DNA of 64,000 bases. Source: Phyllobacterium zundukense. GTDB lineage: Bacteria > Pseudomonadota > Alphaproteobacteria > Rhizobiales > Rhizobiaceae. The stretch covers positions 310,001 through 374,000 of the forward strand of contig NZ_CP017940.1 of the NCBI RefSeq assembly GCF_002764115.1, read 5' to 3'. The notes below the pieces were generated by a model. The model had not been told where the DNA came from, did not search any database, and saw only the letters and a list, made by a program, of their open reading frames with translations. How positions within the stretch are numbered: the stretch's first letter is position 1; each line of letters begins with the position of its first letter. This document shows positions 1 to 64,000 of this stretch, in pieces. A program made the position numbers and the translations under genes.

Positions 1-1
1 G

Positions 2-106
2 GAAGGCACGCATCAGACACTGGTCAAGAGGAACGGTATCTATGCCGGCCTTGCCAAGCTGCAATTCGAAGCGGGCGCCGACGCATTCAAGGGCGCTGCA
101 GAATAA
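2..106 (+). CDS. ABC transporter (exporter-type) ATP-binding subunit, C-terminal end only
   Basis: This is the last 34 codons of a gene that begins before the window, ending in TAA at 104-106. The reading frame gives GTHQTLVKRNGIYAGLAKLQFE, shown here only as a short tail. The pattern G-T/S-H-x-x-L-x-x-x-x-G-x-Y-A-x-L-x-x-x-Q-F is the usual C-terminus of MsbA/HlyB-type half transporters, just after the H-loop and final helix of the nucleotide-binding domain. The substrate cannot be judged from this tail. The assignment rests on this motif alone. Confidence 0.6.
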   Translation, partial: EGTHQTLVKRNGIYAGLAKLQFEAGADAFKGAAE

Positions 107-172
107 TCCTGCCCATTGCCAATCAAACCCTCCAATGCTTTGGTTCGTTTCGTAGCAAAGGGGACGGTGGGG

Positions 173-523
173 ATGATTGCAAATGTTCTGACAGCAGTGG
201 TGGCGCTCCTGCATGTCTATTTCATGTTTCTGGAAATGATTGCTTGGGACAAACCGCTAGGGCTGAAAACCTTCAGGCTGACGCAGGAATTCGCTTCGGC
301 CTCCAAGGCTCTCGCCATGAACCAGGGACTTTATAATGGCTTCCTGGTTGCTGGGCTGGTCTGGGGGCTGTGGCTCGGCGATGCGGGCTTTGCCATTAAG
401 GCGTTTTTCCTCGGCTGTGTGATCGTCGCAGGGGTGTTCGGTGCGTTGACCGTTGGCAGGAAAATTCTCTTCGTGCAGGCGGGGCCTGCCTTGCTGGCGC
501 TGCTTGCACTGGTCTACGCCTGA
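173..523 (+). CDS. DUF1304 family membrane protein
   Basis: A small hydrophobic protein of about 117 residues with four predicted membrane helices. The motif HVYFMFLEMIAW near the N-terminus and the conserved N-Q-G-x-Y-N-x-F-L (from MNQGLYNGFLVAGL) mark the DUF1304 family of inner-membrane proteins, whose function is unknown. An in-frame TTG at 116 would add 19 residues with no membrane character, so ATG 173 is preferred. It sits behind a GGGGACGGTGGGG purine-rich stretch and gives the family's usual length. It ends 3 bases before the stop of the convergent OmpA/MotB-like gene, so the two share a 3' boundary. Confidence 0.85.
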   Translation: MIANVLTAVVALLHVYFMFLEMIAWDKPLGLKTFRLTQEFASASKALAMNQGLYNGFLVAGLVWGLWLGDAGFAIKAFFLGCVIVAGVFGALTVGRKILFVQAGPALLALLALVYA

Positions 524-526
524 GCT

Positions 527-1558
527 TCAGCGCTCCGTGAGCTTCAGTTCGATACGCCGATTGCGAGCACGGACTTCCGGTGTTTCGCCAGGTTCAAGCG
601 GCTGGAATTCGCCGAAACCTGCTGCGACGAGGCGGTTTGCCGGGACTCCGTTGGCAATCAGGAATTTGACCACGGAAATGGCGCGCGCGGATGACAGCTC
701 CCAATTGTCCTTGAACTGACCGGTCCCGGAAAGAGCGACGTTGTCGGTGTGACCATCAACGCGCAGAACCCAGTTGATCTCATCAGGGATTTCCTTCTGC
801 AGCTCGATCAAGGCGACAGCGAGTTTTTTCATTTCCTCGGAACCAGCTTCATTCAAAACCGCTGTGCCGGAAGGAAACAGCACTTCGGATTGGAAAACGA
901 AGCGATCTCCGACAATGCGGATATTTTCGCGGTCGGAGAGGATTTCACGCAGGCGGCCGAAAAAGTCGGAGCGGTAACGGTTGAGTTCCTGAACGCGCTG
1001 CGCCAAGGCCACATTCAAGCGCTTGCCGAGGTCGGCAATCTTGGCATTGGATTCCTTGTCGCGCGATTCAGAAGCGTTGAGCGCGTCTTCCAGAGCGCCG
1101 ATCTGCTTGCGCAGGGCCATGATCTGCTGGTTCAGGATTTCGACCTGCGACAGCGCTCGGGCGCTGATCTGTTTTTCGCTTTCAAGGCCGCTGGAAAGTT
1201 CGTTGATCTTGCCCTCAGCGGCAGCACCCGCGCCTGCGCCTTGAGAAAGCAGAGACTGGAGGCGCGATTGCTCGTTTTGCGCATTGGTGAGCGACGCCTG
1301 AAGATTGGCGATCGTATCTTCCAGATCCTGCTTGTTGCCTTGCTCAAGCGACAGGAGCTGCGTGAGTTCGTTTATCTGCGAGTTGAGCCGATTGAGAACG
1401 GCGTCCTTGCCGGTGATCTCCTGGCTCAGAAGAAACTGTGCCAGCACGAACACTGACAACAGGAACATGATCGACAACAGCAAGGTCGATAGCGCGTCGA
1501 CGAAACCTGGCCAGTAATCAACGTGACGGAGGGCTTTGCGGTTACGACCCAAGGCCAT
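527..1558 (-). CDS. MotB/OmpA-like envelope protein with coiled coil and peptidoglycan-binding domain
   Basis: The 343-residue protein has three parts. A single N-terminal membrane helix (about residues 20-45) carries an acidic residue, D21, at the place where MotB and TolR carry their proton-binding aspartate. A long heptad-rich coiled coil follows (about 45-195). A C-terminal OmpA/MotB peptidoglycan-binding domain closes it (about 215-340), with the motifs VDGHTDNVAL, NWELSSARA and RARNRRIEL. The start lies 2 bases after the stop of the MotA/ExbB-like gene, so they form a two-gene operon and very probably a proton-driven stator. Unlike flagellar MotB it has a long periplasmic coiled coil and no motility genes nearby. 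The cellular job is not known; an envelope-linked ion-driven machine is an inference. Confidence 0.85.
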   Translation of the reverse strand: MALGRNRKALRHVDYWPGFVDALSTLLLSIMFLLSVFVLAQFLLSQEITGKDAVLNRLNSQINELTQLLSLEQGNKQDLEDTIANLQASLTNAQNEQSRLQSLLSQGAGAGAAAEGKINELSSGLESEKQISARALSQVEILNQQIMALRKQIGALEDALNASESRDKESNAKIADLGKRLNVALAQRVQELNRYRSDFFGRLREILSDRENIRIVGDRFVFQSEVLFPSGTAVLNEAGSEEMKKLAVALIELQKEIPDEINWVLRVDGHTDNVALSGTGQFKDNWELSSARAISVVKFLIANGVPANRLVAAGFGEFQPLEPGETPEVRARNRRIELKLTER

Positions 1559-1560
1559 AT

Positions 1561-2583
1561 TCAGTTTGCCTTGTCACGGGAGATCGCATCTCCCAGTTTG
1601 GCGAGCGTCTGGCGGATGGATTTTTGCTCGTCCGCCTGCTTTTCCACCCAATCGCGCATCATCTGTTGTTCCGTGCGCATGTTCTTCACAAGCCCCTGAA
1701 TGCCCTCGGCAAGACTTGCCAAGGCTGCCGTCGTGCGCTGGCTTGAGCCACCGGTCTCCTGAATGTTCTGCAGGCGCTCCGACAAGGCCCGGAGTTCGTC
1801 GGATGTACCGCTGCTCGCCGCATCAAGCGCATGCAGGTCGGAACCGAGATCGGTGACACTGGAAAGCCAGTTTTCAAGCTCCGTATAAAAGCGGTTTTGT
1901 GCACGACCGGCCTGCAGATCAAGGAAGCCGAGAATAAGCGAGCCTGAAAGGCCGAAGAGCGAAGATGAGAAGGCTGTCCCCATGCCACGAAGCGGCGATT
2001 GCAAACCGGCTTTCAGCGAGTCGAGGACACTGTTGGCGTCACCCGCGCGCGGGTCGAGCGACTGGATGGTCTGGCCGATGGAGCCGATCGTTTCCAGCAG
2101 GCCCCAGAATGTGCCGAGAAGGCCGAGAAATACCAGGAGGCCGATCAGGTAGCGGGAGATGTCGCGCGTTTCATCGAGGCGGGAGGCGATCGAATCGAGC
2201 ATCGACCGCATCGCACTGGTCGAAAGGGCCATTGATTGGCGCCGCCCGATCAAGGCACGCATTGGCGCGAGCATCACCGGCTTGGCACTCGGATCATTAT
2301 TGCCCTGGCGGAAGGAATTGACCCAGCGCACTTCGGGAAAGAGGCGAATGACCTGACCAAAGCCGAGGAGAATACCAACGACGAGGACGCCAATAATCAG
2401 GCTGTTGAGTCCGGGATTGGTGACGAAGAAGACGTGAATCTGACGAAAGAGAATAGCGGCGAGAAAAGCGACGATCGCAAGGAAGATCGCCATGGATAAA
2501 AGAACGAACCGTGGGCTGGAGAGCCGGTAAGGATCATAATCATCGCCGTCCATACCCTGGCGGGTCGAACTGAAATCAGCCAT
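1561..2583 (-). CDS. MotA/TolQ/ExbB proton-channel family protein
   Basis: About 340 residues. Two membrane helices lie near the N-terminus (around residues 20-45 and 55-80). A cytoplasmic segment follows, then a second helix pair with the family signature RYLIGLLVFLGLLGTFWGL and GMGTAFSSSLFGLSGSLILG. The C-terminal 110 residues are predicted helical/coiled. ATG 2583 (MADFSS) is chosen because GGAGA lies 9 bases before it; an ORF reaching 2619 has no better site. With the OmpA/MotB-like gene 2 bases downstream it makes a stator-like pair distinct from TolQ/TolR, which occur elsewhere in this window. Family membership is clear; the coupled process is unknown. Confidence 0.85.
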   Translation of the reverse strand: MADFSSTRQGMDGDDYDPYRLSSPRFVLLSMAIFLAIVAFLAAILFRQIHVFFVTNPGLNSLIIGVLVVGILLGFGQVIRLFPEVRWVNSFRQGNNDPSAKPVMLAPMRALIGRRQSMALSTSAMRSMLDSIASRLDETRDISRYLIGLLVFLGLLGTFWGLLETIGSIGQTIQSLDPRAGDANSVLDSLKAGLQSPLRGMGTAFSSSLFGLSGSLILGFLDLQAGRAQNRFYTELENWLSSVTDLGSDLHALDAASSGTSDELRALSERLQNIQETGGSSQRTTAALASLAEGIQGLVKNMRTEQQMMRDWVEKQADEQKSIRQTLAKLGDAISRDKAN

Positions 2584-2794
2584 TGCATCGTCTCCGCGTC
2601 GCCTACCCGGTGCATTCAAGAATGCACCACCCTCTTACGGCTTAACCTGGACGTTATCTATCCAAGCCAAATCGATTTCTGCGACCCTAACCGAAATTGC
2701 GGTGAAAATGGAAGGTACAATGAGGCAACGGTTGAATTTGTTCTTCTCCGTGAAAAATTCAACCGGATTTGAGGCAGGCCAATGAGCGAGAACT

Positions 2795-3586
2795 CTAGAT
2801 CGGCTTCTTGAGGGTCTTTACAAGGGCCCGCTGGATAGCTTCGTTGCCGGCCACGATCGATTTGCTTTCAATCACGTCCTGTCCGCCGTCGAAGTCGGTC
2901 ACAAAGCCGCCTGCCTCACGAACCATGATGATTCCGGCGCCAATATCCCAGGGCGAAAGACCATTTTCCCAGAAGCCGTCCAAGCGGCCCGCTGCTACGT
3001 AGGCAAGATCCAGCGCCGCTGCACCCATGCGGCGCACACCCGACACTTCACCCATGACATTGCGGAGTTCCACGAGATAATTGCCATGGTGACCGCGGCC
3101 AATGTGGGGAACACCTGTGCCGATCACGGAATCAACCAGCTTGATACGGCCGGAAACGCGCAGGCGGCGGTCGTTGAGGAACGCCCCACCACCACGCTCG
3201 GCCGTGTAAAGCTCGTCCATGGCAGGATTGAAGATCACACCGGCCACGATCTGGCCCTGGCGTTCGAGGGCTATGGAAACCGCAAAAATCGGGATGCCAT
3301 GCAGGAAGTTGGTGGTGCCATCCAGTGGATCGACCAGCCAGCGATGCTGGCTGTCAACGCCCTCGATCACGCCCGATTCTTCCATCAGGAAGCTGTAATC
3401 AGGACGGGCACGGCGTAGTTCCGCATAGATGATTTCTTCGGCCTTCTTGTCTGCCTGGCTGACATAATCGCCCGGACCTTTAAGGGAGACCTGCAGATTC
3501 TGTACTTCGCCAAAATCGCGCGCCAGCGAGCGCCCTGCCTTCATAGCAGCTTGCACCATTACATTGAGGATCGCTGAACGCGCCAT
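2795..3586 (-). CDS. suhB: Inositol monophosphatase family protein (SuhB type)
   Basis: The 263-residue protein carries the lithium-sensitive Mg-dependent phosphatase motifs: MEESG (68-72), WLVDPLDGTTN (83-93) and a C-terminal WDIGAGIIMVREAGG. The aspartates in DPLDG and WD bind the metal ions. The family hydrolyses inositol-1-phosphate or related phosphates; in bacteria the relatives also act as the rRNA-transcription factor SuhB, so the physiological substrate is uncertain. It follows efp on the same strand after a hairpin terminator, and the MotA-like gene lies 211 bases further downstream. Length and start match the family. Confidence 0.9.
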   Translation of the reverse strand: MARSAILNVMVQAAMKAGRSLARDFGEVQNLQVSLKGPGDYVSQADKKAEEIIYAELRRARPDYSFLMEESGVIEGVDSQHRWLVDPLDGTTNFLHGIPIFAVSIALERQGQIVAGVIFNPAMDELYTAERGGGAFLNDRRLRVSGRIKLVDSVIGTGVPHIGRGHHGNYLVELRNVMGEVSGVRRMGAAALDLAYVAAGRLDGFWENGLSPWDIGAGIIMVREAGGFVTDFDGGQDVIESKSIVAGNEAIQRALVKTLKKPI

Positions 3587-3620
3587 TTCGGGTTATTTCT
3601 CCGTCAAATCAAAAATCAAA

Positions 3621-3644
3621 CAGGCACCCAGGAGCGGGCGCCTG
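3621..3644 (-). terminator. Terminator after efp
   Basis: On the minus strand, nine base pairs (one G-T) close a 6-base loop: 3621-3629 with 3636-3644. TTTGATTTTTG follows. It lies between the stop of efp and the start of the inositol monophosphatase gene, so it probably separates the two transcripts. Confidence 0.55.
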
Positions 3645-3651
3645 AGCCGGC

Positions 3652-4215
3652 TCAGTCAGCGCGGCGGACATAGGTCAATTCGTTTGTATCCACGATAATG
3701 CGCTCGCCGGACGAAATGAACGGCGGCACCAGAACGCGAATGCCGTTTTCGAGAACTGCCGGCTTGTAGGACGAGGCGGCCGTCTGGCCCTTTACGACCG
3801 GATCAGCCTCAGTGATCTCCAGCGTCACGTAATCGGGGAGCGAGATACCGATCGGGCGCTCGTCATAGAGCTCAACCGTGACCATCATACCGTCCTGCAG
3901 GAAAGCGGCGCGATCACCGACAAAATCCTTTTGCAGCTCAAGCTGTTCGTAACTCGCAGTATCCATGAAAATCAGTGCTTCGCCCTGTTCGTAGAGGAAG
4001 GAGAAATCCTTCTGCTCAAGGCGGACTTTCTCGACGGTCTCGGCGGAGCGAAAGCGTTCGTTGAGCTTTGTGCCGTTGATAAGATTTTTCAATTCCACCT
4101 GGTTGTAGGCGCCGCCCTTGCCGGGTTTGACGTGATTGGTTCTGACCGCAATCCAAAGGCCGCCATCATGTTCGATCACATTGCCTGGACGGATTTCATT
4201 ACCGTTGATTTTCAT
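3652..4215 (-). CDS. efp: Translation elongation factor P
   Basis: EF-P binds between the P and E sites of stalled ribosomes and stimulates peptide-bond formation at polyproline stretches. The 187-residue reading from ATG 4215 ([12 protein letters not shown]) has the KOW-like N-domain with the loop KPGKGGA, in which K33 is the residue modified in many bacteria, followed by two OB domains ending in [10 protein letters not shown] near the C-terminus. An in-frame ATG at 4251 would add 12 residues not typical of the family. GGAT lies about 8 bases before ATG 4215. Proline-rich proteins such as TolA in this window are plausible clients, which is inference only. Confidence 0.95.
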
Positions 4216-4341
4216 TTGTCTATCCGGATTGAAGTTGTGAGTTGGCGCCAACAGTGGTCGCAGCGCTCAATAATGGCGCCTCCAAGACCACAAATTCGTG
4301 CAATAGGCAAGAGAAAGCGCAAAAACCGCTACCTTGATCGC

Positions 4342-4376
4342 TTCAGCCTGACGGGCATCTGCCACATCAGGCTGAA
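4342..4376 (-). terminator. Inverted repeat after the first M20 amidohydrolase gene
   Basis: A perfect 10-bp stem (4342-4351 with 4367-4376) closes a 15-base loop just past the stop of the minus-strand amidohydrolase at 4399. No T-run follows, so it may be a weak or Rho-assisted terminator or a 3' mRNA stabiliser. Confidence 0.4.
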
Positions 4377-4398
4377 TTCTCAACGGTCTCGGAACGCC

Positions 4399-5562
4399 TC
4401 AGGCGGCCAATGCTTTCTCGGCCAATGACACCCAGTAGCTGATGCCATAGGGGATGGCGTCGTCATTGAAATCATAGGCGGAATTGTGAAGGCCGGGCGT
4501 ATCGCCGTTACCAAGAAAAACGAAGGCGCCTGGACGGCTTTCCAGCATGTATGAAAAGTCCTCGGCGCCCATCACCGGCGGCATACTCGTATTGACCGCC
4601 GCATCACCGACGATCGTTTGAGCAATGCTGACGGCAAAATCCGTTTCGCGATCATGATTGAATGTAACGGGATAGCCCTGATGATAATTGACCTCCGCCT
4701 TGCCACCGAAGACAGCGGCAGTCGACTCGGCAATCTCCGTCAGCCGCTTCTGCGCGAATTCACGAATCTCCGGCACGAGCGTCCGAACCGTGCCGCCGAG
4801 CGTGATGACATCGGGGATGACGTTGGTGGCATCGCCGCCGTTGAGCTGTGTCACGGATACGACAAGCGCTTTCAGCGGGTCTGTCTCGCGTGATACGATC
4901 GATTGCAAGGCCAGGATGATGTGTGCCGAAATCACCACCGGGTCGATGGTGGTATGTGGCTTGGCAGCGTGACCGCTGCGGCCTGTAACCGTTATCTCAA
5001 ACTCGTTGGTAGCGGCCATGATCGAACCCTTGCGGGTTGCGAACTGGCCGACGGGAAGGCCAGGCGCATTGTGCATCCCATAGACTTCGCGGATCGCAAA
5101 GCGGTCCATCAAGCCATCGTCGATCATGGCGAGGGCGCCAGCGCCGCCTTCTTCGGCTGGCTGGAAGATAACAGCGATCGTGCCCCTGAAATTGCGCGTT
5201 TCCGCAAGGTATTGTGCAGCGCCAAGCAGCATGGCGGTATGGCCATCATGACCACATGCGTGCATTTTGCCGGGGACCTTTGAGGCCCAGGGTTTGCCGC
5301 TGGCTTCGGCGATAGGCAGTGCGTCCATATCAGCGCGAAAACCGATCACCGGCCCATCACCGTGACGCCCATGAATAAGGCCGACTACGCCGGTCTTGCC
5401 AATGCCTGTCTCGACGCTGTCGCAGCCAAATTCCCGCAGTTTCTCTGCTGCGAAGCGCGATGTTTCGTGCACATCGTACAGAATTTCTGGATTTTCATGC
5501 AAATGCCTCCGCCATTCGGCGACGTGTTGTTGCATTTCATGCGCACGGTTGATCAGGGGCAT
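4399..5562 (-). CDS. M20 family metallopeptidase/amidohydrolase (hippurate hydrolase-like), copy 1
   Basis: A zinc-dependent amidohydrolase of the M20D group (hippuricase, IAA-amino acid hydrolase and N-acetyl amino acid deacetylase relatives). It removes acyl groups from N-acyl amino acids; the natural substrate is not predictable. Reading from ATG 5562 (MPLINRAHEM) gives 387 residues, with the metal-binding HACGHDGH at 101-108, the catalytic EEGG at 137-140 and a C-terminal MGAEDFSYML. The longer ORF to 5589 adds nine residues absent from the family. A close paralogue (same N-terminus MPLLNRAIEMQ) lies on the same strand at 53018-54187. Confidence 0.9.
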   Translation of the reverse strand: MPLINRAHEMQQHVAEWRRHLHENPEILYDVHETSRFAAEKLREFGCDSVETGIGKTGVVGLIHGRHGDGPVIGFRADMDALPIAEASGKPWASKVPGKMHACGHDGHTAMLLGAAQYLAETRNFRGTIAVIFQPAEEGGAGALAMIDDGLMDRFAIREVYGMHNAPGLPVGQFATRKGSIMAATNEFEITVTGRSGHAAKPHTTIDPVVISAHIILALQSIVSRETDPLKALVVSVTQLNGGDATNVIPDVITLGGTVRTLVPEIREFAQKRLTEIAESTAAVFGGKAEVNYHQGYPVTFNHDRETDFAVSIAQTIVGDAAVNTSMPPVMGAEDFSYMLESRPGAFVFLGNGDTPGLHNSAYDFNDDAIPYGISYWVSLAEKALAA

Positions 5563-5656
5563 TTTCAGTTTCCATTCCCTTGGAGTCACTTATTCATTGT
5601 ATCGAAAAGCTATGCCGGGCACGCACGTTCCGTCAACGCCACAAATCACCGATGGC

Positions 5657-6742
5657 TCATTGCAGACTGTTTGCCTGCGTGATTGCCGCCTGCTTCTGGG
5701 CGTCGTCGAGGCCATCCATGAAGGAATCGAGATCCGGGTCGTTCAAGCCGGCACGCTTGGCAACGATGTACCAGGCCGCCGCCTTGATGAAGTCGCCCTC
5801 TACACCGATGCCATCACGATACAGCTTGGCCAGTCGCGCCTGCGCCGCGACATTACCGCCGGTTGCGGCACGCAACATCCACCCAAAGCCTGTCTTATAG
5901 TCGTGCGGGCCCCCAAGCCCCGCGACAAGCCAGCTACCAAGGTCAAGCTGCGCCGTGTCGTAACCCTTGATCGCGGCTTTGATCAGATAAAGCCTTGCCT
6001 TGGGCATGTCGCGAGGAATGGTTGGAGTGCCATTCGCGAGGATCTGGCTGATGGCATATTCACCGTCAGGAAGGCCTTTATCCGCTGCTTTTTGAAACCA
6101 TGGATAGGCGTTATCCAGTCCTGTGGTCCCTGGCCGCTCCTGCATCAGGATCTGTCCATAGTTGAACTGCGCCGCAGCATTTCCAGCATCGGCGGCAGCC
6201 TTCATCAGTTCTTTGGCCTTCTTCGTATCCTTTGGCACGTACTTGCCTTGCAGCAGGATGCCTGCGTAGCGGAATTGCGCCTCGGGGATGCCTTGTTCGG
6301 CCGCCTTGCCATACCACTTTGCCGATTCGGCCATATTGATCGGGATGCCGAGGCCGCGCGCCTGCAATTCAGCAAGCAGAACCTGCGCTGCCGCGTCACC
6401 GCTTTCAGCACGCGGCAACGCAAGATTGAATGCCGTCTTGTAGAGACCGCGCTGGTACGCGCCGAAGGCTTCATCTTCAAGCCCTTTACCAAACCGTGTC
6501 GGATTGATCGTATCGAGCGCGGGATCGCCCGGTGATTTCGGCTTGTCCTGTTTCGTGGTGGTGACGGGCACACCGGCAGGTTGAGCGGCCGCTGGAGCAG
6601 GGGCTGCAACGGCAGGCTTTCCGGGTTCACTAGCCGGCGGCGTTTGAACTGTCGTCTGGGCAATGCCCTTCACTGTCAAAACCGGGAAGGCCATCAGCAC
6701 CACCGCAACAGTACAAAGCAGTTTTCCTGATCTTGCGCCCAT
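5657..6742 (-). CDS. Secreted Sel1-repeat (TPR-like) protein
   Basis: The 361-residue protein begins with a signal peptide (about residues 1-29, ending VKGIAQ). A Pro/Ala-rich linker (to about 75) leads into at least five Sel1-type repeats with the pattern A-x-x-x-L-x-x-x-Y-x-x-G-x-G-V/I-x-x-D/N-x-x-x-A-x-x-W, for example ARGLGIPINMAESAKWYGKA. Sel1 repeats form a curved helical scaffold for protein binding, often in envelope or exopolysaccharide regulation. It starts 5 bases after the stop of the thiamine-phosphate-synthase-like gene and probably shares its transcript. No catalytic motif is visible. Confidence 0.8.
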   Translation of the reverse strand: MGARSGKLLCTVAVVLMAFPVLTVKGIAQTTVQTPPASEPGKPAVAAPAPAAAQPAGVPVTTTKQDKPKSPGDPALDTINPTRFGKGLEDEAFGAYQRGLYKTAFNLALPRAESGDAAAQVLLAELQARGLGIPINMAESAKWYGKAAEQGIPEAQFRYAGILLQGKYVPKDTKKAKELMKAAADAGNAAAQFNYGQILMQERPGTTGLDNAYPWFQKAADKGLPDGEYAISQILANGTPTIPRDMPKARLYLIKAAIKGYDTAQLDLGSWLVAGLGGPHDYKTGFGWMLRAATGGNVAAQARLAKLYRDGIGVEGDFIKAAAWYIVAKRAGLNDPDLDSFMDGLDDAQKQAAITQANSLQ

Positions 6743-6747
6743 GGGTA

Positions 6748-7404
6748 TTATTCCTCAAATCGCGGTGCATGCTCGTCAAGAAGCCGGTTTGCCTCTCTGA
6801 TAGCCGTTGCAGGATCGGTTCCGTCAAAGATAGCGGTGCCGAGGGCGATAAATTCTGCGCCGGTCATCGCCGCCTCGGGGATACTTTCAAGCGTGTTGCC
6901 TGCCTGGATAATGCAAGGGATCTCGACCAAGGACGCCCACCAGTCGGCAAGTTCAACATTGCGTGGATGCGCGTCCGGCTTGGTGTCGGCCCCGATCTTG
7001 CCGAAGAGCACATAATCCGGCTGCGCTTCGCCGATCTCAAGTGCCGTATGGCGATTCTTGATATTGCCGGTACCCACGATCATCTTGGGGGAAAACCGCG
7101 CGACATTGGCTGCAATGTCGGCGACCGGCCCTTCAACATGCAGGCCATCCGCCTTGACCCGTCCGGCGATCTGGGTGTTGCCGACGATAATGGCAGCAAC
7201 GCCCGCATTCTGGATGATCGGAACAGCGGCCTCGGCGATGGTCTGGAACAGGGTTTCATCAGCGTCGTATGCGGGTAGCAAGACGGACGCGACGTCTCCA
7301 CCGGAAAGTGTGTTTCCAAGCAGCCTGGCAAGTTCATCAGCACTCGCAGCCGGGGGCGCGATCAGAACGATACGGCAGCGTTGAGGTGTCGGTTCGGTGT
7401 TCAT
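6748..7404 (-). CDS. Thiamine phosphate synthase-like protein (TenI/ThiE family)
   Basis: A TIM-barrel protein of about 218 residues. The segments GADGLHVEG-like (KADGLHVEGP), MIVGTGNIKNRHTALE, DYVLFGKIG and AMTGAEFIALGTAIF match the phosphate and pyrimidine-binding loops of ThiE/TenI. Classical ThiE has a G-x-H-L-G and a lysine/arginine set for HMP-PP, and here they are only partly visible, so it may be a divergent ThiE paralogue rather than the housekeeping enzyme. ATG 7404 (MNTEPT) has GAGG nine bases upstream; a GTG at 7419 is the alternative. It precedes the Sel1-repeat gene on the same transcript. No TPP riboswitch was recognised upstream. Confidence 0.7.
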   Translation of the reverse strand: MNTEPTPQRCRIVLIAPPAASADELARLLGNTLSGGDVASVLLPAYDADETLFQTIAEAAVPIIQNAGVAAIIVGNTQIAGRVKADGLHVEGPVADIAANVARFSPKMIVGTGNIKNRHTALEIGEAQPDYVLFGKIGADTKPDAHPRNVELADWWASLVEIPCIIQAGNTLESIPEAAMTGAEFIALGTAIFDGTDPATAIREANRLLDEHAPRFEE

Positions 7405-7598
7405 GGGCTGCAACCTCACAATCGTTCTCTATAGAATGGGCAATCATGATAGAATTCGGGCATAGAGGATGACATGTGCTTTGAATAGTCCTTTCCTCGA
7501 ACGGACCTGTTTGCCCTCCAGTGCATAATCAATACCGTGTGTATCAAATCGGGGCATATTTCCAAAAAGCATTTTTCAATTGTGACAAGCGGGGTTAA

Positions 7599-7616
7599 AG
7601 GAGGGAGTCCCCTCCT
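7599..7616 (+). other. Small hairpin masking an SD-like AGGAGGG ahead of the TauE/SafE gene
   Basis: AGGAGGG (7599-7605) pairs perfectly with CCCTCCT (7610-7616) across a 4-base loop. The start codon at 7632 lies 15 bases after the hairpin. The purine-rich arm resembles a Shine-Dalgarno sequence, so it could be a translational control element or just an operator-like palindrome. Confidence 0.3.
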
Positions 7617-7631
7617 GCCGGATTTCCCGCC

Positions 7632-8399
7632 ATGTCTGATCTTCTGATGAACCCATGGTTCTATGCTGCCGCCGTTCCTGCCACGATTCTGATCGGGCTC
7701 TCCAAGGGCGGTCTTGGCGGCGCCATGGGGCAGGTCGGTGTTCCGCTGATGGCACTGGTCATGCCGCCGGTTCAGGCTGCGGCGATCATGCTGCCGATCC
7801 TGATCATCATGGACGTGGCTAGTCTGTGGTCATGGCGCGGGTACCGTGATGCCAAGACGTTGAAGCTCATGTTACCAGGTGGTTTGCTGGGTGTCGGTAT
7901 TGGCTGGCTTACCGCCTCGATCGTTACCGATGACATGGTGAAGCTGATTGTCGGTGTCATAGCGATCGTATTTTTCGCACGCTATTTTTTCGTGAGCGCC
8001 GCGAAGCGCTCAATCGCACAACCACACAATGCCGCTTCCGCAACGTTCTGGTCGACGATCGCCGGCTTCACAAGTTTTGTGGCGCACGCAGGCGGCCCGC
8101 CATACCAGGTTTATGCCTTGCCGTTGCGGCAAGATCCCAAGATTTATAACGGAACCAGCGTTATATTTTTTGCCATCATCAATGCAGTGAAGGTCATTCC
8201 CTATTTCGCGCTCGGTCAATTCGATACGGCGAATCTGGAAGCATCTGCCGTTCTGATTCCCCTTGCACCGTTGGCCACTTTTGCCGGTGCCTGGATCGTA
8301 AAACGCATGCGCCCCGAGGTTTTTTATCCCTTCATGTACGTCATGATCCTGCTGATGGGACTCAAGCTTACGTACGACGGAATCGTCAGCCTGTTATAA
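7632..8399 (+). CDS. TauE/SafE family sulfite/organic-anion exporter
   Basis: A 255-residue inner-membrane protein with about eight predicted helices arranged in two halves. The start FYAAAVPATILIGLSKGGLGGAMG, shown here in part, and the second-half AGFTSFVAHAGGPP are the diagnostic repeats of the TauE/SafE (DUF81) family. These proteins export sulfite, sulfoacetate or other organic anions. No sulfonate genes are adjacent, so the substrate is open. It is transcribed divergently from the thiamine-phosphate-synthase-like gene, with a 227-base intergenic region holding the small hairpin noted above. Confidence 0.9.
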   Translation: MSDLLMNPWFYAAAVPATILIGLSKGGLGGAMGQVGVPLMALVMPPVQAAAIMLPILIIMDVASLWSWRGYRDAKTLKLMLPGGLLGVGIGWLTASIVTDDMVKLIVGVIAIVFFARYFFVSAAKRSIAQPHNAASATFWSTIAGFTSFVAHAGGPPYQVYALPLRQDPKIYNGTSVIFFAIINAVKVIPYFALGQFDTANLEASAVLIPLAPLATFAGAWIVKRMRPEVFYPFMYVMILLMGLKLTYDGIVSLL

Positions 8400-8536
8400 T
8401 CGTCAACGAAAGTTGATCGGGCGAAACGCAACTTTTGCCCTATGTCAACATTACCCATCACAACGCCTAAGTGAGTCGCTTCCTATCGAGGCCGGAAGCG
8501 AATTTGAATTTGCATGACAGGATATCGGTGAACGCT

Positions 8537-9730
8537 ATGACACAGAATCAGCTCAAACAGCGGGACACCCGTATTGATGTTTTCCGGGCTTTGGCGTTGC
8601 TGACGATCTTCGTCAACCATGTTCCGGGTACCGTCTATGAGAATTTGACTCTCAAGAACTTCGGCTTTTCCGATTCTGCTGAAGCTTTTGTGCTGATTTC
8701 CGGCATAGCCGTAGGACTGGCCTATGGCTCCAAGTTTGAGCCTGGCAACCGCTTTCTCATGACGCTCAAGGCTTGGCGGCGGGCAGCAACGCTTTACAGC
8801 ACGCATATTCTGACGACGATCGCGACATTGGCGATTTTCTGTGCCGCGGGCATCTATCTGAAACGGCCCGACTTCATGTCGTTCATCAATATTGGTCCGC
8901 TGATGGACCAGCCAGCAAAGGCGCTTATCGGCCTTGCCACGATGGGCCACCAGCTTGGCTACAACAATATCCTCTCGATGTACGGCGTGCTGCTGCTGAT
9001 GCTGCCGGTCTTTCTCATGATTGCCAGCATCAGTATTTCGGTCATGGTCGTGCTTTCTGGCACCTTGTGGCTGGTGTCCGGTGTGTATCAGATTGCGCCA
9101 CCAAACTATCCGACAGATGGCGTGTGGTTTCTCAATCCGCTGTCGTGGCAGTTCCTGTTCGTCATCGGCATTGCAGGTATAATGCATGTGCGCCGGGGCG
9201 GTAGCATTGCCTTCAACAAGTTTCTGTTTGGACTCTCGGTCGCCTATATCCTGATTGCATTGATCTGGGTGCGTTGGCCGCTGTGGGGTGTTGATACTTC
9301 GCTGGGCCTTCCGATGGTCGTCACCGGTTTCGACAAGACGTTCCTGTCGCTCACCCGCCTCGCTCACGTTCTGGCGCTGGCCTATGTCATTGTCTCGGTT
9401 CCGGCAATTTCCAATTTTGCGCGCACCTCGGTAGACCATCCGCTGGCCATTCTCGGTAAGCATTCCCTCCCGGTTTTCGTCGCGGGTACCATCCTTGCGA
9501 TGGTGGCGCAGGTCGTCAAGGTGATGAATCCCGGCGGCTTGCTGGACGATACGCTGCTGATTGCCAGCGGAATCATGGCGCAATTTGCGCTTGCCTATTA
9601 TCTCGAATGGCTGCCGCGCATCGGTTGGGGCGGCCGCCCGGTCCAACAGACTGCAAAACCAAAGCCCGTCGTCACGGGCAAGCCCGTGGGGGCCAGCATG
9701 AAGCCCGCGACAAGAACAGTCATGTCCTGA
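8537..9730 (+). CDS. opgC: OpgC-family membrane acyltransferase (osmoregulated periplasmic glucan modification)
   Basis: About 397 residues and about ten predicted membrane helices. The N-terminal R-D-x-R-I-D-V-F-R-A-L-A-L-L-T-I-F-V-N-H-x-P-G pattern (RIDVFRALALLTIFVNH) and the following FGFSDSAEAFVLISG are typical of OpgC, which adds succinyl groups to the cyclic or linear beta-glucans of the alphaproteobacterial periplasm. ATG 8537 (MTQNQLKQRD) has GGTGA five bases upstream; a GTG at 8471 would add 22 residues of unlikely sequence. The last 35 residues are basic and Pro-rich, probably a cytoplasmic tail. No opgGH partner lies near, so glucan specificity is inferred from family membership only. 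Confidence 0.8.
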   Translation: MTQNQLKQRDTRIDVFRALALLTIFVNHVPGTVYENLTLKNFGFSDSAEAFVLISGIAVGLAYGSKFEPGNRFLMTLKAWRRAATLYSTHILTTIATLAIFCAAGIYLKRPDFMSFINIGPLMDQPAKALIGLATMGHQLGYNNILSMYGVLLLMLPVFLMIASISISVMVVLSGTLWLVSGVYQIAPPNYPTDGVWFLNPLSWQFLFVIGIAGIMHVRRGGSIAFNKFLFGLSVAYILIALIWVRWPLWGVDTSLGLPMVVTGFDKTFLSLTRLAHVLALAYVIVSVPAISNFARTSVDHPLAILGKHSLPVFVAGTILAMVAQVVKVMNPGGLLDDTLLIASGIMAQFALAYYLEWLPRIGWGGRPVQQTAKPKPVVTGKPVGASMKPATRTVMS

Positions 9731-9867
9731 CCACCACGTTGCCACAGACCAGATTAGCCCGCTCCCGATGATCAGAGCGTGCTTTTCTTTTGCCCTTTCG
9801 AAAAACCGGTAGCCTCGCTTCGCCGGCTTGGTCTAAGCTTCGCCGACTATTGCGTTGGGAGGCGTTG

Positions 9868-11517
9868 ATGGGCAAAATTTTCGATCATGATCTTGAGCGC
9901 AATCCGGCAAACCACCAGCCGTTGACGCCGTTGTCCTATCTCGAGAGGGCGGCGCGCGTCTATCCTACCCGCACGGCGATCATCCACGGGTCGCAGCGCG
10001 TTGATTACGGGACTTTTTACCGCCGGACGCGTCAACTGGCCTCTGCACTTTCCCGGCAAGGTATCGGCAAGGGCGACACGGTCAGCGTCATGCTTTCCAA
10101 TACACCTCCCATGCTGGAAGCACATTTCGGCGTGCCCATGACGAAAGCTGTCTTGCATTCCCTGAATACCCGCCTTGATGCTGCTGTCATTGCCTTCCAG
10201 CTCGATCATGCGGAAACCAAGGTTGCGATTGTCGATACGGAGTTTTCCGGCGTATTTCGCGAGGCGCTCAAGCTTGCCAACGTCAAGCCGACAGTCATTG
10301 ATTTTGTCGATGACCAATATCCGGCCGACGCGCCCTATCCGCAAGGTAAGCCGTTTGGCGACATGGAATACAATGCCTTCGTGGAGGCCGGTGACCCTGA
10401 CTATGCTTGGTCCATGCCCGACGATGAATGGGATGCCATTACGCTCAATTATACGTCCGGTACCACAGGCAATCCGAAAGGGGTTGTCTACCATCATCGT
10501 GGTGCTGCGCTGATGGGCTATGGCAACATCATTGCGTCTGGCATGGCGCGTTATCCGGTCTATTTGTGGACACTGCCGATGTTCCACTGCAACGGCTGGT
10601 GTTTTCCCTGGACGCTGGCACTCCAGTTCGGCACCCATGTCTGTCTTCGCTGGGTAAGAGCCAAGCAGATATATGATGCGATTGCCGATCATGGTGTCAC
10701 GCATCTGTGCGGTGCGCCCATCGTCATGTCGACGCTGATCAATGCGGCCGAGAGCGACAAACGCGCGTTTCCGCAGACGGTGACGTTCAATACGGCCGCC
10801 GCGCCGCCGCCAGAATCGATTCTGGCCGGCATGGCAAATGCCGGGTTTGCCGTCACCCATCTTTATGGTCTTACCGAGACCTACGGACCAGCTGTCGTCA
10901 ATGAGTGGCAGGATGAATGGGACGCGCTTGAAACGTCTTCGCGCACGGCCAAGAAGGCGCGCCAGGGTGTGCGTTATGCCGCGCTGGAGGATCTTGCGGT
11001 TCTCGATCCCGAAACCATGGCGCCTGTACCGGCCGACGGTGAAACAATCGGCGAGGTGATGTTCCGCGGCAATATCGTCATGAAGGGTTACCTCAAGAAC
11101 CGCCAAGCCAGCGACGAGGCATTCGCCGGCGGATGGTTTCACTCCGGCGACCTCGGGGTGATGCATCCGGACGGCTATATCCAGCTCAAGGATCGGTCGA
11201 AGGACATCATTATTTCAGGCGGCGAGAACATTTCGTCCATTGAAGTCGAGGATGCGCTCTACAAGTTCCCGGCTGTCAGTGCCTGCGCCGTTGTTGCGCG
11301 TCCGGATGACAAATGGGGGGAAACGCCACTCGCATTCGTCGAACTGAAGTCGGGGCATCAAGCCAGCGAAGAAGAACTTATCGCCCATTGCCGCACGCTG
11401 CTGGCGCGGTTCAAATGCCCCCGGCATGTGCTGTTCGAGCCGATACCGAAGACATCGACTGGTAAGATCCAGAAGTTCGAATTACGCAAACGCGCCAAGT
11501 TACTTTCTGGCGGATAG
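9868..11517 (+). CDS. Acyl-CoA synthetase, AMP-forming (DmdB/medium-chain type)
   Basis: About 549 residues of the ANL superfamily. It has the AMP-binding P-loop YTSGTTGNPKGV, the adenine-binding YGLTETYGP, and the hinge/C-domain GWFHSGDLGVMHPDGYIQLKDR and KTSTGKIQK with the catalytic lysine. The segment MFHCNGWCFPWTL is characteristic of the group containing methylmercaptopropionate-CoA ligase (DmdB) and short/medium-chain acyl-CoA ligases. ATG 9868 is preceded by GGGAGG and matches the family's start; the longer ORF to 9790 has no such site. It ends 2 bases before the stop of the convergent RidA gene. The acid substrate cannot be named. Confidence 0.9.
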   Translation: MGKIFDHDLERNPANHQPLTPLSYLERAARVYPTRTAIIHGSQRVDYGTFYRRTRQLASALSRQGIGKGDTVSVMLSNTPPMLEAHFGVPMTKAVLHSLNTRLDAAVIAFQLDHAETKVAIVDTEFSGVFREALKLANVKPTVIDFVDDQYPADAPYPQGKPFGDMEYNAFVEAGDPDYAWSMPDDEWDAITLNYTSGTTGNPKGVVYHHRGAALMGYGNIIASGMARYPVYLWTLPMFHCNGWCFPWTLALQFGTHVCLRWVRAKQIYDAIADHGVTHLCGAPIVMSTLINAAESDKRAFPQTVTFNTAAAPPPESILAGMANAGFAVTHLYGLTETYGPAVVNEWQDEWDALETSSRTAKKARQGVRYAALEDLAVLDPETMAPVPADGETIGEVMFRGNIVMKGYLKNRQASDEAFAGGWFHSGDLGVMHPDGYIQLKDRSKDIIISGGENISSIEVEDALYKFPAVSACAVVARPDDKWGETPLAFVELKSGHQASEEELIAHCRTLLARFKCPRHVLFEPIPKTSTGKIQKFELRKRAKLLSGG

Positions 11518-11519
11518 GT

Positions 11520-11906
11520 TTAAGCCGCAGCAATAATTTCAAGCTCGACTAGCCATTCGGCGGACAGGGTTTGAACGACAATGGCCGTGGTCGGAACAAT
11601 ATTTCCCTGCAGCGCCGCAACACGAGCGTTCTGGTTCTCCGTCGCAAAGGCTGCGTCACGCAAATAGCTTGTCACCCTGACGATATTGGCGACCGTCATT
11701 CCGGCCGAGGCGAGGATCGTGCGGATGTTCGCCCAGACCAGCTCCAACTGCTCTGCAACGTTTCTTCCGGCTGCTCCGGTTGCGTCGAGGCCCATCGTGC
11801 CGCTGAGATAGACGATTCGCTCCGGCCTGCTGATTTCCAAAGCGTGAACGTAATCTGGCGTTGCGGCATAAATTCCGTCGACCGGGTTGTGTGTGATACG
11901 CTTCAT
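11520..11906 (-). CDS. RidA family protein (reactive enamine/imine deaminase or relative)
   Basis: About 128 residues from ATG 11906 (MKRITHNPVDG). The YjgF/RidA fold is shown by GIYAATPDYVHAL, the central IVYLSGTMGLDATG and a C-terminal ATENQNARVAALQG. RidA proteins hydrolyse 2-aminoacrylate and related enamines that escape from PLP enzymes. The catalytic arginine of true RidA (R-x-C-V/I-x-V near the C-terminus) is not seen, so it is more likely one of the Rid1-7 subfamilies with another substrate. The gene is divergent from an Lrp/AsnC regulator 83 bases away, a common layout in which the regulator controls the Rid gene in response to an amino acid. Confidence 0.8.
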   Translation of the reverse strand: MKRITHNPVDGIYAATPDYVHALEISRPERIVYLSGTMGLDATGAAGRNVAEQLELVWANIRTILASAGMTVANIVRVTSYLRDAAFATENQNARVAALQGNIVPTTAIVVQTLSAEWLVELEIIAAA

Positions 11907-11989
11907 CGCTTTTCTCGCTCTTAACAAAATTTCCTTCTGCATTACATTGTTATTGCCGAATGAAATTTTGCACCAAGGAAAACTGCACC

Positions 11990-12520
11990 GTGAACGAGGA
12001 AACGAACGGCGTTCGGAGCAAGCGGCCAGCCAATGCCACGCTCGATGGCTTCGACCGAAAGATATTAGGGGCGCTCGTCGAGGAGGCCGGCTTAAGTTAT
12101 GCGAGAATCGGTGAGAGGGTAGGGCTTTCGGCGCCGGCTGTGTTTGAGCGGGTCAAGCGCTTGCGCAGCGCCGGAGTAATAGGTTCGGTTAGCGCGCGTC
12201 TCGATGGCGAATCGGTGGGCAAACCGCTTCTCGCCTTTGTACATGTAGACACGACAGGCTGGGGCAAGAGTGAGCGGCTGATGCGCATGCGCGAATTCCC
12301 GGAGGTGGAGGAAATGCACTCGGTGGCTGGCGATACCGGGATGATCCTCAAGGTGCGCACGCAGGGCCCGCAAGCACTGGAGCACCTGCTCTTGCAGCTT
12401 TATGTGATCCCCGGCGTCACCGCCTCACGCAGCTACGTCGTCCTATCCACCTATCTCGACCGCCCGGTCCAGGCCGATGTCACGCTGGACTGGCCAAAGC
12501 ACCCGTTGCCTGAGGAATGA
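11990..12520 (+). CDS. Lrp/AsnC family transcriptional regulator
   Basis: About 176 residues. An N-terminal winged HTH (DGFDRKILGALVEEAGLSYARIG, in part, then GLSAPAVFERVKRLR) is followed by an AsnC-type ligand-binding RAM domain (about residues 75-155; MHSVAGDTGMILKVRTQ). These regulators oligomerise and respond to amino acids. GTG 11990 with AAGGA about 10 bases upstream is preferred; ATG 11960 lies in frame but has no visible ribosome site. Head-to-head with the RidA-family gene, so that gene is the likely target. Next on the same strand comes the AbcR-like sRNA candidate, a neighbourhood also reported for AbcR in rhizobia. Confidence 0.85.
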   Translation: MNEETNGVRSKRPANATLDGFDRKILGALVEEAGLSYARIGERVGLSAPAVFERVKRLRSAGVIGSVSARLDGESVGKPLLAFVHVDTTGWGKSERLMRMREFPEVEEMHSVAGDTGMILKVRTQGPQALEHLLLQLYVIPGVTASRSYVVLSTYLDRPVQADVTLDWPKHPLPEE

Positions 12521-12591
12521 AGGCAGAGCTGGACCAACGCGAGAGCAGTCTCTTTAACTTGATTGTTGGTGTTAACCAGTTGTTAAGCATT

Positions 12592-12707
12592 ACAATCTAT
12601 AAATTGATCATCCAGTTTTCTGGATTCTTACCAAGTGGTTTGGCCACTTTGTTTGACGCCTCCCTGTTAGACTCCTGAGAGCCGCCCCGTTTTGCGGCTC
12701 TTTTTTT
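12592..12707 (+). ncRNA. AbcR/alpha-r15-like trans-acting sRNA candidate
   Basis: The 380 bases between the Lrp-family gene and rcdA contain no ORF but a compact three-hairpin unit. SL1 is ATCCAG-TTTT-CTGGAT (12610-12625). SL2 is AAGTGG-TTTGG-CCACTT (12633-12649). An unpaired CU-rich stretch with CCTCCC (around 12660) follows, and then a rho-independent terminator, GAGCCGC/GCGGCTC plus seven T (12679-12707). Known AbcR (alpha-r15) sRNAs of Hyphomicrobiales are about 110-120 nt, have this hairpin-hairpin-anti-SD-terminator order, bind Hfq, repress ABC-transporter mRNAs, and often sit next to an lrp-family gene. The 5' end is a guess from length; a weak CTTGAT-17-TGTTAA promoter lies at 12558-12586. 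No tandem second copy was seen. The remaining bases to 12900 hold nothing recognisable except the likely rcdA promoter. Confidence 0.6.
12679..12707 (+). terminator. Strong rho-independent terminator of the AbcR-like RNA
   Basis: GAGCCGC (12679-12685) pairs with GCGGCTC (12694-12700) across an 8-base loop, followed by seven T residues (12701-12707). Confidence 0.85.
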
Positions 12708-12900
12708 ATGTTCATATCTTTCCGTCGACCCTGCCGTTAACCCTTTATTAAGGATAAACTTGCGCTCATGTGAGGATGCAGGCAGGTTGCTGGGGAATAC
12801 TGCCCGCCGACTGTTGTGGTGCCACGCTTGCTGTTCCAGTAAGGGAGCACTGCTTTGGCAAAATTGCGGATCGTGGCAGCGCATTTAGGTAACAGGGCAT

Positions 12901-13434
12901 ATGATGGCTGAACAGGAATTCCACGTGGACAACACGATAAGGCTCGCAGAGCGTATGGTCCGCTCGGAGAGCTTCAATCATCTTTACGATGAAGGCATGA
13001 GCCTCGTGGAAGAAGCCGCATCCTATCTCGATGGCGAGGGCCGAGAGGAGGCGCGGCGGTTGTCGCGTATCGCCGCAACGCTCTATGCAGCCGAGTCGAT
13101 GCGGTTGACAACGCGTCTGATGCAGGTGGCGTCCTGGCTGCTCCTGCAGCGCGCATCACGAAGCGGCGAGATGACGCTGGAGCAGGTGCTTTCCGAGAAA
13201 GCCAAGGTGCGCCTCGATACGGATTCAGCGCCTGAAACCGTAACGGGCTGGGATGAGATTCCGCTTTCCTATTGCGATATTGTGCACCGTTCCTTGCGCT
13301 TGCAGGCTCGCGTCCGGCAGATGGACGATGAGATCTACAATGAAGGTGTCGGCGCCGAGCAGCGACGGATGCTCTCGGCCAATCCGGTTTCGGATCAGAT
13401 CACCCTTCTTGCGACGGCATTCAGCCATCGCTGA
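12901..13434 (+). CDS. rcdA: RcdA family protein (regulator of CtrA degradation, DUF1465)
   Basis: The 177-residue helical protein contains the family core SFNHLYDEGMSLVEEAASYLDG, shown here in part, followed by ESMRLTTRLMQVASWLLLQRA. This is strongly conserved with Caulobacter RcdA. There RcdA is an adaptor that, with CpdR and PopA, delivers the cell-cycle regulator CtrA and other clients to ClpXP. The C-terminal tail is short and polar, as expected. Two adjacent ATGs (12901 and 12904) are possible starts. It lies 100 bases before ruvC on the same strand, where many relatives carry yebC instead. Function in this organism is by homology. Confidence 0.8.
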   Translation: MMAEQEFHVDNTIRLAERMVRSESFNHLYDEGMSLVEEAASYLDGEGREEARRLSRIAATLYAAESMRLTTRLMQVASWLLLQRASRSGEMTLEQVLSEKAKVRLDTDSAPETVTGWDEIPLSYCDIVHRSLRLQARVRQMDDEIYNEGVGAEQRRMLSANPVSDQITLLATAFSHR

Positions 13435-13534
13435 TACCGTTTCTTTGTAAATCCTGCATATAACGCATATATTTGTTTCTCTTTTGTTCACCTTTCTGCT
13501 GTCAACATGTGTGACACATGGATAAGGTCACGGC

Positions 13535-14062
13535 ATGAAAGAAGCGATTCGAATCATCGGTATTGATCCCGGCCTCAGGCGGACCGGGTGGGGCATCATC
13601 GAGACGCTCGGCAACTCCTTGCGCTTCGTGGCGGCCGGTACAATCCTTTCCGACGCCAAACTCGATCTCGCTTCACGCCTTTGTCAATTGCATAACGGTC
13701 TGGCGGCGGTGATCCACCAGTTGGTGCCGCATGAGTCCGCTGTTGAACATACGTTCGTTAACAAGGACGCGACCGCAACGCTGAAACTCGGCCAGGCGCG
13801 TGGCATTGCCTTGCTCGTCCCGGCACTTGCCGGATTGCATGTCGCCGAATACGCGCCAAATGCGGTCAAAAAGGCGGTTATCGGCGTCGGGCATGGCGAG
13901 AAGCAGCAAATCCACATGATGGTGAAGGTGCTGATGCCGAAGGCGACGTTCGATACGGACGATGCTGCCGATGCACTGGCGGTTGCCATCTGTCACGCGC
14001 ATCATCGGCAAAGCGCGATCGGGCGCATCGCGATCGAGCAGAAACTGGCGGCACTCGGATGA
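13535..14062 (+). CDS. ruvC: Holliday junction endonuclease RuvC
   Basis: RuvC resolves Holliday junctions by paired nicks in the RuvABC complex. The 175-residue protein has the RNase H-fold acidic residues: D11 in [14 protein letters not shown] in [10 protein letters not shown], and the C-terminal [15 protein letters not shown]. The stop overlaps the ruvA start by 4 bases (ATGA), so the two are translationally coupled. ruvA and ruvB follow on the same strand, giving the complete resolvasome operon. Confidence 0.97.
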
Positions 14063-14676
14063 TTGGAAAACTCAAAGGTACTGTTGACGAAATCGGCGAG
14101 GATCATGTGATCGTCGATGTGCATGGTGTTGGCTATGTCGTCTATTGTTCGGCACGGTCCCTATCAAACATGCCTGGACCGGGCGAAGCCGTGGTGCTGC
14201 TCATCGAAACCTATGTACGCGAGGATATGATCCGGCTTTTCGGCTTCGGCACTGCGCTGGAACGTGAATGGTTCCGTCTGTTGCAGAGCGTACAGGGCAT
14301 CGGCGCCAAGGTGGCATTGAGTGTGCTCGGCACGCTGACGCCATCTGATCTCGCCAATGCCATTGCTTTGCGCGATATCGCCATGGTGAGCCGTGCGCCG
14401 GGTGTCGGCAAACGGGTCGCCGAGCGTATCGTTACGGAACTCAAGAACAAAGCGCCCGCCTTTGCTGGTGAAGGAATGGGCACCATCGGGCTCAAGCAGG
14501 AGCTCGGTGAAGGCGTTGCACCCGCGCCTGTTACAGATGCGGTGTCGGCTCTGACCAATCTTGGCTATTCACGCGATCAGGCAGCCAACGCAATTGCCGC
14601 TGCATTGAAGAATGCCGGCGAGGGCGCCGACTCCACGAAGCTTATCCGGCTGGGTCTGAAGGAATTGTCGCGCTAA
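14059..14676 (+). CDS. ruvA: Holliday junction DNA helicase subunit RuvA
   Basis: RuvA binds the four-way junction as a tetramer and loads the RuvB motor. The 205-residue protein shows the N-terminal OB fold ([23 protein letters not shown]), the helix-hairpin-helix region ([37 protein letters not shown]) and a C-terminal domain III ([16 protein letters not shown]) that contacts RuvB. It overlaps ruvC and is followed 40 bases later by ruvB. Confidence 0.97.
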
Positions 14677-14716
14677 TGCGGTTGTTTGAAGAGGCGCATT
14701 GTGCGAGGACAGGCGC

Positions 14717-15757
14717 ATGAGCGATGCAAGCCGCCTGATTACACCCGACAAGCGCGGCGAGGATTTCGATACCTCGCTGCGTCCGCAAACACTTGCCGAT
14801 TTCGTCGGTCAGGCTGCAGCGCGCGCCAATCTCAAAGTCTTCATCGAGGCAGCCAAGTCACGCGGCGAAGCTCTCGACCATGTGCTGTTCGTTGGTCCGC
14901 CCGGTCTCGGCAAGACCACGCTGGCGCAGATCATGGCCAAGGAACTTGGCGTCAATTTCCGCTCGACCTCGGGACCTGTGATCGCCAGAGCAGGCGACCT
15001 GGCGGCACTTTTGACCAATCTCGAAGAGAACGACGTCCTGTTCATCGATGAAATCCACCGCCTCAATCCGGCTGTCGAGGAAATTCTCTATCCGGCGATG
15101 GAGGACTACCAGCTCGACCTGATCATTGGCGAAGGCCCTGCCGCGCGTTCAGTGAAGATCGATCTCGCCAAGTTCACCCTCGTTGCCGCCACGACGCGGC
15201 TCGGGCTCTTGACCACGCCATTGCGGGACCGTTTCGGTATTCCAGTCCGGCTCAATTTTTATACTGTAGAAGAACTGGAACACATCGTACGGCGCGGTGC
15301 ACGGATCATGGGCATCGGCATGACCGATGATGGTGCGCTGGAAGTTGCACGCCGCGCCCGCGGAACCCCGCGCATTGCCGGGCGGCTGTTGCGCCGGGTA
15401 CGGGATTTTGCCGTTGTCGATGGCAAGGACAAGATCGATCGTGAGACCGCCGACGCAGCGCTGCTGCGTCTCGAAGTTGATTCGCTTGGGCTAGACCAGC
15501 TTGACCGGCGTTACCTCTCGATGATCGCACATAATTTCGGCGGCGGACCGGTGGGGATCGAGACGATCGCTGCTGGTCTTTCCGAACCGCGTGATGCGAT
15601 CGAGGATATTATCGAACCCTACCTCATCCAGCAGGGTTTTATCCAGCGGACGCCGCGCGGACGTGTTCTGACGGCGAATGCCTGGAAACATCTGGGTCTG
15701 AACGCACCGGCGGAGATTATCCAGCAGCAGATCAACCTGTTTCAGGAAGACGATTGA
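14717..15757 (+). CDS. ruvB: Holliday junction branch-migration motor RuvB
   Basis: An AAA+ ATPase of about 346 residues that drives branch migration. Visible motifs are Walker [12 protein letters not shown], Walker [11 protein letters not shown], sensor 1 LVAATTR, the arginine finger region [11 protein letters not shown], and the C-terminal winged-helix [22 protein letters not shown] 14717 (MSDASRLI) gives the family's length, with GAGGACAGG upstream; a TTG at 14699 is in frame but adds six non-conserved residues. Its stop is 3 bases from the stop of the convergent GH5 gene. Confidence 0.97.
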
Positions 15758-15760
15758 AGT

Positions 15761-17002
15761 TCACTGAGGTTTCAACCCCAGACCTTTGAGAATAACCGGA
15801 TCGAGTACACGCTTGTCGTCATCAAGGGTGATTCCAAAGGCGCCACCCCACGACCAGACCGACCAGGGGAAGCCACGCTTTTCCGCGGCACCGGTCATGT
15901 CTTTCAAATAGGCGGCACGCCAGGTTGAAGGCATGCGAAATTCCTTCCGGTACTCCTGGCGGATCATGCCGAACTCACCGAGAAATATGCGCTCGGGCGG
16001 GATCTCATACTCCTTGCCCCAAGCCTCCGCTTTGTCGAATGGTTCATTCAGCATTGTTAGAACCTGTTCGTAGCTCATTACCCCGCCCGCCATCTCGTTG
16101 AACCCGGTCAATAATTCCTCGCGCCGCTCCTCCGGCGCTTTCGCCTCGATTGTCTGCCGCACAGCTGCAAGTCGCTCCTCGAAGGCTTTCTCGCCCATCA
16201 GATCCGGCGGATAAGGCAAGCCTTCGACATAACTCATCGAGTCGCCCGTCCAGTCAGCGCCCTGATGGGTGAGGACGTAGGGTTCATAGGAGTGGAATGT
16301 CCAGATGACATTGTCGTCGGCAATGCGTTCCGGGTCGATCTTTTCAAGTCCATGAGCGCTGGACCAGCAGCCCCCGGACAAGATCAGTGTATGGTTAGGT
16401 ATCGCCTTGCGTGCCACCGAATGAAGCTGTTCCAGCATGGAAGGCCATTTGGGAAAGAGGGTGGGATCACAATCAACGACAGGCTCGTTGAACGGTTCAA
16501 ACGCGGTGGTTGCGGGATCTGTACGGGCCAGCGCCTGGCCCAGACGTCTCACCACATCCAGATAGCGGGAGAAAAGGTCCTTGTCGGCCAGGACCTGGTT
16601 CGTGCCGACCTTGCGCACATCGCTTGGAATCGAATGAAGATCAACGATCACCTTGAGCCCGGCCTCATGCAACATATCGACCGATCTGAGTGTTTCGGCA
16701 ATCAGCCGGGTGACGCGTTTGTCGGAGGCGTCTTCAAGAAATATAGCGGGGTCGATCGGCATGCGGACAAAATCAAAGCCGGCCTTTCTTATATCCTGCA
16801 GATTGTCGGCGCTGACGCCCTGACGCCACTCGGGAAAATTGGCGAGTACCGCTTCCTCATCCCAGCGCTCGGGGCCGGGCCATGTGGTCCAAAGATCGAG
16901 ACTAAGGCCATGTTTCATCGTGAAGGTCGTGGCCGAAGCCGTCACGGGGCCAGCCATCAGACAGGAGAAACAGAGAAGTGCGCGCAATGAGGGCAGAATC
17001 AA
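15761..17002 (-). CDS. Secreted glycoside hydrolase family 5 enzyme (cellulase-like)
   Basis: About 413 residues. A TTG start at 17002, preceded by AAGGACG, gives a clean signal peptide (MILPSLRALLCFSC... ending TASA). The longer ORF to 17083 would run into the divergent ybgC gene. The mature part is a TIM-barrel GH5: GFDFVRMPIDPA near the N-terminus, the acid/base glutamate in AFEPFNEPVVDCD, the HSYEPY segment and the nucleophile glutamate in FLGEFGM. GH5 enzymes cut beta-1,4-linked glucans, mannans and related polymers, so plant cell wall or the cell's own exopolysaccharide are plausible substrates. It sits alone on the minus strand between ruvB and ybgC-tol, which are usually adjacent in relatives, suggesting insertion. 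Confidence 0.85.
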   Translation of the reverse strand: MILPSLRALLCFSCLMAGPVTASATTFTMKHGLSLDLWTTWPGPERWDEEAVLANFPEWRQGVSADNLQDIRKAGFDFVRMPIDPAIFLEDASDKRVTRLIAETLRSVDMLHEAGLKVIVDLHSIPSDVRKVGTNQVLADKDLFSRYLDVVRRLGQALARTDPATTAFEPFNEPVVDCDPTLFPKWPSMLEQLHSVARKAIPNHTLILSGGCWSSAHGLEKIDPERIADDNVIWTFHSYEPYVLTHQGADWTGDSMSYVEGLPYPPDLMGEKAFEERLAAVRQTIEAKAPEERREELLTGFNEMAGGVMSYEQVLTMLNEPFDKAEAWGKEYEIPPERIFLGEFGMIRQEYRKEFRMPSTWRAAYLKDMTGAAEKRGFPWSVWSWGGAFGITLDDDKRVLDPVILKGLGLKPQ

Positions 17003-17069
17003 TTCTTTCGCGTCCTTCTGGTCGTGGCTCTGGACAAAATGCCCGCCAAGCCTGCAAAAGGGAAGGACC

Positions 17070-17552
17070 ATGAGCGAAAACAACTCTCAATCAACTATCG
17101 CAACCGGACTGGCTGGCGAATTGACGGATGTCGGGCACCGTCTGCTGGCGCGGGTCTATTACGCCGACACGGATTTCTCCGGTATTGTCTATCACGCCCG
17201 CTACCTGGAATTTCTCGAGCGCGGACGCACGGATTATTTGCGCCTGCTTGGTGTACACCATTCGGAGCTTGCGGACGGCAAACTCGGCGAAAGTATTGTC
17301 TGGGTCGTGCGGCGCATGGAGATCGACTTCAAATCAGCAGCGCGGATCGACGACATATTGACGGTGGAGACCCGCACGGCCGAAATTTCCGGGGCACGGG
17401 TGAAAATGGCGCAGGCCATCAAGCGCGGGGATGATCTACTCATCTCAGCTACCGTCGAGGCAGCCATGGTCAATGACGCCGGCCGCCCGCGAAGGTTTCC
17501 GGCAGAGTGGATCAAGCTTTTTAAGCCGCAATCGCAGGATCAGACAATTTAA
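17070..17552 (+). CDS. ybgC: Tol-Pal system-associated acyl-CoA thioesterase YbgC
   Basis: A hot-dog fold thioesterase of 160 residues that hydrolyses short-chain acyl-CoA and is co-conserved with the Tol-Pal genes. The signature YYADTDFSGIVYHARYLEFL carries the catalytic aspartate and tyrosine/histidine cluster. ATG 17070 has GGAAGGA four bases upstream, which is decisive against longer reading frames that begin inside the GH5 gene. It stands 229 bases ahead of tolQ on the same strand. Confidence 0.93.
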   Translation: MSENNSQSTIATGLAGELTDVGHRLLARVYYADTDFSGIVYHARYLEFLERGRTDYLRLLGVHHSELADGKLGESIVWVVRRMEIDFKSAARIDDILTVETRTAEISGARVKMAQAIKRGDDLLISATVEAAMVNDAGRPRRFPAEWIKLFKPQSQDQTI

Positions 17553-17781
17553 AACAACTCCAACGCCTGAATCATAACTGATCCTTAACCATAACAAACC
17601 ATGAATAAGGGCGTTCAAACGAGGTGTTTTTGGTTAACGCCTTCGTTTTACCAAAATTAACCGTGAGAAGCCGCAGTGTGGTTACTGGAAAAGATCCGGT
17701 TTCAAAACGTGGCTCATCTGGAATGAGAGACGATTGCGCCCCGGTCGACATGCCGGGTTTTCGGATTCGAGGGTAGTGGAT

Positions 17782-18489
17782 ATGGAAAATTTAGCGGTTG
17801 CCGTCCAGACATCGGACATGTCCTTGTGGGGATTGTTCTGGCAAGCCGGATTTGTCGTCAAACTGGTCATGGTGGGATTGCTCGGTGCATCGATCTGGAC
17901 CTGGGCAATCATCATCGACAAGATACTCGGATTCGGCCGGGCTAAGCGAGCGTTTGACCGCTTTGAACAAATCTTCTGGTCTGGACAGTCACTCGAAGAG
18001 CTCTACCGCAATCTTGGCGACAAGCGCACCACTGGCATGGGCTCCATTTTCATCGCAGCGATGCGGGAATGGAAGAAGTCATTCGAGAAAGGTGCCCGCT
18101 CGCCGATCGCATTGCAGATGCGTATCGACAAGGCGATGGATGTGGCGCTGGCACGCGAAAGCGATTATCTCGCCGCACGCCTGACCTTCCTTGCGACCAT
18201 TGGCTCCGCTGGGCCTTTCATTGGTCTGTTCGGGACAGTCATTGGTATCATGACCTCGTTCATGGGTATTGCGGGTTCGAAATCAACCAGTCTTGCTGTC
18301 GTCGCACCGGGTATCGCAGAAGCGCTCCTGGCAACAGCCATCGGCCTTGTCGCCGCTATTCCCGCCGTCATTGCCTACAACAAGCTTTCCAGCGACGCCG
18401 GCAAGCTGACTGCGCGCATGGAAGGTTTTGCCGATGAGTTCTCCGCCATACTCTCGCGGCAAATCGATGAGAAGCTGCCGCGCAGCTGA
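17782..18489 (+). CDS. tolQ: Tol-Pal proton channel subunit TolQ
   Basis: With TolR this inner-membrane protein forms the proton-driven motor that energises TolA during outer-membrane constriction. About 235 residues from ATG 17782 (MENLAVAVQTSD). Three helices are visible: residues about 20-45, then the pair around LTFLATIGSAGPFIGLFGTVIGIM and VVAPGIAEALLATAIGLVAAIPAVIAYN, each shown only in part of its full extent. The longer ORF to 17734 has no better ribosome site. First gene of the tolQ-R-A-B-pal-cpoB cluster. Confidence 0.95.
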   Translation: MENLAVAVQTSDMSLWGLFWQAGFVVKLVMVGLLGASIWTWAIIIDKILGFGRAKRAFDRFEQIFWSGQSLEELYRNLGDKRTTGMGSIFIAAMREWKKSFEKGARSPIALQMRIDKAMDVALARESDYLAARLTFLATIGSAGPFIGLFGTVIGIMTSFMGIAGSKSTSLAVVAPGIAEALLATAIGLVAAIPAVIAYNKLSSDAGKLTARMEGFADEFSAILSRQIDEKLPRS

Positions 18490-18534
18490 GTAACCGTGTG
18501 AATAACCGATACAATAGTTGCGAGATTTAATGCC

Positions 18535-18984
18535 ATGGGCATGTCGATAGGAAACAATGGTTCTTCAGGCGGACGCCGACGGCGCGGACGTTCCAGCAAG
18601 GGCGTGATGAGCGAAATCAACGTCACGCCGCTGGTCGACGTCATGCTCGTCCTGCTGATCATCTTCATGGTGACGGCGCCGATGATGACTGTTGGTGTGC
18701 CAATCGATATGCCGGAGACATCGGCGCAGACGCTGAACAGCGAAGCTGACCCGATTTACGTGACGATCAACCAGCAGGGTCAGGTCTATCTGCAGGAGAC
18801 AGAAATTCCGGTCGAAGAAATCGTGCCCAAGCTGCAGGCGATCGCCAAGACCGGTTACAATGAACGGATTTTTGTCAAAGGCGACAAGGCAGCGGATTAC
18901 GGCACGATCATGAAAGTCATGGCCCAGATATCGGGCTCGGGCTTCAAGAATATTGGTCTCGTCAGTCTACCGGAGGCAAACTGA
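18535..18984 (+). CDS. tolR: Tol-Pal proton channel subunit TolR
   Basis: TolR (149 residues) has one membrane helix and a periplasmic domain that binds peptidoglycan when the motor is active. The family signature MSEINVTPLVDVMLVLLIIF carries the proton-binding aspartate in the membrane segment. The N-terminus is glycine/arginine-rich (GGRRRRGRSS), giving the inside-positive charge. ATG 18535 or 18541 are possible starts. It lies 45 bases after tolQ and 6 before tolA. Confidence 0.95.
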   Translation: MGMSIGNNGSSGGRRRRGRSSKGVMSEINVTPLVDVMLVLLIIFMVTAPMMTVGVPIDMPETSAQTLNSEADPIYVTINQQGQVYLQETEIPVEEIVPKLQAIAKTGYNERIFVKGDKAADYGTIMKVMAQISGSGFKNIGLVSLPEAN

Positions 18985-18990
18985 TCAGTC

Positions 18991-20100
18991 ATGCGGGCTA
19001 GCGTCACATCCTCCGCAATTATCCATGCTGTCGTGCTCGGATGGGGGCTGTTGTCCTTTTCCGCGCCGACGCCGATGGACATGGCAAATTCAGAGTCGAT
19101 GCCCATCGATATCGTTTCTGACATCAGCCAGTTGCAGAAGGGTGACAAGAAGGCGCCGAAAGCGGAAAAGCCCGCGCCCAAGCCAACCGAAAAGCCACAA
19201 ACTCAGCCGGACGCCCAAAATATCGGTGACAGCGAGGTTGATGTAGAGACAAAGCCGACGACAGAGACGAAACCGAAGCCTGTCGAAGCCGCCGAACCAC
19301 CCAAGCCGTCGGAAATGCCAGTTGCCAAGCCGGAACCTCAGCCCGAGCCGAAACCTGAGGTCAAGCCGGAGCCGAAGCCGACGCCTGTGCCAGCAACGGA
19401 AGTGAAGCCGGAGCCAGCTCCCAAGCAGGAAATAAAGCCTGATCCCGTGGCAGAGGCAATCAATGAGCTAAAGAGCGAGCCGGCTCCAGCGGAAACAGCG
19501 AAGGTCGAACCGGCCCCGGTGGGTGAAAAGCCGGTTGAAGAGGCATTCAAGCTACCGGAGAACGTTGCCAAGCCGGAAGCAAAGCCGACGCCTCCTGCAC
19601 AGACAGCGAAGACACCCGATCGCAAGGAAACCCCCGAAAAGCCAAAGCCTACACAGACGGCGTCCACGCCTTCGAAGGAAAAGGACGGAATTGCTGATCA
19701 GGTCGCTGATCTGCTCAACAAGCAAAAGCCATCTGCTGCTGGAGCTCAGCGTTCGACCGACCAGTCGTCTCTTGGGGCCGACAAGGCGACGGGCGGTTCA
19801 AAGCTCAGCCAGAGTGAAATGGATGCATTGCGCGGGATTATCGAGGGAAACTGGAACAAGCCAGTCGGCGCCGAGGAAACTCCTGAGATGACAATCGTCG
19901 TCAAATTCCGCCTGACACAGAATGGCGAAATTGACGGCCGCCCCGAGGTGAGTGGAAGTGGCGGGGATTCGGCCTTGTTGAACGCGGTAAAGAGCAGTGC
20001 CCTGAGAGCAGTCATGCGTTCGGCACCATTCAACTTGCCTCAAGATAAATACGACACCTGGTCGAGCGTCGAGCTGACGTTTCATCCAGGTGCCACCTGA
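18991..20100 (+). CDS. tolA: Tol-Pal periplasm-spanning protein TolA (TonB-like)
   Basis: The 369-residue protein has an N-terminal membrane anchor (SSAIIHAVVLGWGLLSFS). About 240 residues rich in Pro, Lys and Glu follow, made of short K-P-E-P repeats that would span the periplasm. The C-terminal globular domain (about 270-369) starts at MDALRGIIEGNWN and has VVKFRLTQNGEIDG. TolA transmits force from TolQR to TolB-Pal. Here the middle is Pro-Lys-Glu rich rather than the long alanine helix of E. coli TolA, as is usual in Hyphomicrobiales. The polyproline content makes it a probable EF-P client. Confidence 0.93.
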   Translation: MRASVTSSAIIHAVVLGWGLLSFSAPTPMDMANSESMPIDIVSDISQLQKGDKKAPKAEKPAPKPTEKPQTQPDAQNIGDSEVDVETKPTTETKPKPVEAAEPPKPSEMPVAKPEPQPEPKPEVKPEPKPTPVPATEVKPEPAPKQEIKPDPVAEAINELKSEPAPAETAKVEPAPVGEKPVEEAFKLPENVAKPEAKPTPPAQTAKTPDRKETPEKPKPTQTASTPSKEKDGIADQVADLLNKQKPSAAGAQRSTDQSSLGADKATGGSKLSQSEMDALRGIIEGNWNKPVGAEETPEMTIVVKFRLTQNGEIDGRPEVSGSGGDSALLNAVKSSALRAVMRSAPFNLPQDKYDTWSSVELTFHPGAT

Positions 20101-20136
20101 TCGACAATAGGCCAGCCAAAAGAGGGCCCTGAACTA

Positions 20137-21453
20137 ATGCTAAATATACTCCGGACTTTGTGTGCAGCTTTAGCAATGGTCATCGTAACGTTGATCGTTG
20201 CGACGCTACCAGCGAAAGCCCAGCTCAAACTCGATATCACCAAAGGTGTCGTCGAGCCCATGCCCATTGCAATCACCGATTTCTTGTCCGGCGATCAGCT
20301 GGGGACCAATATTTCCAGTGTGATTGCTGCGGACCTCGAGCGATCAGGTCTGTTCGCGCCGGTCGACAAGGGCGCATTCATCGAAAAAATCTCCAATCCC
20401 GATGCGGCTCCCCGCTTTGAAGACTGGAAGGTGATCAACGCCCAGGCGCTTGTTACAGGCCGTGTAACCAAGCAGGGTGACGGCAGGTTGAAAGCTGAAT
20501 TCCGCCTATGGGATACATTTGCCGGACAGCAGCTTGATGGTCAGCAATTCTTCACCTCGCCGGAAAGCTGGCGTCGCGTGGCGCATATCATTGCCGATGC
20601 CATTTACGAAAAGCTCACCGGTGAAAAAGGCTATTTCGATACGCGGGTCGTCTTCGTCGACGAATCCGGTACGAAGGAAAAACGCGTGAAGCGCTTGGCG
20701 ATCATGGATCAGGACGGCGCAAATGTGCGCTACCTGACCAATGGCAAGGATCTGGTTCTGACCCCACGGTTTTCGCCGAGCAAGCAGGAAATCACTTACA
20801 TGTCCTATGAGGGCGGCAAGCCGCAAATTTATCTGTTGCAGCTTGAGACAGGCCAGCGTGAGCTTGTCGGCAATTTTCCGGGCATGACCATTGCGCCGCG
20901 CTTCTCGCCCGACGGCCAGAAGGTCGTGATGAGCCTCCTGCAGGAAGATGGCAGCGCCAACGTCTACGCGATGGATTTGCGCAGCCGCACGACAACACGT
21001 CTAACGAGCACTTCCGCCATCGACACGGGCGCTTCCTATTCGCCCGATGGCAGCCAGGTTGTCTTCGAATCGGACCGCGGCGGTCGTCCACAAATCTACA
21101 AGATGGGTACCGACGGATCGAATCCGCAGCGCATCTCCTTCGGTGACGGTTCTTACTCGACACCGGTGTGGTCACCACGCGGCGACCTGATCGCGTTTAC
21201 CAAACAGTCTGGCGGGCAATTCTCCATTGGCGTGATGAAGACCGATGGATCGGGTGAACGTATCCTGTCGAGCGGTTATCACGACGAAGGCCCGACCTGG
21301 GCGCCGAATGGCCGTGTGCTGATGTTCTTCCGCCAGCCGCCCGGTTCGAACAGTCCGCACCTCGTGACGGTCGATCTGACCGGACGTAATCTTCGCCAGA
21401 TTCAGACCCCGAATCTGGCTTCGGATCCAGCCTGGTCGCCTTTGCTGGAATGA
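20137..21453 (+). CDS. tolB: Tol-Pal periplasmic beta-propeller protein TolB
   Basis: TolB (438 residues) is secreted by a signal peptide ending ATLPAKAQ. Its N-terminal alpha/beta domain is followed by a six-bladed beta-propeller with repeated F-S-P-D/S-G motifs ([39 protein letters not shown]). TolB binds Pal and is handed over to TolA in the energised state. It lies 36 bases after tolA. A long hairpin follows, suggesting that pal is also made from its own transcript. Confidence 0.96.
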
Positions 21454-21482
21454 TTTGACTGAACAGGCAATGAATTGTGTTT

Positions 21483-21516
21483 ATTCGCGGCGGTGTTTTC
21501 CAACATCGCCGCGAAT
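21483..21516 (+). terminator. Long hairpin after tolB
   Basis: A stem of 15 base pairs (21483-21497 with 21502-21516, one G-T pair) closes a 4-base loop. No T-run follows directly, so it is either an attenuator or an mRNA-stabilising structure between tolB and pal. Confidence 0.55.
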
Positions 21517-21685
21517 GTCGTCTTTCCGCCTCATTTTATGCCTTAAGGGTGCAACGCACGTTTTAGAGATTCGCCGTTAATCCTGGAGTTAAGAGTGGAT
21601 TAACCCTGTTTCTTGAACTGGCCTTAACCTCAATATGGTTACTGCTTGTTCACCGAAACAATTCAATTCTTAAGGAGTCCAGGCT

Positions 21686-22189
21686 ATGCGCCGCTTCGAA
21701 ATGATCGCCCGCAGTCCAGTTTTCGTTGCACTCTTCATGTCTCTCGCAATTGCGGGCTGTGCTTCGAAGAAAAACATGCCTAACAGTGCCGGTGACCTTG
21801 GCCTTGCCGGCAGTGCAACACCCGGTTCCACACAGGACTTCACGGTCAATGTCGGCGATCGCATTTTCTTCGATGTCGACTCCTCGGTCATTCGTGCCGA
21901 CGCACAGCAGACATTGGCCAAGCAGGCACAGTGGCTCCAGCGTTATCCGAACTATGCGATTACAGTTGAAGGCCATGCCGACGAGCGCGGCACGCGTGAA
22001 TACAATCTGGCCCTTGGTCAGCGCCGTGCAGCCGCCACACGCAACTACCTGGCATCGCGTGGCGTTCCGGCCGCCCGTATCAAGACGCTGTCGTACGGCA
22101 ATGAACGTCCGGTCGCTGTTTGCGACAGCGAATCGTGCTGGTCGCAGAATCGCCGCGCCATCACTGTTCTGGGCGGCGCAGGCAGCTAA
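21686..22189 (+). CDS. pal: Peptidoglycan-associated lipoprotein Pal (Omp16-type)
   Basis: An outer-membrane lipoprotein of 167 residues. The lipobox is LAIAGC (lipidated cysteine about residue 24). The OmpA-like domain binds peptidoglycan through TVEGHADERGTREYNLALG and NRRAI. Sequence and length closely match Brucella Omp16, one basis for placing the organism near the Brucellaceae/Phyllobacteriaceae. AAGGAG lies 10 bases before the ATG. A strong terminator follows at 22210-22238, so cpoB may depend on a further promoter. Confidence 0.97.
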   Translation: MRRFEMIARSPVFVALFMSLAIAGCASKKNMPNSAGDLGLAGSATPGSTQDFTVNVGDRIFFDVDSSVIRADAQQTLAKQAQWLQRYPNYAITVEGHADERGTREYNLALGQRRAAATRNYLASRGVPAARIKTLSYGNERPVAVCDSESCWSQNRRAITVLGGAGS

Positions 22190-22209
22190 GCTCGAATCGA
22201 TTTTCCCGA

Positions 22210-22238
22210 AGAAAAAGCGGCTTTCGGGCCGCTTTTTC
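22210..22238 (+). terminator. Terminator after pal
   Basis: AGAAAAAGCGGC pairs with GCCGCTTTTTCT across a six-base loop. The T-run makes it rho-independent on the plus strand and the A-run makes it symmetrical. Confidence 0.85.
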
Positions 22239-22350
22239 TGTTTCGGCTCCATCAAAACAAAATTTGGCCGAAGTCACGTTGCTCGTGTTAGATAGGCCTG
22301 CCGCGGATCACAGCGGTGTTTCAATTCCCATATCAGGGGCGGTAAAAGGA

Positions 22351-23352
22351 ATGAACAAACGACTGAAGAAAATGGTACTGGCAATGACGGTGCTGCCTTT
22401 CCTGGCAAGCGGCGTAGGCCATGCCACAAATCTTAATAGCGGGGTTTTTCCACCTGCGCCAAAGGTGGACATTGCGTCAAGCAATGCTCCCGTCTTGATG
22501 GCGCAGGCAGGCGATCCGCGTGTCAGCCAGCTGGAAGAGCAGATCAGGCAACTCACTGGCAAGATCGAGGAGCTGAACTTCCAGCTTCTGCAGATGCAGG
22601 AGCAGATGCGGAAGGTACAGGAAGACAATGAGTTCCGGTTTGAGGAACTGGAAAAAGGCAAGCGTTCCGATGCAGGCGGCAAGACTGACCGGACCGTGGC
22701 TTCAGCAACCCATTCGCGAACAACAGCGGAGGCATCGTCCGATGCCTCCGCTGCTTCAAACCCGCCAGCGCTGGAGACCTCGCCAGACACCACAGATTCC
22801 GCTGCCATTGATCCACAGATCGATCCCAATTCCCCGCAGCTCGGCGAACCGCCGCGCGAGCTTGGACAAATCGAGTTTGATGCCAATGGCAACGTAATCG
22901 GTGGTACGAAGAACGACGATCCAGCTCAGCCAGTGGAAAATACGACCGTTGCTGCCTTGCCGCAGACTGACGATCCGAAGGCCCTTTATAGCCAGGCCTA
23001 TCAACTCTTCCTGTCGGGAGACTATAAGAGCGCGGAAGTGGCATTCCGCAGCCATGTCGATCGTTTCCCGAAAGATCCCGCTGATCCGGATGCACGCTAC
23101 TGGCTTGGTGAATCACTCTTTGGCCAGGGGCGGTACCAGGAAGCGGCCTCTGTGTTCCTGGACAATCACAAGCAATTTCCAGATTCCAAGAAAAGTCCTG
23201 AAAATTTGCTGAAACTCGGCATGACCCTTGCCAAGATGCGGGACCATGATGTCGCCTGCGCAACATTTGCCTCGGTTACGTCGCGCTATCCAAATATATC
23301 TGCGGCGATCAAAGACCGCGTGAAGAATGAACGTGCCGCCAATAAATGCTGA
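22351..23352 (+). CDS. cpoB: Cell division coordinator CpoB (YbgF)
   Basis: A periplasmic protein of 333 residues that links Tol-Pal function to septal peptidoglycan synthesis. After the signal peptide (GVGHA about residue 25) comes a trimerising coiled coil (SQLEEQIRQLTGKIEELNFQ, residues about 55-95), a low-complexity Ser/Ala/Asp-rich linker, and a C-terminal TPR domain (ALYSQAYQLFLSGDYKSAEVAF; YWLGESLFGQGRYQEAASVF, each in part). ATG 22351 directly follows AAAAGGA. The stop overlaps the tilS start by 26 bases. Confidence 0.92.
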   Translation: MNKRLKKMVLAMTVLPFLASGVGHATNLNSGVFPPAPKVDIASSNAPVLMAQAGDPRVSQLEEQIRQLTGKIEELNFQLLQMQEQMRKVQEDNEFRFEELEKGKRSDAGGKTDRTVASATHSRTTAEASSDASAASNPPALETSPDTTDSAAIDPQIDPNSPQLGEPPRELGQIEFDANGNVIGGTKNDDPAQPVENTTVAALPQTDDPKALYSQAYQLFLSGDYKSAEVAFRSHVDRFPKDPADPDARYWLGESLFGQGRYQEAASVFLDNHKQFPDSKKSPENLLKLGMTLAKMRDHDVACATFASVTSRYPNISAAIKDRVKNERAANKC

Positions 23353-24706
23353 GCCGGGCCTCGATCCGGCCGGTATTTTTGATGCGATCAATTTCGACGG
23401 GCTAAAATCCGTCATCGTTGCAGTCTCTGGTGGCAGCGACTCTCTCGCCCTTTTGTATCTTCTCCTTGCGCTTCGAGGATCGCGCCAGTCTTTTCCTGAG
23501 CTCATAGCGGTGACGATTGATCATGGCCTTCGTCCGGAGTCTGCCGAAGAAGCGCGACATGTTTCGGGGCTTTGCAAAGAAGCTGGTATCCCACACCGGA
23601 CCCTCAACTGGACGGGGGCAAAACCCGACACCGGCATATCCGCCAAGGCGCGCGATGTGCGTTATCGTCTCCTGTGCGACGCTGCCCGTGATGCAGGTAC
23701 CGACATGATCCTTACGGGTCACACACTTGACGATCAGATTGAGACTTTTGTCATGCGGTCTGCGCGTGGGAGGGAGGGAGGAAGCGAACGCGGTTTGGCA
23801 GCGATGGCGCCGGCGACCTTGCTCGTCCGGGAAATCTGGCTGGTTCGGCCGTTGCTTGGGATATCGCGCGAGACATTGCGTGAGTATTTGCGCGGACGCG
23901 ATGTTGCCTGGTGCGATGATCCGAGCAATGAGAATCCAAAGTATGAACGCGTTCAGGTTCGCAAAGCGTTGCGGGACGATGACCGGGAACAGATTCAGGT
24001 CGAAATCGGCGAAAAGATTGCGAAACGGCGCGCCTTGAATGCTAAGACTGCACAGGTTTTTCGGCATTGCGTGACAGTTGACCATGGGATCTGTGCAACG
24101 ATCAGCATGGCAAATTGGGTTGAGCAGGAGGCGGATGTTCAGCGCCTTGCCATTGGTGTGCTGCTCGCAACAATAGGCGGTCAGGCCTTCCTGCCCCCGG
24201 CGGATATTTGTGACAAGGCTTTGCAGCACCTTTCATCGTCCGTTCCGCCTAGGCGAATGACAATTGCCCGTTGCATCCTTGAGTTGAAAAAGGGCAAGGC
24301 GCTGATTTATCGCGAAATGCGTTCGATGCCAGAAATGACAGTTGAGCCGAGTGAGACCGTGATCTGGGACGGTCGCTACCGGATCAGCAATTGTTCCGAT
24401 AAATCGCTCAAGATCGTTGCATGCGGCGCAAAGGGGCTGCATTTCCTAAGAGAATCCGGATTACCAAATCCGCATGGTGCGTCGGTCCAGTCCAGCCCGG
24501 CTCTCATTCTCGACGGAAGGATTGTCCATGTTCGGGCACTCAACGATCACGCGAAATTGCCCAATGGGATCAGTGTGTCGCGGCACCTTGCCCTGTTCGA
24601 CCATATCCTTTCAGGGTATGATGAACTTCTTGCTCAATCCGCTGCAGAACTCTTTCAGCTACATGGTTATAAGCATCCGCCTGTAAACCAGATTAACAAG
24701 AATTGA
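23327..24706 (+). CDS. tilS: tRNA(Ile)-lysidine synthetase TilS
   Basis: TilS attaches lysine to C34 of the tRNA-Ile with anticodon CAU so that it reads AUA. The 459-residue protein has the N-type ATP-PPase loop SGGSDS at 34-39, followed by VTIDHGLRPES, GHTLDDQIETFVMR and the arginine-rich RGREGG. The C-terminal half is diverged, as normal in alphaproteobacteria. It overlaps cpoB by 26 bases, so its translation may be coupled. ftsH lies 95 bases downstream, an order widely conserved in this order of bacteria. Confidence 0.95.
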   Translation: MNVPPINAEPGLDPAGIFDAINFDGLKSVIVAVSGGSDSLALLYLLLALRGSRQSFPELIAVTIDHGLRPESAEEARHVSGLCKEAGIPHRTLNWTGAKPDTGISAKARDVRYRLLCDAARDAGTDMILTGHTLDDQIETFVMRSARGREGGSERGLAAMAPATLLVREIWLVRPLLGISRETLREYLRGRDVAWCDDPSNENPKYERVQVRKALRDDDREQIQVEIGEKIAKRRALNAKTAQVFRHCVTVDHGICATISMANWVEQEADVQRLAIGVLLATIGGQAFLPPADICDKALQHLSSSVPPRRMTIARCILELKKGKALIYREMRSMPEMTVEPSETVIWDGRYRISNCSDKSLKIVACGAKGLHFLRESGLPNPHGASVQSSPALILDGRIVHVRALNDHAKLPNGISVSRHLALFDHILSGYDELLAQSAAELFQLHGYKHPPVNQINKN

Positions 24707-24801
24707 CCTCAGTTTGAACGCCAGTCTTGGCAAGGCCATGCTTCGAACCTATGTTACATGTAAATTCCGCGTCATTGCGGTTGTGATTGATGGGACCCGA
24801 T

Positions 24802-26736
<1,935 letters not shown>

Positions 26737-26752
26737 TTGTGGTGCAGTCTAC

Positions 26753-26782
26753 AAAAACGGCCGGTGAGAACCGGCCGTTTTT
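26753..26782. terminator. Symmetrical terminator between ftsH and glmM
   Basis: AAAAACGGCCGGT pairs perfectly with ACCGGCCGTTTTT across GAGA. The T-run serves the plus-strand ftsH transcript. Confidence 0.9.
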
Positions 26783-26954
26783 GTACGAATTGTTCACGGA
26801 CGGCAAGTAAGTAGAATCGTTACAAGCGTTACACAATTTGTGGGATGTGAAATTAAGGGTCTTTTGCGATAAGCAATAATCAAGCGCTAGGCACAACGAG
26901 GCTGCATTCTGGTTCTGCCAGAAGTTTAACAACCCAAAGATTTGGACAACGGAT

Positions 26955-28298
26955 ATGGCTCGCAAATATTTTGGCACTGACGGCATTCGCGGACAGGCAA
27001 ATGCCTATCCGATGACACCGGATATCGCGATGAAAGTCGGCATGGCGGTTGGCCTCGCATTCAAACGCGGCGAACATCGCAACCGTGTCGTGATAGGCAA
27101 GGACACACGGCTGTCCGGCTATATGATCGAAAATGCGCTTGTCGCGGGCTTTACCTCGACTGGAATGGACGTGTTTCTCCTGGGGCCAATTCCAACGCCA
27201 GCGGTCGCGATGCTCTGCCGATCGCTCCGTGCTGACATCGGCGTGATGATTTCAGCCTCCCACAACCCTTTTCATGATAACGGCATCAAGCTTTTCGGAC
27301 CGGACGGTTTCAAACTGTCCGATGACATCGAGCTCGAAATCGAACGCTTGATGGATGAGAATTTGGCGGATCGCTTGGCAAGTTCCGATGCACTTGGCCG
27401 GGCGAAGCGTGTTGACGGTGATATCTACCGCTATATCGAATTCGCCAAGCGGACGATGCCAAGGAATATCTCGCTGTCTGGGCTTAGGATCGTCGTCGAT
27501 TGTGCCAATGGCGCAGCTTATAAAGTGGCGCCGGCGGCACTGTGGGAACTCGGTGCCGAGGTCGTCACAATCAATAATGAGCCCAATGGCACCAACATTA
27601 ATGAGGATTGCGGCTCTACCCATCCGCTCGGCCTGATCAAAAAGGTACACGAGGTGCGGGCCGATATCGGCATTGCGCTGGATGGCGACGCTGATCGTGT
27701 GCTTATCGTTGACGAAAACGGCGCTATTATCGATGGCGATCAACTTATGGCGGTAATTGCCCAGTCATGGCAAGAGTCGGATCGTCTCGCCGGGGGTGGT
27801 ATCGTTGCGACAATCATGTCGAACCTTGGTTTTGAGCGCTTCCTCGGTGATCGCGGCTTGACTCTGGCACGTACACAAGTCGGTGACCGCTATGTCGTTG
27901 AGCATATGCGCACCCATGGATTCAACGTCGGCGGCGAACAGTCCGGTCATATTGTGCTGTCTGATTTTTCGACAACAGGCGATGGCCTGGTATCGGCGCT
28001 GCAAATTCTTGCGGTGGTTCAAGAGCAGGGGAAGCCAGTCAGCGAGGTTTGCCGGAAATTCGAGCCTGTGCCGCAGCTTCTGAAGAACGTTCGCACGACT
28101 GGCGGCAAGCCGCTGGAGGACAAGAAAGTCAAGAGTGCAATCGACGAAGCACGCAACCGTTTGGGTAATACTGGCCGGTTGGTGATCCGCCCGTCAGGCA
28201 CCGAACCGCTGATCCGCGTCATGGCCGAAGGCGACGACCGGAAACTGGTCGAAGCCGTTGTCAACGACATCATTTCGGTCATTTCGTCGGCTGCCTAG
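26955..28298 (+). CDS. glmM: Phosphoglucosamine mutase GlmM
   Basis: GlmM converts glucosamine-6-phosphate to glucosamine-1-phosphate for UDP-GlcNAc synthesis, feeding peptidoglycan and lipid A. The 447-residue protein begins [10 protein letters not shown] and carries the phosphoserine loop [12 protein letters not shown] (S102), the metal-binding ALDGDADRV, the sugar loop GGEQSGH and the phosphate loop [12 protein letters not shown]. It stands alone after the ftsH terminator, and its own terminator hairpin follows at 28334-28364. Confidence 0.97.
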
Positions 28299-28333
28299 AG
28301 CGCCTGTACATTGAATACCTTGTTGTGAAATAC

Positions 28334-28364
28334 AAATGGGCCCGATGCGTGCCCATTTGCTTTT
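28334..28364 (+). terminator. Terminator after glmM
   Basis: CAAATGGGC (28334-28342) pairs with GCCCATTTG (28352-28360), then CTTTT. Confidence 0.65.
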
Positions 28365-28522
28365 GACGCTCGAATTATTATTGTTTCCTATTTTGTTAAC
28401 GTTAATGGATATGGTGAAGAAATACGGTTAAGCGGGATTTAACTTTTCCCCGTCATATTGGCTCACAACCTTTAGTAGCAATCGCTGCGCTTCGATTTTT
28501 GGGCCTTGTGAGGGAAACGGAA

Positions 28523-29299
28523 ATGAGCACTTTCAAAAACTATGCTGCTATGAGCGCAGCGCTTGTGTGCCTGGGTGCTGCCCCGGCCTATTCGGCGGAT
28601 TTGCAGGAAGCCCCAATTGTGGAGGTTCAGCAGTTTGGCGGGTGGTACCTGCGTGGCGACATCGGTATGAGCAACCAGCAGTTTGACAAATTGGATTATG
28701 TCGGTTTTGCGGATCCGGTTGTTCACGGCTGGCACAATGATGGCGAGTTCGATGCCGGCATAACCGGGCAGATCGGCGTTGGCTATCAGTTCAATGACTG
28801 GTTCCGTGCCGACGTTACGGCCCAATATCGCGGCAAGACTGAGTTTAGTGCGCTCGATTTCTATGACACTGATGGTGTTGCGGGTACTGGCGATGAAGCT
28901 ACGAATAATTATCATGCCAAGAAATCAGAATGGCTGTTATTGGCAAATGCCTATGCCGATCTTGGAACCTTCAGTGGCATAACGCCGTATGTCGGTGCCG
29001 GTATCGGTGCGTCGCGTAATACAATCTCAGGTTTCACTGATGATAATATCATAACCGGTGGCGGCGGCTTTGCTGGCAGTGATTCGCAATGGGAATTTGC
29101 CTGGGCGTTACACGCCGGCCTTGGCATCAAGGCGACCGATCGCATGACCATAGACCTCGGTTACAGCTATGTCGATCTTGGCGATGGCAAAACTGGTACG
29201 GCGTACAATTATGATGGCGTTGGCACACGCAATGCAGCGTTCGAGTTCAAGGACATCGTTTCGCACGATATCAAGCTGGGTGTGCGTTACGCTTTCTGA
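28523..29299 (+). CDS. Omp25/Omp31-type outer-membrane beta-barrel protein
   Basis: About 258 residues. A signal peptide ends GAAPAYSA and is followed by DLQEAP. The rest is an eight-stranded beta-barrel with alternating hydrophobic/polar strands and the usual motif GWYLRGDIGMSNQQF at the first strand. The C-terminus is LGVRYAF, ending in the terminal phenylalanine read by the BAM machinery. These small porin-like proteins are abundant in Brucella and relatives (Omp25/31), stabilise the outer membrane and bind LPS. ATG 28523 is preceded by GAGGGAAACGG. It is a single-gene unit bounded by terminator hairpins. Confidence 0.88.
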   Translation: MSTFKNYAAMSAALVCLGAAPAYSADLQEAPIVEVQQFGGWYLRGDIGMSNQQFDKLDYVGFADPVVHGWHNDGEFDAGITGQIGVGYQFNDWFRADVTAQYRGKTEFSALDFYDTDGVAGTGDEATNNYHAKKSEWLLLANAYADLGTFSGITPYVGAGIGASRNTISGFTDDNIITGGGGFAGSDSQWEFAWALHAGLGIKATDRMTIDLGYSYVDLGDGKTGTAYNYDGVGTRNAAFEFKDIVSHDIKLGVRYAF

Positions 29300-29320
29300 T
29301 TGATCGAACACGGAAACTAC

Positions 29321-29348
29321 GAACGGCAGGAGCACTCTCCTGCCGTTC
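29321..29348 (+). terminator. Hairpin after the outer-membrane protein gene
   Basis: GAACGGCAGGAG (29321-29332) pairs perfectly with CTCCTGCCGTTC (29337-29348) across a CACT loop. Only a short T-rich tail follows. Confidence 0.7.
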
Positions 29349-29417
29349 TCGTTTGGGCCTGCCGCCACGATGCGCCCTTGTCCGCGACAAGATTTCATGT
29401 CGCACCCAAACAAATTT

Positions 29418-29446
29418 CTTGACTGCCAACGACATTTCTCCTAGTT
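29418..29446 (+). promoter_or_regulatory. Probable serC promoter
   Basis: CTTGAC (29418-29423), a 17-base spacer and CTAGTT (29441-29446) fit the alphaproteobacterial housekeeping consensus CTTGAC-17-CTATAT at -35 and partly at -10. It lies just upstream of the serC leader hairpins. Confidence 0.5.
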
Positions 29447-29454
29447 CCCGGAGT

Positions 29455-29506
29455 GGGCCACCTCTCCCCAACGAGAGGCGTGCTATCTGTAAGGATAGGA
29501 GAAAAC
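29455..29506 (+). promoter_or_regulatory. serC leader RNA motif
   Basis: Two tandem hairpins precede serC. Hairpin 1 is CCTCTC/GAGAGG (29461-29466 with 29473-29478) with a six-base loop. Hairpin 2 is CTATC/GATAG (29483-29487 with 29494-29498) with loop TGTAAG, directly before the ribosome site GGAG. A conserved serC leader of alphaproteobacteria is known (serC family in Rfam), upstream of serC in an operon with serA, which matches this location. Hairpin 2 touches the Shine-Dalgarno region and could control translation. No ligand is established. Exact match to the covariance model was not tested. Confidence 0.6.
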
Positions 29507-30682
29507 ATGACGACGCTATCAAAGCCGGCGCAGCGCCCGGCTAACCCCAATTTTTCATCAGGTCCCTGTGCAAAACGTCCCGGATGGTCGCTCAATGCGC
29601 TTTCCGATGCGCCGCTTGGCCGCTCGCATCGTGCCAAAGTAGGCAAGGCGAAGCTCAAACAGGCGATCGATCTTACACGCGAAGTTCTGCAGGTTCCGGC
29701 CGACTACCGTATCGGTATCGTTCCTGCTTCCGATACCGGCGCCGTTGAAATGGCGCTCTGGTCGCTTCTTGGCGAGCGTGGCGTCGATATGGTTGCCTGG
29801 GAGAGCTTTGGCGCCGGCTGGGTGACCGATGTCATCAAGCAACTGAAACTCCCGGATGCCCGCACCATTGAAGCTGGATACGGCGAGTTGCCTGACCTCT
29901 CCAAGGTCGATTTCGACCGAGATGTTGTCTTCACATGGAACGGCACGACCTCGGGCGTACGTGTACCAAATGGTGATTTCATTCCGGCGGATCGCAAGGG
30001 CCTGACCATCTGCGACGCGACCTCCGCGGCCTTTGCCCAGAGGCTGGACTTCGACAAGCTCGATGTCGTGACGTTCTCCTGGCAGAAGGTGCTTGGCGGT
30101 GAGGGTGCCCATGGCATGCTGATCCTCAGCCCGCGCGCGGTTGAGCGGCTGCTGACCTACAAACCTGCTTGGCCCCTTCCGAAGATTTTTCGCCTCACTT
30201 CTGGCGGCAAACTCATCGAGGGTATTTTCTCCGGCGAGACGATCAACACGCCGTCAATGCTCTGTGTCGAGGATTATCTCGATGCCTTGAACTGGGCAAA
30301 GTCGATTGGCGGTCTTGATGGGCTGGTTGGACGCGCAAACAAGAACTTTGCCGTACTCGATGCTTTCGTTGAACGCACGCCATGGCTCGCCAATCTCGCA
30401 ACGGTTCCAGCAACACGATCCAACACGTCGGTGTGCCTCACCATTGTCGATCCTGAGATCACGGCGCTCGATACAGATGCACAGGCGAATTTCGCGAAGA
30501 ATCTTGTGGCTTTGCTGGAAAAGGAAGGCGTCGCTTATGACATCGGCGCTTACCGCGACGCACCTTCGGGCCTTCGCATCTGGGCGGGTGCTACAGTGGA
30601 GTCGGCTGATCTTGAAGCGTTGACGCTCTGGCTCGATTGGGCCTTCCAGTCGCAGAAGGCCGCCCTGAAACAGGCAGCCTGA
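29507..30682 (+). CDS. serC: Phosphoserine aminotransferase SerC
   Basis: A PLP enzyme of 391 residues that makes phosphoserine from 3-phosphohydroxypyruvate and glutamate; it also serves pyridoxal synthesis. It is of the longer alphaproteobacterial/archaeal type: [15 protein letters not shown] near the N-terminus and the PLP lysine in [19 protein letters not shown] 29507 follows AGGATAGGAGAAAAC. serA follows 76 bases later on the same strand, giving a serine operon controlled by the leader RNA. Confidence 0.95.
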
Positions 30683-30758
30683 TTTTCTGGACAGAACGTG
30701 GCCGCGGCATTGCGGCCACTCTCATCACATTCATTTCGATTCAACGATGGAGGCCATG

Positions 30759-32354
30759 ATGGCACCGCGCGTACTCGTATCCGATAAACTTTCCCCGATG
30801 GCCGTACAAATCTTCAAGGATCGCGGCGTGGAAGTCGACTATTTGCCTGATCTGGGCAAAGACAAGGACAAGCTTCTTGAAGTGATCGACCAGTATGATG
30901 GTCTCGCCATTCGCTCGGCCACCAAGGTCACCGAGAAACTGATCAGTGCCGCCACGAACCTGAAGGTCATTGGACGCGCCGGTATCGGCGTTGACAATGT
31001 CGATATTCCAGCTGCGTCCCGCCGCGGTATCATCGTGATGAACACCCCCTTCGGCAACTCGATTACCACCGCCGAACATGCCGTTGCCCTGATGTTCGCC
31101 GTTGCCCGCGAACTGCCGGAGGCGGATGCCTCCACCCGTGCAGGCAAGTGGGAGAAGAACCGCTTCATGGGTGTTGAAATCACCGGCAAGACCCTCGGCG
31201 TCATCGGTTGCGGTAATATCGGTTCGATCGTTGCCACGCGTGGTGTTGGGCTGAAAATGCATGTGATTGCCTTCGACCCATTCCTTTCGGAAGGCCGGGC
31301 GGAAGAACTGGGCGTCGAGAAGGTCGAGCTTGACGAGCTTCTGACGCGGGCGGATTTTATCAGCCTGCATACGCCTATGACTGACAAGACGCGCGGCATT
31401 ATCAACGCCGAAGCCATTGCCAAGATGAAGGACGGTGTGCGGATTATCAACTGCGCGCGTGGCGGCTTGATCGTTGAGAAGGATCTGGTCGCGGCGCTCA
31501 AGTCGGGCAAGGTCGCTGGCGCCGGTATCGACGTGTTCGAGGTCGAGCCTGCCACAGAGAATGAACTGTTTCAGCTGGCGAATGTTGTCTGCACGCCGCA
31601 TCTTGGCGCGTCCACCAGTGAAGCGCAGGAAAATGTCGCTTTGCAGGTGGCCGAACAAATGTCGGATTACCTGATCAAAGGCGCGGTTTCGAACGCGATC
31701 AACATGCCGTCTATCACGGCAGAGGAGGCGCCGCGCCTGAAGCCCTTCGTCAAGCTTGCTGAAGTTCTGGGTGCCTTTGTCGGTCAGGTTACCGAAGAAC
31801 CGATCCAGGAAGTAGAGATCCTGTTCGATGGATCTACGGCAGCAATGAACACGAAGGCGCTGGTCAGCGCTACCCTTGCGGGTCTGATCCGTCCTCAGGT
31901 TGCGGATGTGAACATGGTTTCAGCGCCGATCATGGTAAAGGAACGGGGTATTATTCTCTCCGAAGTCAGGCGTGACAAGTCCGGTGTGTTCGACGGCTAC
32001 ATCAAGCTCACAGTGAAGACGGATTCATTGACGCGTTCGATTGCGGGCACCTGCTTCTCCGACGGCAAGCCGCGCTTTATCCAGATCAAGGGCATTAATC
32101 TCGACGCCGAGGTCGGTCAGCATATGTTGTACACGACCAACAATGACACGCCGGGCATGATTGGTCTGCTTGGAACCATTTGCGGTACGAACAATGTCAA
32201 TATCGCAAATTTTGCTCTTGGCCGTGACGCTCCAGGCGGCAATGCCATTGCCATGCTCTATCTTGACGAGCGCATTCCTGAGCGTGTTCTGGAAGAATTG
32301 CGGGTTAACAAGGCGATTGTTTCAGCCAAGCCGCTGGAATTTGACATTGCTTGA
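30759..32354 (+). CDS. serA: D-3-phosphoglycerate dehydrogenase SerA
   Basis: The first enzyme of serine synthesis oxidises 3-phosphoglycerate with NAD+. It has 531 residues with the catalytic and NAD domains (GRAGIGVDNVDIPAAS, GVIGCGNIGS, NCARGGLIVEK and the catalytic His in TPHLGAST). The intervening allosteric-substrate-binding domain and a C-terminal ACT domain (TPGMIGLLGTICGTNNVNIANF, in part) follow, where serine feedback acts. The GGAGG at 30749-30753 favours ATG 30759, with ATG 30756 also possible. Same transcript as serC. Confidence 0.96.
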   Translation: MAPRVLVSDKLSPMAVQIFKDRGVEVDYLPDLGKDKDKLLEVIDQYDGLAIRSATKVTEKLISAATNLKVIGRAGIGVDNVDIPAASRRGIIVMNTPFGNSITTAEHAVALMFAVARELPEADASTRAGKWEKNRFMGVEITGKTLGVIGCGNIGSIVATRGVGLKMHVIAFDPFLSEGRAEELGVEKVELDELLTRADFISLHTPMTDKTRGIINAEAIAKMKDGVRIINCARGGLIVEKDLVAALKSGKVAGAGIDVFEVEPATENELFQLANVVCTPHLGASTSEAQENVALQVAEQMSDYLIKGAVSNAINMPSITAEEAPRLKPFVKLAEVLGAFVGQVTEEPIQEVEILFDGSTAAMNTKALVSATLAGLIRPQVADVNMVSAPIMVKERGIILSEVRRDKSGVFDGYIKLTVKTDSLTRSIAGTCFSDGKPRFIQIKGINLDAEVGQHMLYTTNNDTPGMIGLLGTICGTNNVNIANFALGRDAPGGNAIAMLYLDERIPERVLEELRVNKAIVSAKPLEFDIA

Positions 32355-32385
32355 TCTCAAGAGTGTCTGATTGTACGGATGCCGC

Positions 32386-32904
32386 ATGATGGCATCCGTA
32401 CAAAACACAATGAACTGGCGTCTGATGGAAGCGGCCGACCTCGCTTCCGTCATCGACATGGCGGCAGTCATTCATACTGATTTTCATGAAGATGACATCG
32501 TCTATCATGAACGCCTCAGCCTTTACGGAAAAGGCTGTCTTGTTCTCGAAGGGGCAGGGAACGGACTGTTCGGTTACGCGATTACTCATCCGTGGCGTTT
32601 GTACACGATGCCCGCCCTTAACAGCGAGCTCGGTCAACTACCTGAAGAGCCAACGACCTATTATCTGCACGACATTGCCCTCCTGCCTCAGTCGCGGGGT
32701 ACCGGTGCTGCGGGCAGGATTGTTTCGATTTTGGCTGGCCATGCAGCCGAATCGGGTTTTGAAACCATGTCACTTGTTGCAGTGAACGGCTCATCCGGTT
32801 TCTGGCAGAAGCAGGGATTTACGATCGTCGACCGACCAGACCTCGAAGCCAAACTGCGTACATATTCAGACGATGCTCGCTTCATGCTGCGCCAGCTTCG
32901 CTAG
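32386..32904 (+). CDS. GNAT family N-acetyltransferase
   Basis: About 172 residues with the GNAT acetyl-CoA fold: the beta-strand YYLHDIALLPQSRGTGAAGRIV contains the R/Q-x-x-G-x-G/A pyrophosphate-binding loop, followed by SLVAVNGSSGFWQKQGF. The acceptor is unknown. The 3' end overlaps the convergent EamA transporter gene by 23 bases. ATG 32386 is the likely start, although 32410 (MNWRLMEAADL) fits the family equally well. Confidence 0.8.
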   Translation: MMASVQNTMNWRLMEAADLASVIDMAAVIHTDFHEDDIVYHERLSLYGKGCLVLEGAGNGLFGYAITHPWRLYTMPALNSELGQLPEEPTTYYLHDIALLPQSRGTGAAGRIVSILAGHAAESGFETMSLVAVNGSSGFWQKQGFTIVDRPDLEAKLRTYSDDARFMLRQLR

Positions 32905-33793
32905 CGGCGGCGTGCTTGCGTCCGCTGAGTTCGGCAATCCAGATTCCGCCAAGGACGAGGATCAGGGCCATTGCGTGATAGGGACGGAAATCCTCGCCAA
33001 GGAGTGCAACCGCAAGCAACGTGCCGAAGATTGGAACTGCGTTGATAAACAGGCCAGCTCTGTTCGCGCCGATGTATTCAACACCCTTGATGAAGAGCAC
33101 TTGTGCTGCAAGTGATGGCAGGATGGCAGTGTACAGCACGACCAATGTTCCAGTCGCATCCGGCGGGTTCAGTGCACCACTGCGCCACTCCCAGATCGTA
33201 AAGGGTATGGCCGTCAGAAACGCGAAGAATGTCATGACCGTCATCAGACTTTGCCAGTTGATCGCGGGCCGAAAACGCAGCGCAACCGTATATCCGCTGT
33301 AGAGAAGCACGGCGAGAAGCATCAATGCATCGCCAAAATTCACTTCCAAATTGACAAGCTGCGCAAAACTTCCATGCCCTGCAGTCAGCGCCACGCCAAC
33401 GAGTGAAAGACTGAAGCCGAAAATCTGACCGGCCCGAACGGGCATGCCAAAGAGCAGCAGGTTGGCGACGAAAATGACCATAGGCATCGCTGCCTGCTCG
33501 ATCGTAACATTGATCGCAGATGTGTAGTTGAGAGCGCTGTACAGTGCCATATTGAAGAACGTAAAACCGAAAGCGCCCAATGCAGCCAGCAGCCATAGAT
33601 GTTTGCGCAGCACTTTCCAGTCGCGCCGAACTTGCTTCGTGCTGATCGCAGCAACGAGCAGAAAAGCCAGAAGCCAGCGCAACAAAGTCAGGAGCATGGG
33701 AGAGATGTGTCCGACTGCAAATTTGCCCGCGACCGCGTTGCCACCCCATAAAAGAGCCGTTGTCAGGAGAAAGAAATAGGCGGTGCGGTTCAT
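32882..33793 (-). CDS. EamA/DMT-superfamily transporter
   Basis: A ten-helix membrane transporter of about 303 residues in two EamA repeats: TTALLWGGNAVAGKFAVGHI in the first half and AVLLYSGYTVALRF in the second. It ends with ILVLGGIWIAELSGRKH. ATG 33793 (MNRTAYFFLL) gives the family's usual start; the long N-terminal ORF to 34075 overlaps the purA gene on the other strand and is not real. Substrate (amino acid, nucleoside or other metabolite) is unknown. It is divergent from purA across 193 bases. Confidence 0.88.
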   Translation of the reverse strand: MNRTAYFFLLTTALLWGGNAVAGKFAVGHISPMLLTLLRWLLAFLLVAAISTKQVRRDWKVLRKHLWLLAALGAFGFTFFNMALYSALNYTSAINVTIEQAAMPMVIFVANLLLFGMPVRAGQIFGFSLSLVGVALTAGHGSFAQLVNLEVNFGDALMLLAVLLYSGYTVALRFRPAINWQSLMTVMTFFAFLTAIPFTIWEWRSGALNPPDATGTLVVLYTAILPSLAAQVLFIKGVEYIGANRAGLFINAVPIFGTLLAVALLGEDFRPYHAMALILVLGGIWIAELSGRKHAAASEAGAA

Positions 33794-33986
33794 GATCAGC
33801 AGTCTTTTCCAGCTGGCAAGCAAATGACCTTTGCGAATGTGGCGGACAATAGGTTTATTCAGCAAATAAAGGCAAATTGGTTCTCGAATAATCGAAAGAA
33901 TGGTCGCGCTTTTCTGAACCAGCCTGTATAGAAGCACCGCATTTATGGAAAAATGCGCGACGAGGGTATGACTCGAGGAGTTTTGA

Positions 33987-35279
33987 ATGGCAAATGTTGT
34001 TGTGATCGGTTCCCAATGGGGTGATGAGGGCAAGGGAAAGATTGTCGATTGGCTTTCCGAACGGGCCGATGTCATCGTCCGCTTTCAGGGCGGTCACAAT
34101 GCGGGTCATACGCTGGTTGTCGATGGTGTAACCTATAAATTGTCGCTCCTGCCGTCGGGCGTGGTGCGACAGGGCAAGCTTTCCATTATCGGAAATGGTG
34201 TCGTGTTCGATCCGCATGCTTTCATAGCCGAAAAGAAGAAGCTTGAGGCGCAGGGTGTTGTTATTACCCCTGAAACGCTGAAAATTGCCGAAAACACGAC
34301 GCTGATTCTATCCATTCATGGCGAGCTTGATCGGCGTCGCGAGGCATCCAATTCAGGCACCAAGATTGGAACGACCGGTCGCGGTATCGGCCCGGCCTAT
34401 GAAGACAAGGTCGGCCGCCGGGCTATCCACGTACTTGACCTCGCCGATCCTGAGACGCTCCCGGCCAAAATCGAGCGCCTGCTCGCGCACCATAATCCGC
34501 TGCGCCGTGGTCTTGGCATCGAGGAGGTGGATGGCGCGAAGCTCCTTGCAGAGCTTAACGAAGCAGCACCACACATCCTCCCCTTCATGGACCGTGTCTG
34601 GTACGTGCTTGATCAGAAGAAACGTGCCGGCGAACGCATTCTTTTCGAAGGTGCGCAAGGCACGCTGCTCGATATCGATCACGGCACCTACCCGTTCGTG
34701 ACATCGTCAAATACCGTCGCTGGACAGGCTTCAGCAGGCTCGGGCGTTGGCCCTGGCTCCCTCCACTATGTTCTTGGCATCACAAAAGCTTATACGACGC
34801 GCGTCGGCGAAGGTCCGTTCCCGACCGAACAGCAGAATGAAGTCGGACAGTTTCTCGGCGAGCGCGGCCACGAATTCGGAACAGTAACTGGACGCAAGCG
34901 TCGTTGCGGCTGGTTTGACGCGGTTCTCGTGCGCCAGGCTGTCGCCAACAACGGCATCAGCGGTATCGCACTGACCAAGCTTGACGTGTTGGACGGGCTG
35001 GATGAGATCAAGGTCTGTACAGGTTACGAGTTGGACGGGGAAGTGATCGATTACCTTCCCGCGGGGCAGGGGCAGCAGGCTCGTGTCAAACCCGTCTATG
35101 AAACTTTGGAAGGTTGGAAAGGTACGACAGCCGGCGCCCGCAGCTGGAGTGAACTTCCGGCGCAGGCGGTCAAATATGTGCGCTATGTGGAAGAATTGAT
35201 CGGTGCCCCGATTGCGCTTTTGTCCACCAGCCCGGAACGCGATGATACGATACTTGTTACCGACCCGTTTCATGATTAG
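33987..35279 (+). CDS. purA: Adenylosuccinate synthetase PurA
   Basis: PurA couples GTP hydrolysis to the joining of IMP and aspartate, the first committed step to AMP. The 430-residue protein starts [20 protein letters not shown], carrying the P-loop and catalytic aspartate, then [43 protein letters not shown] and [16 protein letters not shown] lies 8 bases before the ATG. The proline-rich membrane protein gene follows 54 bases later, a linkage seen across Hyphomicrobiales. Confidence 0.97.
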
Positions 35280-35333
35280 AGTCGCGAACACGTCTCGAGG
35301 TTAATCTCACAACAAAACCATAGGTTTGGGTGA

Positions 35334-36929
35334 ATGGCAGATTTCGTTGCAGTATTGAGGAAGACAATTGACGGGCTTGCGGACCCGACGCCTGAGCTTC
35401 GTCAACGTGTATATGCAAAGGCTCGCGCAACGATTGAGCAGAAGCTTGCTGCGCTGAACGCGACTGAAGCGGTGGCAAAGCGTCAGGTAAAGACGCTTGA
35501 GGATGCGATCGCCGAAGTCGAGTCCGATTTCGCACCTGCTATCGAAGATATCATACCCGTGCCTGCACCAATTCCAGTGGCCGCACCCGTTCCCGTAGCG
35601 TCGCCGCCACCTGTGCCGGAACCGGTCGCTATTCCTGCAGCGCCGCCGGCGCCAGCGACCTCGACGCCATCGATGGCGCCGTCAAACCAGGCCCCATCCT
35701 TCACCAAAGTAGGTTCGCAGCCCGATGCGCTTGAGGATTTTCTAGTCAGCCACACGCCAAGCGAAGCGCAGGCCGAATTCAAAGGCGAAAACCTTCGCCA
35801 GGATGAAACAGGTAACCGTCATCGAGAAGAGAATGGTGATGATGATGCCGACATCACCAACGATGATCGCCCCTCTAGCGACTACGGCGTCTATACGCGG
35901 CGTGGGTCGCTGAAGCAGCCGGAGCAAAAGCGCTCTTTGGTGCCTTTGCTCAGCATTCTTGCCCTGCTCCTGGTCATTGCAGGAGCCGGCTATGCGGGGT
36001 GGACCTATCGCGACAAGCTTGCCGAAGAGGCAAGCGCGATGAAAAACTACCTGGCTGGCCTCTCGGGCAAGAATTCTCCGGAGCAGACAAAACAGGCTGA
36101 AACAGCAGCTAACAAACCGGCTGAACCCGTGCAGCCGGCTCAGCCCACGCCTGCCCCCTCAGCAAGTGAAACGGCAGAGCCGAAGCCGGAACCAAAACTG
36201 ACGCAAAGACTTTTGCCTGACGGGCAGGAGATCAATCCCGGTCCGGCCAACGATACGCCATCGCTCGGGGAGGGCACGTCTGTCGCGTCTTCGACACCTG
36301 ATCAGGCAGCAAAGCCGCCAGTCGCACAGGGCCAGCAGCAGGCTGCCGGGCAAACCCAACCACCTGCAGCACTGCCGATTGGCCAAAAAGCTTTCTTCTA
36401 CGAGGAGCGCTCGGGACAGGACGCCGGTACGGCGGATGCAGGCGGCGTTGTCTGGTCAGTCGTGCAAGAGTCGCCTGGCAATGATCTCCCCCCCGAACCT
36501 GCCATTCGGGCTGAGGTCACGGTCCCCGACCGCGGTATCAATCTACGGATGATTATTCGCCGCAATGGCGATAAATCCCTTCCTGCAAGTCACCTGGTCG
36601 AGATGATTTTCACCGTTCCCGATGGATTTGCCGGGGGTTCGATTGATAACGTGTCACGCATGACGTTCAAGGATACGGAACAATCGCCCGGCAGCCCGCT
36701 CGTCGGCATTCCTGCCAAGATCGCTGACAACTTCTTCATCATCGCGATGAATGATGCGAAGACGGCAATTGATACAAACATGTCGCTGATGCGTCGTCAG
36801 TCATGGATAGACATTCCGATTGCCTATAAGACCGGTCGCCGAGCTTTGATCACGCTTGAAAAAGGGCTGCCCGGCGAGAAGGCCTTTGATGACGTGCTTA
36901 AGGCCTGGGCTGCCAAGGCCGGCGGCTAG
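35334..36929 (+). CDS. Uncharacterised proline-rich membrane protein downstream of purA
   Basis: The family is not recognised by name. The 531 residues have a short helical N-terminus (1-60) rich in charged heptads. A proline/alanine-rich low-complexity region follows (about 62-125, PVPAPIPVAAPVPVAS). A single predicted membrane helix SLVPLLSILALLLVIAGAG lies near 200-220, then another Pro/Gln-rich linker to about 345. The C-terminal compact domain (about 345-531; FYEERSGQDAGTADAGGVVW, ISRRNGD-like strands, GRRALITLEKG) is likely periplasmic. It ends before a bidirectional terminator shared with rpoH. Co-occurrence with purA may be genomic order only. No catalytic motif was identified. Confidence 0.7.
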   Translation: MADFVAVLRKTIDGLADPTPELRQRVYAKARATIEQKLAALNATEAVAKRQVKTLEDAIAEVESDFAPAIEDIIPVPAPIPVAAPVPVASPPPVPEPVAIPAAPPAPATSTPSMAPSNQAPSFTKVGSQPDALEDFLVSHTPSEAQAEFKGENLRQDETGNRHREENGDDDADITNDDRPSSDYGVYTRRGSLKQPEQKRSLVPLLSILALLLVIAGAGYAGWTYRDKLAEEASAMKNYLAGLSGKNSPEQTKQAETAANKPAEPVQPAQPTPAPSASETAEPKPEPKLTQRLLPDGQEINPGPANDTPSLGEGTSVASSTPDQAAKPPVAQGQQQAAGQTQPPAALPIGQKAFFYEERSGQDAGTADAGGVVWSVVQESPGNDLPPEPAIRAEVTVPDRGINLRMIIRRNGDKSLPASHLVEMIFTVPDGFAGGSIDNVSRMTFKDTEQSPGSPLVGIPAKIADNFFIIAMNDAKTAIDTNMSLMRRQSWIDIPIAYKTGRRALITLEKGLPGEKAFDDVLKAWAAKAGG

Positions 36930-36936
36930 AAAGTCA

Positions 36937-36961
36937 AAAAAGGCCGCATCAGCGGCCTTTT
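36937..36961. terminator. Bidirectional terminator between the purA-linked gene and rpoH
   Basis: AGGCCGC (36941-36947) pairs with GCGGCCT (36952-36958) across ATCA, with A-run on the left and T-run on the right. It serves both convergent transcripts. Confidence 0.85.
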
Positions 36962-36976
36962 CTCTGTCATCACCAA

Positions 36977-37888
36977 TTAGCGAGCATCAGAGCCAGTCGA
37001 AATCAGAGCTTTCTGCTGCTTTGCAGCTGCTGCTTTCACAGCGTCCTGTACCTTCTCGAAAGCCCGCACCTCGATCTGGCGAACACGCTCACGGCTGATG
37101 CCGAACTCGGTCGAAAGATCTTCAAGTGTGATCGGGTCGTCAGCCAGGCGTCGTGCCTGGAAAATACGGCGTTCGCGTTCGTTCAGAGACGACATTGCGC
37201 CGGAGAGCATTTCGCGGCGGTTTTCCAGTTCGTCCTGTTCGATCAGCATTTCTTCGGCGCTGTCATGGTCGTCGACGAGCCAATCCTGCCAGTCTCCGCC
37301 CGCTTCGCCATCGGAAGAGCGAATCGGTGCGTTTAGCGATGCATCGCCTGAAAGGCGGCGGTTCATCGAAATCACTTCGTCTTCAGAAACACTGAGACGC
37401 GTTGCTATTTCCTTGACCTGTTCAGGATTGAGGTCGCCATCATCCAGCGCCTGAATCTTGCTCTTTACCTTGCGCAGGTTGAAGAACAGGCGTTTCTGAT
37501 TGGCGGTCGTACCCATCTTGACCAGGCTCCAGGAGCGCAGGACATATTCCTGGATCGATGCCTTGATCCACCACATTGCATAAGTAGCAAGGCGGAAGCC
37601 ACGTTCAGGCTCAAAACGTTTGACAGCTTGCATGAGGCCGACATTGCCTTCGGAAATGACTTCGCCAATAGGCAGGCCATAGCCACGGTAACCCATCGCA
37701 ATCTTGGCGACGAGCCGCAGGTGGCTTGTTACAAGTTTATGAGCCGCTTTTGGATCCGCGTGCTCAAGATACCGCTTGGCGAGCATATACTCCTCCTGCG
37801 GTTCGAGCATGGGAAAGCGTCGGATTTCTTCGAGATAGCGGGTCAGTCCACCGTCACCGCCTAGAATACTTGGAAGATTTTGGGCCAC
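36977..37888 (-). CDS. rpoH: RNA polymerase heat-shock sigma factor RpoH
   Basis: A sigma-32 of 303 residues. Region 2 is SEGNVGLMQAVKRFEPERGF plus YAMWWIKASIQEY. The RpoH box Q-K-R-L-F-F-N-L-R is visible in full and separates it from RpoD-type sigmas. Region 4 HTH is TLEDLSTEFGISRERVRQIE. GTG 37888 (VAQNLPSILGG) is chosen since GAGGGG lies about 7 bases upstream and the longer ORF has a non-conserved N-terminus. Its heat-shock regulon includes chaperones and proteases. FtsH (24802) is a known degrader of RpoH. rluD lies upstream on the same strand. Confidence 0.96.
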   Translation of the reverse strand: MAQNLPSILGGDGGLTRYLEEIRRFPMLEPQEEYMLAKRYLEHADPKAAHKLVTSHLRLVAKIAMGYRGYGLPIGEVISEGNVGLMQAVKRFEPERGFRLATYAMWWIKASIQEYVLRSWSLVKMGTTANQKRLFFNLRKVKSKIQALDDGDLNPEQVKEIATRLSVSEDEVISMNRRLSGDASLNAPIRSSDGEAGGDWQDWLVDDHDSAEEMLIEQDELENRREMLSGAMSSLNERERRIFQARRLADDPITLEDLSTEFGISRERVRQIEVRAFEKVQDAVKAAAAKQQKALISTGSDAR

Positions 37889-37980
37889 AGAGCACCCCTC
37901 CTCATTTTGGAATGGACCCCCATTATCGGCAGGCCGGCAACAATTGCCCGCCCAAGAACTTGGCGCGAACAGATTGGTGC

Positions 37981-38008
37981 TATCAATATATAGGTAGCAT
38001 TTTGTCAA
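37981..38008 (-). promoter_or_regulatory. Candidate rpoH promoter
   Basis: On the minus strand TTGACA (38008-38003), 16 bases, then TTGATA (37986-37981). The -35 box is perfect, the -10 box is weak. About 93 bases before the GTG start. Confidence 0.35.
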
Positions 38009-38134
38009 AAACACGGTGCATTAAGCGACGAAACATTGTGTCACATAAACGTGAACAATCGAGTCATGATTTAGGCATGCGTTCTTAAAATGACTCAAAG
38101 TGGATTTAGTTCCACACCTCAAGCACTTATTTCG

Positions 38135-39139
38135 CTAGAAGCTGCTGCTACGGAACGCCGCAAGCAATTCCGCCATGTCTTCGGGCACCGGTACTTCGAA
38201 ATGCAGCACTTCGCCGGAGGATGGGTGCTCAAAGGCAAGAAGCTTGGCATGGAGGGCCTGCCGGTTGAATCCCTTGACAATGCTCTGCAGTGGCTCATCG
38301 AGCTTGTTCGCCTTGGTCTTATAGGCACTGCCATATTCCACATCGCCTACAAGCGGATGGCCGATATGAGCCAAGTGAACACGAATCTGATGCGTTCTGC
38401 CTGTTTCCAGTTGGCATTCGACCAGGGAAGCGAGTGCCGTCGCGTCTTCCTTCGCTCCGAACCGTTCCTGGACTTCGAAATGGGTAACGGCGTGGCGGGC
38501 ATCGTCACGTTCTTCGTGCACGACGGCCTGCTTGGTACGATCGCGATGCGACCGGCCCAGGGGCGCATCGATCGTTCCGGTTTTGCGATCGGGCGTTCCC
38601 CAGACGATCGCGAGGTAGGCTCGCTCCAGATCACCGGTGCGCCCGTGATCGGCAAACTGGGCGCTGAGGTGGCGATGGGCAAGATCGTTCTTGGCCACGA
38701 CCATAACGCCGCTCGTCTCCTTGTCTAGGCGATGCACGATGCCGGGTCGTTTGACCCCGCCGATACCTGACAGGGTGTCACCGCAATGATGGATCAATGC
38801 ATTGACGAGCGTGCCAGTCCAGTTTCCGTTGCCCGGATGCACGACAAGGCCGGCAGGCTTGTTGATAACGATAAGATCGGCGTCCTCGAAGAGAATGTCG
38901 AGAGCAATTTCCTCGCCCTTGGGTGTGGCATCTTCCGGCTCCGGGATAGCGATGGTGATGCTGATGCCCTCGCGCAACTTGTGCTTGGTCTCGCGGACGG
39001 TCTTGCCGTCAACGCTGACCTGACCTTCGCTAATAAGCGACTGAATGCGGTTCCGCGACAGATCTGGCGCCAGCTGAGCAGAAAGCCAGGCATCCAGTCT
39101 TTTGCCAGAAGCTTCGTTATTGGTAATTAGCTCTTTCAA
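38135..39139 (-). CDS. rluD: Ribosomal large-subunit pseudouridine synthase, RluA/RluD family
   Basis: A family enzyme of about 334 residues that isomerises uridines of 23S rRNA (in RluD at 1911/1915/1917). An N-terminal S4 domain (GKRLDAWLSAQLAPDLSRNR) is followed by the catalytic domain with the aspartate in HRLDKETSG and the C-terminal GRTHQIRVHLAHIGHPLVGD. The start is probably TTG 39139 (residue L of LKELITNNEA), preceded by AGGGACGAGG. Longer readings cross the divergent membrane protein gene. RluC specificity cannot be excluded. Confidence 0.88.
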   Translation of the reverse strand: MKELITNNEASGKRLDAWLSAQLAPDLSRNRIQSLISEGQVSVDGKTVRETKHKLREGISITIAIPEPEDATPKGEEIALDILFEDADLIVINKPAGLVVHPGNGNWTGTLVNALIHHCGDTLSGIGGVKRPGIVHRLDKETSGVMVVAKNDLAHRHLSAQFADHGRTGDLERAYLAIVWGTPDRKTGTIDAPLGRSHRDRTKQAVVHEERDDARHAVTHFEVQERFGAKEDATALASLVECQLETGRTHQIRVHLAHIGHPLVGDVEYGSAYKTKANKLDEPLQSIVKGFNRQALHAKLLAFEHPSSGEVLHFEVPVPEDMAELLAAFRSSSF

Positions 39140-39194
39140 AGACCTCGTCCCTTCGTTACAGAGGCTTGGTTTCGAAACCTCGGAGATGCCATAT

Positions 39195-39593
39195 ATGGCC
39201 AATATAAACCCAGACTTGGATGGGGATGAGCAGCCTCTCGATCCGGCAATGGAGCGGGTCCGCCGCAAAATGATCCGGCTTCTGGCTGTTTCCATCGGCA
39301 TTATGGTGATTGGTCTTATGGCGGTGCTTGCCGCCATTGTCTACAAGATTAACCAGCCGGTGCAGGAAGCGACTGCCCCTGTACAGTCCGAGAGTCCGGG
39401 GCAACCTCTTGGCGCGGCTCTGGAAGGTGAGGCGATAACGCTTGATCCGGGGACCCGCATCCTCTCGCATAATCTATCGGATAATACACTTTCGCTCGAA
39501 ACAAGACTTGCCAACGGTACGCGGCAGATCCTGGTCTATGATGTCGCGACCAAACGCGTGGTTGCGCGTATAGCGGAAGCCGCAGGCAATTAG
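39195..39593 (+). CDS. Small single-pass membrane protein, DUF6476-like
   Basis: About 132 residues from ATG 39195 (GGAG nine bases upstream). The N-terminus MANINPDLDGDEQPLDPAME is followed by a membrane helix (about residues 32-58) and a soluble, probably periplasmic domain (ITLDPGTRILSHNLSDNTLS). This architecture and the position divergent from rluD/rpoH resemble small proteins annotated as DUF6476 in Hyphomicrobiales. The match was made from memory, not by search. Function unknown. Confidence 0.6.
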   Translation: MANINPDLDGDEQPLDPAMERVRRKMIRLLAVSIGIMVIGLMAVLAAIVYKINQPVQEATAPVQSESPGQPLGAALEGEAITLDPGTRILSHNLSDNTLSLETRLANGTRQILVYDVATKRVVARIAEAAGN

Positions 39594-39691
39594 GTGTAGC
39601 TGAAGAGTTGAGCCGTTCAGAGCGCTGGCGACAAATCACCATTGCACTTTGCCGCTTGCTTGATTATACCCGCCTGATTGCTACCCGCGAC

Positions 39692-39766
39692 GCGCCCATC
39701 GTCTAGCGGTCAGGACACCGCCCTCTCACGGCGGGAACAGGGGTTCGATTCCCCTTGGGCGTACCA
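39692..39766 (+). tRNA. tRNA-Glu(CTC)
   Basis: A 75-base cloverleaf with encoded CCA. Acceptor stem GCGCCCA/TGGGCGT, anticodon stem CCGCC/GGCGG with loop CTCTCAC giving anticodon CTC for GAG codons, and T-arm loop GTTCGATTCCCC. It lies directly before the glycosyltransferase-type gene cluster. Confidence 0.95.
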
Positions 39767-39826
39767 ATTTACCCGCACATGATCCAGCGCCATATACTTA
39801 AACGATCTTTTGGAAGGCTGCGCTTG

Positions 39827-40594
39827 ATGAGGTTGCCTCGATTTGAAATCATAACCAAAATTCGCCGTTCCGTTGTTTATCGAATTTTGCGGCCGCGCGC
39901 GCCTCGGCACCCGGTTAAATTCACGGGACCAGCAGTCGTTGTCGGCTCAGCGCCGGTTTCAACGATACCCGCAGGTTTTAGCCAACATTTCCACATTGTG
40001 ACCGTCAATGGATCGCAAAGCGTCCTCGACAGCTGGGATGTTGACTCACCGGATGCGACCTTCATGCAATTCAATCAGGTCGAGGGGCAAACCACCAATG
40101 CTTTGCATGTGCGCAAGGTACTGAACGGAAAGCGCACCGGGCTGCTCTATGTCGTACGCTGGCCCAAAAGTCTGGCTCTGCTCCAGAAGGGTCTCGCCGC
40201 TTTCAACTATACCTATGACGACGTGAAAGTGATCAGCCGCTTTAAACGGATGGCAATGTACGAGGCCGTAATGGGGGGCCTCAATGTCGAAATCGACGAC
40301 AATATGAAATTCTCTAACGGCATTACGGGGGTCTTCTATGCCATCCTCAGTGGCGCAAAGGCTATCATCATTACTGGCATCAATCCTGATTCTTCCGGAC
40401 ATGTTTATAATGATGCCAATCTGAAGCGTTTGCATGCTGGCACCGACAAGCAGATCCTGCAGGCCCTTATCGATCGAGGCTATCCGCTATTCACTGCAGA
40501 CGTTGAAGTCGCCAGCGCGTCCGGCCTCCCCCTATGGACCGAAGATACGTTCAAAGAATTTACCGAAAGAAGCTCCGACGCAGTATCCAGCTAA
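39827..40594 (+). CDS. Putative glycosyltransferase-type protein (GT42/sialyltransferase-like or DUF115-like), function uncertain
   Basis: About 255 residues from ATG 39827 (GGAAGG 9 bases upstream). It starts with a basic, amphipathic N-terminus. A Rossmann-like core reads PAVVVGSAPVSTIPAGF and VNGSQSVLDSWDVDSPDATF; it resembles the NTP-sugar-binding V-V-x-G-(S/N)-x-P start of single-domain bacterial sialyltransferases. The GITGVFYAILSGAKAIIITG block near residue 190 is also seen in such enzymes. No signal peptide is evident. It is the first gene after tRNA-Glu, and two other glycosyltransferase-type genes follow. The donor sugar is not assignable. Confidence 0.5.
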   Translation: MRLPRFEIITKIRRSVVYRILRPRAPRHPVKFTGPAVVVGSAPVSTIPAGFSQHFHIVTVNGSQSVLDSWDVDSPDATFMQFNQVEGQTTNALHVRKVLNGKRTGLLYVVRWPKSLALLQKGLAAFNYTYDDVKVISRFKRMAMYEAVMGGLNVEIDDNMKFSNGITGVFYAILSGAKAIIITGINPDSSGHVYNDANLKRLHAGTDKQILQALIDRGYPLFTADVEVASASGLPLWTEDTFKEFTERSSDAVSS

Positions 40595-40610
40595 CAGAGC
40601 GGATAACATA

Positions 40611-40648
40611 AGAGCGCCCTGCAACCTGGAGGGACACAGGGCGGCTCT
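40611..40648. terminator. Hairpin between convergent glycosyltransferase-type genes
   Basis: AGAGC-GCCCTG pairs with CAGGGC-g-GCTCT (11 pairs with one bulged G). It lies between the plus-strand stop at 40594 and the minus-strand stop at 40675. Confidence 0.5.
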
Positions 40649-40674
40649 CGTTTCAAATCCAGACTACCTGACGA

Positions 40675-41376
40675 TCAAATGGTTTTCCAATCGGGATCAA
40701 CCGCGCTTGCAGCGGCGCGCCATTCATCGGCGTAATCCACATTCTGCCAGTCCTTGAACCATGGCCCACCATTGGTGAAGTGGACAGCGTTCGGATAACC
40801 GTTCGCGGGTTTTTCATTCCAGCCTTCCAGCCAATTCCATTCGACCGGGATCTCGCCGATTTCGTTGTCTTGTGCCCATTGCATCCGGTGCAGATAAGCG
40901 CCGCTCTCCCGGTTGATCAGTTCCGGCGTGAGCTTACGGGTCGATGGGTGATCGCAATTGAACAGCATGAATGACGACCAGTTTTTGCGCGGGTAACTGG
41001 TTTGCACCTTACCGTCCATCTTTGTGGCTTCCTTTGGCGTGTAATCGTGTTTGACGCAGATCACCGCTTTCGATTCATCCCGATATTCGAGTAGCTTTGC
41101 CACGTCGCCGAAGAACAAGAAATCGCAATCGCAAAAAAGCGCCCACCCCTTATATCCGGCGAGCCAGGGCGTGAAAAAACGTGAATAGGTGAATTCGGTC
41201 GAGGCCAGCGGATCGATATCACGCGTATAAGCTCCTTTCTCAACGAGTTCATCCAACTTGATCGGGATTACCCGCACAGGAATGGTCGCGTGTTTCAACG
41301 CTGTGCTCTTGGCGACTTCATAAGCGACCGGTTCGCGTGAGTCCCATCCGACGTAAATATCAAGATCATTCTGCAT
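40675..41376 (-). CDS. Putative glycosyltransferase with DxD motif
   Basis: About 233 residues from ATG 41376 (MQNDLDIYVGWDSREP; GAGGC upstream). The features are DIYVGWDSREPVAYEVAKST, the metal-binding D-C-D in ALFCDCDFLFFGDVAKLL (in part), and later RKNWSSFMLFNCDHPSTRKL and WNWLEGW. This fits the GT-A fold seen in bacterial polysaccharide transferases with a DxD metal site. Longer ORF reading to 41484 has no support. The cluster suggests surface polysaccharide decoration. Confidence 0.7.
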   Translation of the reverse strand: MQNDLDIYVGWDSREPVAYEVAKSTALKHATIPVRVIPIKLDELVEKGAYTRDIDPLASTEFTYSRFFTPWLAGYKGWALFCDCDFLFFGDVAKLLEYRDESKAVICVKHDYTPKEATKMDGKVQTSYPRKNWSSFMLFNCDHPSTRKLTPELINRESGAYLHRMQWAQDNEIGEIPVEWNWLEGWNEKPANGYPNAVHFTNGGPWFKDWQNVDYADEWRAAASAVDPDWKTI

Positions 41377-41609
41377 AATGCCTCGCTTTATATTCTGAGA
41401 GTCAGGGTATGGTTTTAAACGAAATGAGGAAAAGCAAAACCCCTCATTACCGCCAAATTGCGGCACAGATACTTGCTTGCACACGAGTATAGGAGCGTGG
41501 AGTGGTCATTGGGCGACACTTGACGTTCTATGCCTGCAAGTTTAATCGGTCGGTCTCCGGGGGTCACATTGACTAAAGAACCGGCTCTCTTTCAAGGCGG
41601 GACGACCTA

Positions 41610-42671
41610 TTGAAACGACACAAATCTTTCTTGTTCCCAAGAATGGAAATCCCGTTTCCCTACCGTTCGGATAGTCCGTCCGCCTTTCCTACAAGCAAGA
41701 GCCATTCGCTACTTACGCATTGGCGCAACTTCAACGTGAAGAAGCGGCATGCTCCGGTTCAACTATATCCGCTTCGGAAGGGTGACATTCACCCCCTTGC
41801 TCCAGCGGATATACCCCTCATTTTTCTCACGCATAACAGCATTCAGTTTCTGCCATCATTCCTAGCGCACTACCGCAAACTGGGAATAACACGATTCCTA
41901 TGCGTCGATGACCAGTCCACCGACGGCACGCGCGAAAGACTCCTTAAGGAGAATGATGTCGATGTCTTCGGTTCAGAAGTCCGGTACCGTCAGGCGAATG
42001 GCGGCAATCTTTGGCGTGAGGCACTGGTCCGGATTTACGGAACAAAACGCTGGTACATGAATGTCGATTGCGACGAATATTTTATTTATGACCAGTGTGA
42101 GACGCGGAAACTACCCGAGTTAATTGCGGGATTGGAGGCCAAAGGTGTGCTGCATTGCCCGGCGCCCATGATTGATTGTTACCCGTCGGACTCCCTCAAA
42201 TCCGCGGTCTTCGACGGTTCAACAGATATTATGCCTTGGCAGGTCGCCAATACATTCGACAGGCGTGGGTATCGACTCATCCGGACAAATTCAACCATGT
42301 CGATGATGGGTGGACCCCGGGACAGATTGCTGGATGATCCCGAGAATTATGACGAGCTGATGAAGTATCCGCTACTTTATGTCGAATATGATATTGCGTT
42401 TACCATCAGCATCCATAAGCCGTGGCCGTTCGATCGAAACTTCTCGCCAATTTATGGTTCGCTTTTACATTTCAAGTTTTTCAGCGAAACGGAAGATTTC
42501 GTAAAAAAGGCCATCGAAGGTGGCCAATACTTCAAAGGTTCACGCGCCTATAAGACGATGCTGGAGGCTATCACTGCTGGAAAACTCGACAACCTTACTT
42601 CGGATGTCTCCGTAAGATTCGAAGACTCGAAGCAGTTGTCGGATCTTGGTTTCTTCAAGAGCGTGTTTTAA
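41610..42671 (+). CDS. Glycosyltransferase family 2-like protein
   Basis: The 353-residue protein is in the GT2-like group with an IFLTHNSIQFLPSFLAHYRKL core, the sugar-nucleotide-binding VDDQSTDGTRE, and the D-C-D motif in MNVDCDEYFIYD. It resembles alphaproteobacterial 'glycosyl transferase family 2' proteins (Glyco_tranf_2_4). The first codon is TTG at 41610, with AAGGCGGGA upstream; an ATG at 41643 lies in frame but has no ribosome site. It is divergent from the 40675 gene over 233 bases, and faces the alpha-hydroxy-acid dehydrogenase tail to tail. Confidence 0.78.
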   Translation: MKRHKSFLFPRMEIPFPYRSDSPSAFPTSKSHSLLTHWRNFNVKKRHAPVQLYPLRKGDIHPLAPADIPLIFLTHNSIQFLPSFLAHYRKLGITRFLCVDDQSTDGTRERLLKENDVDVFGSEVRYRQANGGNLWREALVRIYGTKRWYMNVDCDEYFIYDQCETRKLPELIAGLEAKGVLHCPAPMIDCYPSDSLKSAVFDGSTDIMPWQVANTFDRRGYRLIRTNSTMSMMGGPRDRLLDDPENYDELMKYPLLYVEYDIAFTISIHKPWPFDRNFSPIYGSLLHFKFFSETEDFVKKAIEGGQYFKGSRAYKTMLEAITAGKLDNLTSDVSVRFEDSKQLSDLGFFKSVF

Positions 42672-42675
42672 GTTT

Positions 42676-43878
42676 TCACACGTCGGCCGTTCGGGTACGT
42701 TTCTTCTTGACCTCAGCCATGCGCGGTTTGGTCTCGAGACCGCTCTTGTAAAGATTGTTGCGGTCAAGATTCCTGACGTCCCGCTCGCCGCATAGAGCCA
42801 TCGTAATATCAAGTTCGTTGCGGATAATCTCCAGCGCTTCCGTGACGCCCTTCTTGCCCCCCGCGCCGAGCCCGTAGAGAAATGCGCGGCCGATAAAGGT
42901 GCCTTTGGCGCCAATGGCGAGAGCCTTCAGTACATCCTGTCCGGAGCGTATGCCGCCATCGAAAAGGACTTCGATCTTGTCGCCGACCGCATCGACAATG
43001 TCGGCAAGAACAGAGATCGACGAAGGTGCGCCATCAAGCTGGCGCCCGCCGTGATTGGACACGATGATTGCATCGGCGCCCGTAGAGACCGCCATTTTCG
43101 CATCCTCGACGTCGAGGATGCCTTTGATGATCAGCTTGCCGCCCCAGCGTTCCTTGATCCAGGCAACATCGTTCCAGGAGAGGCGCGGGTCAAATTGCTC
43201 CGCTGTCCAGGTCGACAATGACGACAGATCGCCGACGCCCTTGGCATGGCCGACAATATTGCGGAACGTGCGACGCTGCGTCTTGAGCATGCCCAGGCAC
43301 CATTGCGGGCGCGTGGCCATCTGCCAGATATGTTTCGGCGTGAATCTCGGCGGGGCCGAAAGACCGTTGCGAATATCCTTGTGGCGCTGCCCGAGAATTT
43401 GCAGATCGAGCGTCAGAACCAGGGCCGAACATTTGGCCGCCTTGGCGCGATCGATCAAATTGTAGATAAAATCGCGATCACGCATCACATAGAGCTGAAA
43501 CCAGAACGGCTTTGTTGTTGCTGATGCCACGTCCTCAATCGAACAAATGCTCATGGTCGAAAGGGTGAAGGGCACGCCGAACTCTTCGGCGGCTTGCGCT
43601 GCCAGCATCTCGCCATCCGCATGCTGCATGCCAGTAAGGCCGGTGGGTGCAAGTGCGACGGGCATGGATACTTTCTGGCCGATCATCGTACTTTCGAGTG
43701 TCCGGTCAGTCATGTCGACGGCTACACGCTGGCGCAATTGGATCTTGCGGAAATCCTCTTCGTTGGCGCGGTAGGTGCTCTCCGTCCAAGCACCGGAATC
43801 GGCATAATCGAAGAACATTTTTGGTACGCGGCGCTGCGCGATTTTTTTCAGATCAGCAATTTCAACTGTCTTTGGCAT
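42676..43878 (-). CDS. lldD: FMN-dependent alpha-hydroxy-acid dehydrogenase (L-lactate dehydrogenase LldD-like)
   Basis: About 400 residues from ATG 43878 (MPKTVEIADLKKIAQRRVPK). FMN TIM-barrel motifs are ALAPTGLTGMQHADGE, FQLYVMRDRDF, the lysine in KLIIKGILDVEDAK, the catalytic histidine and arginine in VSNHGGRQLDGAPSS, and DGGIRSGQDVLKALAIGAKG. The family includes L-lactate, glycolate and mandelate oxidases/dehydrogenases; LldD is likely but not certain. It is divergent from a D-2-hydroxyacid dehydrogenase gene over 209 bases; together they suggest 2-hydroxy-acid use. Confidence 0.88.
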   Translation of the reverse strand: MPKTVEIADLKKIAQRRVPKMFFDYADSGAWTESTYRANEEDFRKIQLRQRVAVDMTDRTLESTMIGQKVSMPVALAPTGLTGMQHADGEMLAAQAAEEFGVPFTLSTMSICSIEDVASATTKPFWFQLYVMRDRDFIYNLIDRAKAAKCSALVLTLDLQILGQRHKDIRNGLSAPPRFTPKHIWQMATRPQWCLGMLKTQRRTFRNIVGHAKGVGDLSSLSTWTAEQFDPRLSWNDVAWIKERWGGKLIIKGILDVEDAKMAVSTGADAIIVSNHGGRQLDGAPSSISVLADIVDAVGDKIEVLFDGGIRSGQDVLKALAIGAKGTFIGRAFLYGLGAGGKKGVTEALEIIRNELDITMALCGERDVRNLDRNNLYKSGLETKPRMAEVKKKRTRTADV

Positions 43879-44087
43879 TTTTCCGTCCCGAAGCCCTTGA
43901 TCTTTGTTCTTCATACTATTGGATGCATCAACGCAAGTGCCAGAATGAAATTCCTGCTTGGCAAGCACAATCCATATGCGGGTATATAATTCGTAGATAA
44001 ATTCAATGACAAGGATTTGTCTTAACCCCACGAGTTTCGCTATGGTCGGCGACAACTCTGAATGCCGCATCAACAGGATCTAATTCG

Positions 44088-45011
44088 ATGACAAAACAAC
44101 CACTTCTCGTGCTTGGTCCGCTCATGCCTTATCTGCTCGAAGAGCTGGAAAAACGCTATGCAGTCGAGAAACTCTACGAGGAAAAGGATGCGCTTGGCTT
44201 TCTGCAAGCGCATGCAGGGCGCTTCCGTGCAGCGGCCACAAGCACCTTTACCGGGCTCAAGGCTGACATGATCGATCTGTTGCCTGCGCTCGAGATTGTT
44301 TCGTCGTTTGGTGTCGGTACCGATTCGCTCGATGTGGCCTATGCGAACAAGAAGGGGATCAAGGTCGCCAATACTCCGGACGTGCTCAACGAGGACACGG
44401 CAAACATGGCAATATCGTTGCTGCTCGCAGTAACCAGGGACATCGTTGCCAATGACCGGTTTGTACGGGAAGGTCGCTGGGCCAGAGGCGAGACACCGCC
44501 GCTGGCGCAAGGAATTGAAGGCAAAAAAGTCGGGCTGGTAGGGCTAGGGCGCATCGGCAGCGTCATCGCGGGAAAGCTTCTCGCTTTCGGCTGCGACGTG
44601 AGCTATCACACGCGCAACAAAAGAGGCGATGTTTCCTACACTTACTACGCTGATCTTGTTGCGATGGCCCGCGATTGCGCCGCCTTGATCGCCATCCTGC
44701 CCGGCGGTGATGCAACGCAGGGCATTATTTCCCGCGACGTGCTAAAGGCCCTTGGACCGCAGGGCACATTTATCAACATTGCACGCGGAACCGTGGTTGA
44801 TGAGGTGGCGCTGGTGGAATTGCTGCAATCGGGTGAGCTTGGCCGCGCCGGGCTCGACGTCTTCGTAGACGAGCCTAATGTGCCCGAAGCCTTATACACC
44901 CTCGATAATGTCGTTCTGCAACCACATATGGGCAGTGCTACGGTTGAGACCCGGAAAGCCATGGCCGACCGGGTTGTTTCCAATCTGGAAAACTATTTCG
45001 CAGGCAAATAG
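44088..45011 (+). CDS. D-2-hydroxyacid dehydrogenase (hydroxypyruvate/glyoxylate reductase-like)
   Basis: The 307-residue NAD(P)-dependent enzyme has the Rossmann motif VGLVGLGRIGSVIAGKL. The catalytic Arg is in NIARGTVVDE, Glu in VDEPNVPEAL and His in QPHMGSAT. The pattern SSFGVGTDSLDV in the substrate domain is typical of the glyoxylate/hydroxypyruvate reductase subgroup. The substrate range is not certain. It starts with an ATG at 44088, divergent from lldD. Confidence 0.85.
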   Translation: MTKQPLLVLGPLMPYLLEELEKRYAVEKLYEEKDALGFLQAHAGRFRAAATSTFTGLKADMIDLLPALEIVSSFGVGTDSLDVAYANKKGIKVANTPDVLNEDTANMAISLLLAVTRDIVANDRFVREGRWARGETPPLAQGIEGKKVGLVGLGRIGSVIAGKLLAFGCDVSYHTRNKRGDVSYTYYADLVAMARDCAALIAILPGGDATQGIISRDVLKALGPQGTFINIARGTVVDEVALVELLQSGELGRAGLDVFVDEPNVPEALYTLDNVVLQPHMGSATVETRKAMADRVVSNLENYFAGK

Positions 45012-45030
45012 AACCGCAATGCCGTGATGT

Positions 45031-45885
45031 TTATCCGAACACCACGGTCTTGTGACCGTTGAGCATGACACGGGATTCGAGGTGCTTCTTCACCGCCCGT
45101 GCCAGCACCCGGCTTTCGATGTCGCGGCCGGTGGCAACGAAATCCTCGGCGCTCATCGCATGGCTGACCCGTTCGGTCTCCTGCTCGATGATCGGACCTT
45201 CATCGAGATCCGGGGTGACGTAGTGCGCCGTCGCGCCGATCAGCTTGACCCCGCGCTCGAAGGCCTGGTGATAGGGCTTGGCCCCCTTGAAGCTGGGCAG
45301 GAAGGAGTGGTGGATGTTGATCACCTTGCCGAACAGCCGTTTCGACAGGTTGTCGGACAGCACCTGCATGTAGCGGGCGAGGATGACGAGGTCGGCGCCG
45401 GTGTCCTTGACGATCTGCAGCAGCGCCTCTTCCTGCTCCTTCTTGGTGTCCCTGGAAACGGGGAGCACATGGTAGGGGATGCCCTCGTGCTCGGCAAAGC
45501 GGCGGCTGTCCTCGTGGTTGGAGACGATGGCCGCGACATCGGCATCGAGCCAGCCCACCTTGATCTGGTAGATCAGGTGCAACAGGGCATGGTCGAACTT
45601 CGACACCATGATGATGATCTTCGGCTTCTTCGACTGGTCGACCAGGGTGGTCTTCATGTCGAAGCGCTGGATCGCCGGCTTGAGCACCCGTTCAACATCA
45701 TCCTTCGTTGTGCCCTCAGCCGCAGTAAAGGCAATGCGCATGAAGAAGCGGTTGGTCTGCCGGTCCCAGAACTGGTTGCTCTCGGCAATATTGGCATCCA
45801 TCCCGGCAAGTTCCGTCGTCACCGAGGCGACAATGCCGGGCTTGTCTTCACAGGAGAGGGTCAGGACGTAATTCTTGTCTGGCAT
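45031..45885 (-). CDS. purU: Formyltetrahydrofolate deformylase PurU
   Basis: PurU hydrolyses 10-formyl-THF to formate and THF, balancing one-carbon pools. The 284-residue protein has an N-terminal ACT-like sensory domain (SCEDKPGIVASVTTELAGMD) and a formyl-transferase-like catalytic domain with HHSFLPSFKGAKPYH and ATAHYVTPDLDEGPII. It lies tail to tail with the 2-hydroxyacid dehydrogenase gene and starts 398 bases ahead of nothing but the cob cluster's 3' end. Demethylating or serine/glycine metabolism is a plausible context. Confidence 0.94.
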   Translation of the reverse strand: MPDKNYVLTLSCEDKPGIVASVTTELAGMDANIAESNQFWDRQTNRFFMRIAFTAAEGTTKDDVERVLKPAIQRFDMKTTLVDQSKKPKIIIMVSKFDHALLHLIYQIKVGWLDADVAAIVSNHEDSRRFAEHEGIPYHVLPVSRDTKKEQEEALLQIVKDTGADLVILARYMQVLSDNLSKRLFGKVINIHHSFLPSFKGAKPYHQAFERGVKLIGATAHYVTPDLDEGPIIEQETERVSHAMSAEDFVATGRDIESRVLARAVKKHLESRVMLNGHKTVVFG

Positions 45886-46035
45886 GGGAACTCCGGATAC
45901 AGGCGATCTGATCTCGTTGGATCATAATGAGCCGTGTTGAAACGCGTCGACACAAAAACGAAGCGCTCAGTCCTTTTTCCGGCATCATACCGGCAGGTCA
46001 AATGATCTTTCTTCAACCGGCGATGAGTTTTCGCC

Positions 46036-47469
46036 TCAAGCTTGTGGCTTGGTTCCGTACCAGCGCGGCGTGTAGACCCATTTGCCGCCATCGGCCCGGT
46101 CAAAGCTGCGGGTGAGGGAGGAGCCAACGATGATCACGGTCCGCATGTCCACCTGTTCCGGCGTCAGCTCCGCAAGGATGATCACCCGGATCGCCTCCGC
46201 TGGCCTGCCTATGTCGCGGCCGAGGACGATCGGCGTTTCGGGACTGCGATATTGGCGCAGGATCTCTATAGCACGCGGCAATTGCCACGGACGCTGCTTC
46301 GAGATCGGGTTGTAGAAGGCCATGGCGAAATCGGCTTCGGCCGCCAGCATAATACGCTTTTCGATAATGTCCCAAGGCTTGAGGTTGTCGGAAAGCGACA
46401 GGATGCAGAAATCATGCCCAAGTGGCGCGCCGCTCCGGCTGGCCGCGGCGAGGGCTGCGGAAACACCGGGCAGGATTTCCAGTTCGACACCATGCCAGGC
46501 TGGATCATCGGATTCGTGCAGAGCCTCGACCACAGCCGCTGCCATGGCAAAGACTCCCGGATCACCGGAAGAAATCATCACGACTGACCTGCCAGTTGCG
46601 GCAAGCTCGAAGGCATGGCGCGCCCGCTGCATTTCCTCGCGGTTGTCGGTCATGTGTACGGTCTGGTCCGGGCGGAAAGGCCCCCCCATACGGACATAGG
46701 TTTCGTACCCAAGGATATCTTCGGCGCGTTGCAATTCCTGTTTGACAGCGGGAACCATAAAATCGGGATCGCCGGGTCCAAGCCCTACGACGGCGAGCCT
46801 GCCCCTCTTGTGCCCGGCAAGGGTCATGTCCTTCGGGGCAGCAATGTCGATCGTGGTATTCGGCTGGAAGATCAATTCGCCCCTTCGCGGCGTGACATCG
46901 GAAGATGTCACCCGGATGAGGAGTTCACCATTGTCGTCCAACGGCAGCCGCGCTTCCCTGAGCCACGGTGCGTCTCCTTCGATTCTGACTGTTTTGCCTG
47001 CAAGAAGATCAGCGATGAAGGTTTTGCCATCCTCTGGATTTTTCAGGATGAATTCCGGAGGCGGAATGAGCAGGCACGTGCCGAAGCGAAGCTCTCCCGA
47101 GGTGGTAATAGCCGGCGTGACGTCGAGAATCTGCGCAATCTGCCGTGCAAGAACGTTGACTCCCGTGGTGCCGCCCAGAAGCGGAACCACGGCACTCCCA
47201 TCATCGGCGACGGCAAGAACAGGCGGTTCCGCCCCCTTGTTGTCGAGAACCGCCGCCAGTGAGCGAATGGTAATGCCGGCAGCACAAAGGGCGATGATGG
47301 CATTACCACCCTGGTAGTGCTGGCGAATGGTTTCACCAAAATTGCTGAAGCTCACGTCGGCGCCTTCAACACGGCCCTCAAGGCCGTAGATGGTTGCGTC
47401 GGTCAAAGTCGCCTTGATACGAAGCGCCGTTTCCATACCAAGCGCCGAAAGGACCAGAAGAGCGGTCAT
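46036..47469 (-). CDS. cobJ: Fused CbiG/CobE-like protein and precorrin-3B C17-methyltransferase (CobJ)
   Basis: A two-part protein of about 477 residues. Residues 1-230 resemble CbiG/CobE ([40 protein letters not shown]). Residues about 235-477 are a tetrapyrrole methylase with [44 protein letters not shown] and [10 protein letters not shown]. CobJ makes precorrin-4 from precorrin-3B with ring contraction. The fusion places the anaerobic-pathway-like CbiG/CobE function on the same chain. ATG 47469 ([11 protein letters not shown]) overlaps the stop of cobI by 4 bases (ATGA). Confidence 0.92.
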
Positions 47470-48206
47470 TCGCCGCCGCCTTGCCACTTCTCGCCCGGTA
47501 CCAAAATGAGCGAGAAGTAGGGCGAAGAGTCGGGATCAACCTCAGCGAGTGGGATGATACGCTGCGCATCCATTGTTGCACGTTCGACATAAAGCGCCCG
47601 GTCCATCAGACCGAGTTCCTCGATCACACCCCGCACTTTTGCAAGGTTCTTGCCGAGTTTCATGATTGCGGCGGCTTCAGTGACACCGAGCCGTACCTTC
47701 AAATCCTCCGCAGGCAGGACTCCGGATAGGACCGTCAGTGTCTGGTTGCGATAGACCAGAGGCGCGCCGAGTACGGCGGCACCGCCCAGAATTGAGCAGA
47801 CGCCGGGCACGACTTCGGTTTGATAATCTTCGGCGAGGCGGTCATGGATATACATGAAGGACCCGTAGAAGAACGGATCGCCCTCGGCGATAACCGCCAC
47901 GTCCTTGCCGGCGTCGAGGTGAGCGCGGAGGACACCGGTGATCTCGCCATAGAAATCGCTGACAATGGCTTCGTAATTCATGTGTGCGGGCAATATTTCG
48001 GTCGTGACAGGATAAATGAGGGGAACCAGCAACTGGTTATCGTTGAGATAGCGCTCGACGATGGTCAGTGCGTTGCCCTTCTTACCCTTGGCGGCATGAT
48101 AGGCGACGACAGGCACGGCTTGCAGCAGCCGTAACGCCTTCAACGTGATGAGCTCCGGGTCGCCGGGGCCAACGCCCAGCCCGAAAAGCCGGCCTGGTTG
48201 CGGCAT
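47466..48206 (-). CDS. cobI: Precorrin-2 C20-methyltransferase CobI
   Basis: CobI (246 residues) adds the C20 methyl to precorrin-2 with SAM, giving precorrin-3A. Motifs are [56 protein letters not shown] and [12 protein letters not shown]. Its ATG overlaps the cobH stop by one base (TAATG) and its stop overlaps cobJ, indicating a tight operon. Confidence 0.95.
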
Positions 48207-48832
48207 TATTCTTTCTCCGAAGCAAGGGCGTTGATCGCGGCCGCCGCCATGGCACTGCCGCCGCGCCGTCCATGCACAACGACATAGGGAATACCGCGGC
48301 TGTTTTCGGCAAGCGCGGCCTTGGACTCCATGGCCCCGACAAAGCCGACGGGAAAGCCAAGAATGAGCGCCGGCTTCGGCGCGCCCTCGTCAATCATCTC
48401 GAGCAGGCGAAAGAGGGCCGTCGGCGCGTTGCCAAAGGCGACGACTGCGCCCTGAAGATACGGACGCCACAGTTCTAGCGCCGCGGCCGAGCGGGTATTG
48501 CCCATGTCGCGAGCCAGCGCGGCAACGGAAGGATCGCCCAGGGTGCAGATCACCTGGTTATTGGCGGGCAGACGCGCACGGGTCACGCCTTCCGAAACCA
48601 TGCGGGCATCACACAGGATCGGTGCGCCATTCAGCAGGGCGTTGCGGCCTGAAGCGGCTGCGCCTTCGGAAAAAGCGAGATCCTGAATTACATCGACCAT
48701 GCCGCAGGCATGGGCGATGCGCACGGCAAGTTTTTCAAGGTCGGCCGGGATGCGGCTGAGATCGGCCTCAGAACGGATGATGGCGAAGGAGCGATCGTAG
48801 ATCGCCTGACCGTCGCGGATATAATCAAGCAT
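48206..48832 (-). CDS. cobH: Precorrin-8X methylmutase CobH
   Basis: CobH (208 residues) shifts the C11 methyl to C12 to give hydrogenobyrinate. Motifs are [20 protein letters not shown] with the catalytic histidine, [12 protein letters not shown], and [18 protein letters not shown]. It starts inside the last codons of cobG (8-base overlap) and ends in cobI, so the set cobG-cobH-cobI-cobJ is translationally coupled. Confidence 0.95.
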
Positions 48833-50210
48833 TGAGTGGCCCCCCGGAGCCGGAATTTTCGCCGATCAACTCGGCAGCTTCCTCGATAGTGACATTGGCA
48901 GCCAATAGCTTGCCAAAACGCGACGGTCCATTGGTCGCGAGCAGAAAGATGTCATAATGTCCCGGAGCGGTCGCGACCAGCGTGACTGGTTTTGCCGATG
49001 GCGAGGCGCAGGATTTGCTGCAACCGCTCATGTGAACCTGCGGAATGGCGGTCTTGTCACGCAACAGTGCAGCAAGTTTCAACCCATCCGACTGGGTGGC
49101 AGCCAAGGCAGAGCCACAGCCTGCCGCACCGGAACAACTGATCATCGTTGCAAGGGGCTCCTGCAAACTGGCGCTGAAGCCAAGTGATTCGAGACCGATG
49201 AGGGCGCTTCTTGCGTCATCGATCGATACTTCCGGCAACAGGACACTCTGCCATGGCGTCATGCGCAATTGTCCATTGCTGTATCTATCCGCGATGACGG
49301 CCAGCGACTGCAAAAGGTCCGGATCGAGCCGCCCAAGGGGTGGCATGGCGCCGACGAGACTATCCGTTCCGTCACCCCCCTGCCGCACGACGCCAAGATG
49401 GCCGTTCTGCCGTGGTATCGCCCTGCGCCAGGTGGCTAGCTCTTTGCATCGAGCAGTACAACCTAGCCTATGCTCGATTTGCTCGACGAGCATATCGGTG
49501 CCGGTTTCGGCTACCATATGGCGCAGGCGGGAAGCCGCGGGATGCAACCTGTTCCAGTCGATGAACAGATCGAGAATGTTCGTGACGAGATCAAATGCCT
49601 GCTCGGCACTGATGCTCCCGAGTGCAGGCTGATCACCGGTCCTCGTTGGAGGGATGCCAGCAACGCCAAAGGCGTAACGGGGAACACGGCAGTCCGGATC
49701 TATCGGGCTCAGCCAAAGGTCATGGGGATGGTCGACCATGGCAAGGCTCTCGCCGCCGTCGATGAGTATAGAGAATTTCGGAGACAGGTTTTGGTAGGTA
49801 GCATTGGTTTGCAGTGCCGACAGCACGCGGGCCGCCAAAGGCCTTGCATCGATCTTATTCGTGTGGAGACCGGCAATCGGACTAATCATGACGTTGCGCA
49901 CGTCGTCGCCCTTGTCGGTCAAAGGTCCGAGCCCGGCCTCCAACAGCATTGCTATCAACGGATTTTCGGTATCCGGACGAACGCCGCGAATCTGCAGATT
50001 GGCGCGATTGGTAATCTCTATCACGCCATTGCCGAAGCACCTCGCCGTATCTGCCACGCTCCGCGCCTGATCGGCGCTGAGGTCGCCAAAGGTCAGCTTG
50101 ACCCGGCAGATGGAACCGTCGAGCGCCCTTGCCATGCGAAACAGCCCCGGACAGGCGGAACGCCGGTCTTCGACAGTCGATTGCAGGGCAGGTTTGGATA
50201 ACTGGTCCAT
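48825..50210 (-). CDS. cobG: Precorrin-3B synthase CobG (aerobic pathway)
   Basis: About 461 residues from ATG 50210. A nitrite/sulfite-reductase-like fold with two ferredoxin-like halves and the 4Fe-4S/siroheme motif region near SCSGAAGCGSALAATQ and HMSGCSKSCASPSAKP. CobG uses O2 to hydroxylate precorrin-3A, the diagnostic aerobic step. First gene of the cobG-H-I-J operon. The upstream TTG 50249 has no spaced ribosome site. It lies 120 bases from the divergent cobL start. No B12 riboswitch was recognised in this short gap. Confidence 0.92.
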   Translation of the reverse strand: MDQLSKPALQSTVEDRRSACPGLFRMARALDGSICRVKLTFGDLSADQARSVADTARCFGNGVIEITNRANLQIRGVRPDTENPLIAMLLEAGLGPLTDKGDDVRNVMISPIAGLHTNKIDARPLAARVLSALQTNATYQNLSPKFSILIDGGESLAMVDHPHDLWLSPIDPDCRVPRYAFGVAGIPPTRTGDQPALGSISAEQAFDLVTNILDLFIDWNRLHPAASRLRHMVAETGTDMLVEQIEHRLGCTARCKELATWRRAIPRQNGHLGVVRQGGDGTDSLVGAMPPLGRLDPDLLQSLAVIADRYSNGQLRMTPWQSVLLPEVSIDDARSALIGLESLGFSASLQEPLATMISCSGAAGCGSALAATQSDGLKLAALLRDKTAIPQVHMSGCSKSCASPSAKPVTLVATAPGHYDIFLLATNGPSRFGKLLAANVTIEEAAELIGENSGSGGPLNA

Positions 50211-50330
50211 GGCGTTCACGGTTTTACAGGATGGCTTGATGCGTGCCAACCTTTCTCATGATGGGGTGCTTCGTTGACCCATCGTATGCTTTCGGGCATG
50301 CATAGCGGCAATGTTTCAATGGAATGCATG

Positions 50331-51545
50331 ATGGCGCAGTGGCTGACGGTTATCGGGATTGGCGAAGACGGGTATGGCGGTCTTGGTGCGAACGCCCGCG
50401 ATGCGCTGGCACGCGCCGGTACAGTCTTTGGTGGCAAGCGGCACCTTGATCTCCTTCCCGCTGAAGTCGCGGCCAAGCGTGTCGCCTGGCCTGGGCCGTT
50501 TTCCGATGCCTATCCCATGCTGCTTGCGCTGCGTGGGCAACCTGTCGTCGCACTTGCAAGCGGCGATCCGATGCATTTTGGCATGGGCGCGACGCTGACG
50601 CGTTACATCGAACGCGATGAAATGCTGATCCTTCCCGCACCATCATCGTTTTCGCTCGGTGCGGCGGCCATGGGCTGGCCCATCCAGGATACCCAGTTGC
50701 TGAGCGTTCATGGGCGGCCCACGGAAACACTGTTCAGAGCATTCGCACCCGGCGCAAGGCTGCTCATTCTCAGCAATGACGGCGATACCCCTGCGCAGGT
50801 GGCGCGAATGTTGAGCGAAAGCGGATTTCAATCTGCGCATTTGACCGTGCTTGAGCATATGGGCGGGGATTCGGAGCGACGCATCGAAGGCGTTGCCGAT
50901 GCATGGAATCATGCGCGCTGCGCCGATCTGAATGTGTTGGCGGTGGACTGCGGCATACCAGCGTCATCTTCTCGCTCTCATTCGACGCTTGCAGGATTGC
51001 CTGACGAGGCTTTCGAACACGACGGGCAATTGACAAAGCGGGATATTCGCGCGGTCACACTGGCGCATCTCGGGCCGCTACCGGGTGAATTGCTCTGGGA
51101 TGTTGGCGCGGGCTGCGGCTCGATCGGTATCGAGTGGATGCGCACGCATCCTGCCTGCAGGGCACTTGCCGTCGAAGCCAACGAGAAGCGCCAGGGGCTG
51201 ATCGTGCACAACAGCCGGGCACTTGGCGTACCGGATCTCAAGCTGGTTCGTGGCGAAGCGCCTGGGGCGCTCACCGGTCTCGCTGCGCCCGATGCAATTT
51301 TCATCGGTGGAGGTGTCAGTGATGACGGCGTGATGCAGACATGCTGGAAAACCCTGAAACCCGGTGGGCGGCTGGTTGCCAATGCGGTGACGATCCAGAG
51401 TGAAATGATGCTGGTTCGCTGGCGCGACACATATGGCGGAGAGCTTACCAAACTCAACGTTTCGCATGCGCAGCCTCTTGGGAGCTTTGATACATGGCGT
51501 GCTGTTTTGCCGGTGACGATATACTCGGTTCGTAAGTCAGGTTGA
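50331..51545 (+). CDS. cobL: Precorrin-6Y C5,15-methyltransferase (decarboxylating) CobL
   Basis: About 404 residues from ATG 50331 (MAQWLTVIGIGEDGYGG; GGA seven bases upstream, several earlier ATGs in frame). The N-terminal CbiE-like domain includes LASGDPMHFGMGATL. The C-terminal CbiT-like domain carries the SAM motif LLWDVGAGCGSIGIEWM and the DAIFIGGG segment. It methylates C5 and C15 and decarboxylates the acetate side chain. It is divergent from the cobG operon. The partner reductase cobK and methylase cobM, often adjacent, are not in the window. Confidence 0.94.
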   Translation: MAQWLTVIGIGEDGYGGLGANARDALARAGTVFGGKRHLDLLPAEVAAKRVAWPGPFSDAYPMLLALRGQPVVALASGDPMHFGMGATLTRYIERDEMLILPAPSSFSLGAAAMGWPIQDTQLLSVHGRPTETLFRAFAPGARLLILSNDGDTPAQVARMLSESGFQSAHLTVLEHMGGDSERRIEGVADAWNHARCADLNVLAVDCGIPASSSRSHSTLAGLPDEAFEHDGQLTKRDIRAVTLAHLGPLPGELLWDVGAGCGSIGIEWMRTHPACRALAVEANEKRQGLIVHNSRALGVPDLKLVRGEAPGALTGLAAPDAIFIGGGVSDDGVMQTCWKTLKPGGRLVANAVTIQSEMMLVRWRDTYGGELTKLNVSHAQPLGSFDTWRAVLPVTIYSVRKSG

Positions 51546-51628
51546 TTGAATCGATTAAACCGGGGTGCACGACAGGCTGGAGACAGGTTTGTGGCGTCTA
51601 AGGGCGACGGGAGATTGCAATTTGGTGT

Positions 51629-51690
51629 GAATTCATATTCAAACGGCGCATAAACCACGTTCTTTCGGTGGTTATCGCCGTCCTGAATTC
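51629..51690 (+). promoter_or_regulatory. Long structured leader hairpin ahead of the TerC/DUF475 gene
   Basis: Three nested stems, each perfect, are separated by short internal loops. GAATTCA (51629-51635) pairs with TGAATTC (51684-51690). ACGGCG (51643-51648) pairs with CGCCGT (51676-51681). AACCAC (51653-51658) pairs with GTGGTT (51668-51673). The ATG of the TerC-type gene is 43 bases downstream. TerC-family genes are often under manganese-sensing yybP-ykoY RNAs, but the conserved loop sequences of that class were not recognised, so this may be a different control RNA or a terminator-like structure. Confidence 0.45.
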
Positions 51691-51733
51691 CCATCTTTAA
51701 ATGCAATCAGGGAGTCTCAAGCAGGAATTACGT

Positions 51734-52780
51734 ATGGCAACCTATAAATACTTCATCTGGCCGTTTCTTTTTACATTTGTGGGACTGGCGCTGGGCACAT
51801 GGATAGGTTTCGTCTATTCCGGAACAGTGCAGGGCGCACTCTCCGTTCTATTCATCTGCGCTGTGCTGGGTATTCTGGAAATCTCGCTTTCCTTCGATAA
51901 CGCGATCGTCAACGCCAAGATATTGCGCGATATGACGCCTGTCTGGCAGCAGCGGTTTCTGACATGGGGCATCATCATTGCCGTGTTCGGCATGCGCATC
52001 ATCTTTCCGCTTGCGATTGTCGCGATTGCCGCCTGGATTGATCCCATATCCGCATTGAAACTCGCCATCTCCAATCCGGAAGAATATGCGCGCATCATGC
52101 AGGAGGCTCATGTCGGTATTGCTGCCTTTGGCGGGACATTCCTGTTGATGGTGGGGCTCAAATTTTTCTTCGACCACGAGAAAGACGTTCACTGGATCAA
52201 GGTTATTGAAAGCCACGCCTCGCGTTTTGCCTCGGTGCAAGGCATCGAAGTCGCCGTGGCGCTCATCCTGATCATCTTCTTCTCGCGGCAACTGGAAGGC
52301 GCGGAATCCGTGACCTTCCTGACCGCCGCCATCTATGGGCTTCTGACCTTTCTTATCGTCGAAGGCCTGGGCGCTATCCTCGATGCGACCCAGGAACAGA
52401 TGGATACGATCCACAAGGGTGGCCTTGGCGCGTTCCTTTATCTGGAAATGCTTGACGCCAGCTTCTCGTTCGATGGTGTCATCGGTGCCTTCGCGCTCTC
52501 GACCAATCTGTTCGTGATCGCCATCGGCCTTGGCATCGGCGCTTTCTATGTGCGCGCGCTCACCATCATGATGGTGGACAAGGAAACGCTCGGCCAGTAC
52601 CGATACCTCGAACACGGCGCCTTCTATGCTATCCTTGTGCTGGCGGTAATCATGTACTGCCAGACCCTGTTCCATATTCCGGAAGTGATCACTGGTGTCA
52701 TCGGCGCTGCGCTGATCTTCTTCTCGCTATGGTCGTCGATTGTCTATCGCCGCCGCAATGGGGAGGCGCAGGAAGCCTGA
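51734..52780 (+). CDS. TerC/DUF475 family membrane protein
   Basis: About 348 residues and eight to nine helices. The first motif EISLSFDNAIVNAKIL is the TerC-family signature with acidic residues in the membrane, and a later MLDASFSFDGVIGAFALSTN repeats it, as expected for an internal duplication. TerC relatives are linked with tellurite resistance and manganese export. The DUF475 subgroup is uncharacterised. ATG 51734 has AGGA upstream; the ORF beginning 51701 adds no conserved residues. A strong terminator follows at 52803-52835. Confidence 0.88.
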   Translation: MATYKYFIWPFLFTFVGLALGTWIGFVYSGTVQGALSVLFICAVLGILEISLSFDNAIVNAKILRDMTPVWQQRFLTWGIIIAVFGMRIIFPLAIVAIAAWIDPISALKLAISNPEEYARIMQEAHVGIAAFGGTFLLMVGLKFFFDHEKDVHWIKVIESHASRFASVQGIEVAVALILIIFFSRQLEGAESVTFLTAAIYGLLTFLIVEGLGAILDATQEQMDTIHKGGLGAFLYLEMLDASFSFDGVIGAFALSTNLFVIAIGLGIGAFYVRALTIMMVDKETLGQYRYLEHGAFYAILVLAVIMYCQTLFHIPEVITGVIGAALIFFSLWSSIVYRRRNGEAQEA

Positions 52781-52802
52781 GAGGGTTGGCTGCGATGCAT
52801 CC

Positions 52803-52835
52803 AAAAAGCCATCCGACGGTTCGGGTGGCTTTTTT
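52803..52835 (+). terminator. Terminator after the TerC/DUF475 gene
   Basis: AGCCATCCGA (52807-52816) pairs with TCGGGTGGCT (52821-52830), with one G-T pair, across a 4-base loop; flanked by A-run and T-run. Confidence 0.85.
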
Positions 52836-52863
52836 CATGGAACTGGTGATCTACCAAGAGTGG

Positions 52864-52940
52864 TGGTGATCCCGACTGGATTCGAACCAGTGGCCTACAG
52901 ATTAGGAATCTGTCGCTCTATCCTACTGAGCTACGGGACC
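52864..52940 (-). tRNA. tRNA-Arg(CCT)
   Basis: A 77-base cloverleaf on the minus strand with encoded CCA. Acceptor stem GGTCCCG/CGGGATC, anticodon stem ACAGA/TCTGT with loop TTCCTAA giving anticodon CCT (AGG codons), and T-loop GTTCGAATCC. No integrase or attachment repeat was seen next to it. Confidence 0.95.
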
Positions 52941-53017
52941 ATATGCCCTGACATACTGTTTTTCGACGCCGACGCCAAGTCTGAAGATGCGCAGAAATTT
53001 CTGCATTTTGACGACAA

Positions 53018-54187
53018 TCAGGACGAGGGCGGAAGCGCGCTTTCTGCTAACTGAACCCAGTAGCTGATACCATGCGGGATCGCGTCGTCATTGAAGTCAT
53101 AGGCGGGATTGTGCAGCGATGCGGTGTCGCCATTGCCGATGAAGATGAAGGCGCCAGGCCGAGCCTCCAGCATGTAGGAGAAATCCTCACCCGCCATCAT
53201 CGGGGCGACTTCTTCATTGACCGCGCCATTTCCGGCTATATTGCGAGCTGTCTTCGCTGCAAAGTCCGTCTCGTGACTGTGGTTGAACGTCACGGGATAG
53301 TTGCGGGCATAATGAACATTTGCCGTTGCACCCAAAGCGACGGCGACACCTTCGGCGACCTCGACCAGGCGTTTCTCGGCGAAATCACGCATTTCTGGAC
53401 GCAATGTGCGGACCGTGCCTGCAAGCTCGGCCCTTTGCGGGATGATGTTGTGGGCATCGCCTGCGTGAAACTGGGTGACGGAGAGAACGACGGAATCCAG
53501 CGGATCGGTGCCGCGCGAGACGATGGTCTGCAAGGCATTGACCAGTTGTGCGCCAATGACAACCGGATCGATTGTCCGGTGCGGCTGTGCCGCGTGACCG
53601 CCGCGGCCTTCGACGGTAATCGTGAACTCGTCGGTCGCCGCCATGATGGGTCCCTTGCGAATGGCAAACTCGCCGATGGGAAGGCCGGGAATATTGTGCA
53701 TGCCATAGACTTCAGAGATGGAAAAGCGCTCCATCATGCCGTCCTTGACCATTTCGCGGCCGCCGCCGCCGCCTTCTTCTGCGGGTTGGAAGATCACGGC
53801 AACGGAACCCTTGAAATTGCGTGTCTCGGCCAGATATTGCGCTGCGCCCAGCAGCATCGCCGTGTGACCGTCATGACCGCAGGCATGCATCTTGCCGGCA
53901 CTCTGGGACGCCCAGGGCTTGCCGGTGATCTCGGTCAGCGGGAGTGCATCCATATCGGAGCGCAGGCCCACCGTTGGACCTTCGCCATGGCGCCCGCGTA
54001 TAATGCCGACGACGCCAGTGCGGCCGATGCCCGTTTCCACCGCATCGCACCCGAAAAGACGCAGTTTATCCGCGACGAACGCGGCGGTTTCGTGCACGTC
54101 GAACATCAGTTCCGGGTTCTCGTGCAGATGGCGTCGCCACTGCGAAACCTCGTCCTGCATTTCGATTGCGCGATTGAGCAAGGGCAT
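53018..54187 (-). CDS. M20 family metallopeptidase/amidohydrolase (hippurate hydrolase-like), copy 2
   Basis: About 389 residues from ATG 54187 (MPLLNRAIEMQ). It is a close paralogue of the 4399-5562 protein, with MHACGHDGHTAMLLGAAQYL, the EEGGGG catalytic block and the C-terminal MAGEDFSYMLEARPGAFIF. These zinc enzymes cleave N-acyl amino acids. The longer ORF to 54331 adds 48 non-conserved residues and is rejected. It is divergent from the D,D-carboxypeptidase gene 162 bases away. The distance between the copies (about 48 kb) argues against a simple tandem duplication. Confidence 0.9.
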   Translation of the reverse strand: MPLLNRAIEMQDEVSQWRRHLHENPELMFDVHETAAFVADKLRLFGCDAVETGIGRTGVVGIIRGRHGEGPTVGLRSDMDALPLTEITGKPWASQSAGKMHACGHDGHTAMLLGAAQYLAETRNFKGSVAVIFQPAEEGGGGGREMVKDGMMERFSISEVYGMHNIPGLPIGEFAIRKGPIMAATDEFTITVEGRGGHAAQPHRTIDPVVIGAQLVNALQTIVSRGTDPLDSVVLSVTQFHAGDAHNIIPQRAELAGTVRTLRPEMRDFAEKRLVEVAEGVAVALGATANVHYARNYPVTFNHSHETDFAAKTARNIAGNGAVNEEVAPMMAGEDFSYMLEARPGAFIFIGNGDTASLHNPAYDFNDDAIPHGISYWVQLAESALPPSS

Positions 54188-54349
54188 TTCGAAAATAACT
54201 CCAAATCCGGATCTGACATTTCGGTGAACAGAATAAAGGTGTTTTGCCTTTTGCCTGCCACATAAGATAGATAAGGCCATTGCCGCCCGGCGTGAAGCGC
54301 GGCTTAATGCCTTTTCAGGTTCTTTATACAAACGGTTCGGATTTCAGGA

Positions 54350-55465
54350 ATGCGGAAAACTGTAGCACTCTTTCTTTCGGGTTGCGTCGTATCGGCGGTT
54401 GCCGGGGTATCGACGGCATTCGCCGGCGCGAATATTACCGTTGACGCGGGTACCGGCGAAATCCTTTCCCAGGAAGATGCTTTCCAGCGGTGGTATCCCG
54501 CCTCTACGACCAAACTGATGACGGTCTACGTTGCGTTCCGCATGATTCAATCTGGTCAAATTACGCTCGACACGCCGATCAGGATCACGGCCCTTGCCGC
54601 CAAACAGCCGCCGAGCAAGATGGGATACAAGGTCGGGTCTGAACTCACCCTCGACAATGCCCTCAAGATCATGCTGGTCAAGTCTGCCAATGATGTCGCC
54701 ATGGCGGTTGGCGAGACTTTGGGCGGCTCATCGGACAAATTTGCTGCAATGATGAATGATGAAGCCAGACGTCTTGGGATGTATGGCTCGCATTTCGTCA
54801 ACTCGAACGGGCTGCATTCGGACGACCACTATACGACGGCACGCGATATGGCGATCCTGACCCTGCAATTGCGCCGGGAATTTCCGCAATATGCGCACTA
54901 CTTCGATATTGAAGCCATCGACTATGGCGGCAAAAAGCCTCAACCGAATCTGAATGCACTGATCGGCCGCTTCCAGGGCGCCGATGGCATGAAGACCGGG
55001 TTCGTTTGCCCCTCCGGCTACAATCTGATCGGCTCGGCGACCCGTAACGGCAGGACGATCATCACCGTCGTCCTCGGTGAGTTGAAGCTGACGACGCGCG
55101 CGACAAAGGCAGCGGAATTGCTTGCCAAGGGTTTCGAGACCCATGGAACTGGTGCGACAATTGATACGCTGCAGCCTTATGGTTCACCAACCCGCGACGT
55201 GGCGGTCAATATGCGCCCAACGGTCTGTTCCAAAGAAGTGTCCGGCTCGGATACCTGGGACGGGAAGGACCTGGAGGGTCATATTGTCCAGGGGTCACCC
55301 TATATGAACCGGATGGATCATGAACCGGCATTGGAAAAGGTGGCATTGCTGCCCGCGAAGATAAATTTGGTTGGTATGGAGATGAACCGGATTCCGGTTC
55401 CCATGCCACGGCCGGATCGGTCGTCGGTGACTGACGCGAGCAATGCAATGAAGGCGGTAAACTAG
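54350..55465 (+). CDS. D-alanyl-D-alanine carboxypeptidase (serine-type PBP, DacC/DacF-like)
   Basis: The 371-residue protein has a signal peptide (to about GVSTAFAG). The penicillin-binding SxxK box is S52-T-T-K55 in YPASTTKLM; the SxN box is S112-A-N114; the KTG box is K215-T-G217 in GMKTGF. It trims the terminal D-Ala of muropeptides in the periplasm. The C-terminal anchor helix seen in some PBP5-like proteins is not obvious. Its stop overlaps the GTG start of a CobW-type GTPase by one base, so the pair is probably translated together. Confidence 0.92.
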   Translation: MRKTVALFLSGCVVSAVAGVSTAFAGANITVDAGTGEILSQEDAFQRWYPASTTKLMTVYVAFRMIQSGQITLDTPIRITALAAKQPPSKMGYKVGSELTLDNALKIMLVKSANDVAMAVGETLGGSSDKFAAMMNDEARRLGMYGSHFVNSNGLHSDDHYTTARDMAILTLQLRREFPQYAHYFDIEAIDYGGKKPQPNLNALIGRFQGADGMKTGFVCPSGYNLIGSATRNGRTIITVVLGELKLTTRATKAAELLAKGFETHGTGATIDTLQPYGSPTRDVAVNMRPTVCSKEVSGSDTWDGKDLEGHIVQGSPYMNRMDHEPALEKVALLPAKINLVGMEMNRIPVPMPRPDRSSVTDASNAMKAVN

Positions 55466-56619
55466 TGGCTGATGCTCCAATACCGGTTTCGGTGCTCACG
55501 GGCTTTTTGGGCTCTGGCAAGACGACCTTGCTCAATCGGCTGCTGAAAGATCCGGCTCTTGCCGACACGGCCGTTATCATCAACGAGTTTGGCGATGTGG
55601 GCATTGATCATCTGCTGGTGGAGAAAGCCAGCGAGGGCATTATCGAGCTTTCCGACGGTTGCCTGTGCTGCACCGTGCGCGGCGAATTGGTCGACACGCT
55701 GGCGGACCTGATCGACCGCGTGCAGACTGGCAAATTGCAGCGCTTAAAACGGGTGATCATCGAGACCACCGGTCTTGCCGATCCAGCACCGGTTTTGCAT
55801 GCCATTATGGGGCATCCTGTATTGCTTCAGGCCTTCCGTGTCGACGGCGTCATCACGACCGTCGACGCGGTCAACGGCATGGCGACGCTCGATGCACACG
55901 AAGAAGCGGTGAAACAGGCTGCCGTGGCGGATCGCATCGTCATAACCAAGACGGATTTGCCGGAAGCTGCGCAAGACCTTCCAGCGCTGCGTGCGCGTCT
56001 GTCAGCGCTCAACCCCGGTGCTGATCTGATCGATGTCGGTGACCAGCGTACTGGCTATGCGGCGCTATTCGAGTGCGGTGTTTATAACCCCGAAACAAAG
56101 ACGGTGGACGTGCAGCGCTGGCTGAAATCCGAAGCCTACCGCGATCGCGGGCATGAACGCGGTGAAATCGATCACCACCACCACGGGCATGGCCACGACC
56201 ATGATGCCCACGATCACCATCACCATGATGTCAACCGGCACGACGCGTCGATACGTTCATTCTCGCTGAAGCATGACTCACCTGTGGCACTATCCAGCTT
56301 TGATATGTTCCTCGACCTGCTGCGCTCGACGCATGGCGAGAAACTGTTGCGGGTCAAGGGCATCGTGCAACTGGCGGATGATCCGGAGCGTCCGCTGGTC
56401 ATCCATGGCGTGCAGCAGATTTTCCATCCGCCGGCAAGGCTCGCCGGCTGGCCAGAGGGTATTCGCGAGACGCGTCTGGTGATGATCGTCAAGGATTTGC
56501 CGGAGAGCTATGTCACCCAGCTTTTCAATGCATTTCTGGGCCAGCCACAGATCGACATGCCGGACGGCACGGCGCTGTTCGACAATCCTCTGGCAATATC
56601 GGGCGTGAAACTGCGCTGA
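55465..56619 (+). CDS. CobW/COG0523 family GTPase, metal chaperone (His-rich)
   Basis: About 384 residues from GTG 55465. It has the P-loop GFLGSGKTT (13-21), the metal-binding C-x-C-C (C66-L-C68-C69) in SDGCLCCTVRGEL, switch-region and T-K-T-D nucleotide specificity motif, and a C-terminal CobW domain. A histidine cluster (about residues 236-260, with runs of two to four His) separates the domains. COG0523 GTPases with this cluster act mostly in zinc delivery; the nearby cob genes alone do not prove a cobalamin role. The overlap with the carboxypeptidase gene suggests co-regulation, possibly in zinc limitation. No Zur box was identified. Confidence 0.88.
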   Translation: MADAPIPVSVLTGFLGSGKTTLLNRLLKDPALADTAVIINEFGDVGIDHLLVEKASEGIIELSDGCLCCTVRGELVDTLADLIDRVQTGKLQRLKRVIIETTGLADPAPVLHAIMGHPVLLQAFRVDGVITTVDAVNGMATLDAHEEAVKQAAVADRIVITKTDLPEAAQDLPALRARLSALNPGADLIDVGDQRTGYAALFECGVYNPETKTVDVQRWLKSEAYRDRGHERGEIDHHHHGHGHDHDAHDHHHHDVNRHDASIRSFSLKHDSPVALSSFDMFLDLLRSTHGEKLLRVKGIVQLADDPERPLVIHGVQQIFHPPARLAGWPEGIRETRLVMIVKDLPESYVTQLFNAFLGQPQIDMPDGTALFDNPLAISGVKLR

Positions 56620-56844
56620 TTATCCGCGCTCGATGTGGAAGCGATGACCGCCGTCGATGCTGAGCGTTTCAATCAGCCGGTGGCCGTCGTTCAGGCAAAA
56701 ATTCGGCATGTCGATCACGGCCAGGGGATCGCTCGTCTCGACCCATATCCGGCTCCCAGCAGCCATGTCCTGTAGTTTCCTGCGTGTCTTGAGCACTGGC
56801 AAAGGGCAATTCAGACCGCGAAGATCGTAAAGCTCGGCATCCAT
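56620..56844 (-). CDS. TusA-family sulfurtransferase
   Basis: The 74-residue protein has the family motif DLRGLNCPLPVLKTRRKL, with the reactive cysteine at C13 in CPxP. It relays persulfide sulfur to tRNA thiolation or molybdenum cofactor synthesis. It is convergent with the CobW-type gene (stops adjacent) and co-oriented with the L,D-transpeptidase 20 bases upstream. Confidence 0.9.
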   Translation of the reverse strand: MDAELYDLRGLNCPLPVLKTRRKLQDMAAGSRIWVETSDPLAVIDMPNFCLNDGHRLIETLSIDGGHRFHIERG

Positions 56845-56863
56845 ACAATGCTCTTTCTGCAGT

Positions 56864-58111
56864 CTAGTTGCCGATAATCTTCCACCAGGCCTTTTTAACA
56901 GGGGCTGGCTGTTCGGCCGCGGGCGCAGGCGCTCCTGGGGTCAGCGCTGCAGTGGTCTGCGGGGCTGGTGCCGGCTGCTGAACTGTAGGTGCGGCGGGGA
57001 CGGACATCGGTGCAGCCGAGGCGGTCATTTTCGTCATGCGGCTTCTTTTGGAGGCTTCGCGCTCTTCCTTGGCCTTATCCGCGGCAACAGCGGAAGCAAG
57101 CCGAACCATGACTTGCGGCTTCGATGCAGCGTCCTTATCCTGCGGGGACAGGGAAGGCGGTTCCTGAGTCACACGTTCACCGCGCGCGCGGCGGGCGCTC
57201 CAGTCGGCGATGATCTTGGCTTCGGTGAGACCCTGGATGGAACGGCTCGGCGGCTGGATCCTGCCCTTGCCGACCATGGACGAGAAAGCCGTCTCGTAGC
57301 TGGTCTGATAGGATTGATAGGCCATCTTCAACGATTCGGGCTGATCGGAAGGCGGACAGGTGCTAGTTGCGGCAATCGGCGCATTGGGATCGGAGGTGTG
57401 GTTGAAGACATATTTCTTCTCGCACACATCCACCTTCGGCGGCACCTTGGTGATCTCGAAATGATCATAGCCTTCCTTCAGGTTCTTCCAGAAAGTGTAA
57501 TTCGGATCTTCGCGATAGCGCGCCATGTTGGCGGCAGTCATGCGGAACGGAAAGGCTTCAAGCTGGATCGAGTCCTGACCACCCTTGAAGGCATCGCGCG
57601 CAAAAGCATAGATTTGCGCGACCTGAGCATCGGTCATCGAGTAGCAACCCGAGGACGAGCAAGCGCCATGTACCATCAAATTCGCGCCGGTGCGGCCAAG
57701 GGCGCGGTCCAATCCGTTGGGAAAGCCGGTGTTGAACGACAGGTAATAGCTTGATTTCGGGTTCATTTGTGCCGGGCGTACCGCATAGAACCCTTCTGGC
57801 GCCTGACGGTCGCCTTCGATGAATTTGGGCCCCAGTTTGCCGGACCATTTGCAGATCTGGTAGCTGGTGACCATGTCATAGCGGCCATTGTCCTTGCGCT
57901 TCCAGACTTCAAGGACGCTTTCTTCCTTGAAAATGCGGAACATGACTGGCGACGTGGTGCTTATGCCCTTCGCCTTCATGCTCTTCACCAGCTTTTCCGG
58001 TAATTGGGTAGCCGCACCATTCGGCGAAAGGTCGTCGATCGACGAACCCTGGCATCCAGCCAGGAACAGGACGAGCATCAATGGCGCCAGGATATGTGTC
58101 GGTATCTTCAT
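56864..58111 (-). CDS. L,D-transpeptidase (YkuD/YafK-type) lipoprotein
   Basis: About 415 residues from ATG 58111 (MKIPTHILAPLM). It has a lipobox LFLAGC (lipidated near residue 20) and a YkuD domain with the catalytic histidine/cysteine motif MVHGACSSSGCYSMT, found in YafK/ErfK-like proteins that cross-link or attach lipoproteins to peptidoglycan. The C-terminal 115 residues are Ala/Pro-rich and unstructured, ending KKAWWKIIGN. The longer ORF to 58195 is not supported. Envelope function sits well with the nearby D,D-carboxypeptidase and Pal/OmpA-type proteins. Confidence 0.87.
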   Translation of the reverse strand: MKIPTHILAPLMLVLFLAGCQGSSIDDLSPNGAATQLPEKLVKSMKAKGISTTSPVMFRIFKEESVLEVWKRKDNGRYDMVTSYQICKWSGKLGPKFIEGDRQAPEGFYAVRPAQMNPKSSYYLSFNTGFPNGLDRALGRTGANLMVHGACSSSGCYSMTDAQVAQIYAFARDAFKGGQDSIQLEAFPFRMTAANMARYREDPNYTFWKNLKEGYDHFEITKVPPKVDVCEKKYVFNHTSDPNAPIAATSTCPPSDQPESLKMAYQSYQTSYETAFSSMVGKGRIQPPSRSIQGLTEAKIIADWSARRARGERVTQEPPSLSPQDKDAASKPQVMVRLASAVAADKAKEEREASKRSRMTKMTASAAPMSVPAAPTVQQPAPAPQTTAALTPGAPAPAAEQPAPVKKAWWKIIGN

Positions 58112-58345
58112 CACTGCAATTATTACCGGTTTGCCAGTCTCATTTGCCAAGGACCAAATCGTGCGGATTTGCCATCCGCAACCCCATAAATGCATCCGTT
58201 ATAGTTGATAAAGCCTTACCGCAACTGCGCAAATTGCTCAATCACGCAAATGTCACCTGCAACAAAGACTGGGCGGATTTATGGCGAAGCAGACAGGATT
58301 CCACCGTAAAACACCGTCTTCTATCCGGCCGAAAAGAGCGGCCAA

Positions 58346-58377
58346 TAAAAAAGGCGGTGCAATGCACCGCCCTTTTT
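58346..58377 (-). terminator. Terminator after hup
   Basis: GGCGGTGCA (58353-58361) pairs with TGCACCGCC (58363-58371), with A-run on one side and T-run on the other; on the minus strand the T-run ends the HU transcript. Confidence 0.9.
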
Positions 58378-58396
58378 GAACTCACAACGAACGGAA

Positions 58397-58672
58397 TTAG
58401 CCGTTCAGAGCGTCCTTCAGAGCCTTTGCAGGCTGGAAGGCAACCTTCTTTGAAGCTGCGATTTTGATCGTTGCGCCGGTCGCTGGGTTACGGCCTTCGC
58501 GGGCGGCGCGCGACTGAACCTTGAACTTGCCGAAACCTGGCAGCGAAACTTCATCGCCGGCTACTACGGAATCGGTGATACCCTTAAGAACGCTATCAAC
58601 AATCGCCTTGGACTGAACCTTTGTAAGACCCTGATCAGCAACGAGCTTCTCGATAAGATCGGACGTATTCAT
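58397..58672 (-). CDS. hup: DNA-binding protein HU
   Basis: The 91-residue histone-like protein carries the family core MNTSDLIEKLVADQGLTK, GDEVSLPGFGKFKV, RAAREGRNPATG and the C-terminal IAASKKVAFQPAKALKDALN. HU bends and wraps DNA, shaping the nucleoid. It is a single-gene transcript with a strong terminator. Confidence 0.96.
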   Translation of the reverse strand: MNTSDLIEKLVADQGLTKVQSKAIVDSVLKGITDSVVAGDEVSLPGFGKFKVQSRAAREGRNPATGATIKIAASKKVAFQPAKALKDALNG

Positions 58673-58875
58673 TTGGCGGTTTCCTCAGTATATTCGTTGA
58701 TCGGAGGCGTCTGTATGGCACGCGATTCCCGCCCTGTCATCAGGAAGAGCACGCAAAAAGCGGGTTTATACCCAGTGTTTACAGGGTTTTTTGAAAAACC
58801 GGCTATGAAATTCGGGATTGAGCACTGTCGGAGCTTGCAAACCGGCTTAAGTGATTCGGGTAGCGCGGGGCGGAA

Positions 58876-59817
58876 TCAGGCATTGCGGGTCCCAAGAACA
58901 TCCGACATCTGCCATATGGGCGGGTCGCCGATGTGACGGACCAGATGATCGATGAAGGCGCGAACCTTTGCCGAAACATGCCGGGTTGGTGGATAGACCG
59001 CATATATCTTGTAGGGAAGCGGCCGGGCTTCGGTGAGCACGGCAATGAGGGTCCCGGCGCGCAATGCGTCGGCGGCGATGAACATGGGAAGCAGGACCAA
59101 TCCCAAACCCGCGATTGCCATATCGCGCATTGCCTCACCATTATTGGCGACGATACGTCCGTGCATCGCCACAGAGATCGGCTCGGCGGGAGAGGCCAAG
59201 TTCTCGAATTGCCACAACTGGCTGGTATTGACGTTCGAATAGTCGATGCAGGCGAAACCGCTTAATTCTTCAAGGTTCCTCGGCAGGCCATTGGTCGCAG
59301 CAAAGTCCGGGCTGCAGCAAATGACGCGGGCGTCTGTACAGAGTTTGCGGGCAATCAAGCTTGAATCGCGCAGGATGCCGATGCGGATACCGACATCGTA
59401 ACCGCCACGCACCAGATCGACCATGCGGTCTTCAAATTCCACGGCGATTTCGAGGTCGGGATACTGCCGGGCGAAATCGGCGATCATGCGGCCAAGATAA
59501 AGCGTTCCGAATGTCATGGGGGCGGCGATACGCAGATTTCCGCGAATAGCGCTGTGCCGTTCGCCAACCGTATCGGCAGTCTCGGTGATCTCGCGAACCA
59601 GGGGCCTGATACGCTCGACAAAATCCAGCGCATTGTCGGATGCAGTCAGTTTTCGAGGCGATCGCTGAAACAGTTCTATGCCCAGAGCGCCTTCCAAATC
59701 CGTGATGCGTTTGCTGACAACAGATTTCGACAGGTTGAGACGCGCCGCCGTGGCAGTAATACTGCCGGTTTCCATCACATCCAAAAAAGTGAGAAGATCG
59801 TCAAACCGCCACTTCAT
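58876..59817 (-). CDS. LysR-family transcriptional regulator
   Basis: About 313 residues from ATG 59817 (MKWRFDDLLTFLDVMET). An N-terminal winged HTH (GSITATAARLNLSKSVVSKRI) is followed by the periplasmic-binding-like effector domain (RGNLRIAAPMTFGTLYLGR; ARKLCTDARVIC). The upstream ORF to 59985 is not supported. It faces a VOC dioxygenase gene divergently over 167 bases, so it probably regulates it. The likely ligand is a quinone or phenolic compound by analogy to MhqR/QorR-linked loci, which is inference. Confidence 0.88.
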   Translation of the reverse strand: MKWRFDDLLTFLDVMETGSITATAARLNLSKSVVSKRITDLEGALGIELFQRSPRKLTASDNALDFVERIRPLVREITETADTVGERHSAIRGNLRIAAPMTFGTLYLGRMIADFARQYPDLEIAVEFEDRMVDLVRGGYDVGIRIGILRDSSLIARKLCTDARVICCSPDFAATNGLPRNLEELSGFACIDYSNVNTSQLWQFENLASPAEPISVAMHGRIVANNGEAMRDMAIAGLGLVLLPMFIAADALRAGTLIAVLTEARPLPYKIYAVYPPTRHVSAKVRAFIDHLVRHIGDPPIWQMSDVLGTRNA

Positions 59818-59984
59818 GGTTCTACCATAGTGCACACAGTGGTGACTTGGAAGGCTAGTTTGCCCTGTTCGTTCGTTCTGAACGAACATGAGTTGCAAAG
59901 AACCGCTCTTTATTGGGGGAGGAGCAGCGCAGATATTCACTCCAACGGCGATCGAGCCGCAACAAACCAATTCAGGAGGCTTCA

Positions 59985-60938
59985 ATGACCTTACAACTGA
60001 CGGGCGTTCATCACCTGACTGCCATCACGGCGAATGCGCCGGAAAATCTGCGCTTCTATACCCAAACCCTTGGCTTGCGGCTCGTCAAGAAAACCGTCAA
60101 CCAGGATGATACGAGCGCCTACCATCTATTCTATGCGGACGGTGAAGCAACGCCAGGAACCGATCTGACATTCTTCGACTGGCCAGTTGGCCCCGAGCGT
60201 CGTGGCACGCACAGCATCTCGCGCACCGGTTTGCGCGTTGGTAGCAAGTCCAGTCTCGATTGGTGGAAAGCCCGCTTTACTGAACTTGGCGTGAAATCCG
60301 GCGATGTTGCCGAGGTCGGCGGCTATGAATCACTTGATTTCGAGGATGCTGAAGGACAGCGGTTCCGTTTGATCAATGATGGCGGTGCCGGGCCATCGCA
60401 TCCCTGGGACAGGAGCCCGGTTCCTGCGGAGCACCAGATTCGCGGTCTTGGCCCGATCACTATCAGCGTGCCTGACATCACCAATACGGAAGCCATCCTT
60501 CTGCATGTAATGAACATGTGTCAGGTCAATACATATCCGTCTCCGGATGGTGCGGGCCATGTCCATGTATTCGCCATGGGTGAAGGCGGTCCGGCAGCTG
60601 AGCTGCATGTTGCGGTTCAACCAGACCTTGCCGTTGCAAGGCAGGGCGCGGGCGCCGTCCATCATGTGGCGTTTCGTGCACCGGACGTGCAGCAATTGCA
60701 TGAATGGACCGAGCGGTTGAAGGGATTCCGCATGCCGTCAAGCGGCGAGGTCGAGCGTTACTACTTCCGTTCGCTGTATTTTCGCGAGCCAAATGGCATT
60801 CTGTTCGAAATCGCGACGGATGGTCCGGGCTTCACAGTTGACGAGCCACTGGAGACGCTGGGTGAAGGGCTGTCGTTGCCGCCCTTCCTCGAAGGCAAGC
60901 GTGCCTCCATTGAGGCCGGACTCAAGCCGCTGGTATAA
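59985..60938 (+). CDS. VOC-family ring-cleaving dioxygenase (MhqO-like)
   Basis: The 317-residue protein has two tandem vicinal-oxygen-chelate halves, [20 protein letters not shown] at the start and [20 protein letters not shown] in the second half; the paired histidines (H9/H10 and the second HH) and glutamate near [10 protein letters not shown] are the expected metal ligands. MhqO/MhqA-type proteins are induced by hydroquinones. ATG 59985 has CAGGAGG seven bases upstream. It is paralogous to the N-terminal part of the fusion protein on the opposite strand. Confidence 0.87.
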
Positions 60939-60949
60939 ACGTAATAGCT

Positions 60950-60984
60950 GAAGAACAGGCCGACTTAACACCGGCCTGTTCTTC
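60950..60984. terminator. Bidirectional hairpin between the VOC genes
   Basis: GAAGAACAGGCCG (60950-60962) pairs with CGGCCTGTTCTTC (60972-60984), closing a nine-base loop. Short, no T-tract. Serves both convergent transcripts. Confidence 0.75.
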
Positions 60985-62531
60985 TATGAAATCAGCCATT
61001 GCCGGACAGCCTCGATGTCGTGCGGTCCGGTTTCATGACCGGCCGATACGCTTTTGGTCGCAATGTCGGCGCCGGCTTTCTTTAATTCCGCTTCGAGCGC
61101 GGGCGCGTGTGCCCCAAAGAGGTCGTGGTCGCCGGTGACGGCAAGAATTCTCGTGTCCCCGAGATCAGCTTCCGGCGTTTCTTTGAGAACCTTCGTTGCC
61201 CGCAAAAGAACTGCTTTGCGAACCAAGCCTGGATGCAACTGCATCATTGCGGCAAGCAGGTTCGCGCCATTGGAATAACCGAGAAAGGCCGTCTGCTGGA
61301 GATCGAGTCCATAGGCCTCGACCGCGCCCTCAATGAACGCGGCAAGTGCCTCGGCTTCGGAGCGAATGTCCTTCTGGTCGAAGCTGAGTGGCCCAAAACG
61401 CCGGAACCAGCGGGCCGAACCTTCTTCATTGCTGCGCCCGCGCAGCCCGATCAACGTTGCATCGGGCGCCACCTTTGCAGCGAGAGGTATAAGACTGGCT
61501 TCATTACCGCCGGTTCCATGCAGGAGGACCAGCGTTTGTCCGTTTGGTTGGTCTGGCGTGTAGACCCGATGAATGAAGGGAAGTTCGCGATAGATGAAGC
61601 GCTCTTCCCTCGGAAGACCGAATTGCGGCAGCATCACTTTCAGGTTTTCTGCTTCCGCGGCGAAATGCGGCGGGATGAACAGCCGGGAACCGAGAGTTTC
61701 CGGTTCCTCGTCGATCAGCATGCCGGGGCCATCGGTCGCCATTTCGAACAGTGTGCCGCCGGGCTCGCGCACATAGATGGAATGGAAATATTTGCGGTCA
61801 TGCATTGCTGTTGCATCTGCACCTTCCGCTATCAGACGATCATAGGTTGCGTTGACTTCTGGAATATCCGCAGCGCGAAAGGCGATGTGGTCAATCGTCC
61901 CGGTGCCGGGTGCGGAACTCCAGAAGCCCGTTGCATCGCGAACGTCGACACAATCACCGGATGCTGAAACCATTCTTGTGATCGTCTCGCTTTGATCGCT
62001 GGCGGTGTATGAGAAATAACTTTCGAGGAAAGTACATGTTTCCTGGGGTTTTTCAGTGAGGATCGTTGCACCGCGAATATGCCGTATCGCATCAGCTGCA
62101 GGAATTCCGTCGCTAGGCCAGATATCTCCGGCCTTGACGCTTTCCGACCCCACAAGTTTCACGATGACGCCGTCTGGATCGAAGAGGCGAACAACCGGCT
62201 CGCCGAATTCCTGTGCCGGCCCTGATGTTGCGACGTTGAATTGCAGGGCGCGGGTCAGCCAGAAGCCGATGCTTTCGGGTGCGATAGCCAGCGCAATCTC
62301 ACTGGGCTGTCCATAGCCGACACGGCCGGGTGAGCCATCTTCCCAAACAAGAAAGGTAATGAGCGATCCAGGTGTGCCGGTCCCATCTCCATACAAAAGG
62401 TGGAGCTGGGTCGCATCCTCGTAACCACCCGTTTGCTTGACGAGACGCAGACCGAGGAAGCCGACATAGAAATCGACGTTTTCCTGCACCTTGCGCGTGA
62501 TCAGTGTGATGTGGTGGATACCGCCCGCCAT
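60984..62531 (-). CDS. Fused VOC-family dioxygenase and alpha/beta-hydrolase (MhqO-MhqD-like)
   Basis: A chain of 515 residues. Residues about 1-305 are a double VOC ring-cleaving dioxygenase (MAGGIHHITLITRKVQENVD, second half DHIAFRAADIPEVNATYDR). Residues about 310-515 are an esterase of the phospholipase/carboxylesterase (MhqD/YodD) type with the oxyanion loop VLLHGTGGNEAS, nucleophile serine in LGYSNGANLL, Asp in TGDHDLFG and His in AGHETGPHD. In Bacillus these are separate genes (mhqO and mhqD) induced by quinones; here they are one protein. GGGAGA lies six bases before the ATG. It converges with a paralogous VOC gene. Confidence 0.85.
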   Translation of the reverse strand: MAGGIHHITLITRKVQENVDFYVGFLGLRLVKQTGGYEDATQLHLLYGDGTGTPGSLITFLVWEDGSPGRVGYGQPSEIALAIAPESIGFWLTRALQFNVATSGPAQEFGEPVVRLFDPDGVIVKLVGSESVKAGDIWPSDGIPAADAIRHIRGATILTEKPQETCTFLESYFSYTASDQSETITRMVSASGDCVDVRDATGFWSSAPGTGTIDHIAFRAADIPEVNATYDRLIAEGADATAMHDRKYFHSIYVREPGGTLFEMATDGPGMLIDEEPETLGSRLFIPPHFAAEAENLKVMLPQFGLPREERFIYRELPFIHRVYTPDQPNGQTLVLLHGTGGNEASLIPLAAKVAPDATLIGLRGRSNEEGSARWFRRFGPLSFDQKDIRSEAEALAAFIEGAVEAYGLDLQQTAFLGYSNGANLLAAMMQLHPGLVRKAVLLRATKVLKETPEADLGDTRILAVTGDHDLFGAHAPALEAELKKAGADIATKSVSAGHETGPHDIEAVRQWLIS

Positions 62532-62615
62532 AAATGTCTCCCGTCTGTCAGTCTTCGACTGTTACGAGGAAAGGGTGAGGGGTGCAATGCTGCCATGCGG
62601 CGAGGCTATGGTCCA

Positions 62616-62733
62616 AAAAACAACACCCACCGCGGGAGGAGGTGCGGTGGGTGCTATTTGTAAAGACCGGCTGGGAGGGAGGAGTGCCGGTCTTTAGACG
62701 TCCGTGGCTTGGGAGGAGGAGTACCCCGGACGT
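62616..62733 (-). ncRNA. Tandem CCUCCUCCC-loop hairpins downstream of the DUF1127 gene (cuckoo/CcsR-like RNA)
   Basis: Read on the minus strand, three hairpins follow the DUF1127 gene. C: ACGTCCG stem (62698-62704 with 62727-62733). B: 11-bp stem (62661-62671 with 62686-62696). A: 10-bp stem (62624-62633 with 62644-62653). The loops of A and C contain CCTCCTCCC, and that of B contains CTCCTCCC. T6 follows hairpin A (62615-62620 read from the minus strand), so A doubles as a rho-independent terminator. DUF1127 genes followed by CU-rich-loop 'cuckoo' (CcsR-type) sRNAs are known in Rhodobacter and Hyphomicrobiales, where they are co-transcribed and stress induced. The loops resemble the anti-Shine-Dalgarno sequence. 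Confidence 0.8.
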
Positions 62734-62746
62734 GAATTATATTCGA

Positions 62747-62896
62747 TTACTGAGCCGAAGCGGCCTTCTTGGCGACGAAGGAGATATCGCCGCGGGAGAT
62801 GCCGAGGTCATTCAGTTCACGTGCGGACAGGCGGCTGAGTTCCGTGACGGTGTCACGATAGCGGCGCCAGTTATTGTAAGAGCGGATCAGATTCAT
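62747..62896 (-). CDS. DUF1127 small protein (YjiS-like)
   Basis: A 49-residue protein encoded from ATG 62896 to TAA 62747. The pattern NNWRRYRDTVTELSRLSARE, then LNDLGISRGDI, is the DUF1127 core. AGGTGAG lies 5-7 bases before the ATG. In Rhodobacter the homologue CcaF1 is an RNA-binding protein made from the same precursor as CcsR sRNAs; in Agrobacterium DUF1127 proteins influence metabolism and surface traits. Here the three CU-rich hairpins follow directly. Confidence 0.93.
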   Translation of the reverse strand: MNLIRSYNNWRRYRDTVTELSRLSARELNDLGISRGDISFVAKKAASAQ

Positions 62897-63058
62897 TTCA
62901 CTCACCTATAAGTTCTTGTTTGTTGGATCATTTCTCGATCGGTGAGCTGGATATAGTGAACGGCTGGCGAAACTTGCAGTGACGTTTTTGCATAGCTGCT
63001 TTGCAACGAACTGGGGGATCAATCAGGCGGAATCTGGGCGCTCAAACTAATGCCACAA

Positions 63059-63499
63059 TCAGACCCGCGCTTTCGCCTTCGATGTTCTGGATGAAGAGCG
63101 CCGCTGCGTCTGTTTTACCGCCCGCTCGGCCCGCTCCTTGTCGGCTTTTTTGGCGGCGGCTTCACATTGCCTGCGGAATTTTTCGACTTCTTCCTCGGTC
63201 AGGTGTTCGATGCCAATGAAGGCGTTCTTGGCCTCGGTAACACGGACGAGTTCATCGAGTTTGGCCTGTATCGCAACCCCGTCACGGTTTTGTGTGTTCT
63301 GGATAAGGAAAACCATCAGGAAAGTGATGATGGTTGTACCGGTGTTGATGATCAGTTGCCAGGTGTCCGAGAAACCGAAGATCGGGCCACTGATGCCCCA
63401 TACAACCACGATCAGACAGCATAGAACGAAGGTAAGGGGTTTGCCCGCTGCCAGCGCAACCTTGTTGGCGATCCGTGTGAATAATTTGCCAAACATCAT
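63059..63499 (-). CDS. Low-affinity iron permease-like membrane protein
   Basis: The 146-residue protein has two membrane helices (about residues 20-42 and 48-68) with PLTFVLCCLIVVVWGISGPIFGFSDTWQLIINTGTTIITFLMVFL, given here only in parts, which match the low-affinity iron permease family (Fet4-related, PF04120). A charged C-terminal tail rich in Lys, Arg and Glu follows, with RRQCEAAAKKADKERAERA. Iron transport by the short bacterial form is not proven. Two ATGs (63499 and 63496) are possible starts. Confidence 0.75.
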   Translation of the reverse strand: MMFGKLFTRIANKVALAAGKPLTFVLCCLIVVVWGISGPIFGFSDTWQLIINTGTTIITFLMVFLIQNTQNRDGVAIQAKLDELVRVTEAKNAFIGIEHLTEEEVEKFRRQCEAAAKKADKERAERAVKQTQRRSSSRTSKAKARV

Positions 63500-63596
63500 C
63501 TGGCTCCGCTCGTGAACCGGCGATGACGCCGGCTATCGATAACAGCGCGATACCTGAAATCGTTCCATAAGCACTCACGGCATCAGAAGTTGTGGC

Positions 63597-64000
63597 CTAT
63601 CGATAACCGGTGGCATCGGCCGGCTTTCCGGCATCCTGCACTTCCGGAACATACCGCCAAGCGTCGGGACGGGAGCCGTCAAGGTCAGTAAAGCCATAGA
63701 TCTGGGCCAATCCACCGCTGGAAAGCGATTGCCCGTTCCAACGCGAACGATCCGGATCAGCCGCAAGAGCCGCAACGGCACGCCCGACGAACCTCGGGGT
63801 CTCGGAAATCACAAAGTGCGGTATCCTCGCCGTCGCATCGCGCCAGTTTTCCTCGGTCACGCCAAACGCCTCCAGCATCATCTCCGAACGCAGCCACCCC
63901 GGCGTCAGGCAGACCGATGTAGCGCCATGCGGTGCGAGATCTTTGGCATGCGCCCATGCCATGCGGTTCACAGCCGTTTTCGCCAGATCGTAGAAGGGCG
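63597..64000 (-). CDS. Short-chain dehydrogenase/reductase, C-terminal part (starts outside window)
   Basis: The frame open from the right edge contains YDLAKTAVNRMAW, with the catalytic Tyr-x-x-x-Lys of SDR enzymes, followed by a substrate-binding region (SVCLTPGWLRSEMMLEAFGV) and a C-terminal extension (GGLAQIYGFTDLDGSRP). The N-terminal cofactor domain lies beyond the window, so NADH or NADPH preference and substrate are unknown. It is the minus-strand neighbour upstream of the iron permease-like gene. Confidence 0.85.
   Translation of the reverse strand, partial: PFYDLAKTAVNRMAWAHAKDLAPHGATSVCLTPGWLRSEMMLEAFGVTEENWRDATARIPHFVISETPRFVGRAVAALAADPDRSRWNGQSLSSGGLAQIYGFTDLDGSRPDAWRYVPEVQDAGKPADATGYR

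What the first reader, a model, noticed from the sequence alone, without database searches (positions are those of the whole stretch)
62611..62896. DUF1127 gene followed by three tandem CCUCCUCCC-loop hairpins (cuckoo/CcsR-like sRNA locus)
The minus strand shows a 49-codon DUF1127 gene and, within 130 bases downstream, three strong hairpins each exposing CCUCCUCCC or CUCCUCCC in the loop, with the last one followed by T6. Loops of this type mimic the anti-Shine-Dalgarno sequence. The same arrangement defines the CcsR/'cuckoo' RNA locus of Rhodobacter, where the DUF1127 protein and sRNAs are co-transcribed and act in stress and C1 metabolism. Here three units appear; whether they form one or several mature sRNAs, and what they target, is open.
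Basis: partly seen in the sequence, partly recalled or inferred. Interest (0 to 1): 0.75.

Follow-up and report, generated by a model that had tools for sequence, protein, structure and literature searches.

The report
DUF1127 gene carrying ar14 small RNA
In a soil bacterium close to Phyllobacterium, a gene for a tiny protein is followed by a known type of small RNA whose three loops can cover the ribosome-binding sites of other messages; the locus is a known kind, but the DNA in front of it looks like a switch already known from related genes in other bacteria.

Summary
A 49-codon DUF1127 gene (62747-62896 with stop, minus) is followed, 7 bases after its stop codon, by an RNA of three hairpins with CUCCUCCC in each loop. 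Rfam names it ar14 (RF02344), 95.6 bits against a cut-off of 58.8; the Rhodobacter CcsR1 model fails its cut-off (25.8 against 65.3). ar14 is the NfeR1 family of rhizobia, part of the "cuckoo" group; DUF1127 beside such RNAs is the described CIN1 locus. So: a new member of a known kind, in a Phyllobacterium-like genome. Stems covary while the loop cores stay fixed. Best reading: a VtlR/LsrB-activated message makes a small protein and, from its 3' end, an ar14 RNA that covers Shine-Dalgarno sequences, with a bias to transporter genes. Seven searches of the held library showed no paper naming VtlR or LsrB with DUF1127 and cuckoo, CcsR or NfeR1. No transcript data exist here.

The parts
62747..62896 (-). 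DUF1127 gene, 49 codons plus stop
   Evidence: PF06568, 60 bits against cut-off 23.3; 96-98% identical over 49 residues in 4 relatives, 3 of them named Phyllobacterium
62618..62739 (-). ar14 (cuckoo-type) RNA, three hairpins
   Evidence: Rfam RF02344 95.6 bits, model 1-123 complete; fold z = -7.35; covariation
62698..62733 (-). hairpin 1, loop with CCUCCUCCC
   Evidence: fold; 9 of 10 stem pairs with changes on both sides among 20 sequences, 88.0% of cells paired
62661..62696 (-). hairpin 2, loop with CUCCUCCCUCCC
   Evidence: fold; 3 of 11 pairs changed on both sides, 4 never vary, outermost pair missing in 15 of 20
62618..62659 (-). hairpin 3, loop with CCUCCUCCC, intrinsic-terminator-like
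   Evidence: fold; 100% of lettered cells paired, 11 of 16 pairs never vary
62615..62620 (-). run of six T at the end of the third hairpin
   Evidence: sequence
62989..63003 (-). VtlR/LsrB-type box CAAAGCAGCTATGCA (reverse complement TGCATAGCTGCTTTG fits GCAT-N3-TG-N3-T)
   Evidence: conserved in the ortholog alignment; same consensus in 63 of 80 named relatives; one of 3 exact genome matches to TGCATNGCTGNNTTG; consensus from PMC7486931
62974..62979 (-). -35-like CTGCAA, 17 nt before the -10 (inferred)
   Evidence: same element at the same spacing in the own paralog; not listed by the generic scan
62951..62956 (-). -10-like CTATAT (inferred; start of transcription then near 62944)
   Evidence: CTATHT lies 30-75 nt before the ATG in 55 of 80 relatives, against 116 of 4193 control windows

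Best explanation
The locus is one transcription unit: a VtlR/LsrB-type LysR regulator binds the box at 62989-63003 and activates a promoter at about 62979-62951; the message encodes a 49-residue DUF1127 protein and ends in an ar14 RNA. The 3' part (about 120 nt) is released by an RNase (RNase E in the Rhodobacter analogue) or acts as part of the message. Its three loops pair with G-rich Shine-Dalgarno sequences (such as GGGAGGAG), hide them from ribosomes and so turn down many genes, ABC and TRAP transporters above all. Shown here by sequence: gene, hairpins, covariation, box, promoter-like elements, target-class bias. Inferred: regulator, co-transcription, processing, silencing.
For: RNA family: ar14 95.6 bits over the full model. 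Structure: 13 of 37 pairs with changes on both sides, covariation score 0.276 against 0.166 in shuffles (0 of 500 reach it) and at most 0.074 when slid. Unit: 7 nt between stop codon and RNA; promoter-like sites inside the gene are not kept in the paralog group (my reading); TCCTCCC in the 250 nt downstream of 78 of 80 relatives, two or more in 76 of 80. Regulator: consensus box in 63 of 80 within 200 nt upstream against 63 of 1954 control windows, in 60 of 80 between -125 and -75 against 45 of 7585 control windows of 50 nt; in the own genome, within 250 nt upstream, exact only before the 2 of 10 DUF1127 matches that have ar14; a trxB-LysR-AbcR locus with the exact box at -61 before AbcR. Precedent seen in passages: VtlR binds the atu1667 promoter and activates its Brucella homologues, which are DUF1127 genes; LsrB activates NfeR1; NfeR1 silences through its loops. 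Targets: among genes with GGGAGGAG before ATG, 10 of 22 are ABC or TRAP transporter parts, against 1 of 23 with AAAGGAGA (Fisher p = 0.0017).
Against: No RNA or binding data from this organism. 17 of 80 relatives lack the exact box within 200 nt, and 9 of 80 lack even a one-mismatch version between -125 and -75; among the 17 are 4 Mesorhizobium loci (L089, L092-L094) with three motifs downstream but, by my reading of the DNA, another DUF1127-like gene end upstream. 2 of 80 (L074, L080) have the gene but no TCCTCCC, and both have an exact box. 5 of 7 ar14 matches in the own genome stand without DUF1127 (the seventh, L007, is below the cut-off). Only 1 of 3 AbcR (ar15) matches has the exact box. 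The generic sigma-70 scan lists no site at 62979-62951, but one at 62901-62873 (1 found, 0.5 expected), and a 9 of 12 site lies at 62812 inside the gene. PMC7486931 saw no LsrB effect on AbcR in S. meliloti, PMC8844928 did. The target bias rests on the first 30 of 55 sites per set and one control pattern, and holds for any ar14 copy, not this one.
Confidence: 0.68

Rival explanations
1. The hairpins serve mainly in cis: the third is the terminator of the DUF1127 gene and the others protect its 3' end; no trans-acting RNA is made from this copy.
For: Hairpin 3 is terminator-like and the most constant part (100% of lettered cells paired, 11 of 16 pairs invariant). In S. meliloti only one of six NfeR1 copies was reliably detected (PMC7143759 passage).
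Against: A terminator does not need three loops of constant core on changing stems; the promoter region is conserved.
Confidence: 0.17
2. The RNA has its own promoter inside the DUF1127 gene and is expressed apart from it.
For: A 9 of 12 match to CTTGAC-N17-CTATAT at 62812 and a 9 of 12 match to TTGACA-N17-TATAAT at 62901-62873. Of the ar14 copies without DUF1127, L004 has an exact box at -62 and L005 a one-mismatch box at -54, so ar14 copies can have promoter regions of their own.
Against: Both elements inside the gene are lost in the paralog group (my reading); the conserved promoter-like region is before the gene.
Confidence: 0.1
3. The hairpins are first of all a binding site for the DUF1127 protein encoded just before them, in an autoregulatory or maturation circuit, rather than a silencer of other messages.
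For: CcaF1, a DUF1127 protein of Rhodobacter, binds RNA and takes part in maturing the CcsR RNAs from its own message (PMC10253847 passage).
Against: Small DUF1127 proteins of Agrobacterium bind PhoR, and no evidence of RNA binding was found for Salmonella YjiS (PMC12501420 passages); not tested here. Compatible with the best explanation rather than excluding it.
Confidence: 0.1

Closest known systems
ar14 / NfeR1 (Rfam RF02344) of Sinorhizobium meliloti
   Same: Three hairpins, CCUCCUCCC-type loops, variable stems, several copies per genome, LsrB-type box upstream of the transcription unit
   Different: NfeR1 is described with its own promoter and transcript of about 120 nt; here the RNA follows a DUF1127 gene and seems to share its promoter
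CcsR1-4 with ccaF1 in Rhodobacter sphaeroides (CIN1 locus; Rfam RF02791 CcsR1)
   Same: Small DUF1127 gene followed by CcsR-type hairpin RNAs in one unit
   Different: CcsR1 model not met (25.8 against 65.3 bits); Rhodobacter uses an RpoHI/RpoHII promoter and four sRNAs; protein 71 against 49 residues
VtlR-activated small-protein genes atu1667 (Agrobacterium) and BAB1_0914/BAB2_0512 (Brucella)
   Same: Small genes behind a VtlR box of the same consensus; the Brucella ones are called DUF1127 genes in PMC12595884
   Different: The passages seen describe them as protein genes; PMC7486931 says it is unknown whether atu1667 makes a small protein or acts as an RNA. Their 3' ends in those strains were not examined here

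Membership tests
ar14 (RF02344) | covariance model at or above the gathering score | tested here: met
   95.6 against 58.8 bits, full length 1-123
ar14 (RF02344) | three hairpins, each with an unpaired anti-Shine-Dalgarno motif; stems variable | tested here: met
   (loop 2 is CUCCUCCCUCCC, not CCUCCUCCC)
ar14 (RF02344) | expressed as an RNA of about 120 nt that silences mRNAs | not testable with these tools
   no RNA data; only the target-class bias
CcsR1 (RF02791) | covariance model at or above the gathering score | tested here: not met
   25.8 against 65.3 bits
CIN1 locus (DUF1127 plus cuckoo RNA) | small DUF1127 gene directly upstream, same strand | tested here: met
   7 nt from stop codon to RNA
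CIN1 locus (DUF1127 plus cuckoo RNA) | co-transcription and RNase E maturation | not testable with these tools
   inferred from Rhodobacter
VtlR/LsrB regulon | box GCAT-N3-TG-N3-T upstream of the promoter | tested here: met
   62989-63003 minus
VtlR/LsrB regulon | regulator gene present beside trxB and AbcR | tested here: inconclusive
   L186: thioredoxin reductase end, LysR-type protein of 314 residues, ar15 RNA; the LysR subgroup is assigned by position only
VtlR/LsrB regulon | binding and activation | not testable with these tools
   no binding data

The most novel reading that the evidence does not exclude
The small DUF1127 genes that VtlR/LsrB activates in Phyllobacterium, the Brucella/Ochrobactrum group and relatives are two-product genes: a small protein and a cuckoo-type RNA from the same message, so that VtlR/LsrB drives a whole battery of anti-Shine-Dalgarno RNAs (AbcR1, NfeR1-like copies and the DUF1127 3' ends), and part of the effects ascribed to the DUF1127 proteins may come from the RNA.
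Probability: 0.5. Interest if true: 0.6.

Novelty: new member of a known kind. Interest (0 to 1): 0.38.

Why it matters
The RNA and its pairing with DUF1127 are known. The link to the VtlR/LsrB box joins two open points in one testable question: what the VtlR-activated DUF1127 genes do, and whether atu1667-type transcripts act as protein or RNA. It also warns that deleting such a gene together with its 3' end may remove two products.

Tried and rejected
CcsR1 membership: rejected, model not met. Chance: the single motif is common, the structured triple is not. Own promoter inside the gene: 9 of 12 sites exist but are not kept in the paralogs (my reading). RpoH against RpoD: undecided. One-mismatch boxes are too common to be evidence alone (842 of 7585 control windows). 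The NCBIfam scan gave no family for the DUF1127 protein, and for the LysR protein none of the 25 families shown (of 55) reached its cut-off. Five papers asked for are not held (PMC4615179 on the cuckoo family, 10.1093/nar/gkab146 on CcaF1, 10.1128/JB.02475-14 on CcsR, PMC6112010, PMC7585064); what is said of them comes from passages in other papers. The S. meliloti tetracycline paper PMC12218461 (abstract and passages) describes another way of controlling a DUF1127 gene, a leader with an upstream ORF; not pursued.

Rows left out of counts: of 30 loci per target set, ORFs under 60 aa were dropped (8 of 30 and 7 of 30; L230 and L231 are one site), longer ones were cut to 400 aa; L184 (an MFS fragment below its cut-off) was not counted as ABC/TRAP. 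Only the first 30 of 55 sites of each set were read. The covariation alignment used 20 sequences: the window and 19 of the 80 named loci, hand-picked among close relatives with regularly spaced hairpins (L031, a paralog-group member with a changed second loop, was left out), so it leans towards well-kept copies; the shuffle test does not correct for relatedness. The 80 named loci and the unnamed genus genomes may include the same species twice.

Full report
What is there. On the minus strand a 49-codon DUF1127 gene ends with its stop codon at 62749-62747 (PF06568, 60 bits). Seven bases further on begins an RNA of 122 nt (62739-62618) that Rfam recognises over its full model as ar14, RF02344, 95.6 bits against a gathering score of 58.8. 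It folds into three hairpins (-57.6 kcal/mol, z = -7.35, 0 of 200 shuffles as stable), the first stem starting 13 bases after the stop codon, with CUCCUCCC in each loop (CCUCCUCCC in the first and third), and ends in six T (62620-62615). The gene's closest named relatives are in Phyllobacterium (98% identity), and 20 of 20 genomes searched in the window's genus, the own one included, hold ar14 above the cut-off.

More than chance. CTCCTCCC alone occurs 5 times in the window against 1.9 expected, so the motif alone proves little. The structure does: on 20 aligned sequences (window and 19 hand-picked relatives) 94.3% of cells pair, 13 of 37 pairs show changes on both sides, and the covariation score of 0.276 is reached by 0 of 500 shuffles (mean 0.166) and falls to 0.074 or less when partners are slid; the number of further pair types is reached by 4 of 500. 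Not every pair holds: one pair of hairpin 1 is unpaired in 11 of 20 and the outermost of hairpin 2 in 15 of 20. Hairpin 1 has most of the change (9 of 10 pairs), hairpin 3 little (11 of 16 pairs never vary). The TCCTCCC core is invariant in loops 1 and 3 of the 20, and CCTCCC in loop 2, while some loops are shortened around it (L019, L020, L022). Constant loops on variable stems are the published mark of the family (PMC10746234 and PMC3927594 passages).

Family. The Rhodobacter CcsR1 model does not reach its cut-off (25.8 against 65.3), so the RNA is filed as ar14, not CcsR1. The wider grouping is the cuckoo family, and small DUF1127 genes next to CcsR-like RNAs were labelled CIN1 locus (passage in PMC10253847). 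The own genome has 7 ar14 matches, 6 above the cut-off, and 10 DUF1127 matches, 9 above the cut-off; two are paired, this one and C1:1549504. In a sample of 150 genomes of the order, the own one included, 46 have a match and 22 one above the cut-off; 0 of 14 control genomes have any.

Relatives. Of 80 named loci with the closest DUF1127 genes, 78 have at least one TCCTCCC in the 250 nt downstream and 76 have two or more; L074 and L080 have none; CTCCTCCC was found in the 250 nt upstream of 0 of the 80. These are the nearest relatives of this protein, not a sample of all DUF1127 genes: in the own genome only 2 of 10 are followed by ar14.

Upstream. Aligning the orthologs (8 plus the window) and the paralog group (9 plus the own copy) shows a conserved block about 110 to 90 nt before the ATG and a CTGCAA-N17-CTATAT (window) or CTATCT (own paralog) promoter-like pair. 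The window's block, CAAAGCAGCTATGCA, reads TGCATAGCTGCTTTG in reverse and fits the VtlR consensus GCAT-N3-TG-N3-T given for Brucella and Agrobacterium (PMC7486931 passage); a Brucella motif is quoted as CAATGCAGCCATGCA (PMC12595884 passage), 13 of 15 the same by my comparison. Counted from the inferred start near 62944 the box lies at about -59 to -45; in the S. meliloti AbcR1 promoter it lies at -61 to -49. The consensus is found within 200 nt upstream in 63 of 80 relatives, against 63 of 1954 control windows of the same size from the same loci. Box and two or more motifs go together in 60 of 80, motifs without exact box in 16, box without them in 3 and neither in 1. In 29 of 29 loci titled Brucella or Ochrobactrum both are present (my count); the strains in which VtlR was studied were not among them. 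In the genus set, 27 of the 28 newly fetched, best-scoring ar14 loci have DUF1127 just upstream, and 26 of those 27 have the exact box; lower-scoring copies were not fetched. In the own genome the exact consensus lies within 250 nt before the 2 ar14-linked DUF1127 genes and before none of the other 8. The narrower pattern TGCATNGCTGNNTTG has 3 exact matches in the genome, one of them this site. A generic sigma-70 scan does not list the inferred promoter, as its hexamers differ from the E. coli consensus.

Regulator. The own genome carries, in order, the end of a thioredoxin reductase, a 314-residue LysR-type protein and an AbcR (ar15) RNA with the exact box at -61 (L186); the other two ar15 matches lack the exact box. 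The order is the one given for vtlR/lsrB in PMC7486931. The assignment is by position, not by a subfamily model. The literature disagrees on one point: PMC7486931 saw no LsrB effect on AbcR RNAs in S. meliloti, PMC8844928 did.

Targets. 55 places in the genome have GGGAGGAG 3 to 12 nt before ATG, against 10 for the reversed pattern. Of the first 30, 22 open a frame of 60 codons or more, and 10 of these 22 are ABC or TRAP transporter parts; for another strong ribosome site, AAAGGAGA (55 against 12 reversed), the figure is 1 of 23 (Fisher p = 0.0017; among proteins with a Pfam match 10 of 18 against 1 of 15, p = 0.0038). This agrees with NfeR1, whose predicted targets are mostly transporters (PMC7143759 passage). 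It speaks for what any RNA with these loops would hit, not for this copy.

How it most likely works. One message from a VtlR/LsrB-type promoter gives a small DUF1127 protein and, from its 3' end, an ar14 RNA that covers G-rich ribosome sites. Steps shown: parts, structure, box, target-class bias. Steps inferred: binding, co-transcription, release by RNase E, silencing. The protein's part is open: CcaF1 binds RNA and helps mature its own 3' sRNAs, whereas Agrobacterium small DUF1127 proteins bind PhoR, and CcaF1 can replace them there.

Novelty. The RNA, the loops and the pairing with DUF1127 are in print. The seven searches of the held library listed no paper that names VtlR or LsrB together with DUF1127 and cuckoo, CcsR or NfeR1. 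Nearest: PMC10746234 (LsrB with NfeR1, one mention of cuckoo), PMC12595884 and PMC11975290 (VtlR/LsrB with DUF1127), PMC12501420 (DUF1127, the sRNAs behind ccaF1, and LsrB only in a reference title). Supplements and papers not held, including those on the cuckoo family and on CcsR, could not be searched, so this is absence from one library's main texts only. All papers were seen as abstracts or passages, none in full.

Noticed in passing
window 12563-12707 +: A second Rfam sRNA, BjrC1505 (RF02356), 78.3 bits against 50.
   Followed up: no
window 29451-29503 +: serC leader (RF00517), 65.6 bits against 35.
   Followed up: no
L006 (own genome C1:2879620-2879737, minus): Another ar14 copy lies directly after a phasin gene (TIGR01985) with no exact box within 330 nt: possibly another copy borne by a 3' UTR, with a different host gene.
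   Followed up: partly
window 62618-62659 minus; L001, L004: The third, terminator-like hairpin is nearly identical between paralogs in one genome and in the aligned relatives while hairpins 1 and 2 diverge; constraint or gene conversion.
   Followed up: no
L127, L128: Two DUF1127-like pattern matches in tandem before one ar14, with one exact box upstream of both; similar upstream gene ends in 4 Mesorhizobium loci.
   Followed up: no
G088:C59:204875-205349 and G155:C1:2116034-2116511: Three ar14 matches in a row in two genomes of the same family: arrays of whole ar14 units.
   Followed up: no
L056, L059: A record titled Bacillus subtilis (JAHREI01) carries loci like those of Pseudochrobactrum; probably a wrong title.
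   Followed up: no
window 60984-62531 minus: A 515-residue protein with two glyoxalase stretches and an alpha/beta-hydrolase stretch follows directly downstream of the RNA.
   Followed up: no
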